64,000 nucleotides of DNA from Nitrosomonas sp. JL21. GTDB lineage: Bacteria > Pseudomonadota > Gammaproteobacteria > Burkholderiales > Nitrosomonadaceae. Position numbers and translations under genes: made by a program. The stretch spans positions 1 to 64,000 of the forward strand of contig NZ_QRCB01000007.1 of NCBI RefSeq assembly GCF_009833095.1, read 5' to 3'. This document shows, piece by piece, positions 1-64,000 of this stretch; the first letter of the stretch is position 1; each line of letters opens with the position of its first letter. The notes beneath the pieces are model-generated. The model was not told where the DNA came from, did no database searches, and saw nothing but the letters and a program-made list of their open reading frames with translations.

Positions 1-329
1 GCTTTATTTTTGGAATCAATAAACACTGACTACTGCTGTGAAAGAAACTTTTTTTGTATTCGAAATTACTCTATGCCATTTACAGCATAAAATAGCAATT
101 GTCATGGAAGCTCAACATAATTAGTAGCTTAATTTACATTCCAGAATCGTTAGCCGTACTAGAGGAATTACAGATCACGTGCACCGTATTTAAGGAGATA
201 CGTTGATAAACAAGTATAGGTCGATCTGCTGCTACTCAGAAAACTAGAAACTAAATCAGATTTTTTGATGGGACTAATGATGGGAAATTATAAGTAATAC
301 AGCCGAGAATTCCGTGAATACTGGATCTG
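1..329. other. Non-coding stretch with no recognised gene
   Basis: AT-rich sequence up to the 3' end of the tRNA gene. I see no ORF with a ribosome binding site and no clear terminator for the minus-strand tRNA. Confidence 0.5.
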
Positions 330-419
330 TGGCGGAGGCGGTGAGATTCGAACTCACGGTAGAGTCACCCCTACGGCAGTTTTCAAGACTGCTGCCTTAA
401 ACCGCTCGGCCACACCTCC
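330..419 (-). tRNA. tRNA-Ser (anticodon UGA)
   Basis: Reading the minus strand gives a 90-nt class II tRNA. The 7-bp acceptor stem pairs GGAGGTG with CGCCTCC. The anticodon loop is CTTGAAA with anticodon TGA, and a long variable arm follows (around TAGGGGTGACTCTA). The T-loop is GTTCGAATC and CCA is encoded at positions 332-330. The long variable arm together with UGA identifies serine for UCA/UCN codons. A -10-like TATGAT lies on the minus strand at 440-435, which would put the transcript start about 9 nt before the mature 5' end; no convincing -35 is visible. Confidence 0.95.
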
Positions 420-523
420 AGCTTCAAGGCTCGAATCATACCTTCTAGTGGGTAATTTGGCTAGGGGTATTGTTTTGTTAAATTATCTATCGGAAGAGTG
501 CACGAGTAGTGAGTCATGCGACG

Positions 524-1927
524 TTATCGCTTTCCATACACATATTGCAGTCCAATGCTGGCGCCATTTGCGTTATATCCTCCTGTACGCTGTCCGCCTC
601 GTTCGGCATCGGTATCAAGATCGGTATGATAAATAGAAGCATTGAGCTGAAGACCCAAGTACGGAGAATAGATTAAGCGCAGTGCTGCATTGCGGAAAGT
701 ATTATGTCTTCCCACAGGTATTACGCTGTCGGTTACTACAGAAAATCGATTAAAATTACGGGTTTCATATGAAAATTCTCCTTCGAATCTTACCTTTTCA
801 GTAATATTCCAATAAGGGACTAAATTTACACCCGTATTGATACCGAAGTTGGCAGTCAGATTATTCATTGAATTAGTGAGTCGCCAACCACTTACGGCGA
901 GTCCCAGTTTTTCGGTAGGTTGCCAATAATAAGTACCGCGTGCATTAAACCCACTGAAATCCCGCTGTTTGAAGCTGGCATTACTGCGATCTACCCATCC
1001 TCCTGTTAACAGAACACGAGATTTTTCTGTTAGGTGCCAATTGATTTTGCCCATGGCTTCTATCTGAGTAAAGTCATTGCTGCCAGAAATGTTAGGATTG
1101 GCAGGATTAATCTCTGAAAGAGGAAGTGAAAAATCACCTAAAATTGCGCGAAAGAATACTCCCACGGTATTTTTATTAGCAGTGATATAATCGATGCCGC
1201 CTTCAAAGCGATTTTCTGTGCGTTCCAGGAAGCGAAATCTGTTAAATCCCGTCAGCGCATTATTTGACTTTGTGTCCAGGCTATAGTGAGTATATTCACC
1301 GTGCAGACTCCAACTCGGATGAAAACGCCATGCGCCATTGAAAAATTGAGTTTGCTCAGTGCGTATTACTTGAGTTCCCGGAATGAATATTAAAGGTAAT
1401 AATGATTGCACATAACTGGCACCCATATTACCTTCAAGGTAATTTCCCAAGACCCAATTCCAATTTCCATTGGTGCTGATCAAATTGGTATTCATGAAGC
1501 TGAATCGCTCGAATTTAGTATACGTATAATTGAAGTCGGCGGTGAATCGTTGCCGGCTGATGGTCTTATCAAATTGGATGCCACCGGTTATACGATTTGT
1601 CAGATCGGCAATTTTACCTTGGCGTATCAGAGCGACGAGCTGGGGATTATCCGGAAAGGCTTCCTCTGGCCTATTAAGAAATAATGTGCGCAATCGCAAA
1701 ATATTATCGTCGGCTGTGAGCGCATAATTAAAGTAGGGTTGGAGCATGGGTTGCACTGGTTTGCTTTGTGCAGCAGCGAAACTAGATATGCCCAACAGTA
1801 TTGGTAACAAAATTCCTGATGCTAAGACATAGCAATGAGGTCGGTATTTTGAAACGAAAATTACGTTATGAATAAAATCGATGCTTATCAATTGTAACAT
1901 CCATGAATTGACATTTGATTTAACCAA
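524..1927 (-). CDS. EpsL-like outer-membrane beta-barrel protein
   Basis: The protein has 467 residues with a hydrophobic signal segment near residues 30-53 ending in FAAAQS. The rest is alternating short aromatic-rich strands typical of an outer-membrane beta-barrel, finishing with a strand ending GLQYVYGKR. The opening PYFNYALTADDNILRL and the block FDKTISRQRFTADFNY resemble the EpsL family (TIGR03014) found with exosortase-type exopolysaccharide systems, where it is a presumed outer-membrane component. No eps or exosortase genes are present nearby, so the gene stands alone here. The long stretch before the signal segment suggests the start may lie further in, but the only other ATG codes for residue 10. 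The family call rests on recalled sequence patterns. Confidence 0.6.
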   Translation of the reverse strand: MVKSNVNSWMLQLISIDFIHNVIFVSKYRPHCYVLASGILLPILLGISSFAAAQSKPVQPMLQPYFNYALTADDNILRLRTLFLNRPEEAFPDNPQLVALIRQGKIADLTNRITGGIQFDKTISRQRFTADFNYTYTKFERFSFMNTNLISTNGNWNWVLGNYLEGNMGASYVQSLLPLIFIPGTQVIRTEQTQFFNGAWRFHPSWSLHGEYTHYSLDTKSNNALTGFNRFRFLERTENRFEGGIDYITANKNTVGVFFRAILGDFSLPLSEINPANPNISGSNDFTQIEAMGKINWHLTEKSRVLLTGGWVDRSNASFKQRDFSGFNARGTYYWQPTEKLGLAVSGWRLTNSMNNLTANFGINTGVNLVPYWNITEKVRFEGEFSYETRNFNRFSVVTDSVIPVGRHNTFRNAALRLIYSPYLGLQLNASIYHTDLDTDAERGGQRTGGYNANGASIGLQYVYGKR

Positions 1928-2135
1928 GAGGACCAGAATTTTTTCAAATCTATCTGGATATTGTTAGTATTTATATTTCGACAGAAACTTCCTTTTTTTT
2001 ATAACATATTCTCATAAAATTTTTTTGAACAATACCTTTCTCGAGGAAAAAGTTTGTATTTAGGAGAAATGCGTAAGTTTTGTCGTATTTTTATTAATCG
2101 AACGGAAAAAATCGGGATAGTTTTTATGAATCCGG

Positions 2136-2141
2136 TATAAT
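2136..2141 (+). promoter_or_regulatory. Candidate -10 element for metK
   Basis: A perfect TATAAT sits about 46 nt before the metK ATG. It lies between two CCGG half-sites (2133-2136 and 2144-2147). No good -35 is found at the expected distance, so this may need an activator or may be chance in AT-rich DNA. Confidence 0.3.
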
Positions 2142-2187
2142 TGCCGGTTTTGCCATAAATTTAATTACTTACTTCTTATATTTTCTT

Positions 2188-3351
2188 ATGAGTGAATATC
2201 TTTTTACGTCGGAATCGGTTTCCGAGGGGCATCCTGATAAAGTTGCTGATCAGATTTCAGATGCTGTTTTAGATGCAATTCTGCGTCAAGACGCCAATGC
2301 GCGGGTAGCTTGTGAAACGTTATGCAGTACTGGTTTGATTGTACTATCAGGAGAGATAACCACGCATGCATCAGTCGATTATAATATCATTGCACGCGAG
2401 ACTGTTAAGAATATTGGCTATACCAGTTCAAATATCGGCTTTGATTCGACGACTTGCGCGGTACTTACAGCATTCAATAAACAATCACCTGATATCGCCC
2501 AAGGCGTTAATCGCTCTAAAGAAGAAGAAATGGAGCAGGGAGCAGGTGATCAGGGTTTAATGTTCGGTTACGCCTGCGATGAGACGCCGCAATTGATGCC
2601 TATGCCTATTTTTTATGCGCATCGCTTGGTCGAGCGTCAAGCCGAATTAAGAAAAAAAGGACGATTAGCCTGGCTTCGCCCTGATGCCAAATCTCAAGTT
2701 TCAGTACGATATCAGGATGGCAAGCCCAGACAGATCGAAACTGTAGTTATCTCCACTCAGCATGACCCGGATATTACACATCAAGCGTTGACTGAAGCAG
2801 TCATCGAAGAGATCATCAAACCCGTGCTGCCTGCTGAATTAATTAGCAAAAGCATTAATTACCTGGTCAATCCAACCGGCCGCTTTGTAGTAGGAGGACC
2901 GATGGGAGATTGCGGTCTGACGGGACGCAAAATTATTGTGGATAGCTATGGCGGGTCTGCGCATCATGGTGGCGGCGCTTTTTCCGGCAAAGATCCTTCT
3001 AAGGTTGATCGTTCCGCCACCTATGCCGGTCGTTATGTAGCAAAGAATATCGTTGCTGCCGGAATTGCTCAGAAATGCGAAGTGCAGGTGGCGTACGCCA
3101 TCGGTGTTGCACGACCTGTTTCACTGATGGTCAATACCTTTGGTACCGGTAAAATTGCCGACGAAAAAATTGTGCAATTAATTGAAAAGCACTTTGATCT
3201 GCGTCCGCGCGGTATTATTCATGCGCTTGATTTGTTGCGTCCAATTTATGCCAAAACTGCGGCGTATGGACATTTCGGACGCGAGCTCCCCGAATTTACC
3301 TGGGAAGCGACCGATAAGGCAGCACAATTACGGGCTGATGCGGGTATCTGA
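2188..3351 (+). CDS. metK: S-adenosylmethionine synthetase
   Basis: The 387-residue protein is full length for MetK, which makes S-adenosylmethionine from methionine and ATP in the cytoplasm. The N-terminus carries [18 protein letters not shown] with the conserved GHPDK ATP-binding motif. Later come [33 protein letters not shown] and [16 protein letters not shown], all signature blocks of the family. It starts the methyl-cycle cluster metK-ahcY-metF: MetK makes the methyl donor and AhcY clears the product of methyl transfer. A SAH riboswitch lies between metK and ahcY, so ahcY is controlled separately from metK even if some transcription reads through. Confidence 0.98.
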
Positions 3352-3403
3352 TCTACTGGGATTTAATCGATCAATCGATCCAAATACGTTAACCACCCTT
3401 TCC

Positions 3404-3478
3404 GAGGTGTTGAGGAGCGCTGCAACGGCATTTGTCGTGAGGCTCAACACTGGCGGCTATTGTTCCAACGGCGCTCGT
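3404..3478 (+). promoter_or_regulatory. SAH riboswitch upstream of ahcY
   Basis: The leader shows the conserved core of the S-adenosylhomocysteine riboswitch. GTGTTGAG (3408-3415) pairs exactly with CTCAACAC (3443-3450) to close the first domain. GAGCGC (3415-3420) is complementary to GCGCTC (3471-3476), preceded by the conserved AACG. The central GAGGAGCGCTGCAACGG and AACGGCGCTC blocks match the known consensus. The element ends about 20 nt before the ahcY start and next to its Shine-Dalgarno GAGGAG (3486-3491). It is known in beta- and gammaproteobacteria as an ON switch that raises ahcY expression when SAH accumulates. Layout suggests control of translation, since no intrinsic terminator is visible. 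Confidence 0.9.
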
Positions 3479-3497
3479 TCATACTGAGGAGAAAACT

Positions 3498-4931
3498 ATG
3501 AACGCTGTGCTCACACCGACTGGCGAGTCTTTCGTTGATTATAAGGTTGCCGATATTTCATTGGCAGAATGGGGTCGCAAGGAAATTGCAATCGCTGAAA
3601 CGGAAATGCCGGGTTTGATGGCATTACGTAAAGAGTATGCGCATCAGAAACCGCTAGCAGGAGCTCGTATCGCAGGTTCTCTGCACATGACCATCCAGAC
3701 AGCCGTGCTCATTGAGACATTAGTGGCGTTGGGTGCTGAAGTGCGCTGGGCCTCCTGCAATATTTTTTCCACGCAGGATCATGCGGCGGCAGCCATTGCA
3801 GCCAATAATATTCCAGTGTTTGCGTACAAAGGTGAAACCTTGACGGATTACTGGGATTACGCTCACCGCATCTTTGAGTGGACGGTTGCAGGCCAGTCGA
3901 GCGGTGCCAATATGATTTTGGATGATGGCGGTGATGCGACTCTATTACTCATTCTAGGTGCCAAAGCCGAGAAGGATCCATCGGTGATCGCCCGTCCGAA
4001 TAACGAAGAAGAGACCGCGTTATTTGCTTCGATTGCTGCGAAATTAGCTATTCATCCGGATTGGTACTCGAAAAACCTCGCCAGAATACAAGGCGTCACG
4101 GAAGAGACGACCACCGGGGTTCATCGTTTATATGAAATGCATAAAAATGGCGAGCTTCCATTCCCCGCATTCAACGTCAACGATTCTGTTACCAAATCGA
4201 AGTTCGATAATCTGTATGGTTGTCGTGAATCATTGGTGGATGGCATCAAGCGTGCGACTGATGTAATGATTGCCGGTAAAATCGCCGTTGTCTGCGGTTA
4301 TGGTGATGTCGGTAAAGGTTGTGCGCAATCGTTGCGGGGATTGGGCGCAACGGTGTGGATTACTGAAATTGATCCCATTTGTGCGTTGCAGGCTGCGATG
4401 GAAGGCTATCGGGTGGTAACGATGGATGATGCGTGCCAGCTTGCGGATATTTTTGTCACTGCCACTGGCAACGTGCGCGTAATTACGCATGACCACATGT
4501 TGAACATGAAGGATCAAGCCATTGTGTGCAATATTGGTCATTTTGATTCGGAAATCGATATCGCATCAGTCCAGAAGTACTCTTGGGAAAACATTAAGCC
4601 GCAGGTCGATCATGTCATTTTTCCTACAGGACGTCGAATCATCGTACTTGCACAAGGTAGACTGGTAAATCTCGGATGCGCTACTGGCCATCCCTCGTTT
4701 GTCATGTCAAGTTCGTTTACCAATCAAGTGCTAGCGCAGATGGAGTTATGGCAGAATGGCGCAAACTATCAGAAAAACGTTTATGTATTGCCTAAGCATT
4801 TGGATGAGAAGGTGGCCCGGCTGCATGTGGGGAAACTGGGTGTGAAACTGACCGAATTGACCGATGAGCAAGCGACTTACCTGGGACTCAATAAGAATGG
4901 GCCCTTCAAACCGGAGCTGTATCGATATTAA
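3498..4931 (+). CDS. ahcY: Adenosylhomocysteinase (SAH hydrolase)
   Basis: The 477-residue protein splits S-adenosylhomocysteine into adenosine and homocysteine, relieving product inhibition of methyltransferases. Visible signatures are the N-terminal [21 protein letters not shown], the catalytic-domain [13 protein letters not shown], the NAD-binding Rossmann motif [21 protein letters not shown], and the C-terminal [22 protein letters not shown] ending KPELYRY. The length fits the bacterial form with the extra insertion. The ATG has Shine-Dalgarno GAGGAG 6 nt upstream. It lies directly behind the SAH riboswitch and is therefore expected to respond to its own substrate. Downstream metF continues the methionine cycle. 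Confidence 0.98.
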
Positions 4932-5192
4932 TCTTGGGATAAGCTGGTTAATTCGGCGAACGAGATGAGGCGATAGGCGATAGTAAATGCAGCAATCAAG
5001 ACTTCACATAATAAGTGAAGGAGTGGGTGCCGCAACGTAGCGATTTGCTCGTCAAGTCCATTAATCAGCGTTTTCCTAGGTTATGGAGAACTGTTGGGTT
5101 TCATCTTGATAGTTCTCCTGTTGTCCTCTGTAACGCTATGAGGATTTCTGAAATCTTCATGATGACTGATCATTCTGGAATGATGGATAACA

Positions 5193-6053
5193 ATGGAATC
5201 ACAAAAGAAATTTTCTCCTGCATTCAGCTTTGAACTTTTCCCCCCCCAGACTCCTCAAGGCATAGAAAAATTAAAACTAACCCGTCAACAGTTGGCGCAG
5301 TTTAATCCCAAATTTTTTTCGGTGACGTTTGGTGCTGGTGGGTCAACGCGTGAGCGCACGCTGGAGACTGTTTTGGAAATTCAAGCAGAAGGGCACATCG
5401 TAGCGCCGCACTTGTCTTGTATAGGCTCAACCCAACAAAATATTCTTGAGATTCTGGAAAAATATTACCAGGCAGGTATTCGACACATTGTTGCATTGCG
5501 GGGTGATTTACCCTCGGGCATGGCCCAGGCGGGTGAGTTTCGCTACGCCAGCGAGCTGGTTGCCTTTATTCGGCAAGAATATGGAAATGCTTTTCATATC
5601 GAAGTGGCTGCATACCCTGAATATCATCCCCAAGCACGGTCCGCACAAACGGATTTTGAGAATTTCAAGCATAAAATCGACATGGGCGCCAGTTCTGCAA
5701 TCACCCAGTATTTTTATAATGCCGATGCCTATTTTAATTTTGTCGAATCCTGCGAATCGGCGGGTCTGAATATCCCAATTGTGCCTGGAATCATGCCGAT
5801 CAATAAATTCTCACAACTGGTGAGATTTTCGGATACCTGTGGGGCAGAAATTCCACGCTGGATTCGCAGGAAGCTTGAAGGATATAGCGATGATGCGGCA
5901 TCGATTCAAGCATTCGGATTAGATGTAGTGACCCAGCTTTGTGAGCGTTTGCTGCAAGCCGGTGCGCCAGGATTACATTTTTATACGTTAAATTCAGCGA
6001 ATCTGACTTCAATGATATGGCAGCGCCTCGATCTTAAAAGTAATCCAAATTAA
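5193..6053 (+). CDS. metF: 5,10-methylenetetrahydrofolate reductase
   Basis: The 286-residue protein is full length for bacterial MetF, a flavoenzyme TIM barrel that reduces methylene-THF to methyl-THF, the methyl source for methionine synthesis. The N-terminal FSFELFPPQTPQG carries the family's catalytic Glu. FSVTFGAGGSTRERTLE, HLSCIG, ALRGDLP and FYNADAYFNFVESC are further family blocks, and the C-terminus reads PGLHFYTLNSANLT. The ATG overlaps the words of a weak upstream ribosome site (GGAT). About 260 nt separate it from ahcY; that gap holds an inverted repeat, GGAGAACT (5085-5092) with AGTTCTCC (5111-5118), which may be a terminator or attenuator-like hairpin. Confidence 0.96.
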   Translation: MESQKKFSPAFSFELFPPQTPQGIEKLKLTRQQLAQFNPKFFSVTFGAGGSTRERTLETVLEIQAEGHIVAPHLSCIGSTQQNILEILEKYYQAGIRHIVALRGDLPSGMAQAGEFRYASELVAFIRQEYGNAFHIEVAAYPEYHPQARSAQTDFENFKHKIDMGASSAITQYFYNADAYFNFVESCESAGLNIPIVPGIMPINKFSQLVRFSDTCGAEIPRWIRRKLEGYSDDAASIQAFGLDVVTQLCERLLQAGAPGLHFYTLNSANLTSMIWQRLDLKSNPN

Positions 6054-6210
6054 TTTCACATTCTGGCGCAGCATGAGTGCATTCTGTACAAACCTGTGCT
6101 GGCGTGCATTGCGGATAGTGGAAGTCAGCACGTTCTTTATTCTGATTCTTCTAGCCGGTATATAATGCGCATCATTATTCTGATTGGAACAATATGCATA
6201 GGGTTTGAAA

Positions 6211-6909
6211 ATGAAAGACACTCAAACAGATTCAAATACATCACTGGCAGATGCTTCTAGTTCGTCATTAGCTTCTGCCGACATGTCAACCATGGACGCG
6301 TGTATCGAGCATGCCAAGGAAATCAAAGCCACGCAGCTTGGGCTGATTAAAAGTAAACAGTATGATTTTGCCCCTGAATTCAGGGATATGACTGTTCAGC
6401 TTTATTTGCTGGGGGTTATGTGGAAATTTGCTGAAACTTTGGGAAATGGTCGGGAAGCACGGGAATTGGCATTCACTGCAATGAAAACCATGTTCGAGCA
6501 GGAAGGGCTGCGTCCAAAAAGTGCGGCAAAGCGTGTTGAGTTCCTGCGTAAAATGTCCAAGCTCGAGGATAACCACGATGCGCTGGCCGTCATTGTCGGG
6601 TATCAATCGGTACCGGGCGATAACAGCTTGGCAGAAGTATTCGACCATTATGTGGATGATATGCAGGTCTCGGGGGCGTTCTGGCGGTTGTATGATCGAG
6701 GCAGAAAGATCATGCTCTACGGCGGGTTGCTGGTGGCTTTTGTGGTCATATGGTTCATTACGTTATTCATGCCGGGTAACAGCGTGATTGCTACGCTTGC
6801 GGCGGGATTGATCGCGGCGGCGCTGTATGTGATACCGGTATTTTTGATTGGTATTTTCATGTATCGTTCGAGGATCAAAAAAAGTAAAGCGGGTAATCAG
6901 CCTGAATGA
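6211..6909 (+). CDS. Unknown protein with two C-terminal membrane helices
   Basis: I do not recognise a family. The ATG at 6211 (232 residues) follows a weak GGG-type ribosome site; a TTG six bases earlier is also in frame. Residues 1-25 are a Ser/Thr/Asp-rich tail. Residues 27-150 look helical and soluble, with [16 protein letters not shown] and [22 protein letters not shown]. Two hydrophobic helices follow (about 168-188 and 193-218), separated by a short MPGNSV turn, then a basic end RSRIKKSK. The predicted topology is a cytosolic head and tail with a membrane hairpin. The stop overlaps an upstream in-frame start of folD by 4 bases, so it is probably co-transcribed with folD. Confidence 0.75.
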
Positions 6910-6983
6910 GGCGATTGCATCGATTCAATGCGGTCGGAACGGAAGTTCGGGATAATTCATCAAAATCGGTTGCTAGCGGAAAA

Positions 6984-7865
6984 ATGAGCGCTCAAATCAT
7001 CGATGGCAGACAAATAGCCGCATCAGTTCGTGCTGAATGGAAATTACGCGCGGAAAAATTGATTCAATCAGGAGGCGTCACGCCAGGTTTGGCCGTCATT
7101 ATTGTGGGCGATAACCCGGCTTCAAGCATTTATGTCCGAAATAAGGTCAAAGCGTGTAGCGAGATCGGTATTTTTTCTGAAGTGCATAGTTTTTCACAGG
7201 ATACGCAACAACAGGACGTGCTGGATTGCATTCATGCACTGAACCAGAATCCACATATCCATGGCATTCTGGTTCAATTGCCTTTGCCTCCCCAGTTCGA
7301 AAATAATCGCGTCATTACTGCCATTGCTGTAGAAAAAGATGTGGATGGTTTCCATCTCTATAACATCGGTGCACTCGTCACTGGCAACGCTCAATTTTTA
7401 CCATGTACGCCATATGGTGTCATAGTGATGTTGGAAAGACATCATATCTCGATTGAAGGACAGCACGCCGTCGTAGTGGGCCGCAGCAATATTGTCGGCA
7501 AGCCGATGGCGCTGATGTTATTGGAACGAGGCGCCACAGTCACTGTCTGTACTTCCAAGACGCGCGATTTATCTCAATTTACCAAGCAAGCAGATATTTT
7601 GGTGGTGGCGACAGGTAAGCCGCGTTTGATTACCGGAGATATGGTAAAAGCGGGAGCAGTGGTGATTGATGTCGGTATCAACCGATTGCCTGACGGAACA
7701 TTGTGCGGTGATGTCGATTATGAATCGGTTAAATCAGTGGCGGACTATCTCACTCCTGTTCCCGGCGGTGTAGGGCCCATGACGATTACCATGCTGCTTT
7801 GTAACACTATTCTGGCTGCGGAACGTGCTCATGCAGGTATCAATTACAAGTACAAGCAAGTTTAA
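6984..7865 (+). CDS. folD: Bifunctional methylenetetrahydrofolate dehydrogenase/cyclohydrolase
   Basis: FolD interconverts methylene-THF, methenyl-THF and formyl-THF. The ATG at 6984 preceded by GCGGA gives 293 residues, close to the usual length of about 285. A longer in-frame version from 6906 would add a tail unlike FolD. Signatures are [19 protein letters not shown], the catalytic Tyr/Lys block [28 protein letters not shown], the Rossmann region [26 protein letters not shown], and the C-terminal [21 protein letters not shown]. It belongs with metF and the methyl cycle, supplying C1 units. aceE follows 21 nt later and may share the transcript. Confidence 0.97.
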
Positions 7866-7886
7866 TTTCTAACGGATGCGCTTAAA

Positions 7887-10544
7887 ATGGAATTACAACC
7901 TGATATCGATCCCCAAGAAACGCAGGAATGGCTGGATGCGTTAGATTCAGTAATTATGAGTGCCGGCGGAGAACGCGCTCATTTTTTATTGGAGAAATTG
8001 ATCGAAAAAGCGCGACGATCCGGGGCTTATCTTCCCTACAGTGCTACCACAGCCTATATCAACACCATTCCCACCGGTAAGGAAGAACGTTCGCCTGGAA
8101 ATAATGCCATCGAACACCGCATTCGTTCCTATGTGCGTTGGAATGCGATGGCGATGGTATTGCGCGCCAACCGCAATACCAACGTAGGCGGGCATATCGC
8201 CAGCTTTGCGTCAGCCGCGACGTTATATGACATGGGCTACAACCATTTCTGGCATGCACCGAGCGACACTCATGGTGGAGATTTGGTGTATGTGCAGGGC
8301 CATTCGTCACCGGGTGTGTATGCCTATGCCTTTTTATCGAAAGAGTTAAGTCAGGAACAACTGGATAATTTCCGTCAAGAAGCCGGCGGAAATGGCTTGT
8401 CATCGTATCCCCATCCTTGGTTGATGCCTACGTTCTGGCAATTTCCGACAGTGTCAATGGGTCTTGGGCCGCTGATGGCCATTTATCAAGCGCGGTTCAT
8501 GAAATATTTGGGCAGTCGTGGCTTGGTCAATACCAACGGCCGTAAAATCTGGGCATTCATGGGCGATGGAGAAATGGATGAGCCCGAATCGCTGGGTGCA
8601 ATTTCTTTGGCTTCACGGGAGAATCTCGACAATTTGATTTTTGTGGTCAATTGCAATCTTCAGCGTCTGGATGGCCCAGTGCGAGGAAATGGAAAAATCA
8701 TCCAGGAACTCGAGGGTGCATTTCGTGGTGCGGGCTGGAATGTGATCAAGGTGATCTGGGGATCATATTGGGATCCTTTATTAGCCAAGGATACCAAAGG
8801 ATTATTACAGAAGCGCATGATGGAATGCGTGGATGGCGAATATCAGAACTTTAAGGCCAGGGATGGCGCGTATGTGCGTGAGCATTTCTTCGGCAAGTAT
8901 CCGGAGTTATTGGAAATGGTTGCCAATATGTCGGATGACGATATCTGGCGATTGAACCGTGGCGGCCATGATCCTTACAAAGTATATGCCGCCTATGCTG
9001 CTGCGGTGAAACATACCGGCCAGCCTACGGTAATTCTGGCCAAGACTATTAAAGGCTATGGCATGGGCGAAGCCGGTGAAGCACAAAATATCACCCATCA
9101 ACAAAAAAAGATGGGGACGACCTCTTTAAAAGCATTCCGCAATCGCTTTGGTTTGGATATTCCCGATGACAAAATTGATGAAATACCGTATTTGACATTT
9201 GATGAGAATTCTCCAGAGTTCATCTATATGCAAGAACGGCGCAAACCATTGGGTGGTGCATTTCATCGCCGCAAAACCAGTGCCCAGGCACTGAAAACGC
9301 CTCCGCTGGGGGCTTTCGAATCGGTGCTGAAAGCAAGCGGGGAAGGACGGGAATCGTCAACGACCATGGCATTTGTGCGTATTCTGAATATTTTGATAAA
9401 GGATAAACAGATCGGTAAGCATGTCGTTCCGATCGTTGCCGACGAATCGCGTACGTTCGGAATGGAAGGGATGTTCCGGCAATTGGGCATCTGGTCATCG
9501 GTTGGTCAATTGTATACCCCCCAGGATGCCGACCAACTGATGTATTACAAGGAAGATAAGCACGGGCAAATTTTACAGGAAGGCATCAATGAAGCGGGGG
9601 CAATGTCATCATGGATCGCTGCGGCGACAGCATACAGTACGCATGGTATTCAAATGATCCCGTTTTTTATTTTTTATTCCATGTTCGGTTTTCAACGCGT
9701 CGGCGATTTAGCCTGGGCTGCGGGAGATATGCGCTGCCGAGGCTTCTTATTGGGAGGCACGGCTGGACGAACGACATTAAATGGTGAAGGCTTGCAACAT
9801 GAAGATGGGCATAGCCATATCGTTGCATCAACGATTCCCAATTGCGTGTCGTATGACCCAGCTTTCGCATACGAACTGGCAGTCATCATCCAGGATGGAT
9901 TGCGCCGCATGTATCAGGAGCAAGAAGATATTTATTACTATATTACGGTAATGAATGAAAATTACTCCCATCCTGAAATGCCTGCCGGTGTTGAGAAGGA
10001 TATATTGAAGGGGATGTATTTATTCAAGGCAGGTGAGAAGGGAAGTGAAGCGCGGGTTCAATTGCTGGGTGCGGGTACTATCTTGCGCGAAGTGATCGCT
10101 GCGGCTGAGCTCTTGAAAAAAGACTTTGATGTGACTGCCGATATCTGGAGTGTCACCAGTTTTAATGAATTGAGGCGTGAAGCCCTTGCTGTGACACGTT
10201 GGAATCTGCTTCATCCTGATCAACCGGTAAAAACCTCGCATGTGGAGAATTGTTTCAAGGACCGGCAAGGGCCTGTAGTTGCAGCCACAGATTATATGAA
10301 ACTCTATGCCGATCAGATTCGGGAATTTATTCCGGGGAAATATCGAGTGCTGGGAACCGATGGATTTGGCCGTTCAGATACGCGCGAGAGATTGCGCCAT
10401 TTCTTTGAAGTTGATCGGTTTTATATCACCATTGCGGCACTCAAGATTTTGGCGGAAGAAGGTATTATTTCGACTCAACAGGTTGTACAGGCAATTGAAA
10501 AATACGGCATTGATGTAGAAAAACCCAATCCGGCAATAAGCTGA
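7887..10544 (+). CDS. aceE: Pyruvate dehydrogenase E1 component (homodimeric)
   Basis: The 885-residue protein is full length for the single-chain E1 typical of beta- and gammaproteobacteria. It decarboxylates pyruvate with thiamine diphosphate and passes the acetyl group to E2. The ThDP motif runs from GDGEMDEPES to NCNLQRLDGPV. HSSPGVYAYAF and GGHDPYKVYAAYAAA are other E1 blocks. The C-terminal part holds RTTLNGEGLQHEDGHSH and GTDGFGRSDTRERLRHFFEVD. It is followed 20 nt later by aceF. No lpd (E3) gene lies nearby, so the E3 subunit must be encoded elsewhere. Confidence 0.98.
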   Translation: MELQPDIDPQETQEWLDALDSVIMSAGGERAHFLLEKLIEKARRSGAYLPYSATTAYINTIPTGKEERSPGNNAIEHRIRSYVRWNAMAMVLRANRNTNVGGHIASFASAATLYDMGYNHFWHAPSDTHGGDLVYVQGHSSPGVYAYAFLSKELSQEQLDNFRQEAGGNGLSSYPHPWLMPTFWQFPTVSMGLGPLMAIYQARFMKYLGSRGLVNTNGRKIWAFMGDGEMDEPESLGAISLASRENLDNLIFVVNCNLQRLDGPVRGNGKIIQELEGAFRGAGWNVIKVIWGSYWDPLLAKDTKGLLQKRMMECVDGEYQNFKARDGAYVREHFFGKYPELLEMVANMSDDDIWRLNRGGHDPYKVYAAYAAAVKHTGQPTVILAKTIKGYGMGEAGEAQNITHQQKKMGTTSLKAFRNRFGLDIPDDKIDEIPYLTFDENSPEFIYMQERRKPLGGAFHRRKTSAQALKTPPLGAFESVLKASGEGRESSTTMAFVRILNILIKDKQIGKHVVPIVADESRTFGMEGMFRQLGIWSSVGQLYTPQDADQLMYYKEDKHGQILQEGINEAGAMSSWIAAATAYSTHGIQMIPFFIFYSMFGFQRVGDLAWAAGDMRCRGFLLGGTAGRTTLNGEGLQHEDGHSHIVASTIPNCVSYDPAFAYELAVIIQDGLRRMYQEQEDIYYYITVMNENYSHPEMPAGVEKDILKGMYLFKAGEKGSEARVQLLGAGTILREVIAAAELLKKDFDVTADIWSVTSFNELRREALAVTRWNLLHPDQPVKTSHVENCFKDRQGPVVAATDYMKLYADQIREFIPGKYRVLGTDGFGRSDTRERLRHFFEVDRFYITIAALKILAEEGIISTQQVVQAIEKYGIDVEKPNPAIS

Positions 10545-10564
10545 GATCTTTTTGAGGAATAGGT

Positions 10565-11863
10565 GTGGCAGAACTAAAAAAAGTACTCATTCCTGATATT
10601 GGTGATTTTAAGGACGTTCCCGTCATTGAAGTGCTGGTGAAAACTGGTGATGTGGTTAGCGCCGAGGATTCGTTGATTACGCTGGAATCCGACAAGGCCA
10701 CCATCGAAATTCCGTCTCCGTTTTCAGGCTCCATCAAAGAATTGTTTGTTCAAGTGGGTGATAAAGTTGCCGAAGGTTCGGTGGTGGCTACGATCGAGGT
10801 TCCTGAACAACGTTCGATTGAGAAAGACCGGCCTACTCCTAGCGACAGCATTTCAGAAATTCCAGTGAAACAATCGGAAACTTCTGTGCGGCAACCGGCT
10901 GTGAACTCGGAATTTGGCAAACCGAAGGAGACAACGCCAGCAACTCAGACGACCTCGCTGGCTCATGCAAGCCCTTCGATTCGGCGTTTTGCGCGGGAGC
11001 TTGGCGTCAATCTCAATGCCATCACCGGCAGCGGTCCGAAACACCGTATTTTGAAGGAAGATATCCAAGCGTATGTCAAAAATGAATTGTCAAAAAGCCG
11101 CGGCAATGGCAACGGATCAGCGTTTGATGTACTACCGTGGCCGCAAGTTAATTTTGCTAAATTCGGCCCCATCGAGCTAAAGCCATTAAGCCGCATCAAG
11201 CAAATTTCCGGGGCGAATTTGCATCGAAATTGGGTCATGATTCCCCATGTCACCCAGTTTGATGAAGCGGATATCACCGATCTGGAAGCGTTGCGAAAAG
11301 AATTCAATGAAAAGGAAAAGAAAGTGAAACTAACACTGTTGGCCTTTTTAATGAAAGCATTGGTTGCGTCGCTGAAGAAGTTTCCGGAGTTTAATGCGTC
11401 AATGGATAATGCTGTGGATGGTGAAATTAATTTGATCATTAAACACTATCATCACATCGGATTCGCGGTGAATACGGTGAATGGACTGGTTGTGCCGGTC
11501 ATCAAGGATCTTGATCAAAAGGGAATCATCACCATTGCAGAAGAATTGGTTCAGCTTTCAGCACTGGCACGCGAAGGAAAGCTGAAACCGGTCGATATGC
11601 AGGGCGCCAGTTTTACCATTTCCAGCTTGGGTGGAATCGGTGGCACAGCATTCACACCGATCATTAATGCGCCTGAAGTAGCTATTCTAGGAGTTTCTAA
11701 AGCAAGCATTAAGCCCGTATATCATGGCGATCAGTTTGTCCCTCGTTTGATGCTTCCTTTATCGCTTTCCTATGATCATCGAGTAATCGACGGCGCAGCA
11801 GCAGCGCAATTTACGACGCACCTGTCCGAAGTATTGACCGATATGCGCTTGGCATTGTTGTGA
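10565..11863 (+). CDS. aceF: Dihydrolipoamide acetyltransferase (E2 of pyruvate dehydrogenase)
   Basis: The start is GTG at 10565 with TTTGAGGAAT upstream, giving 432 residues. Domains in order: one lipoyl domain (about 5-77) with lipoyl Lys44 in ESDKATIEIPSP; a flexible linker rich in Pro/Thr/Ser (80-135); a peripheral subunit-binding domain (about 138-174, SIRRFARELGVNLNAITGSG); and the catalytic domain (200-432) with the active-site motif SYDHRVIDGAAAAQF near the C-terminus. Many enterobacterial AceF proteins carry three lipoyl domains, so this is the short single-lipoyl architecture. It forms the complex core and transfers acetyl groups to CoA. It is probably co-transcribed with aceE. Confidence 0.97.
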   Translation: MAELKKVLIPDIGDFKDVPVIEVLVKTGDVVSAEDSLITLESDKATIEIPSPFSGSIKELFVQVGDKVAEGSVVATIEVPEQRSIEKDRPTPSDSISEIPVKQSETSVRQPAVNSEFGKPKETTPATQTTSLAHASPSIRRFARELGVNLNAITGSGPKHRILKEDIQAYVKNELSKSRGNGNGSAFDVLPWPQVNFAKFGPIELKPLSRIKQISGANLHRNWVMIPHVTQFDEADITDLEALRKEFNEKEKKVKLTLLAFLMKALVASLKKFPEFNASMDNAVDGEINLIIKHYHHIGFAVNTVNGLVVPVIKDLDQKGIITIAEELVQLSALAREGKLKPVDMQGASFTISSLGGIGGTAFTPIINAPEVAILGVSKASIKPVYHGDQFVPRLMLPLSLSYDHRVIDGAAAAQFTTHLSEVLTDMRLALL

Positions 11864-11920
11864 TTCAGGGCATGGATTGAAATATCGCACAGAAGGCTTG
11901 GCACCATTAAAATATATTCA

Positions 11921-12574
11921 TTGATCGGTATTTATGGCGGTACATTTGATCCCATTCATTACGGCCATTTACGTATTGCAGAAGAATTAGCGGAATTGAT
12001 TGACTTGTCTCGCGTCATCTTTGTTCCGTCTGGGACTCCTCGATTGCGTGCTGCTCCGGTTGCCTCAAGAAATCACAGGTCGTATATGGTCAGCTTGGCT
12101 ATTTACGGTAACGGAAAATTTTTATTGGATGAGCGTGAAATTCATCGTAACGGAATCAGTACCACGGTTGAATCTTTGCGTGAATACCGTAATGAAATTG
12201 GAGATAGCTCCGCGCTTTGTTTTTTATTGGGAATAGACGCCTTTATCAAGATCAATCAATGGTATAACTGGCAGTCATTATTCGATTTATGCCATATTAT
12301 TATCGTTCCGCGTCCAGGGTATTCTTTTATTGATGATGATCATTACTTACATGATGACATCAAAAAAGAACTGATATCGCGCAATGTCAAGAATCCACGG
12401 GATTTGACACTTCAAGCGAATGGTTTTGTCTATTGCGCACATACTTCGCTGCTTGAGATATCAGCTTCGTATATCCGATCATTGATTCGGGATGGAAAGA
12501 GCATTCGCTACTTATTGCCAGATAATGTGTCTAATTTTATTAAAGAAAATGGCTTATATATTGAGAAAAAATGA
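11921..12574 (+). CDS. nadD: Nicotinate-nucleotide adenylyltransferase
   Basis: NadD adenylates nicotinate mononucleotide on the way to NAD. The N-terminal IGIYGGTFDPIHYGHLRIAEEL holds the nucleotidyltransferase GGTFDPIHYGH motif, and the C-terminal ISASYIRSLIRDGKSIRYLLP is the second family motif. The only conventional start is TTG at 11921, giving 217 residues, but it has no ribosome site. A good AGAAGG at 11891-11896 is instead placed 9 nt before an in-frame ATT at 11906, so a rare ATT start adding five residues is possible. The stop overlaps rsfS by 4 nt (ATGA). This starts the conserved nadD-rsfS-rlmH-maf-rng cluster. Confidence 0.95.
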   Translation: MIGIYGGTFDPIHYGHLRIAEELAELIDLSRVIFVPSGTPRLRAAPVASRNHRSYMVSLAIYGNGKFLLDEREIHRNGISTTVESLREYRNEIGDSSALCFLLGIDAFIKINQWYNWQSLFDLCHIIIVPRPGYSFIDDDHYLHDDIKKELISRNVKNPRDLTLQANGFVYCAHTSLLEISASYIRSLIRDGKSIRYLLPDNVSNFIKENGLYIEKK

Positions 12575-12891
12575 ATTCAGAAGAGCTTGTGAGAACAGTT
12601 GTTGATGCACTTGAAGATATTAAAGCTTATGATATTGATGTCATTGAGGTTTCTAAAATAACATCATTATTTGAATATATTATCATTGCAAGCGCAGATT
12701 CTACCCGGCAAACCAAATCACTAGCCAATAATGTCCAGGAAAAAGTAAAAGCAGCAGGAGGACATATTTTCAGCGTGGAAGGCGAGAGATCGGGAGAATG
12801 GTTATTGGTCGATCTTGGCGATGCCATTGTGCATATCATGCTGCCCGCCGCTCGTGAATACTATAATTTGAAAGCGCTGTGGTCTAGGTGA
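12571..12891 (+). CDS. rsfS: Ribosomal silencing factor RsfS
   Basis: The 106-residue protein is the usual size for RsfS (DUF143/Iojap). The family binds ribosomal protein L14 on the 50S subunit and blocks subunit joining when nutrients run short. Recognisable segments are ALEDIKAYDIDVIEVS, the FEYIIIASADSTRQTKSLA block and the C-terminal GEWLLVDLGDAIVHIMLPAAREYYNLKALWS. It is translationally coupled to nadD through an ATGA overlap. Its place between nadD and rlmH is conserved across proteobacteria and supports the call. Confidence 0.96.
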   Translation: MNSEELVRTVVDALEDIKAYDIDVIEVSKITSLFEYIIIASADSTRQTKSLANNVQEKVKAAGGHIFSVEGERSGEWLLVDLGDAIVHIMLPAAREYYNLKALWSR

Positions 12892-12940
12892 ATACTGATT
12901 CGGTGCAGCGATTTGATACGCTGGAAGATGTTTTTGTCCT

Positions 12941-13411
12941 ATGAAATTCTTTATACTCGCAGTCGGTAACAAAATGCCGGATTGGATCAAGGTGGGTTAT
13001 CTTGAATATATTAAACGCTTGCCTCGCGAAATATCGGTTCATTTGTTAGAAATAAAACCTGAAAAAAGAATTTCCGGTAAGCAAACTGAGCAGTTATTAA
13101 GTGCTGAAAGTCAACGAATACGCGCGGTACTGCCATTGCATTGCCGCATCATAGTACTTGATGAGCATGGCGAGCAATATCCTACCATCAAGTTTGCGGA
13201 TGAAATCAAGCGGTGGACGATAGAAGGTAACGACCTGGTATTCATCATTGGCGGTGCAGATGGATTACACGCTGAGATTAAACGGATGGCTAGCGACAGA
13301 ATTGCATTATCGAAGATGACTTTGCCACATGGTTTGGTCCGAGTACTCCTCGCTGAGCAATTATATCGTGCTGTTTCTATTCTCAATGGCCATCCTTACC
13401 ATCGCGCGTAA
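12941..13411 (+). CDS. rlmH: 23S rRNA pseudouridine-1915 N3-methyltransferase RlmH
   Basis: The 156-residue SPOUT-class methyltransferase modifies pseudouridine 1915 in helix 69 of 23S rRNA on the 70S ribosome. The N-terminal [20 protein letters not shown] and the SAM-binding trefoil knot [18 protein letters not shown] followed by [17 protein letters not shown] and the terminal GHPYHRA are characteristic. It is full length. It lies 50 nt after rsfS and about 95 nt before maf. Confidence 0.97.
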
Positions 13412-13505
13412 ATAGTTTTCATAGTTCTACGCTATTATCATTCCATTGATGAGATAATGCCGGGACGCAAGTAATCAAGTCAATTAAAATTTTAAGCCTT
13501 GTCTC

Positions 13506-14129
13506 ATGATACTTTCCGATAACCAAATATATCTTGCTTCAAGAAGTCCGCGACGACGTGAATTGCTCAGACAAATTGGCGTGAGATTTAATCTTTTACT
13601 GATGAGGGAAACATTGGGTCGTCCGATCGATATCGATGAACAACCCTTCGTGGGAGAAACGCCGACTGATTATATTTATCGAGTCGTTCAATTCAAAGCG
13701 AATGAAGGCTGGAAACGAATTCTGCAACGTAAATTTCCAGTTCTGCCTGTGCTGGTTGCCGATACCATAGTAGCATTGGATGGATGTATTCTAGGAAAGC
13801 CAAAGGATATTCTACAAGCAGAAGAAATGCTGAGAACGTTATCGGGACGATCGCATCAGGTGATGACAGCAATCGGTGTAGGCATCAAAGATAAGGTACA
13901 AATACGCTTGTCGACATCAACCGTACGGTTTCGTGAGATCAGTGAACGTGAAATTCGAAAGTATCTCGGACAGAATACTATGCTGGACAAAGCAGGTGCA
14001 TATGCCATCCAAGGGATGGCAGCCGCGTTCATTGTCGAGATATCAGGAAGTTACAGTGGAATTGTGGGGTTGCCACTGTATGAAACTGCGCAGTTGCTGG
14101 AAGAAGCTGGAATAGAGCTTTTTCCGTGA
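13506..14129 (+). CDS. maf: Maf-family nucleotide pyrophosphatase
   Basis: The 207-residue protein begins IYLASRSPRRRELLRQIGVRF, the defining Maf motif with the SxRRxELL phosphate-binding loop. It continues with VLVADTIVALDGCILGKPKD, containing the catalytic Asp, and YAIQGMAAAFIVEISGSYSGIVGLPLYET. Maf proteins hydrolyse non-canonical or pyrimidine nucleoside triphosphates such as dTTP and UTP. Between nadD-rsfS-rlmH and rng it corresponds to the YhdE-type enzyme. An insertion of about ten residues (QRKFPVLPV region) makes it slightly longer than typical members. Confidence 0.94.
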   Translation: MILSDNQIYLASRSPRRRELLRQIGVRFNLLLMRETLGRPIDIDEQPFVGETPTDYIYRVVQFKANEGWKRILQRKFPVLPVLVADTIVALDGCILGKPKDILQAEEMLRTLSGRSHQVMTAIGVGIKDKVQIRLSTSTVRFREISEREIRKYLGQNTMLDKAGAYAIQGMAAAFIVEISGSYSGIVGLPLYETAQLLEEAGIELFP

Positions 14130-14236
14130 GTATTCGCTTATCGACATTCAGCGGATAGTTTTTCGATTACTGCGTGATATGAGTAAAAATGTAATCAAGT
14201 ATTAAAAAAATTCAAAGAATAGTTTGCATTAACCCC

Positions 14237-15691
14237 ATGAATAACGAAATTCTTGTCAATATCACCCCTCAAGAAACTCGAGTTGCGATACTTGAACAGG
14301 GTGTTACTCAAGAGCTTCATATCGAACGAACAAGTGGCCGGGGTATCGTTGGGAATATTTATAACGGTCGCGTCAGTCGGGTTTTACCTGGTATGCAATC
14401 GGCTTTCGTGGATATTGGGCTTGATCGAGCTGCATTTCTGCATGTGGCTGACATTTGGAGCTCGGAACAGGACAGTGAGGCCAGTAAACCGATTGAGAAA
14501 TTGTTGTATGAAGGTAATAGTATATTGGTACAGGTTATCAAAGATGCGATTGGTACCAAAGGAGCGCGACTATCTACTCAAATCAGTTTGGCGGGGCGTT
14601 TTCTGGTTTATTTGCCCCAAGAATCACATATTGGTATTTCTCAGCGAATTGAAAATGATAGCGAACGCGAATTATTGCGGGACAAATTACAGCAACTATT
14701 GCCATCGGAGGAAGAAGGAGGCTACATCATTCGGACGATGGCTGAAACAGCGGATGAGGATGATCTGCGTGCAGACCTTGAGTATCTGCATCGACTTTGG
14801 CACGATATTCAACATAAATCCCAAACCATCGCAACGCCCATGCTGCTTTACCAAGATCTAGATTTGAGCCATCGCATGCTGAGAGATTTTGTCAATGAAG
14901 ACACGGCACGCATTTTTGTAGATTCACGCGAGAATTATCAGCGGCTGATAAAATTTGCGCAAAGCTATATGTCGTATATTGTTGAGCGACTTACTCTGTA
15001 TACCGGAGATCGTCCATTATTCGATTTGTACGGTGTTGAAGAAGAAATTGGGAGGTCTTTGGCGAAGCGGGTTAACTTGAAGTCCGGTGGATATCTGATT
15101 ATTGATCAGACAGAAGCATTGACCACAATGGATGTGAATACGGGTGGGTTTATTGGTGTGCGCAATTTCGACGACACTATTTTTAAGACCAATCTTGAAG
15201 CAGCTCAGGTTATTGCACGCCAGCTTCGTTTACGCAACCTCGGTGGGATCATTATCATCGATTTCATTGATATGGATTCAGAAGAGCACAGGGCTGCAGT
15301 ATTAACTGAACTTAATAAAGCGCTACTTAAAGATCGCACTCGAATTACTGTGAATGGATTTAGTGCGCTTGGGTTGGTTGAAATGACACGTAAGCGTACG
15401 CGTGAAAGCCTTGCGCATATTTTGTGTGAACCCTGTCCGACGTGTCAGGGGCGAGGAGAGATTCGCACAGCACAGACGATTTGCTACGAAATATTACGTG
15501 AGCTTTTACGAGAATCGAGACAGTTTGAGGCGAATGAATTTCGGATTCTTGCGTCGCAACAGGTGATTGATTTATTCCTTGATGAAGAATCCCAAAGTTT
15601 GGCGCAATTAGGTGATTTCATAGCTAAACCCATCCGTTTGCAAGTTGAAGAATCCTACACCCAAGAGCAATATGACGTTGTTCTCATGTAA
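14237..15691 (+). CDS. rng: Ribonuclease G
   Basis: The 484-residue protein starts MNNEILVNITPQETRVAILEQG, typical of RNase G, which trims the 5' end of 16S rRNA and degrades some mRNAs. An S1 RNA-binding domain spans about 37-130 (GNIYNGRVSRVLPGMQSAFVDIG). The catalytic DNase I-like region includes the metal-binding aspartates in TTMDVNTGGFIG and IIIIDFIDM. The zinc-link cysteines are in CEPCPTCQGRG near residue 400. It lacks the long C-terminal scaffold that would mark RNase E. It closes the nadD-rng cluster. Confidence 0.97.
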   Translation: MNNEILVNITPQETRVAILEQGVTQELHIERTSGRGIVGNIYNGRVSRVLPGMQSAFVDIGLDRAAFLHVADIWSSEQDSEASKPIEKLLYEGNSILVQVIKDAIGTKGARLSTQISLAGRFLVYLPQESHIGISQRIENDSERELLRDKLQQLLPSEEEGGYIIRTMAETADEDDLRADLEYLHRLWHDIQHKSQTIATPMLLYQDLDLSHRMLRDFVNEDTARIFVDSRENYQRLIKFAQSYMSYIVERLTLYTGDRPLFDLYGVEEEIGRSLAKRVNLKSGGYLIIDQTEALTTMDVNTGGFIGVRNFDDTIFKTNLEAAQVIARQLRLRNLGGIIIIDFIDMDSEEHRAAVLTELNKALLKDRTRITVNGFSALGLVEMTRKRTRESLAHILCEPCPTCQGRGEIRTAQTICYEILRELLRESRQFEANEFRILASQQVIDLFLDEESQSLAQLGDFIAKPIRLQVEESYTQEQYDVVLM

Positions 15692-15747
15692 TATTTTCTG
15701 GGAAAGCAGACTAAACGCCTCGAATGGCGTGTGAAATCAGTGCATCG

Positions 15748-16178
15748 GATATAATCATAATAGACACTACGACTCACACCCATGAGTTGGCATATCAAGC
15801 CAACCGTAGGTCTTCTTCTTTTGGGTGATGAACGAATACTTCACTTCGTTTCTTTCGCTTCAATCTCCGTCGCTTCCTTTGTATTTCCCTCTCCAGCTCA
15901 AGCTGCTTGATTTGCGCCTTCAATTGCCGGATTTTTTCCTGCTCAGGCGTCAGCTTTTTATTTCCCCGAACGCTCGATCCACATCGTCCCTCTGGTATTT
16001 CCTGATCCACCTCCTCAGCATATCGGTTGTGATCTCAAGATTTCGAGATACTTCTGCCGTCGTGTAACCCTGATCTAATACCAGGCAGATCGCATTTAAT
16101 TTGAATTCTTTTGTATATCGCTTCCTCGCTATCATTTCTTCCTCCAGGTACGCTATTTTCTCTTAACTGGAGTGTCCA
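15748..16178 (-). pseudogene. Decayed IS3-family insertion sequence remnant
   Basis: On the minus strand, 16135-15953 encodes the start of an OrfA helix-turn-helix transposase subunit (RKRYTKEFKLNAICLV ... ISRNLEITTDMLRRWIRKYQ type). The reading then passes to another frame at the RAF/RGNKKLTPEQEKIRQLK junction (near 15960). It shifts again where EREIQ should run into KEATEIEAKETK (near 15880), so at least two single-base losses have broken orfA. Remnants of orfB (VGLICQLMGVSRSVYYDY) follow down to about 15748. The right end keeps the IS3-type terminal repeat TGGAGTGTCCA at 16168-16178. No left end or orfB catalytic region remains. Confidence 0.85.
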
Positions 16179-16856
16179 GCTTCATTAAATCACGTCATAT
16201 CCTATGATCTTTTTAGCCTTTTCTAATGGTTTTTCTTATTTTTTTTAAGGATTATTTTTATTTTGGAGATCAACTCAGTATGAGTTGATAAATGTAATTT
16301 TTATATTTAGAGCAAGTTCATTTGACATTTTTAAGATGATGCTCTGCAAAAATGCAAATTAAGAAGAGAAGTTTGTTTCGTTTTTTTTATCTTTTTATCA
16401 CTTCACTTACTTGAGGGTTTTCTATTAATTATTTTAAGGAATTTGATAAGCGTCTAAGGGTTTTACTTATTATGGATAAGTAATTCACCAGATTCGTATA
16501 ATGGTTTTGCTTATTTTGAACAATGGTTTTACTTAGTAATGCTAATTAATTTACCTGCTAATGTTAATAGTTTTACTTATTTAATAATAATGGTTTGCCT
16601 AATATACAAGGTAATTCTTCCGAGCTACGATTAGTCCAAGCTTATTTAATGAAGGTTTTCTATCTTGTGGGCAAAAATAGGAAATGCTTGATGATCTGTA
16701 AGGTAATTGTATTGATAAAAAATAAACAGATTTTCAAATGGTTGCCTCTTATGAATACAGAAAGTTCTTCACATAGCTAGTTGACTACAAGAAGCTGATT
16801 TATATTGAGGTTTTTTTGTAGTTTATCACTAAAAGTTTACGAGAGAGAGGTAATTT
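16179..16856. other. AT-rich intergenic region upstream of the SulP transporter
   Basis: Nearly 680 nt between the IS remnant and the transporter start, with no convincing gene. It contains the 22-bp tandem repeat array described separately and an isolated extra copy of its motif (AATGGTTTTTCTTATT, 16225-16240). Confidence 0.6.
16456..16610 (+). repeat. Degenerate 22-bp tandem repeat array
   Basis: Seven consecutive units begin at 16456, 16478, 16500, 16522, 16544, 16566 and 16589, a step of 22 bp with one of 23. Most share AATGGTTTTRCTTATT at their left end; units 2 and 5 keep the phase but have diverged (AAGTAATTCACC, AATTAATTTACC). The period of about two helical turns would place all copies on one face of the DNA. 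This is compatible with cooperative protein binding ahead of the SulP gene, but it could equally be neutral tandem-duplication debris next to an IS remnant. Confidence 0.65.
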
Positions 16857-18194
16857 ATGGCAACAAGATCAGATGACGACTCGATAGTCTCACAGCAAAA
16901 AAGCGTAGAGATTGTTAAAAAAGAAGGGTCAGCTGCTTTCCAATCGCAATATTTTTTTCGTGATACTGCTGCAGGACTTATAACTGGAGCAATGGCTATT
17001 CCATTAACGATTGGTATCGCAATTATGTCGAATTATCCGATCAAGGTTGGGTTGGCTACGGTAGCTTTTGCTTCCTTAATCGGATGGATAAATGCTTGGT
17101 TCAAACCAGGTAATTTTATTGGTTCTCCAGGTATTGCTGCAGGCTTGGCGCCAGTACTGGCGATGGGGGTAGCTGCTTTCGGTGTTCAGAACATGGCATT
17201 TTGTATTTGTATGACTGCTGTTATGCAAGCCATTATTTGGAAATTCAATTGGCAGCGATATTTGCTAGTTGCAGTCCCGGTATACCTGGTTGAAGGACTG
17301 TTGGCAGGTGTCGGTTTAAAGATTCTACTCAAGTTCTCAGAGTTTACATATGAAATACCTGCAGAATTAGTGACAGAAGATTTTTGGAATGAGGCGCGTA
17401 TCCAGATGGCTGCAATATCGGCAGGCGGTCTCGCTTTATTTTTGCTCCTGTTCTCTAAGTTTAAAGACACGCAGCCGGCGATTCCTTACTTCGCAATCAT
17501 TATTGGCGGTGTGGTCTTGGCGCAATTTGTCTCTGTACCGATGATTTCTGTAGAAGACATTCCTCTTGAATTGAGATTACCGCTTCCGAGTGAAGATACG
17601 ACAATACTGATGCTGGCTTACATGATATTTTTCTGCGCAATGCTGGCAATTGTGGATGTGATTGAACAGGTTATGAGTAATGCGGCAATCGAGAAAATTG
17701 ATCCATTGAAACGTAAAACTAATAGTAATAACAGTTTGTTTGCAATCTGGATTGCTAATTTAGGTTCTAGTTTCTTTGGTGGCATGACTAATTTAGATGG
17801 TTTGGCTAAAAGCACGACAAATAAATTAGCGGGTGCTATGACCAAATTTTCAGTATTGATTATTGGCTCAGTAGTTTGCTTCTTCACTTTTAACACACAT
17901 TATTTAGATTACCTTCCCAAATTTGCATTAGCGGCGATTATGTTGTTTACCGGTTATAAGATGATTGCTGGTCTTGTACATGTTACACATTATGGTCCTT
18001 ACGCATTAATGCTGGCTTTTTTGACGGCTGGTTTGGTTTACAAAGTGGGAATTTTTGAAGGATTGTTAATTGCAATGGCAGTGCATGGTGTTATTCATTA
18101 CTTGGTGTATACCAAACATGAAAATATGCCAGGTAGATCAGTTATTAAACGGTATTTTGATAATCTGAAAAAAGATAACAGTAATTTGCAGTAA
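16857..18194 (+). CDS. SulP-family inorganic anion transporter without STAS domain
   Basis: The 445-residue protein has a soluble N-tail of about 30 residues and then 10-12 hydrophobic segments. The first, FFRDTAAGLITGAMAIPLTIGIAI, matches the SulP/SLC26 entry helix, and FIGSPGIAAGLAPVLAMGVAA matches the SulP substrate-binding half-helix region. SSFFGGMTNLDGLAKSTTN corresponds to the conserved TM10 block. It ends shortly after the membrane domain and lacks the usual C-terminal STAS domain. SulP proteins move sulfate, bicarbonate or related anions; in an autotroph bicarbonate is attractive, but the substrate cannot be read from the sequence. A uspA gene follows, as is common for such transporters. 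AGAGAGAGG precedes the ATG. Confidence 0.85.
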   Translation: MATRSDDDSIVSQQKSVEIVKKEGSAAFQSQYFFRDTAAGLITGAMAIPLTIGIAIMSNYPIKVGLATVAFASLIGWINAWFKPGNFIGSPGIAAGLAPVLAMGVAAFGVQNMAFCICMTAVMQAIIWKFNWQRYLLVAVPVYLVEGLLAGVGLKILLKFSEFTYEIPAELVTEDFWNEARIQMAAISAGGLALFLLLFSKFKDTQPAIPYFAIIIGGVVLAQFVSVPMISVEDIPLELRLPLPSEDTTILMLAYMIFFCAMLAIVDVIEQVMSNAAIEKIDPLKRKTNSNNSLFAIWIANLGSSFFGGMTNLDGLAKSTTNKLAGAMTKFSVLIIGSVVCFFTFNTHYLDYLPKFALAAIMLFTGYKMIAGLVHVTHYGPYALMLAFLTAGLVYKVGIFEGLLIAMAVHGVIHYLVYTKHENMPGRSVIKRYFDNLKKDNSNLQ

Positions 18195-18268
18195 AAGATG
18201 TCGGTTTAAGCTTAACGTTTTAAACACATTCAAGATTAAACAGGTAATTGATTATAGGAGAATTCATC

Positions 18269-18376
18269 ATGTATAAAAAAATATTAGTTTCTGTGATTAA
18301 ACAATATTTTGTGTATTTGAAAAAAGAACAAAGCGGTAATTTAAGAGAAAAATTACCATCTCATAATTTGTCTTAA
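18269..18376 (+). CDS. 35-codon ORF resembling a truncated UspA start
   Basis: The ATG is preceded by ATAGGAG at good spacing (18254-18260). The peptide begins MYKKILVSV, very close to the start of the downstream UspA protein (MYKKVMVAVDGSE), then diverges into IKQYFVYLKKEQSG and stops. It is most simply the relic of a duplicated uspA whose body was lost. The intact ribosome site leaves open that a short peptide is made, perhaps as a leader. Confidence 0.4.
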   Translation: MYKKILVSVIKQYFVYLKKEQSGNLREKLPSHNLS

Positions 18377-18450
18377 ATCAATTAGTGCTCAGTAATTGAA
18401 AAGTAGCTTTTTAGAAATAAGCAGAAACAACTCAATAAGAGATTATTTGA

Positions 18451-18855
18451 ATGTATAAAAAAGTGATGGTTGCTGTCGATGGCAGCGAAATAGCAAAGCG
18501 AGCTTTATCCGAAGCAATAAATATAGCAAATACCTACAACGCAGCTCTTTGTATCGTTCATTGTATCGGCGATGAAAATGAAAGTGACAAGGAAAAAGGT
18601 AACGAAATATTAGAGCGAGCCAAATCAGATACTAACACTTTGACTGTCGAGACCCGTTTGCTTGTCGCTGAAGCGGAGTATGGTTTGAATGGTATTGCTG
18701 AAGCTATTGCTGCTGCTGTTTATGATTGGAAAGTTGATCTATTAGTAGTAGGAACTTCGAACCGTCGCGGATTGGAACGTTTTTATGTAGGATCAGTTGC
18801 TGAGCAATTAGTTACGAAAGTTGATTCATCCATATTGTTAGTAAGACCTGAATAA
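18451..18855 (+). CDS. Universal stress protein, UspA family
   Basis: The 134-residue single-domain Usp begins MYKKVMVAVDGSEIAKRAL with the conserved Asp. Near the C-terminus it carries LLVVGTSNRRGLERFYVGSVAEQLV, a version of the ATP-binding G-2X-G-9X-G(S/T) motif, and ends SSILLVRPE. Such proteins are cytoplasmic, often nucleotide-binding dimers induced by starvation or stress. Placement after a SulP transporter suggests a regulatory partnership with it, as seen for fused SulP-Usp or transporter-Usp pairs. That link is inferred from context only. Confidence 0.93.
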   Translation: MYKKVMVAVDGSEIAKRALSEAINIANTYNAALCIVHCIGDENESDKEKGNEILERAKSDTNTLTVETRLLVAEAEYGLNGIAEAIAAAVYDWKVDLLVVGTSNRRGLERFYVGSVAEQLVTKVDSSILLVRPE

Positions 18856-18925
18856 GGATGAAAATAGATTTATTTCGTTAGATGTAATTATTTTTTAATA
18901 TTTTTTCCTTAATACGGAGACTATC

Positions 18926-19159
18926 ATGACAACAAAGCAAGTATTTATTATTTCTGCTACTGCAATTGGTATTACATTGATCGGTCTGCTATCGATGTTT
19001 GAATTAACCCATTATCTTATGAACTGGCTCATTACAGATGGTAAGTTAGGATTATCTCTTTTTGTGCTTTATTTGCTGAGCGCCGTAAAATTTGAAGCTC
19101 CAAGAACCAGCATTTATAGAACCTACTATTTAAGCGCATATAGACCAAGTACAAATTAA
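18926..19159 (+). CDS. Small membrane protein of unknown function
   Basis: The 77-residue product starts after ACGGAGA with suitable spacing. Residues 6-28 (VFIISATAIGITLIGLLSMF) form one membrane helix and residues 44-53 (GLSLFVLYLLSAV) a shorter hydrophobic segment; the tail PRTSIYRTYYLSAYRPSTN is polar and Tyr-rich. I do not recognise a family. It follows sulP and uspA in the same direction and may belong to that group. Confidence 0.6.
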   Translation: MTTKQVFIISATAIGITLIGLLSMFELTHYLMNWLITDGKLGLSLFVLYLLSAVKFEAPRTSIYRTYYLSAYRPSTN

Positions 19160-19182
19160 TATATGTAATTTGGCTATTTAAT

Positions 19183-19253
19183 CGCTTCGGGCTTAATTCA
19201 TTGCAGATTGAAGATCGAAGTTAACACCCCGCTGCTTGCGGCGGGGTACTTTA
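19183..19253 (+). repeat. Structured repeat, short copy (CGCTTCGGG ... GCGGGG family)
   Basis: CGCTTCGGGCTTAATTC at the left, then GCAGATTGAAGATCGAAG, then the stem-loop CCCCGCTGCTTGCGGCGGGG (19227-19246). The same order of blocks recurs at 19593-19692, with an extra middle section there. The hairpin, followed by TACTTTATTA, could act as a terminator for the upstream genes. Confidence 0.6.
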
Positions 19254-19301
19254 TTAGGTTGATACCGTTGAATAAATAAGCTTATGAATTAAATATTAAT
19301 T

Positions 19302-19412
19302 ATTTACAATTCCCTATTCCATATTGTAAATGAACCGCTTAACCCAAGCATTTTATTTCTTTAAGTAAATGTCACAATGTTCCTAGAGAGCATGGGCGTG
19401 TTGAATTGGGTT
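19302..19412 (+). repeat. Three-way-junction intergenic element, copy 1
   Basis: Stem P1 pairs AACCCAA (19341-19347) with TTGGGTT (19406-19412). Inside it are P2, CATTT (19349-19353) with AAATG (19367-19371), and P3, ATGTTC (19377-19382) with GAGCAT (19388-19393, one G-U). A preceding hairpin pairs ATTTACAAT (19302-19310) with ATTGTAAAT (19323-19331). The linkers ACCGCTT, TCACA and GGGCGTGTTGAA are shared with the other copies while the stems differ in sequence but keep pairing. This suggests a structured RNA or single-stranded DNA element. Confidence 0.65.
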
Positions 19413-19471
19413 TTTATCTCTCCAGAGAAAAAGCAGTGTTTGTATTTTGCTCTCTCGTTCTTCTTTAATTA

Positions 19472-19585
19472 TTTACAACACTAATTGTTGTAGATGAACC
19501 GCTTAACTCAAGCATTCTTATCGTTAATCTTAAGAATAAGAATGTCACAACGATCCAGGAGGTCGAGGGCGTGTTGAATTGGGTT
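19472..19585 (+). repeat. Three-way-junction intergenic element, copy 2
   Basis: P1 pairs AACTCAA (19505-19511) with TTGGGTT (19579-19585, one G-U). P2 is a perfect 9-bp stem, CATTCTTAT (19513-19521) with ATAAGAATG (19536-19544). P3 pairs CGATC (19551-19555) with GGTCG (19561-19565). A 5' hairpin pairs TTTACAAC (19472-19479) with GTTGTAGA (19487-19494). The linkers are the same as in copies 1 and 3. Confidence 0.65.
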
Positions 19586-19592
19586 TAATTAC

Positions 19593-19692
19593 CGCTTCGG
19601 GTTTAATTCCTCGCCCCTTGGGGCGAAATCTGGTTGGAAACCAGCAGATTGAAGAGCGAAGTATCCTGCTGTTTGCAGCGGGGCGCTTTATT
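19593..19692 (+). repeat. Structured repeat, long copy (CGCTTCGGG ... GCGGGG family)
   Basis: CGCTTCGGGTTTAATTC is followed by hairpin TCGCCCCTTGGGGCGA, hairpin CTGGTTGGAAACCAG, the shared GCAGATTGAAGAGCGAAG, and a final stem CCTGCTGTTTGCAGCGGGG. The 19183 copy lacks the two middle hairpins. It sits directly after three-way-junction copy 2. Confidence 0.55.
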
Positions 19693-19794
19693 TAGTTTCA
19701 TCTTGGAATCAAGTGATTTAGGCACCATTCAATCTCTTTAAAGTCTTGACCAACCGGCAACCTTGATACCTTATGTGTATGTTGAAAAGCTTGT

Positions 19795-20112
19795 TTATGC
19801 CAAGGCTGACTTATATAGAAAAAGTTTGGGCATGTGCTTAAAGTAGTCCAGATAATTTTGTACGCCCAATATTTCTTTTCTAGCATACCTGTATCTTCTT
19901 AGGAGCCAATAAATATCAAGTAATTGTTTAATAATTTGCTTAATATTTTGGACTATTGCGGTTATTGGAGCTTGAATCGACACTTTCTATAACCCCCGCG
20001 ATAACGGGCGCACCTTGTCCGTGGAACTGTTTGGCTTCAGCGAATAATCCTTCTATCGTCCATTCCATTATGTCACATTGATCTTTACCGATGATCGAAA
20101 GTGAAGCTCCTG
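19795..20112 (-). pseudogene. Decayed IS1182-like transposase C-terminus
   Basis: Minus-strand translation of about 20110-20010 gives MEWTIEGLFAEAKQFHGQG, matching the conserved end of IS1182-type DDE transposases (EGLFAEAKQ-HG). After a frame change the reading continues as SIQAPITAIVQNIKQIIKQLL (19983 downwards), equivalent to the family's K-IQ--MTA-VQN-KR block. The expected RARYRGLSK linker is shifted out of frame. No start, catalytic Asp residues or terminal repeats remain. The family assignment is from memory of the motif. Confidence 0.6.
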
Positions 20113-20160
20113 TTTTATTATTAACTCAGTTCTTCAACAGGCCGTCTGAATTACTACACA

Positions 20161-21897
20161 TTAAAAATTTTCCAAGTATCGGTTTTTGCTGTTGACAACG
20201 ATTTTTTCCCGTTGTGGTAGTTTGCTATGAGTAGTGCTTGAAAGATGTTTGGAGCTGATTGGGTGTTGCTTGCTACGCGTGAGCTGTACCGCTGCAGAAG
20301 ATTGATTCGAACTATGCTGCATCACATTGAAGATAGATACTGCGCCTAACAATTCACTGGCTTGCTGCTCAAGAGATGCAGCCGCTGCCGCTGCTTCTTC
20401 TACTAAGGCTGCATTTTGTTGGGTAACATCGTCCATTTGAGCGATGGCCTGATGCATCTGTTCGATACCCATGCTTTGTTCTTGAGATGCTGCCGTGATA
20501 TCAGACATTATTTCAGTCACATGCTTAATGGAATTCACGATCTCATCCATGGTCTTACCGGTCTCATCCACTAAAGTGGCGCCTTTTTCAACTTTCTGCA
20601 CGGAATCATCGATCAATATCTTGATTTCTTTGGCCGCAGTTGCGCTGCGTTGTGCAAGATTACGAACTTCGGTCGCTACTACCGCAAAACCTCTTCCTTG
20701 CTCACCAGCACGAGCTGCCTCAACCGCTGCATTCAGAGCTAGGATATTGGTTTGAAAAGCAATCCCATCGATTACATTGATGATATCGGCAATCTTGCTT
20801 GAGCTTTCGGTAATCGAAGACATTGTGGTGACAACTTCTCTCATCATATTACCGCCTCGCGATGTGATATCGCTTGTAGTCTGGGCGAGTTGATTAGCGT
20901 TGATCGAATTATCAGTATTTTGCCGGACAGTGGAAGTGAGTTCCTCCATACTCGAAGCAGTCTCTTCAAGTGAAGAAGCCTGTTCTTCCGTGCGCTGAGA
21001 TAAATCGAGATTACCTGATGCGATTTCTCCGGAAGCAAGGCGTACCGAAGCAGCATTTCTTTGTATATCAAGCACGGTAGTTCTCAGATTGATGCTCATT
21101 TGATTAATGGATTTGAATAATAGCCCAAATTCATCGTTACGATTGACTTCAATTTTGCAAGTAAGATCACCTGAAGATAAGGTGTTAGCTTGATTAACAG
21201 CCTGTTTCAAAGGAGATAAGATGTTTTTCATCAGACTATAGGTAAAATACAGCATCATCGCCATTCCGGCTAAAGTCATTCCAATAATGCTATTGCTGAG
21301 CAACGACGACGGTTGTGTTAATGAAAGATTCCACCAACTGAGACCGCCAATAGCCGCTAACAAAAATGTCGGGATCATCATGCATAAGCCGATGCGCTTA
21401 CCGATCGTTAAAGCTAACGACGATTTCATTTTGCCGATGAAATCGGTACGTACAACCTGACCTTTTTCGATCTTTAAATTACGTGCATTTCCTTCTAAAA
21501 ATTTCAGATAAATTGGACTGACCCGTTCGATAATTTCTCGAGATGGTTTGATGCGAACGGATAAATAGCCTGTTGTTTTTCCATTTTCTACTAAAGGTGT
21601 GGCATTCGCATTGACCCAATAAAAATCGCCATTTTTTCGGCGATTTTTGACCAACCCTGTCCATGGCGACCCTTGCTTAAGCGTGTTCCAGAAATCTTCG
21701 AACGCTTCCGGAGGCATATCCGGATGGCGGACTAGGTTATGCGCTTTTCCTATCAGTTCTTCTTCCGAATACCCGCTCACTTCTATGAAAGCTTGATTCA
21801 CATACGTGATTCTGCCTTTGGTATCGGTAGTGGATAATAATAATTTCTCTTCATCAAGAAGATATTCGATGTTAGTAACCGGTAGATTGACTCGCAT
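20161..21897 (-). CDS. Methyl-accepting chemotaxis protein with N-terminal PAS domain (Aer-like)
   Basis: The start at 21897 (MRVNLPVTNIEYLL) has GAGAGGA upstream and gives 578 residues; an in-frame ATG 60 nt earlier lacks this. A PAS domain (about 10-115) resembles the FAD-binding Aer sensor: TTDTKGRITYVNQAFIEVSGY, then RHPDMPPEAFEDFW and GLVKNRRKNGDFYWV. Two membrane helices (about 168-190 and 195-215) follow, then HAMP and a long signalling coiled coil with the hairpin tip IINVIDGIAFQTNILALNAAVEAARAGEQGRGFAVVA. It probably senses redox or oxygen internally and signals to CheA/CheW. No che genes are in the window, and it lacks an obvious C-terminal methylesterase tail. Confidence 0.93.
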   Translation of the reverse strand: MRVNLPVTNIEYLLDEEKLLLSTTDTKGRITYVNQAFIEVSGYSEEELIGKAHNLVRHPDMPPEAFEDFWNTLKQGSPWTGLVKNRRKNGDFYWVNANATPLVENGKTTGYLSVRIKPSREIIERVSPIYLKFLEGNARNLKIEKGQVVRTDFIGKMKSSLALTIGKRIGLCMMIPTFLLAAIGGLSWWNLSLTQPSSLLSNSIIGMTLAGMAMMLYFTYSLMKNILSPLKQAVNQANTLSSGDLTCKIEVNRNDEFGLLFKSINQMSINLRTTVLDIQRNAASVRLASGEIASGNLDLSQRTEEQASSLEETASSMEELTSTVRQNTDNSINANQLAQTTSDITSRGGNMMREVVTTMSSITESSSKIADIINVIDGIAFQTNILALNAAVEAARAGEQGRGFAVVATEVRNLAQRSATAAKEIKILIDDSVQKVEKGATLVDETGKTMDEIVNSIKHVTEIMSDITAASQEQSMGIEQMHQAIAQMDDVTQQNAALVEEAAAAAASLEQQASELLGAVSIFNVMQHSSNQSSAAVQLTRSKQHPISSKHLSSTTHSKLPQREKIVVNSKNRYLENF

Positions 21898-22542
21898 ATT
21901 CTTTCCTCTCGAAAACTCATTGGATGTTGTGATTTTAGTTAACGGAGTCGGCGGCAATATATTGTGTCGGCAACTTCTTATTTTCTGTTAAATTATGAAG
22001 TATTTTTTAGTAAGAAACATCCTACATGAAATGTGTTGGTATATAAATTTAGAAAATCAATATTAATATTAATAAACAATGAATTATATTAATAATTCTG
22101 TATCTCATCAGCTCATATTTCAGAATAACGATGTGATGAGGTATTGATAATGTATTTAATTTTCTGAGCCTTATAAAAGCGTGAATTTTAAACCTTTAAG
22201 AATTTGATCCCTTTAATCTTTAAAGTATTTCATTATTTTTTTATGTGCAGTTTTATTTATTATAATCATGATGTTGATTTGAATCGGTCAGAAATAACTG
22301 ATCTTGATTAACTCAGTAAAGAAGAGAATAGTCAGAAAATTCCTATATCCTTTGATTTTCTACCTAGTTACTATTGATGTCTTGTGTAAACTACACAATG
22401 CAATGATTACAATAATCGCTTTATCAATGATTTAAAATAAGAAACAGAATCCGTAGAGCGGGATCTGTGGAACAGTTGATGAATATTGTTGCAGCACTAC
22501 AGTTAATTTCGAACGAATGACTGAATAAGAATATTGTCAGCT
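21898..22542. other. Intergenic region between divergent chemoreceptor and kinase genes
   Basis: About 640 nt of AT-rich sequence holding both promoters. I see an inverted repeat CTCATCA/TGATGAG around 22105-22140 but no gene, known regulatory RNA or clear sigma-70 pair. Confidence 0.4.
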
Positions 22543-24015
22543 ATGAAGACTATCGAGGATGATCATAAATTAAATAAATTCATTTACTTATATGAAATTT
22601 CTCGTGCAATAACGTTAAATCAGACCCTCGACGAATTAGGGGCTTATATTGTTAAGAATCTGAGTTTAGCCTGGAATCAGAGCAATAGTCTTTTTCCATT
22701 TCTTGAGATCCACGATACCTGTTTTAAATCTGACCGATTCACACAGGCTTTAGTACATAAATTTTCGGCTCCCATTTTTATGAATGGGAAAAAATGCGGG
22801 CAACTATGTTTTTTTTATGAAAATATTGACGAGATTGACTGGTCCGAGGAGGAGGATTTCCCATTATTACGGAATCTAGCTAATGATCTTGGTCTCTGGT
22901 TGGAACATAAGAATCAGATCAGTCAACAAGTTGAAAAGCTGCGAGAGCTTCAGATCATTGAAAGTGCTATCAATCGTCATGCCAGTTTGGCGATAACGGA
23001 TAATCAAGGAAAAATTAATTATATTAATCAACAGTTCTGCATTACATCCCAATACTCAGAAAATGAACTGATTGGCCAAGATCATCGTATCATCAACTCC
23101 GGCTTTCATACCTCTGAATTCATGGGTAATGTATGGAATACCTTGGCAAAAGGTCATGTTTGGAAAGGAGAACTCAAGAACAGAACCAAAGATGGCACAT
23201 TTTTCTGGATCGATGCAACGATAGTTCCTATAATTCCCGTTCAACATGAAACTCCTCTGCATTACATTTCAATATGGACAGATGTGACGGCCTATAAGCA
23301 ACTCGAAGAAAAAATGGAGATGCAGATGAAGGAACTGGCTCGTTCTAATGATGAACTTGAGCAATTCGCCTATGTGGTTACACATGATTTGCAAGAACCG
23401 CTCCGGGCGATTAATAGTTTTGTCCAGTTGTTGAAAAAATACTGCAATGAAAAATTGGACGATCGCGCCAATGAATTGATTTCTCATGCAGTAGCAGGTA
23501 CTCATCGTATGCAACTGCTGATTGATGACTTGTTGACATACGCTCAAGTGAATGCACATCAAGCGTTGGAGTCAGTTGATTGCGAAAAATTATTACGTAA
23601 TGTATTGACAGACCTATCAGTGATCATAGGGGAATGCAAAGCGATCATTACCTACGATAAGCTTCCTGTAGTGAAAGGCATTCCGTTTCAGTTTATTCAA
23701 CTGTTCACCAACTTAATCAATAATGCTCTTAAATTTCAACGAGAGCTGCCACCCAAGATACATATCGGTGTCGAACAAAATTTAAATGAATGGATTTTTT
23801 CAGTGTCGGATAATGGAATTGGCATAGAAGAGCAATATCTTGAACGAATCTTCCGGGTTTTTCAGCGATTACATAGTCGTAGGGAATATGTGGGAACTGG
23901 CATTGGTCTGGCTATCTGCAAGAAAGTCGTAGAACGTCATGGTGGCAAAATATGGATTAAGTCAAAGCCAAGCGTAGGTTCTACGATTTATTTCACGATT
24001 CCTAAATCCAATTGA
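22543..24015 (+). CDS. PAS-domain sensor histidine kinase, cytoplasmic
   Basis: From ATG 22543 the protein has 490 residues (an in-frame TTG lies at 22534). The first 130 residues look like a degenerate GAF-type domain. A PAS/PAC module covers about 140-265 (ITDNQGKINYINQQF, HVWKGELKNRTKDGTFFWI). The dimerisation/phosphoacceptor helix has His281 in YVVTHDLQEPLRAINSFVQLL, the phytochrome-like HisKA type. The ATPase domain shows LINNALKFQ, SDNGIGIEEQYLERIFRVFQRLH and GTGIGLAICKKVVERHGGKI. No membrane helix is present. It overlaps or abuts the response regulator that follows, its likely partner. Confidence 0.93.
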   Translation: MKTIEDDHKLNKFIYLYEISRAITLNQTLDELGAYIVKNLSLAWNQSNSLFPFLEIHDTCFKSDRFTQALVHKFSAPIFMNGKKCGQLCFFYENIDEIDWSEEEDFPLLRNLANDLGLWLEHKNQISQQVEKLRELQIIESAINRHASLAITDNQGKINYINQQFCITSQYSENELIGQDHRIINSGFHTSEFMGNVWNTLAKGHVWKGELKNRTKDGTFFWIDATIVPIIPVQHETPLHYISIWTDVTAYKQLEEKMEMQMKELARSNDELEQFAYVVTHDLQEPLRAINSFVQLLKKYCNEKLDDRANELISHAVAGTHRMQLLIDDLLTYAQVNAHQALESVDCEKLLRNVLTDLSVIIGECKAIITYDKLPVVKGIPFQFIQLFTNLINNALKFQRELPPKIHIGVEQNLNEWIFSVSDNGIGIEEQYLERIFRVFQRLHSRREYVGTGIGLAICKKVVERHGGKIWIKSKPSVGSTIYFTIPKSN

Positions 24016-24020
24016 TTCTT

Positions 24021-24470
24021 ATGCATTCTAAAAAAACTACCCGTCCCCATGTGATACTAATGATTGATGATAATCCAACGGATGTATTATTGATGAAGGA
24101 AGCGTTCACTTTCTGTGAAGATAGAGATCATGAAATCTATGTAGCTGAAGATGGCGTATATGCGATGGATTTTTTGAAACGCCAGGGTCAGTATCTCACA
24201 GCGCCTCGACCGGATATCATTCTGCTGGATTTGAACATGCCTCGAAAAAATGGCTTAGAGGTTTTAATGGCAGTAAAAGCTGATCCTGAGTTCAAATATA
24301 TTCCTACCCTTGTATATACATCCTCGATCGTAAAAGAGGATGTCAAAGCTGCCTATAATAGTCATGCAAATGGCTATATCAAGAAATCGGTCGATTTTGA
24401 TGAATGTATTCAAACAGCCAAATCGATCAATGATTTTTGGTTTGCTGCCTCGATTTTATATGAGCCTTAA
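24021..24470 (+). CDS. Single-domain response regulator (Rcp1-like)
   Basis: The 149-residue product from ATG 24021 is a lone receiver domain: acidic pair in MIDDNPTDVLLMKEAF, phosphoacceptor Asp70 in IILLDLNMPRKNG, Thr/Ser in VYTSSIVKED and Lys in NGYIKKSVDFDE. The PTLVYTSS and NGY.KKSVDF blocks are typical of Rcp1-type regulators paired with phytochrome-class kinases like the one upstream. There is no output domain, so it probably relays phosphate or acts by protein contact. It begins 5 nt after the upstream gene's stop and is followed 6 nt later by a second kinase. Confidence 0.93.
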   Translation: MHSKKTTRPHVILMIDDNPTDVLLMKEAFTFCEDRDHEIYVAEDGVYAMDFLKRQGQYLTAPRPDIILLDLNMPRKNGLEVLMAVKADPEFKYIPTLVYTSSIVKEDVKAAYNSHANGYIKKSVDFDECIQTAKSINDFWFAASILYEP

Positions 24471-24476
24471 TCCGTC

Positions 24477-25928
24477 ATGACAATATCTAAAATCCATATT
24501 TTGCTGATCGAAGATAATGAAACGGATGCAATACTGGTGCAAAATGATTTGCAATTGGCGATGGGTGATCAGATCAGCATTGTTCATGCAGAGCGTTTAG
24601 GTACTGCATTTGAGCTTATTCGACAGCATTCATTTGATTTGATTCTGTCTGATCTGACACTGCCTGACAGCGACGGAATTTCCACCATCACGCGATTACG
24701 GGAAAAAGCGCCGAGTATTCCGATCGCAGTGCTATCTTTCCGCGATGATGAAAAGCTAGCCATAAAAACGATCAGTGCAGGAGCGCAGGATTATCTGGTC
24801 AAAGGCAGTTTGACAGAGGGCGTTTTGGCGCGTGTTATCCGTTATTCAATCGAAAGAAAGCGTATTGAAGAAAGCAGTCGAAAGGTTCAGAGGCAATTTC
24901 AAACGATTTTTGAAAAGGCACCGCTAGGCATTGCCCTGATCAACCTGCAGACCGGTAAATATTACAATGTAAACCCCAAGTTTGCTGCGATCGTCGGCAG
25001 AAACGTTGATGAGCTATTGAGTCTTACTCAACCGGATATCATTCATCAGGATGATTTGTCTTCTTATCGCGATGACATGCGGCGAATTGTCGATCAACAA
25101 CTTCACGATTCCAAGATCATCAAAAGAATATTGCGCCCGGACGAATCAATTATCTGGATTGAAATGTCCATTGTACTGTTTGAGATGGTGGGTGACATGG
25201 AGACCTGTTATGTCTGCATGATTGAAGATATCACTGAACGTAAGCGATTGATTGAAAATCTGCGTCATCTGACAACTCATCTGCAAGATATCAGAGAAGA
25301 AGAGAGAACCCGCATCGGCCGTGAGATTCATGATGTGTTGGGAGGAACATTGACCGTTCTGAAAATGGACCTCGATTGGTTATCCAAGAAAATAAGCGCT
25401 GAACCGATGCATGAGCGAATTACCTCGCTGTATAGGCTCACCGGAGAAGCCATTGAAACTGCGCGCAGGGTTTCGGTAAATTTGCGGCCAAACGTACTGG
25501 ACCATCTTGGACTCTATGGTGCCATCGAATGGTTGATACGTGAATTCGAGCAACGTACGAATATCAAATGCTCACTCGAATCCATGGTTCCGAATTTTTC
25601 ATTTTTCGATAAGCACCACGAAACCAGTATTTTTAGGATCATCCAAGAAGCGTTCATCAATATCACGCGGCATTCGAATGCCACCAAGGTTGATGTTGAA
25701 CTTCTTGAAGAGAATGATAGTCTTGCTATTATCATTAAAGACAATGGAGTAGGCATCACAGAATCTCAAATGCTCAATCCTGGGTCATTTGGTATCATCG
25801 GGATGAACGAGCGAATGCAGCAACTGGGTGGAAAATTGGAAATTCATGGTTCTCCAAGGGAAGGAAGTCATGTAACGCTCAGGATACCTTTAACTGAAAT
25901 AGAATTAATTGAGGAATCAGTCGAATGA
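24477..25928 (+). CDS. Receiver-PAS hybrid histidine kinase (NarL-partner type)
   Basis: The 483-residue protein starts with a receiver domain (1-125; Asp59 in LILSDLTLPDSDG, Lys in DYLVKGSLTEG), then a PAS domain (about 140-255, FEKAPLGIALINLQTGKYYNVN). A HisKA_3 dimerisation domain has His285 in RTRIGREIHDVLGGTLTVLK, followed by an HATPase domain (IIKDNGVGI, GSFGIIGMNERMQQLGGKLE). HisKA_3 kinases normally pair with NarL/FixJ regulators, and such a gene follows with a 4-nt overlap. The N-terminal receiver could accept phosphate from the upstream kinase, linking both pairs into one relay; that is inference from gene order. Confidence 0.93.
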   Translation: MTISKIHILLIEDNETDAILVQNDLQLAMGDQISIVHAERLGTAFELIRQHSFDLILSDLTLPDSDGISTITRLREKAPSIPIAVLSFRDDEKLAIKTISAGAQDYLVKGSLTEGVLARVIRYSIERKRIEESSRKVQRQFQTIFEKAPLGIALINLQTGKYYNVNPKFAAIVGRNVDELLSLTQPDIIHQDDLSSYRDDMRRIVDQQLHDSKIIKRILRPDESIIWIEMSIVLFEMVGDMETCYVCMIEDITERKRLIENLRHLTTHLQDIREEERTRIGREIHDVLGGTLTVLKMDLDWLSKKISAEPMHERITSLYRLTGEAIETARRVSVNLRPNVLDHLGLYGAIEWLIREFEQRTNIKCSLESMVPNFSFFDKHHETSIFRIIQEAFINITRHSNATKVDVELLEENDSLAIIIKDNGVGITESQMLNPGSFGIIGMNERMQQLGGKLEIHGSPREGSHVTLRIPLTEIELIEESVE

Positions 25929-26557
25929 TTAACGTGATGATTGCAGATGATCATGCTTTATTCCGGGATGGATTACGCAGGATTTTCAGCGAAACTGAAG
26001 ATATCCATGTAGTTGCAGAAGCAGTGGACGGGAAAGACATTCTCAAGAAATCCAGAGAATTTGAATGGGATATTGCATTATTGGATATCAACTTACCTGA
26101 TATCAATGGGTTGGATATTCTGAAGCGAATTTTGTCTGCCAATGCAGCCTCACGTATTCTCGTACTCAGCATGTATCCCGAAGAAGAATATGCCATCCGG
26201 GCCATTCGTTCAGGGGCTTCCGGTTATTTGACCAAGGATAGTCCAACCGATCAATTGATCAATGTGATCCGCCGTCTTGCCAAAGGAGGTAAATATGTAA
26301 ATCCTGAGCTTGCGGAAAAGCTCTTGTTCAATCCCGTCTTGGATTCTGGCGCGCTCACACACACCACGTTTTCGGATCGAGAGCTTCATGTATTCAAGCT
26401 TATCGTCGCCGGTGAATCGCTCACCGCAATCGCGAATAAATTATCGCTCAGCGTCAAGACAGTAAGCACCTACCGGTCACGTATTCTAGAAAAAATGAAT
26501 ATGAAGAATAACGCGCAATTGGTACGGTATGCTATTCAGCATCGCCTGGTTGAATAG
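25925..26557 (+). CDS. NarL/FixJ-family response regulator
   Basis: The 210-residue protein has a receiver (1-120; MIADDHALFRDGLRR, Asp54 in IALLDINLPDINGL, Lys in GYLTKDSPTDQL) and a LuxR-type helix-turn-helix (about 148-205; FSDRELHVFKLIVAGESLTA and LSLSVKTVSTYRSRILEKM). It overlaps the preceding HisKA_3 kinase gene by 4 nt (ATGA), so the two are a cognate pair. Target genes are unknown. It closes a four-gene same-strand cluster; the 150-nt gap downstream carries no obvious terminator. Confidence 0.95.
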   Translation: MINVMIADDHALFRDGLRRIFSETEDIHVVAEAVDGKDILKKSREFEWDIALLDINLPDINGLDILKRILSANAASRILVLSMYPEEEYAIRAIRSGASGYLTKDSPTDQLINVIRRLAKGGKYVNPELAEKLLFNPVLDSGALTHTTFSDRELHVFKLIVAGESLTAIANKLSLSVKTVSTYRSRILEKMNMKNNAQLVRYAIQHRLVE

Positions 26558-26706
26558 AAAGGGAAGGGCACTGAAGAAATTTTGGAGAAAATGGCGAGCG
26601 GCCATCAAGCAAGGCGAAATCTAAAGAAAATGCAATTCATTGCAAATAAGTGTTTCGGCCTGGATTTCAATAAAACATCATGAAATAAGTAGGTTCTCCG
26701 AGTTTT

Positions 26707-27339
26707 CTAAGTTTTTCGAAAAGCTTGTGTAATGATGGCCTTGAGTATCATTAGCTTGCCATGAAAAAAATGTTCGGCGCCTGGTATAAAAATAATCGGC
26801 TGCGATGTAGGTGTTGCCCAATCCAGGATAGTTTCTGGCAATACGATGTCATCCTTATCTCCTTGGATGATCAATGCATGTTCGGTGGTTTCCGGAACGG
26901 TTGGAGCTTGGAAGTTGGCAACTGACGGCGCTACCAAAATAAGATAGTTGGGGTTCAATGTATGAGCTACCTGCAGCTGAATTGCGCCGCCAAAGGAAAA
27001 TCCTGCCAGCAATAACGGTAACCGAGTACCTTCCAGATTCCAGTGCTGATAGATGGATTTTGCTACGGCAATTGCATCGTCGGCTTCTCCAACTCCGTGA
27101 TCATATTGTCCTTCGCTGAGTCCGACTCCGCGGAAATTGAATTTAGCGGCGGTAAAATCGAGTGCTAGCAATGTCGAGAACATCGTCTGAACCACTTTGT
27201 TTTCCATCGTGCCGCCATGCAATGGGTGGGGGTGTGCAATGATTGCAATTCCTCGCGGCGCAGTGGTGGGTTGCCCAAGAACGACCTCGAGCTTTCCTGC
27301 AGGGCCGGGAATAAACAGTTTTTGAATCCGGTCAGGCAC
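26707..27339 (-). CDS. Alpha/beta hydrolase, YtfL/DUF-type small serine hydrolase
   Basis: The 210-residue cytoplasmic protein has the alpha/beta-hydrolase order: oxyanion region IIAHPHPLHGGTMENKVVQ, nucleophile elbow GFSFGGAIQLQV with Ser in GxSxGG, acid in IQGDKDDIVLPE and catalytic His in GAEHFFHGKL. The HPHP-GG-M-NKVV signature marks the widespread family of about 210-residue dienelactone-hydrolase-like proteins in proteobacteria, whose substrate is mostly unknown. It heads toward the end of a minus-strand group with a ferredoxin and ubiB, from which it is separated by 40 nt. Confidence 0.85.
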   Translation of the reverse strand: MPDRIQKLFIPGPAGKLEVVLGQPTTAPRGIAIIAHPHPLHGGTMENKVVQTMFSTLLALDFTAAKFNFRGVGLSEGQYDHGVGEADDAIAVAKSIYQHWNLEGTRLPLLLAGFSFGGAIQLQVAHTLNPNYLILVAPSVANFQAPTVPETTEHALIIQGDKDDIVLPETILDWATPTSQPIIFIPGAEHFFHGKLMILKAIITQAFRKT

Positions 27340-27379
27340 TAGTGTCCTTACTTTCGCAACAGGTTGAGGTTATTCTCGA

Positions 27380-27688
27380 TCATATCTTGAGACGCTCAAC
27401 GATATTTCCTTTGATGAGATGCTCATCGATGATTTCATCGATGTCGTCCTTGTCGAGATAGGTATACCAGGTTTCGTCAGGGTAGATGACAATGACGGGT
27501 CCCTCATTGCAACGGTCAAGACAACCGGCGTTGTTGATGCGAATTTTATTCTTACCGCTCTGTTTCAGGGATTTAATGCGCTCTTTCGCGTAGTCGCGTA
27601 ATTCCTGAGCACCAAAATTATTGCAACACTTGGCACCGTTCTCCCGCTGATTAGTACAGAAAAAAACATGATAGTGGTAATAGCTCAT
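27380..27688 (-). CDS. Thioredoxin-fold [2Fe-2S] ferredoxin
   Basis: The 102-residue protein resembles the Shethna/NuoE-like ferredoxin family. It begins YHYHVFFCTNQRENGAKCCNNFGAQELRD and continues with KIRINNAGCLDRCNEGPVIVIYP. The cysteines in FFCTNQR, KCC, GCLDRC are placed as for the four cluster ligands of thioredoxin-like [2Fe-2S] proteins (C-x8-12-C ... C-x3-C). It is cytoplasmic with no signal peptide. The electron-transfer partner is unknown. It lies between ubiB and the hydrolase on the same strand. Confidence 0.9.
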   Translation of the reverse strand: MSYYHYHVFFCTNQRENGAKCCNNFGAQELRDYAKERIKSLKQSGKNKIRINNAGCLDRCNEGPVIVIYPDETWYTYLDKDDIDEIIDEHLIKGNIVERLKI

Positions 27689-27727
27689 AAGACAATCTTA
27701 AAAATAGATGGTGATTTATTCATTAAA

Positions 27728-29242
27728 TTACTGTAATACCTGCCAGATAAGCAATCCTGTCAATAAAATTACGATCAGGATCAATAATCTATTTTGACGT
27801 TTCTCCTCAATCACCAGTATAGCCATCAGCTTTTCCAATTCATGATTGCGCTTCTCAGCTAAGACCTGATGTATCAAACGGGGGAATTCGGGAAAAATGA
27901 TAGCCCAGTTCGGGGCTTCTTTTTGCACTCGACTCGCAAATCCACGCAAGCCGATTTGCTCGGACATCCAATTTTCCAGAAATGGCTTGGCGGTTTTCCA
28001 TAAGTCGAGATTGGGATCAAGATCGCGCCCCAGCCCCTCGATATTGAGCAATGTTTTTTGCAGCAGAACCAATTGGGGTTGAATTTCAACGTTGAATTGC
28101 CGCGAAGCTTGAAAGAGTTGTAAAAGAACACGCCCGAAAGATATTTCCTTCAACGGTTTATCGAAGATCGGCTCGCAAACGGCTCGAATCGCGGCTTCAA
28201 AATCATCGACACGAGTATTCTTTGGAGCCCATCCGGCCTCAACGTGTGCTTGCGCAACGCGACCATAGTCGCGGCGAAAGAATGCCAAAAAATTCTGAGC
28301 AAGATAATTCTTATCTTCATCACTTAAGGTTCCCATAATGCCAAAATCGACTGCAATATAACGACCGTCCTGACCGACGAAGATATTGCCGGGGTGCATA
28401 TCGGCATGAAAGTAACCATCGCGGAATACTTGGGTAAAGAATATCTCTACGCCAACCCGAGCCAACTGAGGAATATCTATGCCTTGTTCTTTCAGCGTTT
28501 CGACGTGACTGATGGGAATGCCTTTGACGCGCTCCATGACCATGACATTGCTATGACAATAATCCCAATAAACCTCTGGCACTAGCAGCAACGGAGAGTC
28601 GAGAAAATTGCGGCGCAATTGGCTGCAATTGGCAGCTTCGCGCATCAAATCCAGTTCGTCATCGAGATGCCGAGCAAATTCTGAAACGACTTGACGTAGT
28701 TTTAGTCGCTTCCCATCTGACCACACAGCTTCAGCGAGCCAAGCACCCGTATCCAGCAGGGCAATATCGTGCATGATAATCGGGGCTAGATTCGGGCGTA
28801 AAATTTTGACTGCTACTTCAGTGCCATCGTGCAACACGGCGAAGTGAACTTGCGCAACCGATGCACTGGCTTCAGGGGTCAGATCAAATTTAAAGAATAC
28901 TTCATGGATTTTGCGTTCATAGACCTTTTCCAAAATTCCTAGTGCAAGTTCCGATGAAAAAGGCGGAACTTGATCTTGCAATTTGGCTAATTCATCGGCA
29001 ATATCCTGCGGCAGCAAATCACGCCGGGTGGATAACATTTGGCCAAATTTCACAAAAATAGGACCTAGAGCTTCCAACGCCAGTCGCAAGCGCTCGCCAC
29101 GCGGTTTATCAAGTTTGCGCCAAAACGTGAGTGTCCGTACGAAAACCCGGAGAAATCTCAGCCGGCTATGACTGAGTGCAAATTCGTCTAGCCCGAATTG
29201 GAAGGCAACGTATTGTATTTTGATAAGGCGAAATAGGCGCAT
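27728..29242 (-). CDS. ubiB: Ubiquinone biosynthesis kinase-like protein UbiB
   Basis: The 504-residue ABC1/ADCK/UbiB protein is required for aerobic ubiquinone synthesis and is attached to the inner membrane. The family-specific KxGQ motif is in [16 protein letters not shown]. Later come [23 protein letters not shown] (atypical protein-kinase-like nucleotide loop), [13 protein letters not shown] and [11 protein letters not shown] (catalytic and metal-binding blocks). The C-terminus has a membrane helix ([19 protein letters not shown]). It is preceded by ubiJ, the usual partner; ubiE is not present here. Confidence 0.96.
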
Positions 29243-29299
29243 GTATTTTTAGTTTTGTTAGGTGTAGTGCGGCAATGGAACAAAATAAGCATATACCTT

Positions 29300-29911
29300 T
29301 TAACCTGTAGGATTCTCAGACAGGGCATTCATGGATTCAGCCAAGCAATTCACGCGGTGATCAAAGGCTTCCACGTGGTGCTGAAGATTCTGAATATCCC
29401 GAATAAGCTGATTGATCGCGTCGGTTTTTGCCAGCACCTGATTTTCTTCCGTCAAATATTCAGCCAAGGCTTGCGATAAAGCATCAAAATTTTCAGTGTG
29501 CCACTGCAGAAAGTTTTTTCCCGCACGGGTAAGACGATGTGCCGGAATATCTCCGACCACCTTGCTCAAATCATGTTCGACAGTTCTGCTGATGTTAAAC
29601 TGCTTGCTGATCGCGATCAGCTCGTCAGCCAATGATTGATTGCCAATGACGTGGATGGCCTCTCCAAACGATAATTCGCGTGTCACTCGATCAGGATGCA
29701 TGGGTGACGGTAATATGATCGTTACATCAGTATCGATGCTATCGTCTATATTCTGAATCTCTCCCCGGGAATTAATCAGTACTTTTACATGAATCCAAGG
29801 CAATATCTGAATGCAAGCTGTCTGTCCACTGAAGGATTGCAGGCGCTTGCAAGCCCAGTGTTCGCTTCGTAACACATGATTAATGGATGTTATGGCAAGG
29901 GTTGATAACAT
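29300..29911 (-). CDS. ubiJ: Ubiquinone biosynthesis accessory factor UbiJ (SCP2 domain)
   Basis: The 203-residue protein has an N-terminal SCP2-like lipid-binding domain (about 15-110; FSGQTACIQILPWIHVKVLINSRGE, then TRELSFGEAIHVIGNQSLADEL) and a C-terminal helical part with heptad character (LAEYLTEENQVLAKTDAINQLIRDIQNLQHHVEAFD). UbiJ binds ubiquinone intermediates within the soluble Ubi complex together with UbiK. It lies directly upstream of ubiB with a gap of about 57 nt. The identification rests on domain order plus neighbour. Confidence 0.9.
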   Translation of the reverse strand: MLSTLAITSINHVLRSEHWACKRLQSFSGQTACIQILPWIHVKVLINSRGEIQNIDDSIDTDVTIILPSPMHPDRVTRELSFGEAIHVIGNQSLADELIAISKQFNISRTVEHDLSKVVGDIPAHRLTRAGKNFLQWHTENFDALSQALAEYLTEENQVLAKTDAINQLIRDIQNLQHHVEAFDHRVNCLAESMNALSENPTG

Positions 29912-30615
29912 TTTTTAAAGTCGTGAGTCGGAAATATCCCTAACGGTAATCGAAAAAATGACTGTATTTTGTTCATCAAAAAACTCTCGTTTCGAGCGCT
30001 ATTGCACAGCCTCGATTCCTGGTCCGCGGTTGAGGCCACTTGAGAAAGTGCTGTACTGGGTCATAGTGTGCGTTTAAATCAGTCATTAGGCCGAGCATTC
30101 ATAAATCGCGGGTGCTGAACCCCGATTTCGTCTTGCTAGATCGTTGCTCGATCCTAGCTTGAGAGCCTCTTAAAGCAATGGTGAGTATAGCACTATATCC
30201 AGCTCAGACACCCCATTAACCGAGACGGTCATCGAATGCATGAGCATGCCGGATGGCTTGTCGCTTGTACAGCGTACCTGTGGGAGAAACCACTCTCATA
30301 ACTTAAATATAGAGGTATATTCCCTCTCTGTTTTGACCTTTGAACCTGATCAGTGAGCGTATAGTGAACATTAGATCGCTGCCATCCTTCAATGTTTGAA
30401 GTCACCAGGCAAGCTCACTGAATACTTGACTGAAGAAGAGAGATTATTTCAATTTTCTGGTGTTGATGAAGATTTATGACGAGGCCCTTTAATCCCTATT
30501 GTTTGCAATAGGGATTTTTTTTGGAAGGCTGTGGGAATTACTGAGTATGCTCGCTTTACACCCAAGCTACACATTTTTCATCGGCGTTACTCGTTCTGAT
30601 TCTAATTTTCTATAA
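29912..30615. other. 700-nt non-coding region with an orphan plus-strand terminator
   Basis: It lies between ubiJ and rlpA, both on the minus strand, so it should contain the ubiJ promoter. No ORF with a ribosome site is visible on either strand. A strong intrinsic terminator points along the plus strand at 30491-30522 although no plus-strand protein gene lies upstream for more than 3 kb, which suggests an unannotated short RNA ending there. Confidence 0.45.
30491..30522 (+). terminator. Strong rho-independent terminator without an upstream gene
   Basis: An 11-bp perfect stem, AATCCCTATTG (30491-30501) with CAATAGGGATT (30506-30516), a TTTG loop and a run of eight T (30515-30522). The T run is only on the plus-strand side, so it is not the end of the minus-strand genes. 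Confidence 0.85.
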
Positions 30616-31572
30616 TCAATCGATAACAATCACTGGTGTCACCGACAGATGCTGAGTGATTGCGTTCGCATCTTGTTTTGCCAACATTTGATCAGGGTAC
30701 GGGCCGGCATGAATCTTATACAGGCCGTTATTTTTGGTGATATTGATTTCTTTATTGAGCCACGGAATTTTCTTTCGGACATGGGTCAGAAAGTTATGTG
30801 CATTATCTGGCGAACCAAATGCTCCCAATTGTAGATATACTGCATTGGCATCGCGCTTATGGACAGTTTCCGCAATTGAAGGTGCTGGTAGTCGAGTATT
30901 AACGACTTGAGCATTGACTGACTGATGCGCTGGCGCATCTCCAGGCAGGATACTTTCCACTTCGACATGGCCACTACCACCCGCTAAGATTCCTAATTTG
31001 TAAGCTGCCGTGTAGGAAAGATCGATTACGCGGTCGGAAAGAAAAGGGCCGCGGTCGTTAAGACGAACAACGATCGATTTGCCATTTTCTAAATTGGTGA
31101 CCCGGGCATAGCTAGGCAGTGGTAGCGTAGGATGCGCGGCAGTCATTCCGTACATATCATAGACTTCACCCGATGCTGTAGGATTACCGTGGTAGCGGCG
31201 GCCATACCAGGAAGCAATGCCACGTTCCTTATAGGAATAAAGCTTAGTCATGGGTTTATATGATCTTCCCAAAGCAACGTAGGGTTGCATATTGGCTGAG
31301 CGCAACTGTTCAGCTTTTGGCACAGCATCTGGAATCAAGTGTAAATCAGCAGGAGGGTTATCGCCGGGACCATCATCTAAATAATAACCACCGCCTTTTC
31401 GTGCCATCAAGCCTGTCTGTGAATGCGTGCCTGATGAAGTTGCAGATGAATAAGACTGCTTCGATCGGCTGCCGTGCTGCGAAATGCTGCTACAGGCGGC
31501 TAATGATGCAGCGATCAGTATCAAAATGATTTTTGGGACGGAGAAAGCAAAGGATTTAGGTGTCATTGTCAT
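30616..31572 (-). CDS. rlpA: RlpA-type lytic transglycosylase lipoprotein with SPOR domain
   Basis: The 318-residue protein starts with a lipoprotein signal (SLAACSS, acylated Cys27). A low-complexity Ser/Gly linker follows, then the double-psi beta-barrel (about 113-205; GIASWYGRRYHGNPTASGE, then VVRLNDRGPF with the catalytic Asp). A C-terminal SPOR domain (about 240-318; AVYLQLGAFGSPDNAHNFL) ends in TPVIVID. RlpA cleaves denuded glycan strands at septa, and SPOR binds the same material. The ATG overlaps the rodA stop by 4 nt, so it is the last gene of the mre-mrd operon. Confidence 0.95.
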   Translation of the reverse strand: MTMTPKSFAFSVPKIILILIAASLAACSSISQHGSRSKQSYSSATSSGTHSQTGLMARKGGGYYLDDGPGDNPPADLHLIPDAVPKAEQLRSANMQPYVALGRSYKPMTKLYSYKERGIASWYGRRYHGNPTASGEVYDMYGMTAAHPTLPLPSYARVTNLENGKSIVVRLNDRGPFLSDRVIDLSYTAAYKLGILAGGSGHVEVESILPGDAPAHQSVNAQVVNTRLPAPSIAETVHKRDANAVYLQLGAFGSPDNAHNFLTHVRKKIPWLNKEINITKNNGLYKIHAGPYPDQMLAKQDANAITQHLSVTPVIVID

Positions 31573-32669
31573 GTTTTGATGAGTTTAGGATGGGTTTGAA
31601 TACTCATTAAAATACCAAAACCGAGCAACATGGTTACCATGGAGGTTCCACCATAGCTGATCAACGGCAGCGGAACGCCCACAACCGGAAGAATACCACT
31701 AACCATTCCCATGTTCACAAAAATATAGGTAAAAAATGTCAGGGTTATGGAACCGGCAATCAAGCGAGTAAACTGAGTCGACGCATTCGCAGTGATGACA
31801 AAGCAACGCCCGATCACGACAAGATAGGCCAGCAGCAGTAACGTATTGCCGATCAATCCAAATTCCTCCGAGAAAACAGCAAAAATAAAATCGGTGCTCT
31901 GTTCTGGTAAGAAATCCAATTGCGTCTGAGTGCCGTTTTGCCAGCCCTTTCCGATAATTCCACCGGAGCCGATTGCAATCGATGATTGGATGGTATGATA
32001 ACCCGCACCCAATGGATCTTGCGAAGGATCCAATAATGTCATGATGCGCTGGCGCTGATAATCATGCATCATGGCCCATAGCACTGGAAAACTGCCGATG
32101 GCGGTAATGCTCAATCCAACGATGATGCGCCACGACAAGCCTGCCAGAAAAAGCACATAAAAACCGCTGGCGGCAATCAATAGCGCCGTTCCCAGGTCGG
32201 GTTGCTTCAAGATCAGAAAAACGGGAAACATCAGTAGCATCGTCGCGCCCAGATAATCCCGGAGGCGTAGCGTAATTTCATGTTTATCGAAATACCAGGC
32301 CATCATGAGCGGAATAGCGATTTTCATCAATTCGGAGGGCTGAATTCTGGTAATGCCGATATTGAGCCAGCGCCTGGCACCATTATTGATTTCTCCAAAG
32401 AATGCAACGCCTACCAATAACGCAAAGCCGAGCACGTACATCGGTACTGCAAGACGTTTGATCTGCTGCAGCGGAATATTAGCGACCATCCACATGATCA
32501 CCAGAGCGACCGCCATGTTAATCATTTGATGGCTCACCTTGCTCACATTGGCACCCGATGCGCTGTAGAGGACAATCAAACCAATGATCATCAATGTGAG
32601 TATGCCGACTAGAAGGAAGCCGTCGATATAACGGGAAAAATAATACCAAATTTTTCTTAATTCAATCAT
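31569..32669 (-). CDS. mrdB: Rod-shape peptidoglycan glycosyltransferase RodA
   Basis: The 366-residue polytopic SEDS protein polymerises lipid II for cell elongation together with PBP2. About ten membrane helices are visible. SEDS signatures are GARRWLNIGITRIQPSELMKIA, KQPDLGTALLI (with the functional Asp region) and FLPEQSTDFIFAVFSEEFGLIG, ending GVPLPLISYGGTSMVTMLLGFGI. It lies about 190 nt downstream of mrdA and overlaps rlpA. Confidence 0.97.
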   Translation of the reverse strand: MIELRKIWYYFSRYIDGFLLVGILTLMIIGLIVLYSASGANVSKVSHQMINMAVALVIMWMVANIPLQQIKRLAVPMYVLGFALLVGVAFFGEINNGARRWLNIGITRIQPSELMKIAIPLMMAWYFDKHEITLRLRDYLGATMLLMFPVFLILKQPDLGTALLIAASGFYVLFLAGLSWRIIVGLSITAIGSFPVLWAMMHDYQRQRIMTLLDPSQDPLGAGYHTIQSSIAIGSGGIIGKGWQNGTQTQLDFLPEQSTDFIFAVFSEEFGLIGNTLLLLAYLVVIGRCFVITANASTQFTRLIAGSITLTFFTYIFVNMGMVSGILPVVGVPLPLISYGGTSMVTMLLGFGILMSIQTHPKLIKT

Positions 32670-32858
32670 TTGAAAATACAGGCTTATTTGATGTTATTTT
32701 GTGAATGTGGCAACCCATCGAAACAACTTGAAAACCACATCGTCTCGTTGCAATGTTGGGAATTAAGCTCAAAGTGCGCATTCTATGACAGATAAGCTGT
32801 GCTTTTTCATCCATTTTCTTCCGCCTGACCAGTGCGCACTGCTTTTATCCGAGCTTCG

Positions 32859-34772
32859 CTAGAGATGCTCATGCGCATGATCTTCAAGGACTTCGGTCAC
32901 TTGAGCTACGGTCGATTCAGGCTGCTTGCCCAATAAAAAATAATCGAATACCTGACGTGCTATCGGCGCTGCCGTCGATCCGCCAGTGCCGGTGTTTTCG
33001 ACCAATATCGCCAAGGCAATCTGTGGATTTTCAGCCGGTGCATAAGCGATGAACATCGCATGATCGCGATGGCGCTCATTGATCGACTTCTCATTGTAGC
33101 GCTCTCCTTGCTTGATTCCGATCACTTGCGATGTGCCGGTTTTACCCGCAAAGGTATAAGCTGCATTGGCACCCGCTTTTGCAGCAGTACCGCCCGGCCG
33201 GGTAACATCAACCAGCGCATTTTTTACAATTTCCAGATGCGAAGGTTTCAGATTGAGCGTATACAGCAATTCCGCCGGAACATCCTCAATATGCCCGGTC
33301 TGACTATTTTGTATTTGCTTGACTAGCCGTGGAAGGTAGGCTTTGCCATTATTCGCGATCATCATGGTGGCGAAAGCCAGCTGCAGGGGTGTGGTGAGGT
33401 TATAGCCCTGGCCGATCGCAACTGAAATAGTATCGCCGGCATACCATTTTTGCTTGTATTGCTTCATTTTCCAGCTTGCCGATGGTAACAATCCTGAAAC
33501 CTCACCTTCGATGTCGATACCGGTTCTTTTTCCCAGTCCGAACTGACTGATGAAGTTATGTATATTGTCTATTCCGAGATCATTGGCTAGGCTGTAATAG
33601 TAAGTATCGCATGAAACTACCAGTGACTTATGGAGATTGACCCGCCCATGTCCGCCGGGTTTCCAGTCGCGATAACGGCGATTGACACCGGGGAGTGAGA
33701 AATAACCCGGATCGCTCATGCTATATTCGGGACTCCGTTTTCCGAGCTCCAGCGCAGCCAATGCCATGAAGGGTTTGAATGTTGAGCCCGGGGGATAGAT
33801 GCCGCGCAGCGCTCGGTTATTAAGAGGTCTATCGATTGAATTATTCAGTAGATTCCAGTTTTCCTGGTCGATGCCGCCGATGAACAGATTATTGTCATAA
33901 CCGGGCTTGCTCAAAAAGGCCAGTACTTCGCCATTGTTGGGATTCAGCGCGACGAGCGCGCCTCGGCGTTCGCCGAAAGCTTTTTCTGCAGCTTCCTGCA
34001 AACCCAGATCCAATGACAAAATCAAATTATTGCCGGAAGTAGGCCGAGTGCGTGAAAGAACGCGAATCGAGCGTCCTGCCGCATCGGTCTCGACTTCCTC
34101 GAAACCGGTGATGCCATGCAACTCCCGTTCATAGCTCTGTTCGATGCCAATCTTTCCGATGTGATGAGAACCGCGATAGTTAGTGAGATCGCCGTTCAAT
34201 TCCAGCTGTTCGAGATCCCGGTCATTGATGCGGCTGATATAGCCGACGACATGGGAAATGATTTCTTTTTCCGGATATTGGCGAAAAACCCGTGCCTTGA
34301 TTTCCACGCCAGGGAATCGGTAGCGGTTGGCTGCGAAACTTGCAATTTCGACATCGGTGAGGCGATTCCGGATGGGTAAACTTTTAAAGCGCTTGCTTTC
34401 CTTCATCAATTTTCTGAAGCGCTGGCGATCGACGGCCGTGATTTCAATGATGGTCGCCAATTCATCGAGCGTGTCCTCGATGTCGGCAACTTTACTGGGT
34501 ACTATTTCTAATGCATAAGCGGAATAGTTCTGTGCCAACACTCTGCCGTTACGATCATAAATCAATCCCCGATTGGGGACCAGCGGAAGTATGGAAATAC
34601 GGTTGGCTTCCGCCAGAGTGTGGTAGTGCTCCTCGCGAGTAATCTGTAAATAATAGAAGCGCACATATAGAATCGCTAACAGCACTACGACAAATGCAGC
34701 AGATACGGCCAGACGGATGCGGAATTTATGCAGTTCGATCGGATGATTTCGTAGTTCCACTCTATGTTTCAT
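32859..34772 (-). CDS. mrdA: Penicillin-binding protein 2 (elongation transpeptidase)
   Basis: The start at 34772 (MKHRVELRNHPIELHKFRIRL) overlaps the mreD stop as CTATGA and gives 637 residues. An upstream in-frame start would add 34 residues unlike PBP2. A single N-terminal membrane helix (about 20-40) is followed by the pedestal domain with SRINDRDLEQLELNGDLTNYRGSHHIGKIG-type sequence. The transpeptidase domain has Ser330 and Lys333 in PPGSTFKPF, the SxN-like block SCDTYYYSLA, and KTGTSQV. It cross-links peptidoglycan in the lateral wall with RodA, MreC and MreD. Confidence 0.97.
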   Translation of the reverse strand: MKHRVELRNHPIELHKFRIRLAVSAAFVVVLLAILYVRFYYLQITREEHYHTLAEANRISILPLVPNRGLIYDRNGRVLAQNYSAYALEIVPSKVADIEDTLDELATIIEITAVDRQRFRKLMKESKRFKSLPIRNRLTDVEIASFAANRYRFPGVEIKARVFRQYPEKEIISHVVGYISRINDRDLEQLELNGDLTNYRGSHHIGKIGIEQSYERELHGITGFEEVETDAAGRSIRVLSRTRPTSGNNLILSLDLGLQEAAEKAFGERRGALVALNPNNGEVLAFLSKPGYDNNLFIGGIDQENWNLLNNSIDRPLNNRALRGIYPPGSTFKPFMALAALELGKRSPEYSMSDPGYFSLPGVNRRYRDWKPGGHGRVNLHKSLVVSCDTYYYSLANDLGIDNIHNFISQFGLGKRTGIDIEGEVSGLLPSASWKMKQYKQKWYAGDTISVAIGQGYNLTTPLQLAFATMMIANNGKAYLPRLVKQIQNSQTGHIEDVPAELLYTLNLKPSHLEIVKNALVDVTRPGGTAAKAGANAAYTFAGKTGTSQVIGIKQGERYNEKSINERHRDHAMFIAYAPAENPQIALAILVENTGTGGSTAAPIARQVFDYFLLGKQPESTVAQVTEVLEDHAHEHL

Positions 34773-35320
34773 AGCGCATTGGGATCTGATTTCTGCTTCA
34801 GTGGCGCGTTCAATAACGCGGATAGCGGAACCCATAACAGCGTGGCCGTTGCGGTAGCAGAGAAATATGACCAACCGGGCAAACGCGAGCCACCCAACAC
34901 TGCAATCAGAACGATGACGATTTGCATCACCAGTAATACCAGGCTAATTTGAGGCGCTTGCTGAAATAGATTGAATATGCGTAACCGCCGACCCAGCACC
35001 AGCGTCAAATAGATGACAACACAATACGCCAGGGCATGCTGTCCAAGTATACCGGTATTGCCGACATCCATCAGCAAACCCATCACGAATGCTACGCTCA
35101 TGCCGATTTTATGCGGATGATTGACGCTCCAATACATGAGTGTCAGTGCCACGAAATCCGGGCGAAAGAGCAAGACATGCTGCGGGAAAGGCAAGAAATT
35201 GAGTATCAGCGCAATGATCAAGCTGAAGGTGATATACCGGCCGCTGGGCGCTATATAAATATCCTGTTTGAAATATTCTCCAGGATCCAGTTTTTTGGTT
35301 TCAGTTTTTTTGCGATTCAA
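34769..35320 (-). CDS. mreD: Rod-shape-determining membrane protein MreD
   Basis: MreD is an integral membrane protein of the elongasome. Five or six helices are visible from YITFSLIIALILNFLPFP to WSYFSATATATLLWVPLSALL. No ATG lies at a suitable place. The most economical start is TTG at 35320, inside the end of mreC, giving 183 residues (MNRKKTETKKLDPGEYFKQD). Longer open frames extend upstream inside mreC but do not look like MreD. The 3' end overlaps mrdA by 4 nt. Confidence 0.88.
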   Translation of the reverse strand: MNRKKTETKKLDPGEYFKQDIYIAPSGRYITFSLIIALILNFLPFPQHVLLFRPDFVALTLMYWSVNHPHKIGMSVAFVMGLLMDVGNTGILGQHALAYCVVIYLTLVLGRRLRIFNLFQQAPQISLVLLVMQIVIVLIAVLGGSRLPGWSYFSATATATLLWVPLSALLNAPLKQKSDPNAL

Positions 35321-36191
35321 TTTCAGGCATCTCGATAGAGTTGCTCGGTGATGGCTGGACGAGCGATAACACCAGGACTTGCCGGTTTCGATCCACCCCG
35401 GCAATCGGTTTGCTGATGATTTGAACAAAGTCATCGACCGGATCCCGTTCTATTCTTTGTACTATAGCGACCGGAATACCGGTTGGATATACACCGCCGA
35501 TTCCCGATGTCACCAACATATCGCCTTGCTGAATGTCAGTACTGACCGATAGATAGCGCAATTCCAATTCATCTTTCTTGCCCGTTCCAGTGACCACCGA
35601 ACGCAGGCTATTACGCAACACCTGAACAGGCACAGAATGATTCTTGTCTATCAGCAGCGTTACTTCCGCCGACCATGGATACAATTGCGTGATCTGCCCG
35701 ATGATGCCTTTATCATCGATGACAGGCTGACCAAGCTGGACGCCGTGGTAATGCCCTTTGTTCAGAGTGATCTTGTGATTGAAGGGATCCCGCGGGGTAT
35801 ACAAAATATCAGCCAGAACTGCTTTGGCCTCGGTGTTGGTTTCAATATACTGCACGGCGCCCAGCAGCTGACGCAGATGCTCATTTTCAGTTTGTAAGGT
35901 ATGCAATGTCAGTAGTTGTTCTCGATCCTCCAGATATTGCTGCCTGAGTTTTATGTTTTCCTCAAGCAAGTACAGGCTGGCAAAAAGCTCTTCAATCTGA
36001 TCATAGATATTAGTGGGAAGATAGGCAACCTTTTGCAATGGAAAGATCACGATGCCGATGGTTTGCCGTAATTCAGGAAAATATCTGAACCGCAGATCCT
36101 CGGCAATCAGCAGGCACGACAGCAATATGAATACGAACAGCCGCGCGAACGGCCCTGGTCCATGTCTGAAAAACTGAGGGGCTGTTTTCAT
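35301..36191 (-). CDS. mreC: Rod-shape-determining protein MreC
   Basis: From ATG 36191 (MKTAPQFFRHGPGPFARLFVF) it has 296 residues. It has one N-terminal membrane helix (about 16-34), a periplasmic coiled coil (about 65-110; IYDQIEELFASLYLLEENIKLRQ) and a beta-rich domain (VLADILYTPRDPFNHKITLNKG, VIDDKGIIGQITQLYPWSAEV, DMLVTSGIGGVYPTGIPVAIV). MreC links cytoplasmic MreB to PBP2. Its last 20 nt overlap the presumed TTG start of mreD. Confidence 0.95.
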   Translation of the reverse strand: MKTAPQFFRHGPGPFARLFVFILLSCLLIAEDLRFRYFPELRQTIGIVIFPLQKVAYLPTNIYDQIEELFASLYLLEENIKLRQQYLEDREQLLTLHTLQTENEHLRQLLGAVQYIETNTEAKAVLADILYTPRDPFNHKITLNKGHYHGVQLGQPVIDDKGIIGQITQLYPWSAEVTLLIDKNHSVPVQVLRNSLRSVVTGTGKKDELELRYLSVSTDIQQGDMLVTSGIGGVYPTGIPVAIVQRIERDPVDDFVQIISKPIAGVDRNRQVLVLSLVQPSPSNSIEMPEIESQKN

Positions 36192-36230
36192 TGCACTCGG
36201 CAACCCATGTCGTGCTTCAATGCATTTGAA

Positions 36231-37342
<1,112 letters not shown>

Positions 37343-37426
37343 AAAGCCCGTAAAAAAATAATACGCCGGTGAAACTTGGGGCATGATACCCTAATACTTC
37401 TTCGAATATAAGGTTGCCAATTTAAC

Positions 37427-37714
37427 ATGACCCTGACTGTAACTGATGTAAAACGCATTGCTGATCTTGCTTATATCGAAATCGATAATGATGAGGCCGA
37501 AGCGACTTTGACTCAATTGACAGGTATTTTTGATCTCATCGAAACCATGCAAGCGATTGATACATCATCAGTAGAACCCATGTCTCATGCTCAGAGCGTA
37601 ACCCAGCGGTTGCGCGACGATGAAATTACCGAAACTGATCAACGTGACGCATGCCAAGCCATTGCACCTCAGGTTGAAGCTGGCCTGTATCTTGTTCCCA
37701 AGGTCATCGAATGA
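37427..37714 (+). CDS. gatC: Asp-tRNA(Asn)/Glu-tRNA(Gln) amidotransferase subunit C
   Basis: The 95-residue small subunit stabilises the GatA-GatB contact in the enzyme that amidates mischarged Glu-tRNA(Gln) and Asp-tRNA(Asn). It shows the family pattern VKRIADLAYIEIDNDEA, then DTSSVEPMSHAQSVTQRLRDDEI and the C-terminal GLYLVPKVIE. It is divergent from mreB and first in gatCAB, about 107 nt before gatA. Confidence 0.96.
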   Translation: MTLTVTDVKRIADLAYIEIDNDEAEATLTQLTGIFDLIETMQAIDTSSVEPMSHAQSVTQRLRDDEITETDQRDACQAIAPQVEAGLYLVPKVIE

Positions 37715-37821
37715 TTTGATGCGTTGTTGGAATCCCGGACAATCGTCTTGCCGTGCACAGTCAGTAACCCTCAGCTTGCGATTTGCGCGACCATATTATC
37801 TGTAATCGATTATTTCCATTG

Positions 37822-39279
37822 ATGAATACCTTATTTAATGCCAGTCTTGAACAGCTTTCGACTCAACTTGCCGGTAAGAAAATCTCCAGTACCGAATTGA
37901 CTACGGAATTCCTGAAGCGCATTCAACAACTGAATCCCGAGTACAACGCCTTCATTACCGTGAATGAAGAAATGAGCCTAGCGCAAGCGCAAGCAGCCGA
38001 TAAACTGCTTGCATCAGGCAAGGCCAATGCTTTGACCGGGATTCCGATTGCTCAGAAAGACATCTTTTGCGCGAAAGGCTGGTTGACGACCTGCGGTTCC
38101 AAAATGCTGTCGAATTTTGTATCTCCTTATGATGCAGGGGTTATTGAACGTTTCAATCAAACGGGTTCGGTCAATCTTGGCAAAACCAATATGGATGAGT
38201 TTGCCATGGGATCCAGCAATGAAACTTCCTATTATGGCGTTGTCCGCAATCCCTGGGATCGATTGGCAGTTCCAGGCGGAAGCTCAGGGGGTGCAGCCTG
38301 TGCGGTAGCAGCGCGACTGGCTCCGGCAGCCACCGGCACGGATACTGGCGGCTCGATTCGACAACCGGCGGCCTTGTGCGGAATTTCCGGCATCAAACCG
38401 ACTTATGGGCTGGTGTCGCGCTATGGCATGATTGCTTTCGCATCCAGTTTGGATCAGGGCGGGCCCATGGCGAAATCAGCGGAAGACCTCGCGCTTTTGC
38501 TGAATGTCATGGTGGGGTTCGATCCGCGCGACTCAACCAGTTTGCAGCGAGATATTGAAGATTACACGCGGGATCTGCAGAAACCGCTGAACGGTTTGCG
38601 CATTGGCCTGCCGAAAGAATACTTCGCAGAAGGTATGAGTAAGGATGTCGAAATGGCTATCGAAAACGCGCTCAATGAATATCGCAAATTGGGTGCGCAA
38701 ACGGTTGAAGTGACATTGCCGAATACACCACTATCGATTCCGGTTTATTATGTGCTTGCACCCGCCGAAGCTTCCAGTAATTTATCCCGATTTGATGGCG
38801 TGCGATATGGCTATCGCGCCGAATCCTATGGTGATCTGGGCGACATGTATCGCAAGACGCGTGCGCAAGGCTTTGGACCGGAAGTGAAACGGCGCATTTT
38901 GATCGGCACTTACGTCTTGTCGCATGGCTATTATGATGCTTATTATATCAAGGCGCAGAAACTGCGCCGTTTGATCGCTCAAGACTTCACCGACGCCTAC
39001 AAGCAGTGTGACATCATCATGGGCCCAACCACGCCGACAGTGGCTTTTAATGTGGGTGAGAAAAGCGGTGATCCCATCCAAATGTATCTGTCGGATATCT
39101 ACACCAGTGCAGCCAACTTGACGGGACTACCGGCGATGTCGATTCCGGTTGGTTTTGGAGATCAACATCGGCCGGTAGGATTGCATATCATCGGCAATTA
39201 TTTTCGGGAAGCCCAGATGCTCAACGTAGCGCATCAATATCAGCAAACTACTGATTGGCATCAGCAATCGCCTTTGTAA
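37822..39279 (+). CDS. gatA: Glutamyl-tRNA(Gln) amidotransferase subunit A
   Basis: ATG 37822 ([20 protein letters not shown]) gives 485 residues. An in-frame start 39 nt upstream adds a tail unlike GatA. It is the amidase subunit that releases ammonia from glutamine. The Ser-cisSer-Lys triad is visible in [10 protein letters not shown] (Lys), [13 protein letters not shown] (cis-Ser) and the Gly/Ser loop [16 protein letters not shown]. The C-terminal [26 protein letters not shown] is typical. Confidence 0.97.
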
Positions 39280-39328
39280 TTCCATCAATCAATTCATTCA
39301 ATTTTCTTCATCGAGTCGGAAATCAATC

Positions 39329-40768
39329 ATGCAATGGGAAATCGTCATCGGTCTTGAAGTACATACTCAACTTTCAACCCAATCGAAAATTTTCTCAGGT
39401 GCGTCGACAGCCTATGGTGCGGCGCCGAATACTCAAGCGTGCGTGATTGACCTGGCGTTGCCGGGCGTTCTGCCGGTACTCAATAAAGGCGCGGTTGAGC
39501 GAGCGATTAAATTTGGTTTGTCGGTAGGTGCAAAAATCAACTCGCCGTCAATTTTCGCGCGCAAGAATTATTTCTATCCGGATCTGCCGAAGGGGTATCA
39601 AATCAGCCAATATGAATTGCCAGTGGTACAGGGAGGCAGCATCAAGATTGAAGTAGATGGAATTGAAAAAACCATCCGCTTGACGCGCGCGCATTTGGAA
39701 GAAGATGCCGGTAAATCATTGCATGAGGATTTTCATGGCATGAGCGGCATCGATTTGAATCGTGCCGGTACACCATTGCTGGAAATTGTTTCCGAGCCGG
39801 ATCTGCGCAGCAGCGCCGAAGCGGTTGCGTATGCCAAAACCCTGCATTCGCTGGTGCGATGGATCGGTATTTGCGATGGCAATATGCAGGAAGGTTCGTT
39901 CCGCTGTGATGCGAATGTCTCGGTACGCCCGCGAGGACAGGAGAAATTTGGGACACGATGCGAAATCAAGAATCTCAACTCGTTCCGTTTCCTCGAAAAA
40001 GCCATCGACTACGAAGCGCGACGGCAAATCGACATACTTGAAGACGGCGGCGCGATACGACAAGAAACCCGCCTGTACGATGCCAACAAGGATGAAACCC
40101 GCACGATGCGCACCAAGGAAGACGCCAACGATTACCGTTATTTCCCGGATCCTGATTTGTTGCCGTTGGAGATTTCACCGGATTGGATTGGTCACATCGC
40201 ATCTTCTCTGCCAGAGTTGCCGCAGGTTCGAGAAGACCGGTATGTTTCCGAGTTATCCTTGACGGCTTACGATGCAGCCGTGTTAACCAGCTCCAGAGAA
40301 ATAGCGGATTATTTTGAAGCCACCGTCAGAGTGTTACCAACGCAAGCAAAATTATGCGCCAATTGGATCATGGGCGATGTCATGGCGCAATTGAACAAAG
40401 AAGGCATCGAAATTCCTGCTTGCCCCATACAACCTGATAGTTTAGCGGCTCTATTGACACGGATCAGTGATGGCACCATTTCGGGCAAGGCTGCGAAAGC
40501 GGTGTTTGAAAGCCTGTGGCACGGAGAACTCAATAAAGACGTTGACGCCATCATCGCAGCAAAAGGCTTGAAACAGATTTCAGATGATGGCGCCATCGAC
40601 AAAATCATCGATCAAGTATTGCAAGCCAATCCTCAACAAGTAGCCGATTATCGCAACGGTAAAGAAAAAGCGTTTAATTCTCTCGTTGGTCAAATCATGA
40701 AAGCAACGCAGGGTAAAGCAAATCCTGCACAAGTTCATGCCATTCTTAAGAAAAAACTGGAGCAATAG
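39329..40768 (+). CDS. gatB: Aspartyl/glutamyl-tRNA amidotransferase subunit B
   Basis: The 479-residue GatB carries the kinase-like site that activates Glu-tRNA(Gln) or Asp-tRNA(Asn) and the YqeY tail that holds the tRNA. Signatures are [73 protein letters not shown] and [10 protein letters not shown]. The helical C-terminus ends [15 protein letters not shown]. It is the last gene of gatCAB. The presence of gatCAB implies indirect Gln-tRNA and/or Asn-tRNA formation. Confidence 0.98.
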
Positions 40769-41233
40769 AGCACGCATTTTTCGTTCACCATTTCTTCTCA
40801 TCATCGAATCGAAATACATTGCGATATTCTAATGAGAATTTCAGTTGTTCCTACGCAATAATTCATATAAGGTAATATTTTATAACCAATTATTTATAGA
40901 ATTGATTTTTTAATTAGGAAAATGGTCGGTTATTTATTCAATTATTACTACCTAAGTATTTCTATTATTCCTACAAGATCGGGATATTTTACCGTTGAGT
41001 AGCAAAAAAATTTTAATATTTTAGGGACAAATGACTCCTATAGTTATTCAAGAGGGTTTGGTAAAATTATTATTCAGTAAATTAATAAGATTTCATTATA
41101 ATCAATGAGATATTTTATTTTTTCTGTTCATGTGTCTTATAAATCTCTAGCGTATCCATTTTTGTAGTCATACCAGAGATTGCTGTAGACCTTGCAACTG
41201 CGGCTATATTGATTTTTAATTAATCCTAACGGC
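40769..41233. other. Intergenic region upstream of the LuxR-type regulator
   Basis: 465 nt, very AT-rich, with no gene seen. It holds one copy of the 17-bp motif that recurs after the regulator gene (see 41025-41041). No clear sigma-70 pair was found. Confidence 0.4.
41025..41041 (+). promoter_or_regulatory. Direct-repeat motif GGACAAATGAC, upstream copy
   Basis: GGACAAATGACTCCTAT, about 190 nt before the regulator ATG. It matches 15 of 17 positions of the copy just after that gene. It could be an operator, but function is not shown. Confidence 0.4.
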
Positions 41234-41959
41234 ATGGCTGGGGAGTCTCAACATATCATTCGCCTACTGGTTGCGGAAAGTTTTGAGCTGATGAGGATGG
41301 GTCTGCGCTCATTATTACAGGATCACGGCTCCATACATCTGATCGCGGAAACTCACTGCATCGAAGAAATGCTGGATTTGGTGTTGCAGCATAAACCGGA
41401 CGTGGTTCTTTTGGATCTGCAATTGACCAATGGGAATTGTGCGGATTACATTTCCAAGTTGTTGAATATGCACCCTCGCTGTAAGGTATTAGCTTTTTCT
41501 CCGAATACCGATAAAGAGATCTGCTTGCAGACATTCCGTTCAGGCGCGGTGGGCATCGTTAACAAGCACCATTCTTCAGATCTATTGCTGAAGGCCATCT
41601 TCTCGATCCATGCCGGGCAGATCTGGTTTGATCGTCAGATCATCAAAGTGCTGTTGCGGGGACAGGGCGGAGATGGGGAGGATCATGAAAAATCAAATCA
41701 TAACAATCAATTACCGCAACCTCGTTTAAGCGAGAGCGAGCGGCAAGTGGCTTATCTGGCGTGTAAGGGATTGTCAGCAAAGGAAATCAGCACACATTTA
41801 TTCATCACTGAGAAAACTGTGCGCAATCAACTCTCCATTGTTTATAAAAAAATAGGGGTCAAGAAACAAGTTGAACTTTGCCTGAAAGCTCCGCATTATA
41901 ACTACTTCAAGGTTTCCTACATGTTCGGGACATTTGACTCTGAAAATTCCGAAAAATGA
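41234..41959 (+). CDS. LuxR-family regulator with altered receiver acidic pocket
   Basis: The 241-residue protein has a receiver-like domain (about 8-125) and a LuxR helix-turn-helix (about 165-222; RLSESERQVAYLACKGLSAKEI, FITEKTVRNQLSIVYKKIG). The phosphoacceptor Asp is kept in VVLLDLQLTNG and the Lys in GIVNKHHSSDL. The usual acidic pair after beta-1 reads LLVAESFELMRMG, Glu-Ser instead of Asp-Asp, so Mg binding and phosphorylation may be impaired or altered. No kinase gene adjoins. It precedes the copper-oxidase pair by about 220 nt and is flanked by direct repeats, so control of those genes is plausible. ATG 41234 has only a weak ribosome site. Confidence 0.88.
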   Translation: MAGESQHIIRLLVAESFELMRMGLRSLLQDHGSIHLIAETHCIEEMLDLVLQHKPDVVLLDLQLTNGNCADYISKLLNMHPRCKVLAFSPNTDKEICLQTFRSGAVGIVNKHHSSDLLLKAIFSIHAGQIWFDRQIIKVLLRGQGGDGEDHEKSNHNNQLPQPRLSESERQVAYLACKGLSAKEISTHLFITEKTVRNQLSIVYKKIGVKKQVELCLKAPHYNYFKVSYMFGTFDSENSEK

Positions 41960-41970
41960 CTTCGTTTTCA

Positions 41971-41987
41971 GGACAAATGACATCTAT
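41971..41987 (+). promoter_or_regulatory. Direct-repeat motif GGACAAATGAC, downstream copy
   Basis: GGACAAATGACATCTAT, 11 nt after the regulator stop and about 200 nt before the first multicopper-oxidase gene, the same kind of distance as the upstream copy has to the regulator. This spacing suggests shared control of both promoters. Confidence 0.4.
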
Positions 41988-42182
41988 TTAGCCGCAAACG
42001 GCTTTGATACCATTCCCTTCTCACATTTGAATAATAGCAGCCAAACCCGGCTGCTATTTGTTTGAATAAAGTGAGTTTTCGAGCGTCGTGTGTAATCAGT
42101 TCGATCCAGTATGGGAGCGATCGATTGATCAATACCGCGATTATTCGAGACATATTTTTCATTTTAAGGAGGGATGTTAAAA

Positions 42183-43178
42183 ATGTCGTTTCAATCTAAT
42201 CCATTGTGCAGTGGCACAGGACTCTTCGAGAGTTCTTACGCTGCGCAGTCCACCCCTCATGCTGTGTTCAAGCCGTTACTCGCACTTTTCTTAGGCGTAA
42301 TGATGTCGTTACTCCTGAATGGTAACAGCTTGGCTGCAGAGCATGTGATTCAGTTGACCGCTGAAGAAACCCGTGACGACGGTTTCGGCAATAAGTTACT
42401 GGCGTACAAGATGCTGAGTCACACGATTGGGGGTACTAACGTCACACATCGTTACAGTACCGAGGCAACTATCCCTGGACCAACCATCGAGTTGACCGAA
42501 GGCGATACCGTCAAAATTTCAATTTTGAATGCCATTCCCGGCAATAATGTTCCGGTTCCCGGAATCAGCAAGCAAGTCAGTATTCACGTGCATGGCGTTC
42601 ATTACGACATTCTCAGCGACGGTACGCTCAAAGTCATCAACAAGCTTTTCGATGAAGGCGCTGGCGCCGGACTGGAAGAAACTTATGTCGTTTACGAATA
42701 CAAATGGAATGTGGCGCCCGGAACTGCTGGAACCTGGGCATACCACGACCATAATTTCGAAACGCACAACGGCGCCGAGCATAAAGGCCTTTTTGGCGCC
42801 ATCATCGTCAACCCGATCGGTGCGCCTCAGTACGCCAAGGAATATGTGCTGTACCTCGGGGATGACGCATTCTGGGGAATGGAAATCAACGGCGCGAATA
42901 AAAAACAATCCAAACACGGTCCCAATCCAACACTATCTGCTAGAGAAGATACCCGTGTCAGGTTTCATCTGATCGCATTGGGAACCGATATCCACACCTT
43001 CAAACTGGATGGATATCATTGGTTTGATCCGGGTACTCACAACCTTATCAATCAGGCCGCCATCGGTCCGCTCGAAAAGCACGTATTCAGCGTCAAAGCT
43101 GAACATAGCTCACAGTATGAGGATAAGAATCTTTCTAATCGACTGCTGGGCATGAGGGGTAAATTCAATGTTCAGTAA
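42183..43178 (+). CDS. Multicopper-oxidase-like protein, domain-1 ligand subunit
   Basis: The ribosome site AAGGAGGG ends 42173, directly against an ATG at 42174, so ATG 42183 is the better start (331 residues). A signal peptide (LLALFLGVMMSLLLNGNSLAAEH) predicts export. Two cupredoxin domains follow. The first keeps the oxidase motifs for the trinuclear copper site: H135-V-H137-G in VSIHVHGVHYD and H188-D-H190 in TWAYHDHNFE. The second domain is degenerate: the expected HxxHxH reads HTFKLDGYHW (only His271 kept) and there is no HCH segment. Alone it could not form a complete multicopper oxidase. The next gene, about 40 nt later, has the complementary half. Confidence 0.88.
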   Translation: MSFQSNPLCSGTGLFESSYAAQSTPHAVFKPLLALFLGVMMSLLLNGNSLAAEHVIQLTAEETRDDGFGNKLLAYKMLSHTIGGTNVTHRYSTEATIPGPTIELTEGDTVKISILNAIPGNNVPVPGISKQVSIHVHGVHYDILSDGTLKVINKLFDEGAGAGLEETYVVYEYKWNVAPGTAGTWAYHDHNFETHNGAEHKGLFGAIIVNPIGAPQYAKEYVLYLGDDAFWGMEINGANKKQSKHGPNPTLSAREDTRVRFHLIALGTDIHTFKLDGYHWFDPGTHNLINQAAIGPLEKHVFSVKAEHSSQYEDKNLSNRLLGMRGKFNVQ

Positions 43179-43215
43179 GCGAGAAGATCAATATCGAGAT
43201 GATAAGGACAATACA

Positions 43216-45990
43216 ATGAATACGAGTACACCTTCAAGATTTAACCGCCCGATGTTGCAGGGGGCAAAATGGATGGTTGTGGTGGTAGCATTTTTGGCAT
43301 CATCGGTAGCATGGGCTGCAGTTCATAATATTGCACTGACCGCCAAAGCGTTGCCGAATGGGCAATTAGCCTATGCATTGGGAGGAAACGAAGCTGTCAT
43401 TCCCGGCCCCACCTTGTTTGTGAAAAAAGGCGACACGTTAAGCATCACATTGACCAACAGCACCGAAGTCAAGGTCGGATTTGAAATTCCAGGGCTGTCC
43501 GCGCAAAACGCTGGCAGGATCAACCCGGGAAAAACCAAGAAATTCACTGTCAAGGCCAATAAAGAAGGCGCTTACGCTTATCATGGCGATATGGGCGGTA
43601 AGGAATTGCTCGGCCTGTTTGGCGCAGTGATTGTCGATAAGCCGGCTGGGCCAGTTGATAGCTATATCGAAGCCAACGGCAATATCGTGCCTGTTTCTCA
43701 AGCACAGCTCGATAAACAATTCGTGCTGTTCATGGTCGGTTCTACGTTCTGGGGCACTGAGATTTCCAGCGACGGTACCCAAAAACCGCTCTGGGCTAAT
43801 CCGAATCCTGGCGCAGTTGAAAACGACATCGTGCGTTTTCATATCCTATCCGTTGGGCCTGGGCATACGTTCCATTTACACGCACACCGCTGGCTGAAAA
43901 CCGGCACGCGCGAAATCATCGACACCAAATTGTTGAAAGAAGAATTTGATACGCATTCTTTCACGATCAAAGCAGGTTCCGGGGTCGGTGCAGGTGATTG
44001 GCAATATCACTGCCATCTGATCGCACATATGGAAGCCGGCATGCATGGCAGCTTCAAAGTCGATCCCGTGGGTGGCGATGGCGCCAGTCTCGTCGGCGCG
44101 TCTCCCTATGGCCGGATTTTGCTGGGACCGAAAGATGAACCTGGACTAGTGACGTTCGAAGTATCCGATGAACCTGCAAGCTGGTTCCGAAGCGCTCGCG
44201 GCGACGCGATCGTCAAGCTTAGCGACCCGGCTGCGAACGGCTCGCCACTGCAAGGCGTCGACATCAAGACAAAATCGTTGGAAGTCATGTCGCCGGGCAG
44301 CAGCGTCAATTTCATCATGTCGGATACTAATGGCGCACATACGATCAGTTCATTGCTGTGGCCAACCGGCGCGCATCATATGCCGTTTGATCAATCCAGC
44401 GCATACCGGGGTGGTGGCATTGTCAAACTCGATACACCGGGATTGTATGTCTTTACCTGTAAGGTACATCCGTATATGTTTGCCGCCGTCATCGTCGATG
44501 ATCCCGCGACGCCAGGACTGGATTTGGGCAATCCGCAACAAGACTTCAAGATCGATCTGGTCACCGGTATAAAAGGATTACCCACCAGCAGCGATCTGGC
44601 GATTCGATTATTGCAAACGTTTTTCATTACAACAGCGCCTCCAAACTGGCAAGATTATTCATCGGGTGTATGGAATGTCAGATTCCCGACGATTCCGGTG
44701 CAGATTTCCGGTGCGCCGCGTGATCCCAATCTGACAGAAGGTGGGATCGCCGCGCCGCTCAGCATACTGAATGTTACTAATCAAACGCTCAGTTTCGGTA
44801 GTACACCCGTAACGCCAGGGGTAGGTGAAGTGTGGGCTAATACGCAATTCGAAAAAACCGCGCACAAGTATAAACCGGGCACGACCACCGTCGTGGATAC
44901 AACCAACTGGACCGTCAAACGTAAAGTAGCCTTACCACAGATCAATAACAATAATCCGCATAACATGTGGACCAGCCGCGATCAATCAGTGATTTATCAG
45001 ACCCAATGGTTTGATAACAAATTATCGATGATCGAGCGTGAAACTGGTGAGTTGATCAAAAATATCCAGGTCGGCTATTCACCTTCCCACGTCATGACAT
45101 TACCGACGAATGATGATATTACGATTGCGATCAATGGCGAAAATGGAATTTATATCATTCCTGCCGGAACAACCAAGGTAAGTAAAATGCTGCCCACGCA
45201 AGGACAAGGTCATATTTCGGCAAATCCGCATGGACATTGGATCAGCTCTGACGGTTCCAAGATCGTTACGCCGAACATCAATACCCATGACATCGGTATT
45301 TATGGTGCACAAGGCGGCATTCAAGCCCGGACACCGACTTCAGTGAATGCTCCTGGTGCGCACCCGATCGCTATTGGCATGATGCCCGATTCCAGCAAAA
45401 TCTTTGCGGCTAACTTGTTGCATCATAGCCTGAGCGTACTGAACGAATCAGGAGAATTGCTGAATACCATCAATCTTATCGACGAATACGATCCGATGAC
45501 TGGCCCGGTCGATAAAAATGGAAATGGAGAGTTCGAGCTTGGTATATTGCCGATTCAATCGCCAGTTTCGCCGGATGGCAAAGCAGTTGTTATTGCCACG
45601 ATGGGTGGTTCTATCGTCATCGTGGACACCGCTACTGAGAAAGTCGTCAAAACGCTGCCTTGTGATCCGGGTTGTCATGGGGCTAACTTTGGAGCGAAGC
45701 AAGGCGGAGGCTACTATGCTTATGTGACCACCAAATTCAGTAATAGACTGACTGTGGTGGATATCGATCCAAATAACGATGGCGATATTTCTGATGCAAC
45801 CATTGCCGGTCATGTCTCACTGGTCGACACTCCTCATACGGCCAAGGACGACAGGATGAGCGAGTTACCAGGATTCGGCGGTCAAGGTGTCCTGGCTGTT
45901 CCGAATGTCTACAACGGCTGGGTGCAAAAACTGCCTGCGGTATGGAAAGCGGGTCTGACTTCAGACCAACAAAATCCTATTGGACATTAG
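43216..45990 (+). CDS. Multicopper-oxidase-like protein, domain-2 ligand subunit with amicyanin-like and beta-propeller domains
   Basis: ATG 43216 has AAGGA upstream (924 residues); an ATG at 43168 overlaps the previous gene. A signal peptide ends near VAWAAVHN. Cupredoxin 1 has lost its ligands (VGFEIPGL, YAYHGDMGG). Cupredoxin 2 has the full second set: H217TFHLHAH224 and H265-C266-H267-LIA-H271-MEAG-M276, i.e. T1, T2 and T3 residues. A third cupredoxin (about 330-435) has His375 and CKVHPYM (C415, H418, M421), spaced as in amicyanin. The rest (about 520-924) is a YVTN-like beta-propeller with ANLLHHSLSVLNESGELL and SPDGKAVVIATMGGSIVIVD repeats and an odd CDPGCH (816-821). It is followed by a strong terminator. 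Confidence 0.9.
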   Translation: MNTSTPSRFNRPMLQGAKWMVVVVAFLASSVAWAAVHNIALTAKALPNGQLAYALGGNEAVIPGPTLFVKKGDTLSITLTNSTEVKVGFEIPGLSAQNAGRINPGKTKKFTVKANKEGAYAYHGDMGGKELLGLFGAVIVDKPAGPVDSYIEANGNIVPVSQAQLDKQFVLFMVGSTFWGTEISSDGTQKPLWANPNPGAVENDIVRFHILSVGPGHTFHLHAHRWLKTGTREIIDTKLLKEEFDTHSFTIKAGSGVGAGDWQYHCHLIAHMEAGMHGSFKVDPVGGDGASLVGASPYGRILLGPKDEPGLVTFEVSDEPASWFRSARGDAIVKLSDPAANGSPLQGVDIKTKSLEVMSPGSSVNFIMSDTNGAHTISSLLWPTGAHHMPFDQSSAYRGGGIVKLDTPGLYVFTCKVHPYMFAAVIVDDPATPGLDLGNPQQDFKIDLVTGIKGLPTSSDLAIRLLQTFFITTAPPNWQDYSSGVWNVRFPTIPVQISGAPRDPNLTEGGIAAPLSILNVTNQTLSFGSTPVTPGVGEVWANTQFEKTAHKYKPGTTTVVDTTNWTVKRKVALPQINNNNPHNMWTSRDQSVIYQTQWFDNKLSMIERETGELIKNIQVGYSPSHVMTLPTNDDITIAINGENGIYIIPAGTTKVSKMLPTQGQGHISANPHGHWISSDGSKIVTPNINTHDIGIYGAQGGIQARTPTSVNAPGAHPIAIGMMPDSSKIFAANLLHHSLSVLNESGELLNTINLIDEYDPMTGPVDKNGNGEFELGILPIQSPVSPDGKAVVIATMGGSIVIVDTATEKVVKTLPCDPGCHGANFGAKQGGGYYAYVTTKFSNRLTVVDIDPNNDGDISDATIAGHVSLVDTPHTAKDDRMSELPGFGGQGVLAVPNVYNGWVQKLPAVWKAGLTSDQQNPIGH

Positions 45991-46016
45991 TCAGTAGAAA
46001 CTAACTCCTAGCTCTG

Positions 46017-46050
46017 CGGCTGCCAGTGTTGAACTGGCAGCCGTTTTTTT
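46017..46050 (+). terminator. Rho-independent terminator after the copper-oxidase pair
   Basis: A 10-bp perfect GC-rich stem, CGGCTGCCAG (46017-46026) with CTGGCAGCCG (46034-46043), followed by seven T. It starts 26 nt after the stop of the second oxidase gene and separates it from the next gene. Confidence 0.93.
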
Positions 46051-46349
46051 GTAGTACTTTTTTTATTCTTTACGACGCCGCCATTCCCCTCATCGACTGC
46101 CAGATCAATATCTGAAAAATTTCCGATTTGTTGAAAAAATACATTTATAATCAAGGTAAAACATATCGATCGGCAACATATATAGCTGTTTGCCAATATT
46201 GTTAGTCAACAGCATCATGGTCTTATTAATGCAAGTCCGCATTTGACGGGTGCGAAAATCTTCAGTACATTCCCTGTAGGAAAACTAGAAAAGGAGGAAT
46301 ATTTTACTTTTTTTATCATTTATATTTTCGTTTTTAAAGGAGAAAGCTA

Positions 46350-47531
46350 GTGTTTTTCAAAGAATTTCTATCATCCCTTCATTTTTTTTCGTCATATATC
46401 AGCAACTCTTCACGTAGTAAAAATCCTTCAATATCCAAACGGCATGTTCACTTGAATTGGAAAATCTATGCAGCACTAGTCATTTTGTTGCCGGCCTTGG
46501 CATCTGCGGCAGTTCCAGCAGGATTCAAAGCAACCGTCATTGCGCAAAACATGGTCAATCCCACTGCGATGGCCGTTTCGCCGGATGGACGTGTATTCAT
46601 CGGTGAGCAAGCTGGACGAATACGGGTTGTGGATAATAATCATATGCTGGGTGCATCGCTTCTGAACATCAAGTCGAAAGTGGATAGTACTGGAGAACGC
46701 GGCCTGCTGGGCATCGCACTTGATCCTAATTTCCTGGTCAATCAGTGGATATATGTGTATTACACCAGCAAAGCGCCGTTCCTTCATAATCGCGTCAGCC
46801 GTTTCAAAGTGCAAGGTAACGGCATTGTTCAAGGTAGTGAAGTAGTCATCTTGGATATCCAGCAGCTCAACAGCTACAACAACCATAATGGTGGCGCCAT
46901 ACATTTTGGAACTGACGGAAAACTTTATGTAGCTGTCGGAGATAATGCGGTACCCAGCAATGCGCAAAGCTTGGCAAACCTCAAAGGCAAAATTCTCCGC
47001 ATCAATAAAGATGGCAGTATTCCAACCGACAATCCATTTTTTAAAACCGCCAAGGGTGTCAACAGGGCAATCTGGGCGTTGGGTCTGCGCAATCCATTCA
47101 CGTTTGCGATACAGCGCGGCACAGGAAGAATGTTCATTAACGATGTAGGCAAGGATATTGCTGAAGAAATCAATCGCGGTATGAAAGGTGCCAATTATGG
47201 CTGGCCGGCGATCGAAGGGTGGGGCAACAATCCGAAATATCGTAATCCTATCGCTGCCTACAATCATGGCAACGCGCCGTGCGCGGCAATTGTCGGCAGC
47301 GCTTTTTACAATCCGATTTCTGAGCAATTTCCAGCTTATTTCGTCGGTGATTATTTTTTTGGAGATTTCTGCGGCGGATGGATTCGTCGATTCGATACGA
47401 CCACCCGGGAAATAAAACCGTTCGCGAGCGGATATAAAACTCTGGTGGATCTTCAGGTCGATCCTGATGGGACACTCTATATCTTGCAAAAAGAGGGTGG
47501 AAAATTAACGGCCGTCAGATGGAATGGTTGA
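46350..47531 (+). CDS. Secreted PQQ-dependent sugar dehydrogenase-like protein
   Basis: The start is GTG 46350 with AAAGGAGAAAG at ideal spacing (393 residues). A late signal peptide (about 37-55, AALVILLPALASAA) predicts periplasmic export. The body is the six-bladed GSDH propeller of the soluble glucose dehydrogenase/Asd family: NPTAMAVSPDGRVFIGEQAG, GERGLLGIALDPNF, His179 in NNHNGGAIHFGTDGKLYVAVGD (the catalytic-His region), GLRNPFTFAIQRGTGRMFINDVG, and YGWPAIEG. The family oxidises sugars using PQQ and Ca, but many members have no proven substrate. It lies about 360 nt after the oxidase pair, behind their terminator, so it has its own promoter. Confidence 0.9.
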   Translation: MFFKEFLSSLHFFSSYISNSSRSKNPSISKRHVHLNWKIYAALVILLPALASAAVPAGFKATVIAQNMVNPTAMAVSPDGRVFIGEQAGRIRVVDNNHMLGASLLNIKSKVDSTGERGLLGIALDPNFLVNQWIYVYYTSKAPFLHNRVSRFKVQGNGIVQGSEVVILDIQQLNSYNNHNGGAIHFGTDGKLYVAVGDNAVPSNAQSLANLKGKILRINKDGSIPTDNPFFKTAKGVNRAIWALGLRNPFTFAIQRGTGRMFINDVGKDIAEEINRGMKGANYGWPAIEGWGNNPKYRNPIAAYNHGNAPCAAIVGSAFYNPISEQFPAYFVGDYFFGDFCGGWIRRFDTTTREIKPFASGYKTLVDLQVDPDGTLYILQKEGGKLTAVRWNG

Positions 47532-47614
47532 TGCAGGAATTGAATTTAACGCTCAGGTTGTCAAAAGAACTAGCCCTGCAAGCGAATGAATTCATTAATC
47601 AAACGGTGCATACC

Positions 47615-49153
47615 TCATAAAAAGGGAAGACCGGTTTGCATCAATCCAGACAGGCCGATATGTTCAGTATTGAAACTGCTATCCGCAGCCACTACAGCCA
47701 GATCTCCCGAGGTCATTTCACCTTTGTCGAGCAACTGGACATAGGGAGATTTTTCATTGAATGAAGGTGCTTCGCTGAATAGGTTCTGCCATAGCAACGT
47801 GACGATCTCATCGTGACTGGTCAGTCCAGTCGCCTGAATGGCTAATTGCCCAAGTTGTTCATAGCCTAACCCTTTATTTGCCTCAGCCAGGCCTAATCCG
47901 ACTAGTTCGAGATTGAGAACGGCTGGAGCACCAAACACAGCGCCGATCAACTTGGCCACTTGGCCAGCCTGTCCATCCAGATCGAGCGCTACATTGAGAT
48001 CATTGAATTTCAAGCGCTCGATGTTGATCAACTGATCCGTATCGGCTGATTGTGCGATAGCAGTTAGGGTATAGCCACTGGCGGTTTTATTCAGCATCGA
48101 CTGAGCCCGCGGTGAACGCACCTCGACATAATCGATGCCTGCTCCGCCATCCAATGAATTGCTGGCAGTGTTTCCAATCAGAATATCATTGCCTTGACCG
48201 GCAATTACATTTTCTATGGTGACACCGCCCGCGATCCATACATTTGGAATCGGGGAACCTACATTCACGCCATTCGACTGCACATATACCGGCGTACCAA
48301 TGAACGAAGCGGCAGCCGGATTCAAATCAATCGCATTGGGCGTTGAACCGGTGAATTGAATGGTATCTATCCCGCCCGCATCCCAGATAGTTTCATGGTA
48401 GGGTGTTGTTTCATCGAAAGCGTAAATGTCATTGCCGCTATGGTATTGCAGGTTGGCTCCATAGATATATTGAATGGCAGCAATATCCAGAATCATCGGT
48501 GTAGTTGGATGGAATGAATATTCATTACCTTCTTCACCGGCCGGAGTGGCATAGGTATAACTCATCACCGTGTGCATGGTATCGTCCAGGTTCGGCGGCA
48601 ACGTAGCCGCAGTGTCGTCATCCGGATCAAAAAAGGGATGTTTCAGACCCAATGCATGGCCGATTTCATGCAAGAGCGCTTCAAAGGAAATCGTGCCAGG
48701 ATTCCAATCTTGAGCGTTGAGAAGTCCTGATGTGTTGGCCCAGATATCGCCCGCCCGTACACTATAACCAGGCAAATAAGACCATGCCAGCGTATATTCA
48801 TTCGGATCCAGGCTGTATGCGGCCCGAATGTCGCCCACTTCGCTGGGTGTTTCCATGACTTTAACGAAATTGAGATTAGCGACATTGGCCCAACGTTGCA
48901 GTGCCTGTTCAAAATTGGCCTGATCTTGACTGGTAAGGGGCATAGCCGCAGTACTCCACGGTTCGCCGTCACCGGATGGAGGTCCATAACCGGTTCCAGG
49001 TTGAGTGGACCAGAGGAGTGGATCATTGCTCGTCGGAAAACTATAGGTGATCGCGTGATTTTCCCAATGCCGATCGCTCAATAATGAATCGATCATATTG
49101 ACATTCGTTAATGGGGTATCAACTACATTGCTTGAAACATACGGAGTAGCCAT
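47615..49153 (-). CDS. Serralysin-like M10 metalloprotease with RTX and DUF4214 segments
   Basis: The 512-residue protein lacks an N-terminal signal peptide, as expected for type I secretion substrates. Metzincin zinc motif HEIGHALGLKHP (162-173) and Met-turn VMSYTYA are intact, so activity is likely. Residues about 315-340 form an RTX-type block (NVIAGQGNDILIGN, SLDGGAGIDYVEV) that binds Ca. The C-terminal part (about 400-500; VAKLIGAVFGAPAVL, LLWQNLFSEAP) looks like DUF4214, often seen in secreted RTX proteins. No ABC/MFP/TolC export genes lie nearby. It is convergent with the sugar-dehydrogenase gene. Confidence 0.92.
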   Translation of the reverse strand: MATPYVSSNVVDTPLTNVNMIDSLLSDRHWENHAITYSFPTSNDPLLWSTQPGTGYGPPSGDGEPWSTAAMPLTSQDQANFEQALQRWANVANLNFVKVMETPSEVGDIRAAYSLDPNEYTLAWSYLPGYSVRAGDIWANTSGLLNAQDWNPGTISFEALLHEIGHALGLKHPFFDPDDDTAATLPPNLDDTMHTVMSYTYATPAGEEGNEYSFHPTTPMILDIAAIQYIYGANLQYHSGNDIYAFDETTPYHETIWDAGGIDTIQFTGSTPNAIDLNPAAASFIGTPVYVQSNGVNVGSPIPNVWIAGGVTIENVIAGQGNDILIGNTASNSLDGGAGIDYVEVRSPRAQSMLNKTASGYTLTAIAQSADTDQLINIERLKFNDLNVALDLDGQAGQVAKLIGAVFGAPAVLNLELVGLGLAEANKGLGYEQLGQLAIQATGLTSHDEIVTLLWQNLFSEAPSFNEKSPYVQLLDKGEMTSGDLAVVAADSSFNTEHIGLSGLMQTGLPFL

Positions 49154-49455
49154 TCACATTATCCTGCAGCCGGTAAATTTCATACCTGAAATATATCATG
49201 GGCAATGAGCGATATTGATAGTTCCAGTGGCTCCGAATAGTGGTGTTCTCAGGTGGCTCAACCTATGGTACAGCGATTGCCGAGTTACAGATTGATCAGC
49301 GGATGAGGGGAAATATCTGTGTTGCGTCAGCTTCATTTACGGGTTATTGAATTCAATCAACCGGTTGAGGATGACATTCAGGAAGTATGAAAATTGCGTG
49401 CCCAGAAAAGCTGCGATCCCATCCAGCTCAGAATGCTCAATTATTCTTCAATTCT
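49154..49455. other. Intergenic region between protease gene and phoB
   Basis: About 300 nt. I see no gene and no phoR kinase, which would often follow phoB on this strand. Confidence 0.5.
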
Positions 49456-50166
49456 CTAATTCGGTGTGACAGAGAATCGATAACCGGTGCCACGGACAGT
49501 CTGCACGAGATTTTCCTTTCCCACCGACTCAAGAATTTTGCGTAATCTGCGGATGTGCACATCCACCGTGCGGTCTTCAATAAAAACATGATCGCCCCAA
49601 ATTCGATCCAAGAGCTGTTCACGGGTATGAACACGCTCTTTATAGGCCATCAGGAAATGCAATAAGCGAAATTCTGTCGGCCCCAGATTGATTTCAGCCA
49701 AATCGGAAAACCCATCGTTGCATGCATGCACGCGATGCGAAACCGGATCCAAGCGCAATCCCCCCAGTTCCAGCACTTCATCGGACATCTCAGGCAATCG
49801 CCGGCGAAGCACCGCCTTAATCCTGGCGATCAGCTCGCGGGGAGAAAACGGCTTGGTGATATAGTCATCGGCGCCTGCTTCGAGTCCGGCAATTTTGTCA
49901 TTCTCATCAATGCGCGCAGTCAGCATGATCAACGGAATGGCTTTGGTCCGTTCTTCGCGGCGCAACCGGCGCGCAAATTCAATCCCGGGTGTATCCGGCA
50001 GCATCCAATCGAGTAAAACCAGATCGGGTAAAACATTATTGATCAATTGCATGGCGTTATCCGCGCTCAGAGCGGATAACGTCATATAACCCTCGCGCTT
50101 CAGATTGAGCGCAATCAACTCCTGAATTGCAGGCTCATCTTCAACAACCAGTATCGTTACAGTCAT
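49456..50166 (-). CDS. phoB: Phosphate regulon response regulator PhoB
   Basis: The 236-residue OmpR-class regulator has a receiver (ILVVEDEPAIQELIALNLKREGY, Asp53 region LVLLDWMLPDTPG, TARIDENDKIAGLEAGADDYITKPF) and a winged helix (about 130-232; LGPTEFRLLHFLMAYKERVHTREQLLDRIWG, RTVDVHIRRLRKILE, VQTVRGTGYRFS). The LDWMLP and GLEAGADDYITKPFSPREL wording is that of PhoB. A Pho box lies about 47 nt upstream (50230-50213), indicating autoregulation. The expected kinase phoR is not adjacent. Divergently across the Pho boxes stands the TonB operon. Confidence 0.93.
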   Translation of the reverse strand: MTVTILVVEDEPAIQELIALNLKREGYMTLSALSADNAMQLINNVLPDLVLLDWMLPDTPGIEFARRLRREERTKAIPLIMLTARIDENDKIAGLEAGADDYITKPFSPRELIARIKAVLRRRLPEMSDEVLELGGLRLDPVSHRVHACNDGFSDLAEINLGPTEFRLLHFLMAYKERVHTREQLLDRIWGDHVFIEDRTVDVHIRRLRKILESVGKENLVQTVRGTGYRFSVTPN

Positions 50167-50212
50167 ATTACCGTTAATAAAGTTATCGTTGCTCAGATCA
50201 TATGAAGTAAAC

Positions 50213-50230
50213 GTTACATTTTTATGACAC
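50213..50230 (-). promoter_or_regulatory. Pho box upstream of phoB
   Basis: The minus strand reads GTGTCATAAAAATGTAAC, 15 of 18 matches to the classical tandem CTGTCAT-N4-CTGTCAT consensus. It is 47 nt before the phoB start. Confidence 0.75.
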
Positions 50231-50445
50231 CCTATGCTTAACGATCATTTCAAGTCGTCGCTCAATTAAATAAAAGCATGCGTCATGTTCCAAACAAGCA
50301 TAGCTTGCGGAGCCAGTGCACTCATTCAAGTCGGTAAAGCACGAATTCCCGTCGTGCTTTGACATTCAACGATCGATAACCCCACCTGAGCGCTATTCGG
50401 ATTACATCAACGCACGACGACAGAACAATCTTTCATGACGATGAA

Positions 50446-50490
50446 ATGACATCAATTCGTCATGAAAATGAAATATTCAACTTGTAGTAT
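50446..50490 (+). promoter_or_regulatory. Pho-box array and -10 upstream of the TonB operon
   Basis: Units ATGACAT (50446), TCGTCAT (50457) and ATGAAAT (50468) repeat every 11 bp with A/T-rich spacers. A -10-like TAGTAT (50485-50490) follows 10 nt after the last unit, the usual geometry in which PhoB replaces the -35. Confidence 0.65.
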
Positions 50491-50557
50491 GCACACGCAA
50501 TCCTGTTGAGACGTGCTACGACACACCTGGATATTTCTTTTTCAATTCATTTCATTT

Positions 50558-51328
50558 ATGAAAAAACAATCGCTTACACAACTGATTTCAGCAAGTGGAT
50601 GGATATTGCTCTGGCTATCCAGTTCCGAAGCTGCTGCGAGTAATCTGGAGAATTTAGCCAAATCGCTGGCAAAGATACGTGGAGAAGTTGAAACCCTGCA
50701 AACCCAGTTAGATACCGAAAAAGATAAACATACCAGCAAGATGACCGCATTGTCTTCGCAAATTGCAGATCTCAGTGTCGAAGAACGCCGGCAAAAACTC
50801 AGTATCGAGAAATTGCAGCATTCGATTGATAAAATGACAGAAAACGCAAAAAAATCAGAACAATCCGGTGAGCATCTGAAGCCGGTGCTGTTGTCCGTAT
50901 TGAACGACTATAAATCGTATACCCAGACAGGTTTTCCTTTTAAAACCGAAGACCGGATGAAGGTCATTCATGATCTCGAAAATAATATCACCCATCAAGT
51001 GATGGATCCTAACAAAGCCACCAATCACGCGTGGGCTTTGATCGAAGATGAACTTCGCCTGAGCAAGGAAAATGGAATTTATCAACAGACCATCACCTTG
51101 AATGGGGAACAGGTTTTAGCGGAGGTCGCCAAACTGGGCACGATATTCCTTTTTTTCCAAACCAGGGATCAGCGCAGCGGAATGGCGAAAAAAACATCCG
51201 ACGATCATTGGAAATTTGAAGTTGTTGAAGATAATGAAGAGATTGAACGTATCAAATCATTATTTGATTCGCTGAAAAAACAGATCCGCCAAGGCTATTT
51301 CGAAATTCCCAATCCATTAAGAAAATGA
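50558..51328 (+). CDS. DUF3450-family periplasmic protein of a TonB system
   Basis: ATG 50558 (MKKQSLTQLISASGWILLWL) opens a signal peptide ending SSEAAASN and gives 256 residues. A GTG at 50513 in frame has a GAG upstream but would put 15 hydrophobic residues before the signal. Residues about 25-95 are a long coiled coil (LAKIRGEVETLQTQLDTEKD). The remainder has GFPFKTEDRMKVIHDLE and YQQTITLNGEQVLAEVAKLGTIFLFFQ, matching DUF3450 proteins. These occur first in operons with two ExbB-like proteins, ExbD and TonB, and are thought to be periplasmic partners of the long ExbB. The last 4 nt overlap the next gene. Confidence 0.85.
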   Translation: MKKQSLTQLISASGWILLWLSSSEAAASNLENLAKSLAKIRGEVETLQTQLDTEKDKHTSKMTALSSQIADLSVEERRQKLSIEKLQHSIDKMTENAKKSEQSGEHLKPVLLSVLNDYKSYTQTGFPFKTEDRMKVIHDLENNITHQVMDPNKATNHAWALIEDELRLSKENGIYQQTITLNGEQVLAEVAKLGTIFLFFQTRDQRSGMAKKTSDDHWKFEVVEDNEEIERIKSLFDSLKKQIRQGYFEIPNPLRK

Positions 51329-52815
51329 AGAAAATAATTATCGTCGGGTTGGTGCTGGCGGCTATCGCAAATTTGGGGCATGCCAAAGAAAATGAAAGCA
51401 AAGCAGGCGCCACCGCAGAAAATTCCTCTACATCGTCATCCTCATCTGAATTGCAAGATAACTCTAAACCTGCGCTGGTAAAACAGTCGAGCAGCAATCT
51501 GGAAACTGCCTATAAGCGTGAGTACGCTTTCCTGGAAGCGCAAAAGCGTGAATTAACCGAGCGATTAAGAACGTATCAAACGACGGCAAATCGTGAAGAA
51601 CAAACACTCAACAATAAGATTGGCGGGCTTGAGCGGAATTCGGTGAGCCGTTCGATCAAGATTGATCAGTTGACAGCGCAATTAAATGAAGTTGAGCGAA
51701 AAGAAGCAGCGGCTACCGAGCGCAACGATATATTGGGCACAACTCTTTTGCAGGCAGAGGCAACATTAAAAAATCATGGCATTGAAATACCCAGCGCTGT
51801 TAAAGAAGCAACAGAAAGTGATCCCGCCAAAATCAAATGGATTTTCGAGCAAGCATTATCCTTGCTGCACGCAGTAAGTGGCTTTCAGACTACATCAGGC
51901 AAATTTTTTCTTACAAATGGCAAACAAGCCGAAGGAACTCTTTTTCGGGTCGGCAATATTGCAGCCTATGGGATCAGCCCTGAAGGTAGCGGTAGCTTGG
52001 CGCCTGCGGGTGGCGGGGAATTCAAAGTCTGGAAGCATGCAGGAGCCGAGAGTGCCGTGGCTTTGAGCAGCAATGAGCAACCCAACACGCTGCAGTTATT
52101 TTTATTCGAGTCACGCACCGCTGCTGTTGATGAACTCCATGAACAAACCCTGCTTGAACACATTGATTCGGGAGGGCCTATTGGCTGGGTTATCGTGACA
52201 CTTGGTCTTATCGGAGGATGTTTTATTCTGATTCGGATGGCTTTGCTGCGCACTAACAGTGCTGACACCAAAAAACTTTCCGATCAGATCATCCATGACC
52301 TGGCTGAAGGCAATCTGGACGTGGCCAAGCAAACATGTCAAGCAAAAGAAGCTTCAGCCATTGGCCGAGTCTTGCTGTATACCTTGCGTCATTTGAAAGA
52401 TGATCGAGATCACATGGAAGGCATCGTGTATGAAGCCATTTTGCAAGAATCCGGTCCGTTGGATCGGTTTGGGCCCGCTATTCTGGTGATTGCCTCGGTA
52501 GCGCCGTTGCTGGGTTTACTCGGAACGGTGACTGGGATGATCGAAACATTCGATTCAATCACCCAATTCGGTACCGGAGACCCCAGATTATTGTCCGAAG
52601 GTATCGCGATCGCTTTAGTCACTACGGAATTGGGTTTGGTAGTAGCTATCCCAACATTATTACTCGGATCATTATTGACGACCTGGGCGAGAAATATCAA
52701 ACGGGACATGGAGCATGCGGCGCTGCGCATTGTGAATATTTTCATGGGAAGCCCATTGGATTCGAATGACGCCATGAGTGTGAGTGATGCTGCCGGGCTA
52801 TTACCGAGTCATTGA
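51325..52815 (+). CDS. Long MotA/TolQ/ExbB proton-channel protein with periplasmic N-domain (TtpC-like)
   Basis: The 496-residue protein has a signal peptide (MKKIIIVGLVLAAIANLGHA), a Ser-rich linker, a coiled coil (about 55-140; LEAQKRELTERLRTYQ) and a beta-rich periplasmic domain (170-270). Then comes a membrane helix (GPIGWVIVTLGLIGGCFILIRMAL) and the MotA/TolQ/ExbB core with PAILVIASVAPLLGLLGTVTGMIETF and a final helix pair. This is the layout of TtpC-type proteins that work with TonB2/ExbB2/ExbD2 in Vibrio. It probably contacts the DUF3450 protein in the periplasm. It is coupled to the previous gene by ATGA. Confidence 0.9.
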   Translation: MKKIIIVGLVLAAIANLGHAKENESKAGATAENSSTSSSSSELQDNSKPALVKQSSSNLETAYKREYAFLEAQKRELTERLRTYQTTANREEQTLNNKIGGLERNSVSRSIKIDQLTAQLNEVERKEAAATERNDILGTTLLQAEATLKNHGIEIPSAVKEATESDPAKIKWIFEQALSLLHAVSGFQTTSGKFFLTNGKQAEGTLFRVGNIAAYGISPEGSGSLAPAGGGEFKVWKHAGAESAVALSSNEQPNTLQLFLFESRTAAVDELHEQTLLEHIDSGGPIGWVIVTLGLIGGCFILIRMALLRTNSADTKKLSDQIIHDLAEGNLDVAKQTCQAKEASAIGRVLLYTLRHLKDDRDHMEGIVYEAILQESGPLDRFGPAILVIASVAPLLGLLGTVTGMIETFDSITQFGTGDPRLLSEGIAIALVTTELGLVVAIPTLLLGSLLTTWARNIKRDMEHAALRIVNIFMGSPLDSNDAMSVSDAAGLLPSH

Positions 52816-52816
52816 A

Positions 52817-53443
52817 ATGAGCATATTAGAACTGACACTATGGATCAAAGAGTTATTTGCTATCGGTGGAGCAGTCATGCTTCCGCTGGTGCTGTGCACC
52901 TTGATACTCTGGTACGGCGTCGGTTATCGATTCTGGGCGATGAAAGATTTCAAGCACATGGGAGTGCGCGATGTGGTAAAGCGCTATCAGCAGAATGCCG
53001 GCATCCCAGCCGATAACAGGATGGCTGAGGCAGTCAAGCAAGGCATCGAGTTAAAGAACAGGGGGGTCAGAAACTTACGCCGTCATCTGGATGAAACTTT
53101 TTATGGTTATGAGCGAGAAATTGCCAAATTTGCTGCAGTGACCCGAGTGGTCGTTCTCATTGCTCCTTTATTGGGATTATTGGGAACTGTGACAGGGATG
53201 ATCGAAACTTTCCAATCCCTGTCGACCATGACGCTGCATTCTCAGTCAGGCGGTATCGCCGGCGGTATTGCAGAAGCGCTGTTTACCACTCAAATGGGAC
53301 TGACGGTGGCTGTCCCCGGTGTGCTCGCCAACAGCCTTCTGAATAGAAAGCAACAGCAAATTGAACAAGATCTGTCCCAAATCAAAGATGTCTTGTGCCA
53401 CCACCCGATTCCAACAAAAGAACTGATTTGCGATGAAAAATAA
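52817..53443 (+). CDS. exbB: ExbB/TolQ-family proton-channel protein
   Basis: ATG 52817, one base after the upstream stop, gives 208 residues; a GTG 33 nt earlier is less likely. Three membrane helices: AIGGAVMLPLVLCTLILWYGV, then VVLIAPLLGLLGTVTGMIETF, then ALFTTQMGLTVAVPGVLANSL. The central LLGLLGTVTGMI is the ExbB/TolQ/MotA signature. It forms the inner-membrane proton channel that energises TonB with ExbD. It is the second ExbB paralogue in the operon and lacks the large periplasmic part of the first. Confidence 0.95.
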   Translation: MSILELTLWIKELFAIGGAVMLPLVLCTLILWYGVGYRFWAMKDFKHMGVRDVVKRYQQNAGIPADNRMAEAVKQGIELKNRGVRNLRRHLDETFYGYEREIAKFAAVTRVVVLIAPLLGLLGTVTGMIETFQSLSTMTLHSQSGGIAGGIAEALFTTQMGLTVAVPGVLANSLLNRKQQQIEQDLSQIKDVLCHHPIPTKELICDEK

Positions 53444-53837
53444 CGAACCGCCTGAAGCAGAAGCCGTGATCGATATGACACCGATGATTGACATGGTATT
53501 CATATTACTCATTTTTTTCATGGTGACGGCAACCTTTGTCAAGGATATGAAACTGGAACTTGAACGACCCAAAGCAAGCAGCTCGGTGATTGCATCCAGT
53601 AAAGCCATCCGCTTGTTTATCGACCGCAACGGAGAGACCTATCTGGATGGCGAACCGATTCGAGTATGGTCGATACAAAGCAAGCTGCGCGATTTACTGA
53701 ACACGGCTTCCAGTAAAGTGGTACTGGTAGTCGCTGACGATGGCGTACCTGCCGGCAAATTGATTGAGGTCGTGGATCAGGCGCGCTTGGCCGGAGCCGA
53801 GAGCGTGGGCGTTGCTACTAAAAAAGAAGCAGGATAA
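53433..53837 (+). CDS. exbD: ExbD/TolR-family protein
   Basis: The 134-residue protein has a short cytosolic N-terminus, one membrane helix with the functional Asp in AVIDMTPMIDMVFILLIFFMV, and a periplasmic domain (LELERPKASSSVIASSKAIRL, VVLVVADDGVPAGKLIEVVDQARLAGAESVGVAT). The conserved Asp in the helix is needed for proton flow. Its start overlaps exbB by 11 nt. Confidence 0.96.
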   Translation: MKNNEPPEAEAVIDMTPMIDMVFILLIFFMVTATFVKDMKLELERPKASSSVIASSKAIRLFIDRNGETYLDGEPIRVWSIQSKLRDLLNTASSKVVLVVADDGVPAGKLIEVVDQARLAGAESVGVATKKEAG

Positions 53838-53853
53838 CAGAGAAGGAGAAGAC

Positions 53854-54492
53854 ATGGGAACCACTACATTCAAACATCATCTGGCGGGAATCGCATCGAT
53901 GCTATTCGGCCTGATTGTCGTCTTCGGCTTGATCTTCTGGATGAATCATGCCGTGGAGGAGGCTGACAAGAAATCTGTTCAGGAGATGACCGACATTGCC
54001 ATGATGCCAGAGATAAAACCAGAGCCCAAACAGGAAATTAAGAAAACCGAGACGAAAAGAGCGCCTCGCCCACAGCAAACCGCCGCCCCCTTCAAAGGCT
54101 TTGCTACGTCGTTATCGGGTATCGATATGGGGTCGCTGGGGTTGAATGATGGACAAGGGGATACTCTCAAGGATGATTTATTGGGTAAAACCGACCAAGC
54201 CGTCATGACCGCTGATCTGGTGGATGTTCCACCCAAGCCGATTACCCGCGGTTCTTTCAAATACCCGCCTGCGGCCAAGAAAAATGGAGTCAACGGCTAT
54301 GTCGTGTTGTCGGTGTTGGTTGAAGCCGACGGCTCGGTCAATCAAGTGCAGGTGCTTGAATCCAGTCCATCAGGGATTTTTGACGCTGCAGCGCTACAAG
54401 GTATACGCGCCTGGCATTTTGAACCCGCCAAGTATAAAGGGGATGCCGTTCGCGTCTGGGCAAAGCAAAGAATTCGCTTCGATTTATCATGA
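53854..54492 (+). CDS. tonB: TonB energy-transducing protein
   Basis: ATG 53854 follows AGAAGGAG and gives 212 residues. One N-terminal membrane helix (about 11-32, IASMLFGLIVVFGLIFWMN) is followed by a short Pro/Lys/Glu-rich span (PEIKPEPKQEIKKTETKRAP). The TonB C-terminal domain covers about 128-212 (FKYPPAAKKNGVNGYVVLSVL, VLESSPSGIFDAAALQGIRAWHFEP). The linker is short for crossing the periplasm, as in TonB2-type proteins that depend on a TtpC-like helper. The stop overlaps the TPR gene by 4 nt. Confidence 0.95.
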   Translation: MGTTTFKHHLAGIASMLFGLIVVFGLIFWMNHAVEEADKKSVQEMTDIAMMPEIKPEPKQEIKKTETKRAPRPQQTAAPFKGFATSLSGIDMGSLGLNDGQGDTLKDDLLGKTDQAVMTADLVDVPPKPITRGSFKYPPAAKKNGVNGYVVLSVLVEADGSVNQVQVLESSPSGIFDAAALQGIRAWHFEPAKYKGDAVRVWAKQRIRFDLS

Positions 54493-55694
54493 TTTCACTT
54501 TTCTCAGTGCCAGGAAGCTTCAGGACATTGCCGCTCTTCGGTTTGCTTCATTACGCTATCTTGCTGGCGATTCTTGGGATTTGCATCATCCCTGCTGCAT
54601 GGGCTAGTGCCAACAAAGCGCAGCAGATTGACTACCTTGAGCTGGCTGCAGTGATGTTAAAGGATGGACACAACGATCGGGCACTCATGGCATTGCAGAA
54701 TGTCGATCTGGAAAACAAAAAAACCGACCTGGCCAGATTCCATATCCTACAAGGATTGGCATATCTGGGACTGAATGATCTTGTAGCGGCAAAAGGCAGC
54801 TTGCAGTTGGCTGCCAAACATGGGCAAAAGGATCCAACCCTGTTTATCTATCTTGCCAAAGTTCATTTCGGTCTCAAAGAGTATCGAAAAACGCTGGAAG
54901 CGGTTGTCAAGGCGGGGCCTTTAGTGCAAAAAGATGCGGCATTAATCAGCCTGAAAGCAGAATCTCACTGGCATTTGAAGGAAACCGAAGCGGCCATTCG
55001 TGCATTGAATGACGGGCAGCAGGCTTTTCCGAACGATGAGCGCTTCGCAAAACGTAAGGTCTTTTATTTGGTAGAACTTGGCCTTTATCAGGAAGCCGTC
55101 AAACTGGGTCGAAGCTATTTGCATCGACCAAATACCACGGCCAGTGATTATGCCGCGCTTGGAAACGCTTTACGGTTGAGCAGGGAATATCAGCCCGCAT
55201 TGCATATCCTGGAAATTGCACGCTTGCAGTTCCCTACTGATGAGATGATCGCCAAATTGCTGGCCCATACCTATCTGGATCAAGGCAAGATTAACTCAGC
55301 GGCATTTATTCTCGAACAAGCAGCGCTATTGAATCCAACATTGCAGGCGGAAGCTGCGGAACTATACCGCCGCGCGGGGCGTTTTCACAAGGCATTGACC
55401 CTCAACGAAAGTGTGAACGACCAGAAAATCAAATTAAAACAACGTCTATCAATTCTCCTGGCATTAAGGCAATTTGAACGAGCGGCGAATATGGAATCGA
55501 GTTTGTACCGCACAGGCTTGCTTGAAGACCAGGATGTCCGTTACGCCCTGGCGTATGCATTTTTTTCCACCCGCCGATTTGCGGAAGCCACAAAACACTT
55601 AGATCATCTGAAGCAGGCCGAGCTTTTCCGCAAAGGCACAGAACTTCGCCGGTTGATGGAAGTATGTAAGACCGAACCTTGGCTATGCACTTAG
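54489..55694 (+). CDS. TPR-repeat protein of the TonB operon
   Basis: The 401-residue protein has an N-terminal hydrophobic segment (about 16-40, FGLLHYAILLAILGICIIPAAWAS), probably a signal peptide. A chain of helix pairs follows that fits tetratricopeptide repeats (LAYLGLNDLVAAKGSLQLAA, LAKVHFGLKEYRKTLEAV, AYAFFSTRRFAEATKHLDHL). TPR proteins commonly end DUF3450-ExbB-ExbB-ExbD-TonB operons; a periplasmic scaffolding role is inferred. It is translationally coupled to tonB by ATGA. Confidence 0.88.
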   Translation: MISLFSVPGSFRTLPLFGLLHYAILLAILGICIIPAAWASANKAQQIDYLELAAVMLKDGHNDRALMALQNVDLENKKTDLARFHILQGLAYLGLNDLVAAKGSLQLAAKHGQKDPTLFIYLAKVHFGLKEYRKTLEAVVKAGPLVQKDAALISLKAESHWHLKETEAAIRALNDGQQAFPNDERFAKRKVFYLVELGLYQEAVKLGRSYLHRPNTTASDYAALGNALRLSREYQPALHILEIARLQFPTDEMIAKLLAHTYLDQGKINSAAFILEQAALLNPTLQAEAAELYRRAGRFHKALTLNESVNDQKIKLKQRLSILLALRQFERAANMESSLYRTGLLEDQDVRYALAYAFFSTRRFAEATKHLDHLKQAELFRKGTELRRLMEVCKTEPWLCT

Positions 55695-55861
55695 ATCCTC
55701 GATCGCAACGGCCTGCAAAAACTGGTCTGAAAGCTTCAATTGCCACGTTCTTTTCCATGCCGCCTTAGCACCCGCCTTAAACATTCTTTTTGATCCGACA
55801 ACTAAAAATTTATCTTTATCAGCACATGCATGGCTGATGAGGAGGGGCTCCGACACGCCAA

Positions 55862-58800
55862 ATGAACATACTATTTTCTCGACCACGGCAATGGTCATTT
55901 CTCAATCAACTTGTTTTTGTTTTATTTATTCAATTGCTTGCTACTCTTGCTAGTCCGGTGATGGCAAGGGAAGCAGAAAAAGCTGAATTCTCGTTGCATC
56001 TATTCCAACAGGGTTTGCCCATTGAAGACGCAGAATTAATCATCAGCAGTGAATCGTTTGACAAATCTACTGCAAAGCTGATTTTTGAAGCAACGCCGAC
56101 AACTTATTCATGGAAAGCGGGGGATGCGCCGCTTAGGACAAATTCAAACGGCAGCATTGCCGGAAAATTGCCTCCTGGATTTTACCAATTCACGATCAAA
56201 GCCGGAACGCGGGAATTCACGTTTGATCTGCCGTTGCGTTCGGCAGAAAACGTCCAAATCCTGGTGACTTTCTTCCCCAGCAAGAGAAAACCGCTGGTCA
56301 ATATCGAAAGTTCTGCAGCAGGGATCGTGGCAGATGCCGGTGCAGTTGAAGCGGTCAGTCGTGATTCAGGCGAAGGAATGCTCACGGTGCAGGTGACATC
56401 AGCAGAAACTGGCAAACCGGTGAGGGATGTGCAGGTTTTTTTGAGTGGATTGAAGGAAAAATTGCGAACCGATGAGCAGGGTAAAGTAACGGTTGCTATT
56501 CCAACAGGCAATTATAGTGTTTCGCTTCTGCATAATGCCTATAGCAGTCAGACACAGGATGATGTCCGAATTGACAAGGCACAGACTGCAAATCTCAGTT
56601 TCAAACTGACGCCCGCCGGCGTTGAACTGGCCGAATATGTAGTGCTGGAGCCCCACCTGGCTGGCACGATTGCGTCGGTTATCGAGGAGCAGCGCACTGC
56701 ACAGTCGGTAGCAACGGTTCTCGGGGCCGAGCAATTCAGCCGGGCTGGGGATAGCGATGCTGCAAGCGCCCTGCGCAGAGCTTCCGGATTGACGTTGGTA
56801 GGAGGCCAGTTCGTCTTTATTCGTGGCTTGGGTGAACGGTTCTCGACGACATTGGTCAATGGTGCAGCAGTACCCAGTCCTGATCCTACCCGGCGCGTGG
56901 TGCCGATGGATCTTTTCCCGACGAATATTCTCGAAAGCGTTCTAGTTCAAAAAACGTATTCCCCCGATCGTCAAGCGGAGTTTGCAGGCGGTACGGTGGA
57001 ATTGCGTACCCGCGGCATCCCCGATGCGTTTTTCTTCAACCTGAATCTGCAAGCCGGTGTCAATGATAATACGACCTTTCAGGACGGTCTGAATTACAAG
57101 GGCGGGGGAGCGGATTTTACCGGTTATGATGATGGGGCGCGGGCGATGCCTGACTCACTTGCAGACACCCTCAAGCACGGAAATCTACAACCGGCGTCTG
57201 CATTCAATCCCACCGGCGTCACACCCGGCCAGCTCGAAAGAATTGGTGAAAACGTGTCAGGTGTCTGGGATGTGAATAGAAATAAACGCGGCCCCGACAC
57301 CGGTTTTCAAGCTTCGATGGGTGATAGCTTTTCGTTTGGCGATTTTAGGCTGGGTTATATCGCCGCTGCGGGCTGGAAGCAGGAATTCAGAAAGCAAAAT
57401 GAGCGTAATCGGGAATTTGCCTCTGCCAAATTGGTTGAAACTCAAAACCTGGATGTGCAACGCTCGATGCGGGAAGTCGCGATTACCGGATATGCGTCGA
57501 CCGAATTGGAATATAAAGATGCTCATCGCTTATTTGCCCGAACGATGTTTTTACGTCAATCGATCGACGAAGCGCGATTATCGGAGGGATTTGTCGATGC
57601 GGAAACTACCGATATCCGCCGGACGAGATTACGATTTTTTTCCAATCAATTACTGGTGAATCAATTCGGTGGTGAGCACCGATTCGATGGGTTGAAGGAT
57701 TTCACTCTGAACTGGTTGTATACCGATGCGACCGCCAATCGGGATGAGCCTAAAACGCGCGATTATCGGTATGACTTGAGTCAACAGACCGGAAATTATT
57801 TGCTATCTCAAAAAGCAGATAGCACGTTGATTACGTATGCAGATTTAGTCGACAAAGATCAGAGCTGGCGAGTCGACGGAAAATTGCCGCTGCAACTTGC
57901 TCCTCAACATCGATTGACGCTGAGTGGCGGCTTTATTTCGCAAACTAAAAGCAGGGATGCAAGTTCCCGGCGGTTCAGCTACTTCAGGTTCGGGCCGGAT
58001 GCGTCCAATCAGGCCATCATCGGTCAGCCTTCTCTCGAGAGCATCTTGCAGCCTCAATATATCGGCGCAAATGGATTCCAGCTTCGCGACGTGACGCGCA
58101 AAAGCGATCAATATACCGCTTCCCAGGATTTATGGGCTTATTATGGCAAGTTGGATCTCATGTCATTTGATCGAATCAATGTCACCGGCGGTTTGCGATG
58201 GGAAGACAACGACCAGCGAGTGAATACGTTCTTGAGGAGCTTGCCGACAACGGCGCAATTGAATCGTGTCGACATGCTTCCTTCCGTAGTGGCAACTTTT
58301 TTTCTGACCGACAAACAGCAGTTGCGGGCCGGATTCAGTCAAACGCTGTCACGGCCTGATTTCCGCGAACTCTCCTCAGCGCCGTTTTTTGATATGAATA
58401 CCAATCAGGAGACGGTCGGAAATCCGGAGCTGAAACAAACCGCGATAACCAATTGGGATTTGCGTTGGGAATATTATTTATCGCCAACCGAGAATATTTT
58501 TGCCGGCTTCTTCTGGAAAGATTTGATCAATCCGATCGAATTGGTCGCTCAACCGGGCACTGGTGCATTGAATACTTATCAGAATGCCCAAAAAGCGCAT
58601 GTTTATGGTTTCGAGTGGGAAATCATGAAGAAATTGGATTTCGTGCATCCGTCATTGCAGAATTTTTATGTCGGGGGCAACTATACCTGGTCTCAATCCA
58701 ATGTCGAGTTGACGGCACAGAATCTCATCGCCCAAACGACCAATCATCGGCCATTGCAGGGGCATTCCGAACACATCTTGAATGCTCAGGTTGGATATGA

Positions 58801-59074
58801 CAATCCCAAATGGAAGACTCAGGCAACGCTACTGTACAACGTGTCCAGTCAGCGCATCATGGCGGCGGGTGTGCAGACTGCGCCCGATAAATATGAGCAA
58901 CCCGTGCATCAATTGGATTTTGTCGTTAGCCAAAACGTATACAAAGGATTTTCGGCGCAGCTCAGCGCGCAAAACTTGCTGGATGACGATATACGCATTA
59001 CACAAGGCGATGAAATTGCCCGCCAGTATCGCCGCGGACGCTTCTTCAATTTAAGTGTGCGTTTGGCGTATTGA
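55862..59074 (+). CDS. TonB-dependent outer-membrane receptor with N-terminal carboxypeptidase-like domain
   Basis: The 1070-residue receptor has a signal peptide (FVLFIQLLATLASPVMA). Two beta-sandwich-like segments follow, the second (about 175-260; LTVQVTSAETGKPVRDVQVFLSG) of the carboxypeptidase-regulatory/peptide-binding type. A plug comes next (about 275-390; VATVLGAEQFSRAGDSDAASALR, FIRGLGERFSTTLVNGAAVPSPDP, FAGGTVELRTRG), then a barrel of about 680 residues ending FFNLSVRLAY. The ligand is not readable. It lies 167 nt after the TonB operon and shares its direction; no separate Pho box was seen in the gap, so readthrough is likely. With PhoX next door, a phosphorylated compound is the best guess. 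Confidence 0.93.
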   Translation: MNILFSRPRQWSFLNQLVFVLFIQLLATLASPVMAREAEKAEFSLHLFQQGLPIEDAELIISSESFDKSTAKLIFEATPTTYSWKAGDAPLRTNSNGSIAGKLPPGFYQFTIKAGTREFTFDLPLRSAENVQILVTFFPSKRKPLVNIESSAAGIVADAGAVEAVSRDSGEGMLTVQVTSAETGKPVRDVQVFLSGLKEKLRTDEQGKVTVAIPTGNYSVSLLHNAYSSQTQDDVRIDKAQTANLSFKLTPAGVELAEYVVLEPHLAGTIASVIEEQRTAQSVATVLGAEQFSRAGDSDAASALRRASGLTLVGGQFVFIRGLGERFSTTLVNGAAVPSPDPTRRVVPMDLFPTNILESVLVQKTYSPDRQAEFAGGTVELRTRGIPDAFFFNLNLQAGVNDNTTFQDGLNYKGGGADFTGYDDGARAMPDSLADTLKHGNLQPASAFNPTGVTPGQLERIGENVSGVWDVNRNKRGPDTGFQASMGDSFSFGDFRLGYIAAAGWKQEFRKQNERNREFASAKLVETQNLDVQRSMREVAITGYASTELEYKDAHRLFARTMFLRQSIDEARLSEGFVDAETTDIRRTRLRFFSNQLLVNQFGGEHRFDGLKDFTLNWLYTDATANRDEPKTRDYRYDLSQQTGNYLLSQKADSTLITYADLVDKDQSWRVDGKLPLQLAPQHRLTLSGGFISQTKSRDASSRRFSYFRFGPDASNQAIIGQPSLESILQPQYIGANGFQLRDVTRKSDQYTASQDLWAYYGKLDLMSFDRINVTGGLRWEDNDQRVNTFLRSLPTTAQLNRVDMLPSVVATFFLTDKQQLRAGFSQTLSRPDFRELSSAPFFDMNTNQETVGNPELKQTAITNWDLRWEYYLSPTENIFAGFFWKDLINPIELVAQPGTGALNTYQNAQKAHVYGFEWEIMKKLDFVHPSLQNFYVGGNYTWSQSNVELTAQNLIAQTTNHRPLQGHSEHILNAQVGYDNPKWKTQATLLYNVSSQRIMAAGVQTAPDKYEQPVHQLDFVVSQNVYKGFSAQLSAQNLLDDDIRITQGDEIARQYRRGRFFNLSVRLAY

Positions 59075-59125
59075 TGAAGTGTGCCAATTGGCATCAAAAA
59101 ACGATAGTAATTTCACAAGTCATGA

Positions 59126-59190
59126 GACCCAATTCAACACGCCCACGATCTCTTGGATCGTTGTGACGCTTAGAAATAAGCGCTTGGGTC
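59126..59190 (-). repeat. Three-way-junction intergenic element, copy 3
   Basis: On the minus strand P1 pairs GACCCAA (59190-59184) with TTGGGTC (59132-59126). P2 is CGCTTA with TAAGCG around a TTTC loop (59182-59167). P3 is ACGATC with GATCGT (59161-59145). Compared with the copies near 19.3-19.6 kb, P1 has an A-T to G-C double change and P2 and P3 differ in sequence yet stay paired, while ACCGCTT, TCACA and GGGCGTGTTGAA are unchanged. It sits just after the receptor gene on the opposite strand. Confidence 0.65.
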
Positions 59191-59310
59191 AAGCGGTAGA
59201 TCTACACACTAAGAGGGGAGTGCAGATAAAGAAAGGAGACAAGCTTTGATCGAAACATCCCTTTCAATGCAGGAAATGAATACCCATATATCTCATCGGC
59301 TTGGACACGA

Positions 59311-60627
59311 TCAATCTTTCGAGGGTTTCCGGCCGATAGCCATGGTTTTGTCGTTGCCGGTTTCTGAATGCTGGATATTCACAAACAGCGTATGCGGATC
59401 TTTCCCGAAATAAATACCGGTTCCTTCCGCTGTTTTGTCCTTCAGAGAAGCAAATAAATACACGCCATCGCTGTAGCCATCGCCATCCTCATCGGGCTTG
59501 GCCACCCATATGTCGCTATTGTCATTATCTTCAACGATCCATAAATTTCCGTCTGGGCCATTGGCCAGATTATCCGGACGCATTAAACCGGTAACACCCG
59601 GTGTTGTGCTGGTGGGTTTTACTTCGACAGGGACATTGATGCCTGGTTGAACAAAATAACTCACGCTGGGCTTGGGTCCCAGTTTCACTGCGAGTATGGC
59701 GCCTGGGCCATCGATATTGGCGGGATTGGTGGCATCTTCGCAGGTCAAAGCTGCATACAGTGTATTTCGAATGCGCTCCAGATCTTCGGGCCGGCAAAAA
59801 GATGTCGCATTCGCAGATTGAGCGGCGACTCTGGCATTGATTTGAACTTGATTCATATCCAGAGCCACCCAGTCGGCTTCCCCTGTTTTCATACCATTTT
59901 TGACGCGAAGAGCATACAACTGACCACTCCCCAGGTCGCCGTAGTTCTTGGGAATGAATTTGTAAATCGATCCTTTCCGGTCTTCGTCGATCACATAGAC
60001 ATTTCCTTCTTCGTCAACTTCAATGCCTTCATGTGCCAAAGACCCGAGCATGGGGCGAACTTGGATGTCTTTGACGATCATCGGGGCATCTTTCTTGAAT
60101 TTCATTTCGTACAGCATGCCACTTTGCGCTTGTGGCACGTCAGGGTCGGGTAATTGCGCACTGATGGTTTCTTCGCCAAACAGTATGGATCTCCACGGCG
60201 TCCAGACCAAGCCATCCAACGCTTCCCAATCCGATCGCTGTGCGAGAATCTGGGCTTTTCCGGTTTTTAAATCCACCACCGATACTGCGCCTCCTGCATA
60301 GGGATCTGCGCCGGGACGTACTTCGTGAGTACGATAAAGATACCGGCCGGCATGCTTTCCCGTTTCATTGACGGTGTTCATATCATTCCAATCATTAGAA
60401 TTGGGATAAATATCCAAATCTGACTCGTCAGAAACAATCGATTGGGTAAATCCTTTTGGAATTACCCAGGGTTCACTGTTGAGAATTGCTGGATCAGATG
60501 TCGTTTGTTGATAAGCTGAAGCAGCGAGAGGTTTGAATTTCATCGGGCCGTTGACAAAATCCGCACCTGCATAGACCCATGTGGTCAGTGCAGCGCAAAC
60601 GGGTATGGTCAGCATTGATTTGTTCAT
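59311..60627 (-). CDS. phoX: PhoX-family alkaline phosphatase (DUF839)
   Basis: ATG 60627 has GGAG at 7 nt, and this GGAG lies inside the codons of an earlier ATG at 60639, so 60627 is preferred (438 residues). A signal peptide (MLTIPVCAALTTWVYAGAD) predicts export. The fold is the six-bladed propeller of PhoX: DWNDMNTVNETGKHAGRYLY, WTPWRSILFGEETI, SLAHEGIEVDEEGNVYVIDE, LMRPDNLANGPDGNLWIVEDN and LFVNIQHSETGN. Acidic and Arg positions matching the Ca/Fe phosphatase site are present. PhoX removes phosphate from many organic phosphates. A four-unit Pho box lies about 100 nt upstream. It is convergent with the receptor. Confidence 0.9.
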   Translation of the reverse strand: MNKSMLTIPVCAALTTWVYAGADFVNGPMKFKPLAASAYQQTTSDPAILNSEPWVIPKGFTQSIVSDESDLDIYPNSNDWNDMNTVNETGKHAGRYLYRTHEVRPGADPYAGGAVSVVDLKTGKAQILAQRSDWEALDGLVWTPWRSILFGEETISAQLPDPDVPQAQSGMLYEMKFKKDAPMIVKDIQVRPMLGSLAHEGIEVDEEGNVYVIDEDRKGSIYKFIPKNYGDLGSGQLYALRVKNGMKTGEADWVALDMNQVQINARVAAQSANATSFCRPEDLERIRNTLYAALTCEDATNPANIDGPGAILAVKLGPKPSVSYFVQPGINVPVEVKPTSTTPGVTGLMRPDNLANGPDGNLWIVEDNDNSDIWVAKPDEDGDGYSDGVYLFASLKDKTAEGTGIYFGKDPHTLFVNIQHSETGNDKTMAIGRKPSKD

Positions 60628-60715
60628 AATTTTCTCCATTTTGATTTGTGATTACGCGGAACAAAGAAACGATAAGTAAGTGTGGTACTTTTCGTCAGCG
60701 CAACTGTATCTCGGC

Positions 60716-60769
60716 AATATGAAAGCTTGATGTCATCGAAATGAATTTTTCATGAATGCACTATGACAG
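60716..60769 (-). promoter_or_regulatory. Four-unit Pho-box array upstream of phoX
   Basis: On the minus strand CTGTCAT (60769), CATTCAT (60758), AATTCAT (60747) and ATGACAT (60736) repeat exactly every 11 bp. A -10-like CATATT (60721-60716) follows 8 nt after the last unit. CTGTCAT is the exact consensus half-site. Confidence 0.75.
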
Positions 60770-61083
60770 TTATGTCTAGGAAAACTCAGATTTTTTACCT
60801 ATTGAGTTCGTTGATGAATTGCTGGAATTCATTGGACGGCATTATTCAATACTGATAGGAGATTCACATAGTGTAGAAATTGGTTAAACAGGAAAGCTAA
60901 TCGCTCAATCCACGGTGCCTTCAGACGACATTGGGCAAATGCAGCATTTGGCCATTTTCTGAAATGACCACAAGCATAGGAATAGGTTTTTTCATGTTCA
61001 GCATGCATTAATTTTCTGTTGAGTATAGTGACACTCACCCGATGGTAAAACTGATCAACGGAATCAAGAAAAGGGGGAGAATC
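60770..61083. other. Intergenic region between divergent phoX and a small secreted-protein gene
   Basis: About 310 nt beyond the Pho box. A 69-codon minus-strand frame (61038-60829) has no ribosome site or recognisable product and I do not call it. Nothing else is seen. Confidence 0.4.
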
Positions 61084-61362
61084 ATGAAAAAACTATTCAT
61101 TCTGACAGTTGCAATCCTGTTGTTATGCGGTTTTCGCGCACCCAACGGCAATATCATTTCCAAAGGAGAGCTTTCGGATAAGTTATTAATCAATCTCGGA
61201 GAGCCTCATGTTCGTACTGACTTGGGATTGATTCAAACCCGGGCATTTGGAGGAATTCTGTTTGTCAAACGGGAAGTATGGAGCTATCGAATTGATGAGT
61301 ACAATTATCGATTCGTCATCCAAAATGGCCAAATTGTCGATGAGCATTGGTCAAGGTTTTAA
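61084..61362 (+). CDS. Small exported protein, DUF2845/BamE-like
   Basis: ATG 61084 has GGGGGAG at good spacing and gives 92 residues; an in-frame start 42 nt upstream would extend past this. A signal segment MKKLFILTVAILLLCGFRAPNG contains a Cys but not a canonical lipobox. The mature part, ISKGELSDKLLINLGEP followed by KREVWSYRI and IQNGQIVDEHW, resembles the small beta-rich DUF2845/BamE-type fold. Function is unknown. It lies between phoX and the beta-helix gene inside the presumed phosphate island. Confidence 0.75.
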   Translation: MKKLFILTVAILLLCGFRAPNGNIISKGELSDKLLINLGEPHVRTDLGLIQTRAFGGILFVKREVWSYRIDEYNYRFVIQNGQIVDEHWSRF

Positions 61363-61491
61363 CCGGATAAAAGTCTGATTTTTTCAACTCGTACATCTAT
61401 TTTGCTGGCAAAGTGGATGCTCCAAACTTTCACTCGACTTCAACCTGCCTGCACGTCATTCGCTACCTTTTTCAGAGCTTCTTCAGTAGGT

Positions 61492-61535
61492 ATGACATAT
61501 AAATGTAATGGTATTGTCATATCCACCTGTTAGAT
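61492..61535 (+). promoter_or_regulatory. Pho-box array and -10 upstream of the beta-helix gene
   Basis: ATGACAT (61492), ATGTAAT (61503) and TTGTCAT (61514) repeat every 11 bp. TTAGAT (61530-61535) follows 9 nt later as a -10. TTGTCAT matches the half-site at 6/7. Confidence 0.7.
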
Positions 61536-61576
61536 TGACCCACCTTAAATAACAATTAACTGGAGGTGGGTAAATC

Positions 61577-63190
61577 ATGTATCACATACAATGTATTAAA
61601 AAAAATTTTTTAGCCTTATCTGCAGTGCTTGCAACTGGCGTTGCAAGCACTGCAGACGCCGCGACAGCAACCTTTGATCCTGCGACTGGAATAGTCAATC
61701 TTCCAATTGTCGAGGTGCTCAGCGAAGAATCCTCTGCATTCTATAGCGCACAACTACAACTCAATGGAAGTGAATTGCAATTGACTGCGGCAGCGCCCAT
61801 CGCCGCAACAACAGGACAACGCAACGTATTCGATTTCGACACGCTTTCAGTTCATGTGCCATCGGTCACCGTAGGCGCAGATGATTTCTACGTTAAATTG
61901 AAATTAGTGCCAGGATCTGACCCATTACGCTTCACTATTGATCAATTAGCCGATAATGCATTCAAAGGGTGCCCAAGTTTTGCGCAACCTGGCGCTTCAG
62001 CAAACTCGTGTAGTTTAAGCGGGACGATTACATCCGATGTTACTTTAACAAAGAACATCGAGTGGGTACTTCAAGGTCCAGTGTATGTAGGTGGCGACAA
62101 TACGCAAAGTGCTACATTGACCATCAACCCGGGTACAAAAATAATCGGTGTAGGCGGATCAGGGGATCAAGCCGCTTATTTATGGATACGGCGCGGCTCA
62201 AGAATCATGGCTGAAGGCACGCCCGATAATCCGATTGTGATGACGGGCCCGAGTGAATTAGTTGCAGGAGAATGGGGCGGCTTATTGATTTCAGGTAATG
62301 CGCCGGTGAATGGATGCAATGCAGGCGTTCCTCTATGTGAAGTTCCTTTCGAGGCCATTGTCAGTGAGCTATATGGCGGCAACGACCCAACCGATAATAG
62401 CGGCGTCATCAAATATACCCAAATTCGGTATGCCGGCAGTGCCGTGCGTCAAGACGAGGAACTCAACGGTTTTACACTGAATGGCGTAGGTTCAGGAACG
62501 CTGATCGACTATGTGCAAGTGCATGAAGGTTTGGATGATGGCGTCGAAGTCTTCGGAGGCACTGTTCAGATGAAGCACTTGGTGCTGACCAATATTCAGG
62601 ATGATTCTCTCGATTGGACAAATGGATGGCAAGGCCGGGTACAATTTGCCTTGATCAAGCAGGCGGCGGCGATCGGCGATCGTGGCATTGAAGCGGATAA
62701 TAATGAGAAGAATCACGATGATGCTCCTCGCGCTCAGCCCATTCTATCCAATCTCACGATACTGGGCCGCGTGGGCGATACCGCTACTCAAGGTATTTTA
62801 TTGCGTCGTGGAACCGGAGCCAATATCTGGAATTCTGTCATTGTAGGTTCTCCCGTTTGCTTAATGATCGATGGTGAGAGAACTTTCGCCAATGCAGGTA
62901 CACCGGGCAATTTGACAGGATCCCTGACCATTCAGAACTCGTATGTTAACTGCGCGACTAATTTCGCTGATGGTGAAGGAGCTGCTTTTACTACTTCTGA
63001 TTGGTTTCTATCACAGTTGAATAAGGCCGAAGATCCACTGCTGAGCGGCTACTTACCGACAACCGGTTCTCCATTGACATTGGGCGGGGCTCCGGTGAGC
63101 GATGCTTTCTTTTCTCCGGTCGATTATGCCGGTGCATTCAAGGATTCCAATAGTGACTGGACTAAAGAATGGACTGTCAATTTCAATTGA
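61577..63190 (+). CDS. Secreted right-handed beta-helix protein of unknown function
   Basis: The 537-residue product follows ACTGGAGGTGGG and has a signal peptide (LALSAVLATGVASTADAA). From about 150 on, short repeating strands indicate a parallel beta-helix: LTINPGTKIIGVGG, GSRIMAEGTPDNPIVMTGPS, GEWGGLLISGNAPVNGC, YVQVHEGLDDGVEVFGGTVQM, GILLRRGTGANIWNSVIVG. Paired cysteines (CPSF..CSL, CNAG..CEV, CLM..CAT) suggest disulfides. I do not know a function; such proteins are found beside TonB-dependent receptors and could be surface or periplasmic ligand-binding or hydrolytic proteins. Its own Pho box makes it part of the phosphate response. Confidence 0.85.
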   Translation: MYHIQCIKKNFLALSAVLATGVASTADAATATFDPATGIVNLPIVEVLSEESSAFYSAQLQLNGSELQLTAAAPIAATTGQRNVFDFDTLSVHVPSVTVGADDFYVKLKLVPGSDPLRFTIDQLADNAFKGCPSFAQPGASANSCSLSGTITSDVTLTKNIEWVLQGPVYVGGDNTQSATLTINPGTKIIGVGGSGDQAAYLWIRRGSRIMAEGTPDNPIVMTGPSELVAGEWGGLLISGNAPVNGCNAGVPLCEVPFEAIVSELYGGNDPTDNSGVIKYTQIRYAGSAVRQDEELNGFTLNGVGSGTLIDYVQVHEGLDDGVEVFGGTVQMKHLVLTNIQDDSLDWTNGWQGRVQFALIKQAAAIGDRGIEADNNEKNHDDAPRAQPILSNLTILGRVGDTATQGILLRRGTGANIWNSVIVGSPVCLMIDGERTFANAGTPGNLTGSLTIQNSYVNCATNFADGEGAAFTTSDWFLSQLNKAEDPLLSGYLPTTGSPLTLGGAPVSDAFFSPVDYAGAFKDSNSDWTKEWTVNFN

Positions 63191-63247
63191 TCGCAGAATT
63201 TCGGGTAATCGATTTCTTTGATTGATTCTTCCGAACCTACCTCGATA

Positions 63248-63283
63248 ACTGCTGAATTTTCAATATGATTCAGCAGTTTTCAA
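63248..63283 (+). terminator. Rho-independent terminator after the beta-helix gene
   Basis: A 10-bp perfect stem, ACTGCTGAAT (63248-63257) with ATTCAGCAGT (63268-63277), is followed by a T-rich tract. It lies about 60 nt after the stop. Confidence 0.8.
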
Positions 63284-63372
63284 ATTTTCGTAATAGCTTT
63301 TTATGACTTTGACGATTTATCGAGTCAATGCTGGTGGCTGCAAAGCCGCATCATGAAACGGAAGGCAAAAAC

Positions 63373-64000
63373 TTAATCGCTTATCTCTTCTGCGATGACA
63401 AGAAATTCATTTTGCGAACCGCAAATTCTTTCCTGAGCCAGCTTTGCATCGGACTCAGAAATTCCGAGTTCATCCAGAAGTGCTGCCGTTGCCACGTTGG
63501 AACATCCATCAGGATTGGGTTGATTCGACAACAGGCGTTTGGCGACGGCGATGAGTTTGACATACGCTGCGTGATTACCCGAATAATCAGGGAAATGCTG
63601 CTCAGCCACGGCCGTCATGATTTCTTCAGGCAGGTTCCAAGCTTTGATCAGATACATCCCTATCGTGTCATAAGCGATTCCAAACGTATGCAATTGCAAT
63701 GCGCGTGCATTAAGCTCCGGATGCCGCGAAACGAGATTGTTCAGGAATGAGAATTCTCTGGGATACAGATGTCCGAACAGTAGATGCCCGAAGTTATGGA
63801 ATAACCCATTCAAGTAGGCGAGATCGCAATTGATCAAATCCTTATTTGCCATTTTCTGGCACAGTTCCGAACCGAGTGTCGCACAGGCCAGCGCTTGACT
63901 CCAGATACGGACCCGGCCCAGGGCGCCATCATTAGGCAACTTGAAGCAACCGGCAGAAATTGTGCATAGCGTCAGATTAAGCGCGGTATTGAAGCCCAAC
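63373..64000 (-). CDS. HDOD-domain signalling protein (5' part outside the window)
   Basis: The visible 208 residues run into the window edge, so the N-terminus is missing. The sequence GFNTALNLTLCTISAGCF, LACATLGSELCQKM, AYLNGLFHNFGHLLFGHL, HTFGIAYDTIGMYLIKAWNLPEEIM and AEQHFPDYSG follows the HDOD pattern (HD-related output domain). HDOD proteins lack full metal-dependent phosphodiesterase residues and act in signalling, often fused to EAL, GGDEF or receiver domains. What lies upstream cannot be seen. The sequence ends IAEEISD. Confidence 0.88.
   Translation of the reverse strand, partial: LGFNTALNLTLCTISAGCFKLPNDGALGRVRIWSQALACATLGSELCQKMANKDLINCDLAYLNGLFHNFGHLLFGHLYPREFSFLNNLVSRHPELNARALQLHTFGIAYDTIGMYLIKAWNLPEEIMTAVAEQHFPDYSGNHAAYVKLIAVAKRLLSNQPNPDGCSNVATAALLDELGISESDAKLAQERICGSQNEFLVIAEEISD

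Follow-up and report, generated by a model that had tools for sequence, protein, structure and literature searches.

In two-domain multicopper oxidases (MCOs), the trinuclear copper site lies at the contact of adjacent chains, one of them supplying domain 1 and the other domain 2; the known members are homotrimers in which both halves of the ligand set come from one gene product. Two genes of Nitrosomonas sp. JL21, here termed A and B, both match two-domain laccases in Pfam, NCBIfam, and PDB sequence searches, and neither chain carries a complete trinuclear set, which raises the question of whether, and with which partner, such a site could form. The genes lie within the window, a stretch of 64,000 nucleotides (contig NZ_QRCB01000007.1, positions 1 to 64,000), in which an ORF check found both reading frames present. 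The longest ORF of gene A begins at 42174; the methionine at its codon 4 (42183), conserved in 66 of the 69 rows having a residue there, coincides with the start given in the original prediction. The start codon of gene B is the ATG at 43216. Residue numbers used here exceed those of that prediction by 3 for A and by 1 for B, B being counted from 43213. The A product is probably exported, judging from a signal peptide recognized by eye in its sequence. The features of the pair are:

42183..43178, + strand: gene A, two-domain MCO-like protein with domain-1 ligands only (ORF, family searches, alignment rows)
42585..42593, + strand: A domain-1 ligands H138-V-H140, previously H135/H137 (74/74 family rows)
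42744..42752, + strand: A domain-1 ligands H191-D-H193, previously H188/H190 (74/74 family rows)
42819..43175, + strand: A second cupredoxin domain, lacking the HCH motif and the domain-2 HxH (alignment rows; border approximate)
43216..45990, + strand: gene B, encoding both MCO domains followed by a type-1 cupredoxin domain and then a beta-propeller (ORF, family searches)
43318..43707, + strand: B domain 1, without copper ligands (alignment rows; borders approximate)
43864..43887, + strand: B domain-2 motif HTFHLHAH, with H218, H221, and H223 (73/73 family rows)
44008..44043, + strand: B domain-2 motif H266-C267-H268-x3-H272-x4-M277 (74/74 family rows)
44230..44517, + strand: B amicyanin/pseudoazurin-like type-1 copper domain, with H376, C416, H419, and M422 (74/74 family rows; borders approximate)
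44815..45972, + strand: B beta-propeller (family searches, chosen rows; borders approximate)

The ligand sets of the two proteins are complementary. All 86 aligned A rows from bacteria and archaea are full in domain 1 and lacking in domain 2, and 86 of the 88 B rows are full in domain 2 and lacking in domain 1, the other two being pieces; in these counts the gene pair L047 and L074 enters twice, and the rows are related, some genomes supplying two or three, so that they do not represent independent events. The complete domain-2 set (HxxHxH, HCHxxxHxxxxM) occurs in 0/86 A rows and the complete domain-1 ligands in 0/88 B rows, while between them A and B supply the full complement of eight trinuclear histidines plus one type-1 set. 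The original prediction that A retains the domain-1 motifs and has lost HxxHxH and HCH is borne out. The converse claim for B also stands, except for one residue: H225 (then H224), which had been listed with the ligands, belongs to a conserved HAHRW stretch and is left out of the ligand count. Domain 1 of B lacks its ligands in two ways, the HxH loop being absent from the aligned archaeal rows, whereas bacterial B proteins retain the region with changed residues. The additional amicyanin-like copper site that had been noticed in B proved invariant in the family, and its four residues recur in 38/38 chosen rows covering all architectures, so that B contains two complete type-1 sets. The propeller histidines H583, H626, and H822 are conserved in the same 38/38 chosen rows, and H673 in 37/38. 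A consideration against a shared copper site is that the histidines kept in A and B may bind another metal.

The two genes also occur together. Among 125 Nitrosomonadaceae genomes (membership taken from record titles), A is found in 72 and B in the identical 72, with both on a single contig in 70 of these according to the tables. Among archaeal ammonia oxidizers, B is present in 7/7 sampled genomes having a separate A gene, although in one of them (G515) A is a contig-end piece only. No genome with A lacked B, whether among the 72 bacterial genomes or among the 7 archaeal ones sampled, and gene A precedes gene B in the loci read. The co-occurrence check proposed with the original prediction therefore gave strict pairing. 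The distance mirror correlation of A and B is 0.95 (23 loci), a value that linkage alone predicts.

On these grounds, A and B very probably constitute an obligatory two-gene MCO, with the trinuclear copper located between domain 1 of A and domain 2 of B. The idea that the active site is made from both proteins is thus supported, at the level of sequence, by the complementary ligands and the strict pairing. The physical assembly, copper content, use of O2 as acceptor, electron route, substrate, and stoichiometry of A-B are inferred. In the proposed mechanism, the two proteins would be chains of one exported multicopper oxidase, whose trinuclear cluster, at the contact of A domain 1 with B domain 2, would reduce O2 to water. 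Electrons would enter via the type-1 site of B itself, possibly fed from the extra type-1 domain, which might in turn receive them from a propeller-bound substrate or a soluble carrier.

Prediction of the complex, also proposed originally, gave a favorable but partial answer. AlphaFold modeling of a read-through A-B chain, run without a negative control and with a linker that may favor contact, returned a pTM of 0.83, which suggests a confident placing of A on B and says nothing on which domains face each other. By reasoning, this score exceeds that to be expected if the two parts of the 739-residue chain, with 279 and about 415 residues, had no defined placement relative to each other. It belongs to the best of five models, the other four being weaker (mean pLDDT 71-75), and the A ligand region is modeled with modest confidence (block means 45-81, residues 71-150). 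The suggested 3+3 trimer appears doubtful, since A and B cannot alternate throughout a ring with three members; such a ring, if mixed, should contain only one interface at which domain 1 of A faces domain 2 of B.

Undivided MCOs are the closest relatives of A and B. In methanotrophs and Nitrosopumilus-type archaea, MCO rows carry both ligand sets in 21/23 cases, and these organisms have one MCO gene where two (A and B) are found here. They possess the same cupredoxin-propeller, encoded by its own gene in methanotrophs and fused in Nitrosopumilus-type archaea. Two small-laccase-like MCOs on Streptomyces plasmids also have full ligand sets. Phylogenetic analysis places A in one clade of bacteria and archaea (support 100/99) and B likewise (100/99); with the Streptomyces outgroup, the values are 100/99 and 98/94, respectively. 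A joint clade of A and B was neither supported nor rejected (p-AU 0.425). Since A and B each form a single clade across bacteria and archaea, the division into two genes is, as read from these trees, of single origin. Identity to the methanotroph MCO follows the retained ligands: it is 0.51 in bacteria and 0.47 in archaea for A domain 1 and 0.48 and 0.52 for B domain 2, as compared with 0.35 and 0.36 for A domain 2 and 0.34 and 0.37 for B domain 1. As a point against the two-gene reading, the two domains of A show nearly the same conservation between bacteria and archaea (0.44 and 0.43), and therefore A domain 2 is not in free decay. In the favored scheme, an undivided two-domain MCO gene would have been duplicated one time. 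In copy A, the part of the trinuclear site belonging to domain 2 would have been lost and that of domain 1 retained; copy B, joined to a cupredoxin-propeller protein, would have lost the part belonging to domain 1 and retained that of domain 2 along with its type-1 copper. The methanotroph MCO gene lies directly 5' of the propeller gene, an adjacency consistent with MCO duplication and fusion of the second copy.

Several other explanations deserve consideration. A and B might share no site, A acting through its four histidines as a copper-binding or scaffold protein and B transferring electrons through two type-1 coppers, with the other T2/T3 histidines binding something else. The incomplete trinuclear set of each chain and the two complete type-1 sets of B would fit such roles, and assembly of A with B is itself deduced from sequence. 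However, four T2/T3 histidines in B domain 2 and four in A are exactly complementary in bacteria and archaea alike, which argues against separate roles, since those predict no complementarity; together with the strict co-occurrence, this makes the absence of a shared site unlikely. It is conceivable that A or B completes the site of some other cellular MCO instead, as the genome of the window yields seven Cu-oxidase_3 matches, five of which are neither A nor B. The identical genome sets, the adjacency of the genes, and the constant presence of B wherever A occurs in the bacterial and sampled archaeal genomes speak against such a partner, which we regard as highly improbable.

The history of the pair could also be read otherwise. 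The different decay of B domain 1, by loop loss in archaea and by residue changes in bacteria, is what separate, convergent divisions might leave behind, but the joint bacterial and archaeal clades of A and of B render convergence very unlikely. As for an artefact, whether sequencing error, pseudogenes, or one broken MCO misannotated as two genes, stops and frameshifts do occur in single loci only, e.g., L063 and L072; conservation of the pair in 72 family genomes and in archaea already refutes this explanation, whose probability is negligible. The two-gene enzyme with a shared site thus remains the preferred reading.

The surroundings of the pair contain two features of possible relevance to its expression:

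41234..41959, + strand: LuxR-type response regulator just upstream of A, outside the enzyme (family and locus searches)
46016..46044, + strand: terminator-like hairpin with a 12-pair stem and a T run, about 25 bases 3' of B (consensus match)

The hairpin has the longest stem of the terminator-like consensus sites in the region, which number 5 against 4.4 expected, and it probably closes the A-B two-gene unit. The regulator has a match in 29/80 named loci, 22 of these at 53-80% identity, and in 14/45 family loci (5 at 56-61%, 9 at 25-28%); a LuxR-type gene is likewise upstream of A in locus L093. It is often found upstream in close relatives and may control the pair, but its presence is not general. 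Other neighbors in the window (GSDH, serralysin, phoB, DUF3450, and exbB) occur in 0/45 family loci, as compared with 45/45 for A and B. The PQQ-type glucose/sorbosone dehydrogenase (46350) and the serralysin (47615), each found in 1/80 named loci (the near relative L122), were accordingly rejected as parts of the enzyme. One viral_contigs scan with B as the query returned no relative.

Regarding its role in ammonia oxidizers, the idea that the pair is the universal missing NO oxidase was set aside, as the pair is absent from 26 of the 67 family genomes with AmoA, including the one- or few-contig assemblies G010, G013, G087, G093, G095, G096, and G114. Two MCO genes of N. europaea are reported to be raised together during phage infection (log2 6.16 and 6.14; PMC13356812); their identity with A and B is a lead only. 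A more far-reaching scheme, doubtful as a whole, is that ammonia oxidizers possess an enzyme whose O2 site arises only upon joining of two gene products, became established through a single duplication with complementary losses, and was carried as a pair between archaea and bacteria. The propeller histidines would form a second metal or substrate site coupled to the first. Such a two-site enzyme would oxidize either Cu(I) or an intermediate, with reduced nitrogen or one carbon, and pass the electrons to O2.

Among known systems, similarity to the clade III lactonase-type NosZ (NF052460) and the hydrazine synthase beta subunit (NF052340) is confined to the propeller. Membership of the former was rejected, with 29.9 bits for B and 56.1 for a methanotroph propeller against a curated cut-off of 700, as was that of the latter, with at most 51.8 bits against a curated cut-off of 560. 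The small laccases SLAC and Ssl1, and the N. europaea two-domain MCO reportedly described by Lawton in 2009, share sequence, fold, and ligand motifs with A and B; in SLAC/Ssl1-type MCOs both halves reside in one product, whereas here they are distributed over A and B and neither is full. In ceruloplasmin and coagulation factors V and VIII, two-domain units are repeated, with one trinuclear site and equivalent interfaces without one, and a change from symmetric to asymmetric oligomer has been proposed for ceruloplasmin. The principle is like that proposed for A-B, and ceruloplasmin ranks first among the Foldseek matches listed for the read-through model. However, these proteins are single six-domain chains, here two genes are involved, and global superposition fails even for ceruloplasmin, the best match (TM 0.28, rmsd 22.5 Å); none of the 50 matches listed superposes on A and B together. 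Two-domain MCOs, with a trinuclear site built between identical chains, are a classic example of such an active site, and in this case complementary loss of its halves appears to have turned it into an obligatory heteromer. A and B would represent a natural experiment in the passage from a symmetric to an asymmetric oligomer, with the undivided relatives still extant, and a testable, little-studied copper enzyme system of archaeal and bacterial nitrifiers that has undivided counterparts in methanotrophs.

Genes A and B adjoin, and B is followed after about 25 bases by a terminator-like hairpin. The features of the region are as follows.

41234-41959, LuxR-type response regulator, upstream of the A-B pair
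42183-43178, plus strand, gene A (reading frame), adjoining B
43216-45990, plus strand, gene B (reading frame), adjoining A
44815-45972, part of B encoding conserved propeller histidines
46016-46044, terminator-like hairpin of 12 pairs and a T run (consensus match)
46350-47531, PQQ-type glucose/sorbosone dehydrogenase (GSDH), past the hairpin
47615-49153, minus strand, serralysin-like M10 metalloprotease (weak RTX repeat match)

The start of A is the Met at codon 4 of the longest ORF, conserved in 66 of 69 rows. Pfam and NCBIfam report Cu-oxidase matches in A and B alike, and B additionally matches pseudoazurin/amicyanin-like and propeller models. Two-domain laccases are the best solved relatives of both proteins. 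The copper-ligand motifs that the original prediction assigned to domain 1 of A and to domain 2 of B were borne out once the numbering was shifted (by three residues in A and one in B). In a single alignment, all 86 A rows have a full domain-1 ligand set and an incomplete domain-2 set, and 86 of 88 B rows show the converse, the exceptions (L063 and L072) being pieces. Since loci L047 and L074 are one gene pair entered twice, the distinct rows number 85 for A and 87 for B; the rows of the window's own A and B, duplicates of those of L031, are listed separately. Undivided multicopper oxidases (MCOs), with both ligand sets in one chain, are full in both domains in 21 of 23 rows: in the L207 row most of domain 1 is missing and the last domain-2 residue is I, and the L236 row is cut by a contig end. 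Both sets are also full in two Streptomyces plasmid MCOs. The ligand-less halves, A domain 2 and B domain 1, share less identity with the methanotroph MCO than do the halves that kept their ligands. The domain-1 HxH loop is lost in the aligned archaeal B rows; in bacterial B the region is kept, without its ligands. Between bacteria and archaea, domain 1 of B is far less conserved than domain 2 (0.35 versus 0.58), and the two domains of A are about equally conserved (0.44 and 0.43).

Within the Nitrosomonadaceae, where matches include Nitrosomonas, Nitrosospira and Nitrosovibrio, A is present in 72 of 125 genomes, and the strict co-occurrence of the two halves put forward for this pair holds, the same 72 genomes carrying A and an MCO part of B. 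Counting matches to its C-terminal module as well, B is found in 87 genomes; 14 of the 15 remaining match B in the C-terminal part only, G058 being the fifteenth. According to the match tables, 70 of the 72 genomes have A and B together on a single contig, and G038 and G064 have them on separate ones; in G012, the B frame starts inside domain 2. Across 74 A and 75 B rows of the family, every row that covers a retained ligand position carries the ligand itself. Sampling of the order found A in 9 of 399 genomes, all Nitrosomonadaceae. L063 and L072 have a broken or fragmentary B, and a stop lies inside the C-terminal B match of G059 (G059:C55:287-1966). The window's own genome, G000, also encodes a stand-alone cupredoxin-propeller of ~618 residues (G000:C1:61890-63539; L103 3690-5543), 47-53% identical to the C-terminal part of B.

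The genes 3' of B are not part of this conservation. GSDH, serralysin, phoB, DUF3450 and exbB were found in none of 45 family loci, and GSDH and serralysin each occur in one of 80 named loci, that of the near relative L122. A protein resembling GSDH by eye lies near a stand-alone archaeal MCO in L235. A LuxR-type regulator like that at 41234, which may control the A-B pair, accompanies 29 of the 80 named loci, with 53-80% identity in 22 of them and 25-28% in 7, and 14 of the 45 family loci, with 56-61% identity in 5 and 25-28% in 9.

When named genomes were scanned using B domain 2 together with the cupredoxin as query, the 80 top-ranking relatives retained (of 175) included archaeal ammonia oxidisers and methanotrophs. 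Among these 80, the same A-B pair occurs in loci of Nitrososphaerales, Nitrososphaeraceae and Nitrosocosmicus. In 250 genomes sampled from the archaeal class, B was matched in 24 and A in 21. A separate A-type gene is found in seven (G513, G514, G515, G596, G625, G713 and G767, with only a contig-end piece of A in G515), and all seven have B, so that co-occurrence extends to the archaea. Other architectures include MCO, cupredoxin and propeller in one chain (a Nitrosopumilus locus and several archaea of the same class), a stand-alone MCO with all ligands (G617), a fragment at a contig end that most resembles the undivided type (G731) and the cupredoxin-propeller alone (e.g. G634, G693 and G740); G599, G668 and G768 were classed by frame length only. 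A Nitrosopumilus MAG gene (L207 1318-3834; G518:C33; L240) encodes MCO domain 2, cupredoxin and propeller with an incomplete domain 1, and no A homologue was found within the 11 kb read. Methanotroph loci carry an MCO of ~320 residues followed directly by a separate cupredoxin-propeller gene of ~616 residues, and 22 of 151 genomes sampled from the methanotroph order have the undivided MCO. Methylocystis rosea plasmids carry a homologue 35.9% identical to A; on NZ_CP044330.1 (L248), this MCO gene lies directly 5' of a gene annotated as hypothetical. That plasmid is typed as mobilizable and its MCO gene lies near a sigma-70 family factor gene; a sigma factor gene is also found upstream in L199.

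In a tree of 50 rows, without L207 and eleven further rows removed by thinning, A and B each form one clade (both 100/99) containing bacteria and archaea. In a preliminary quick tree (62 rows), A was likewise one clade (99) and the partial L207 row was placed within B. With a Streptomyces MCO outgroup (33 rows), support was 100/99 for A and 98/94 for B, and A plus B as a single clade was not rejected (p-AU 0.425). These trees show that the division arose once, and that it preceded the sharing of the pair between archaea and bacteria. The pair could have arisen by tandem duplication of an MCO, the second copy being fused to a propeller gene, a scheme that the methanotroph gene order, MCO then propeller, fits.

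Among the papers listed by literature searches, none presents such an MCO divided between two genes in its title or the opening of its abstract, and the pair may have been noticed earlier. Lawton 2009 reportedly describes the structure of the N. europaea two-domain MCO, and the four archaeal MCO lineages are said to originate from a PNAS 2016 study. Archaeal two-domain MCOs are divided into four lineages in passages of PMC7785015, which state T1-T3 centres for lineages 1 and 4 and not for 2 and 3. As a guess from these passages, lineages 2 and 3 may be the A-B pair.

All 38 rows chosen to cover every architecture have the extra cupredoxin ligands and the propeller residues H583, H626, H822 and W599 (H673 is in 37, H675 in 36); H717 and H738 are common in Nitrosomonadaceae and not general across architectures. 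The conserved propeller histidines, which sit in PHN, PSH, PHGH and CHG motifs in all architectures compared, suggest a possible metal site at the propeller hub. NosZ clade III and hydrazine synthase beta, tried as identities for the propeller, gave weak matches far below model cut-offs. Most carriers are copper-monooxygenase organisms: of those tested, 20 of 21 archaea have archaeal AmoA, and 10 of 14 others have AMO/PMO subunit A, the window's own assembly being among those with no match. AmoA was found in 67 of the 125 family genomes and in 41 of the 72 with the pair; the 26 AmoA genomes without it indicate that the pair is not essential for ammonia oxidation. No AmoA family match was found in the assembly G000 (completeness given as 99.99%). 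As draft genomes, G014 among them, often have no AmoA match, repeated amo genes are probably lost in assembly, and this is likely to apply to G000. The pair would reduce O2 with electrons from Cu(I), a nitrogen intermediate or some other donor.

The B model (32 sequences in the alignment) reached pLDDT 84.2 and pTM 0.86, and its Foldseek matches include a YVTN propeller and small laccases. The complex was modelled by reading A-B through the intergenic stop as a 739-residue chain, with an alignment of 21 homologous pairs read alike. The best of five models has pLDDT 80.3 and pTM 0.83, with modest confidence in the A ligand region; the other four have mean pLDDT of 71-75. Because a pTM of 0.83 is hardly attainable by independently placed parts, A is probably docked on B in this model, to which the linker of the read-through chain may contribute. 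In the proposed complex, A domain 1 would face B domain 2. Among the matches listed by Foldseek for the A-B model, ceruloplasmin and its relatives come first, with no global superposition (TM 0.28). In known two-domain MCO trimers, each site is shared by adjacent chains, domain 1 coming from one and domain 2 from its neighbour, and ceruloplasmin has one site per ring. Since a three-membered A/B ring has room for just one contact of A domain 1 with B domain 2, one would expect a single site per ring, as is the case in ceruloplasmin, or else an assembly of another kind.
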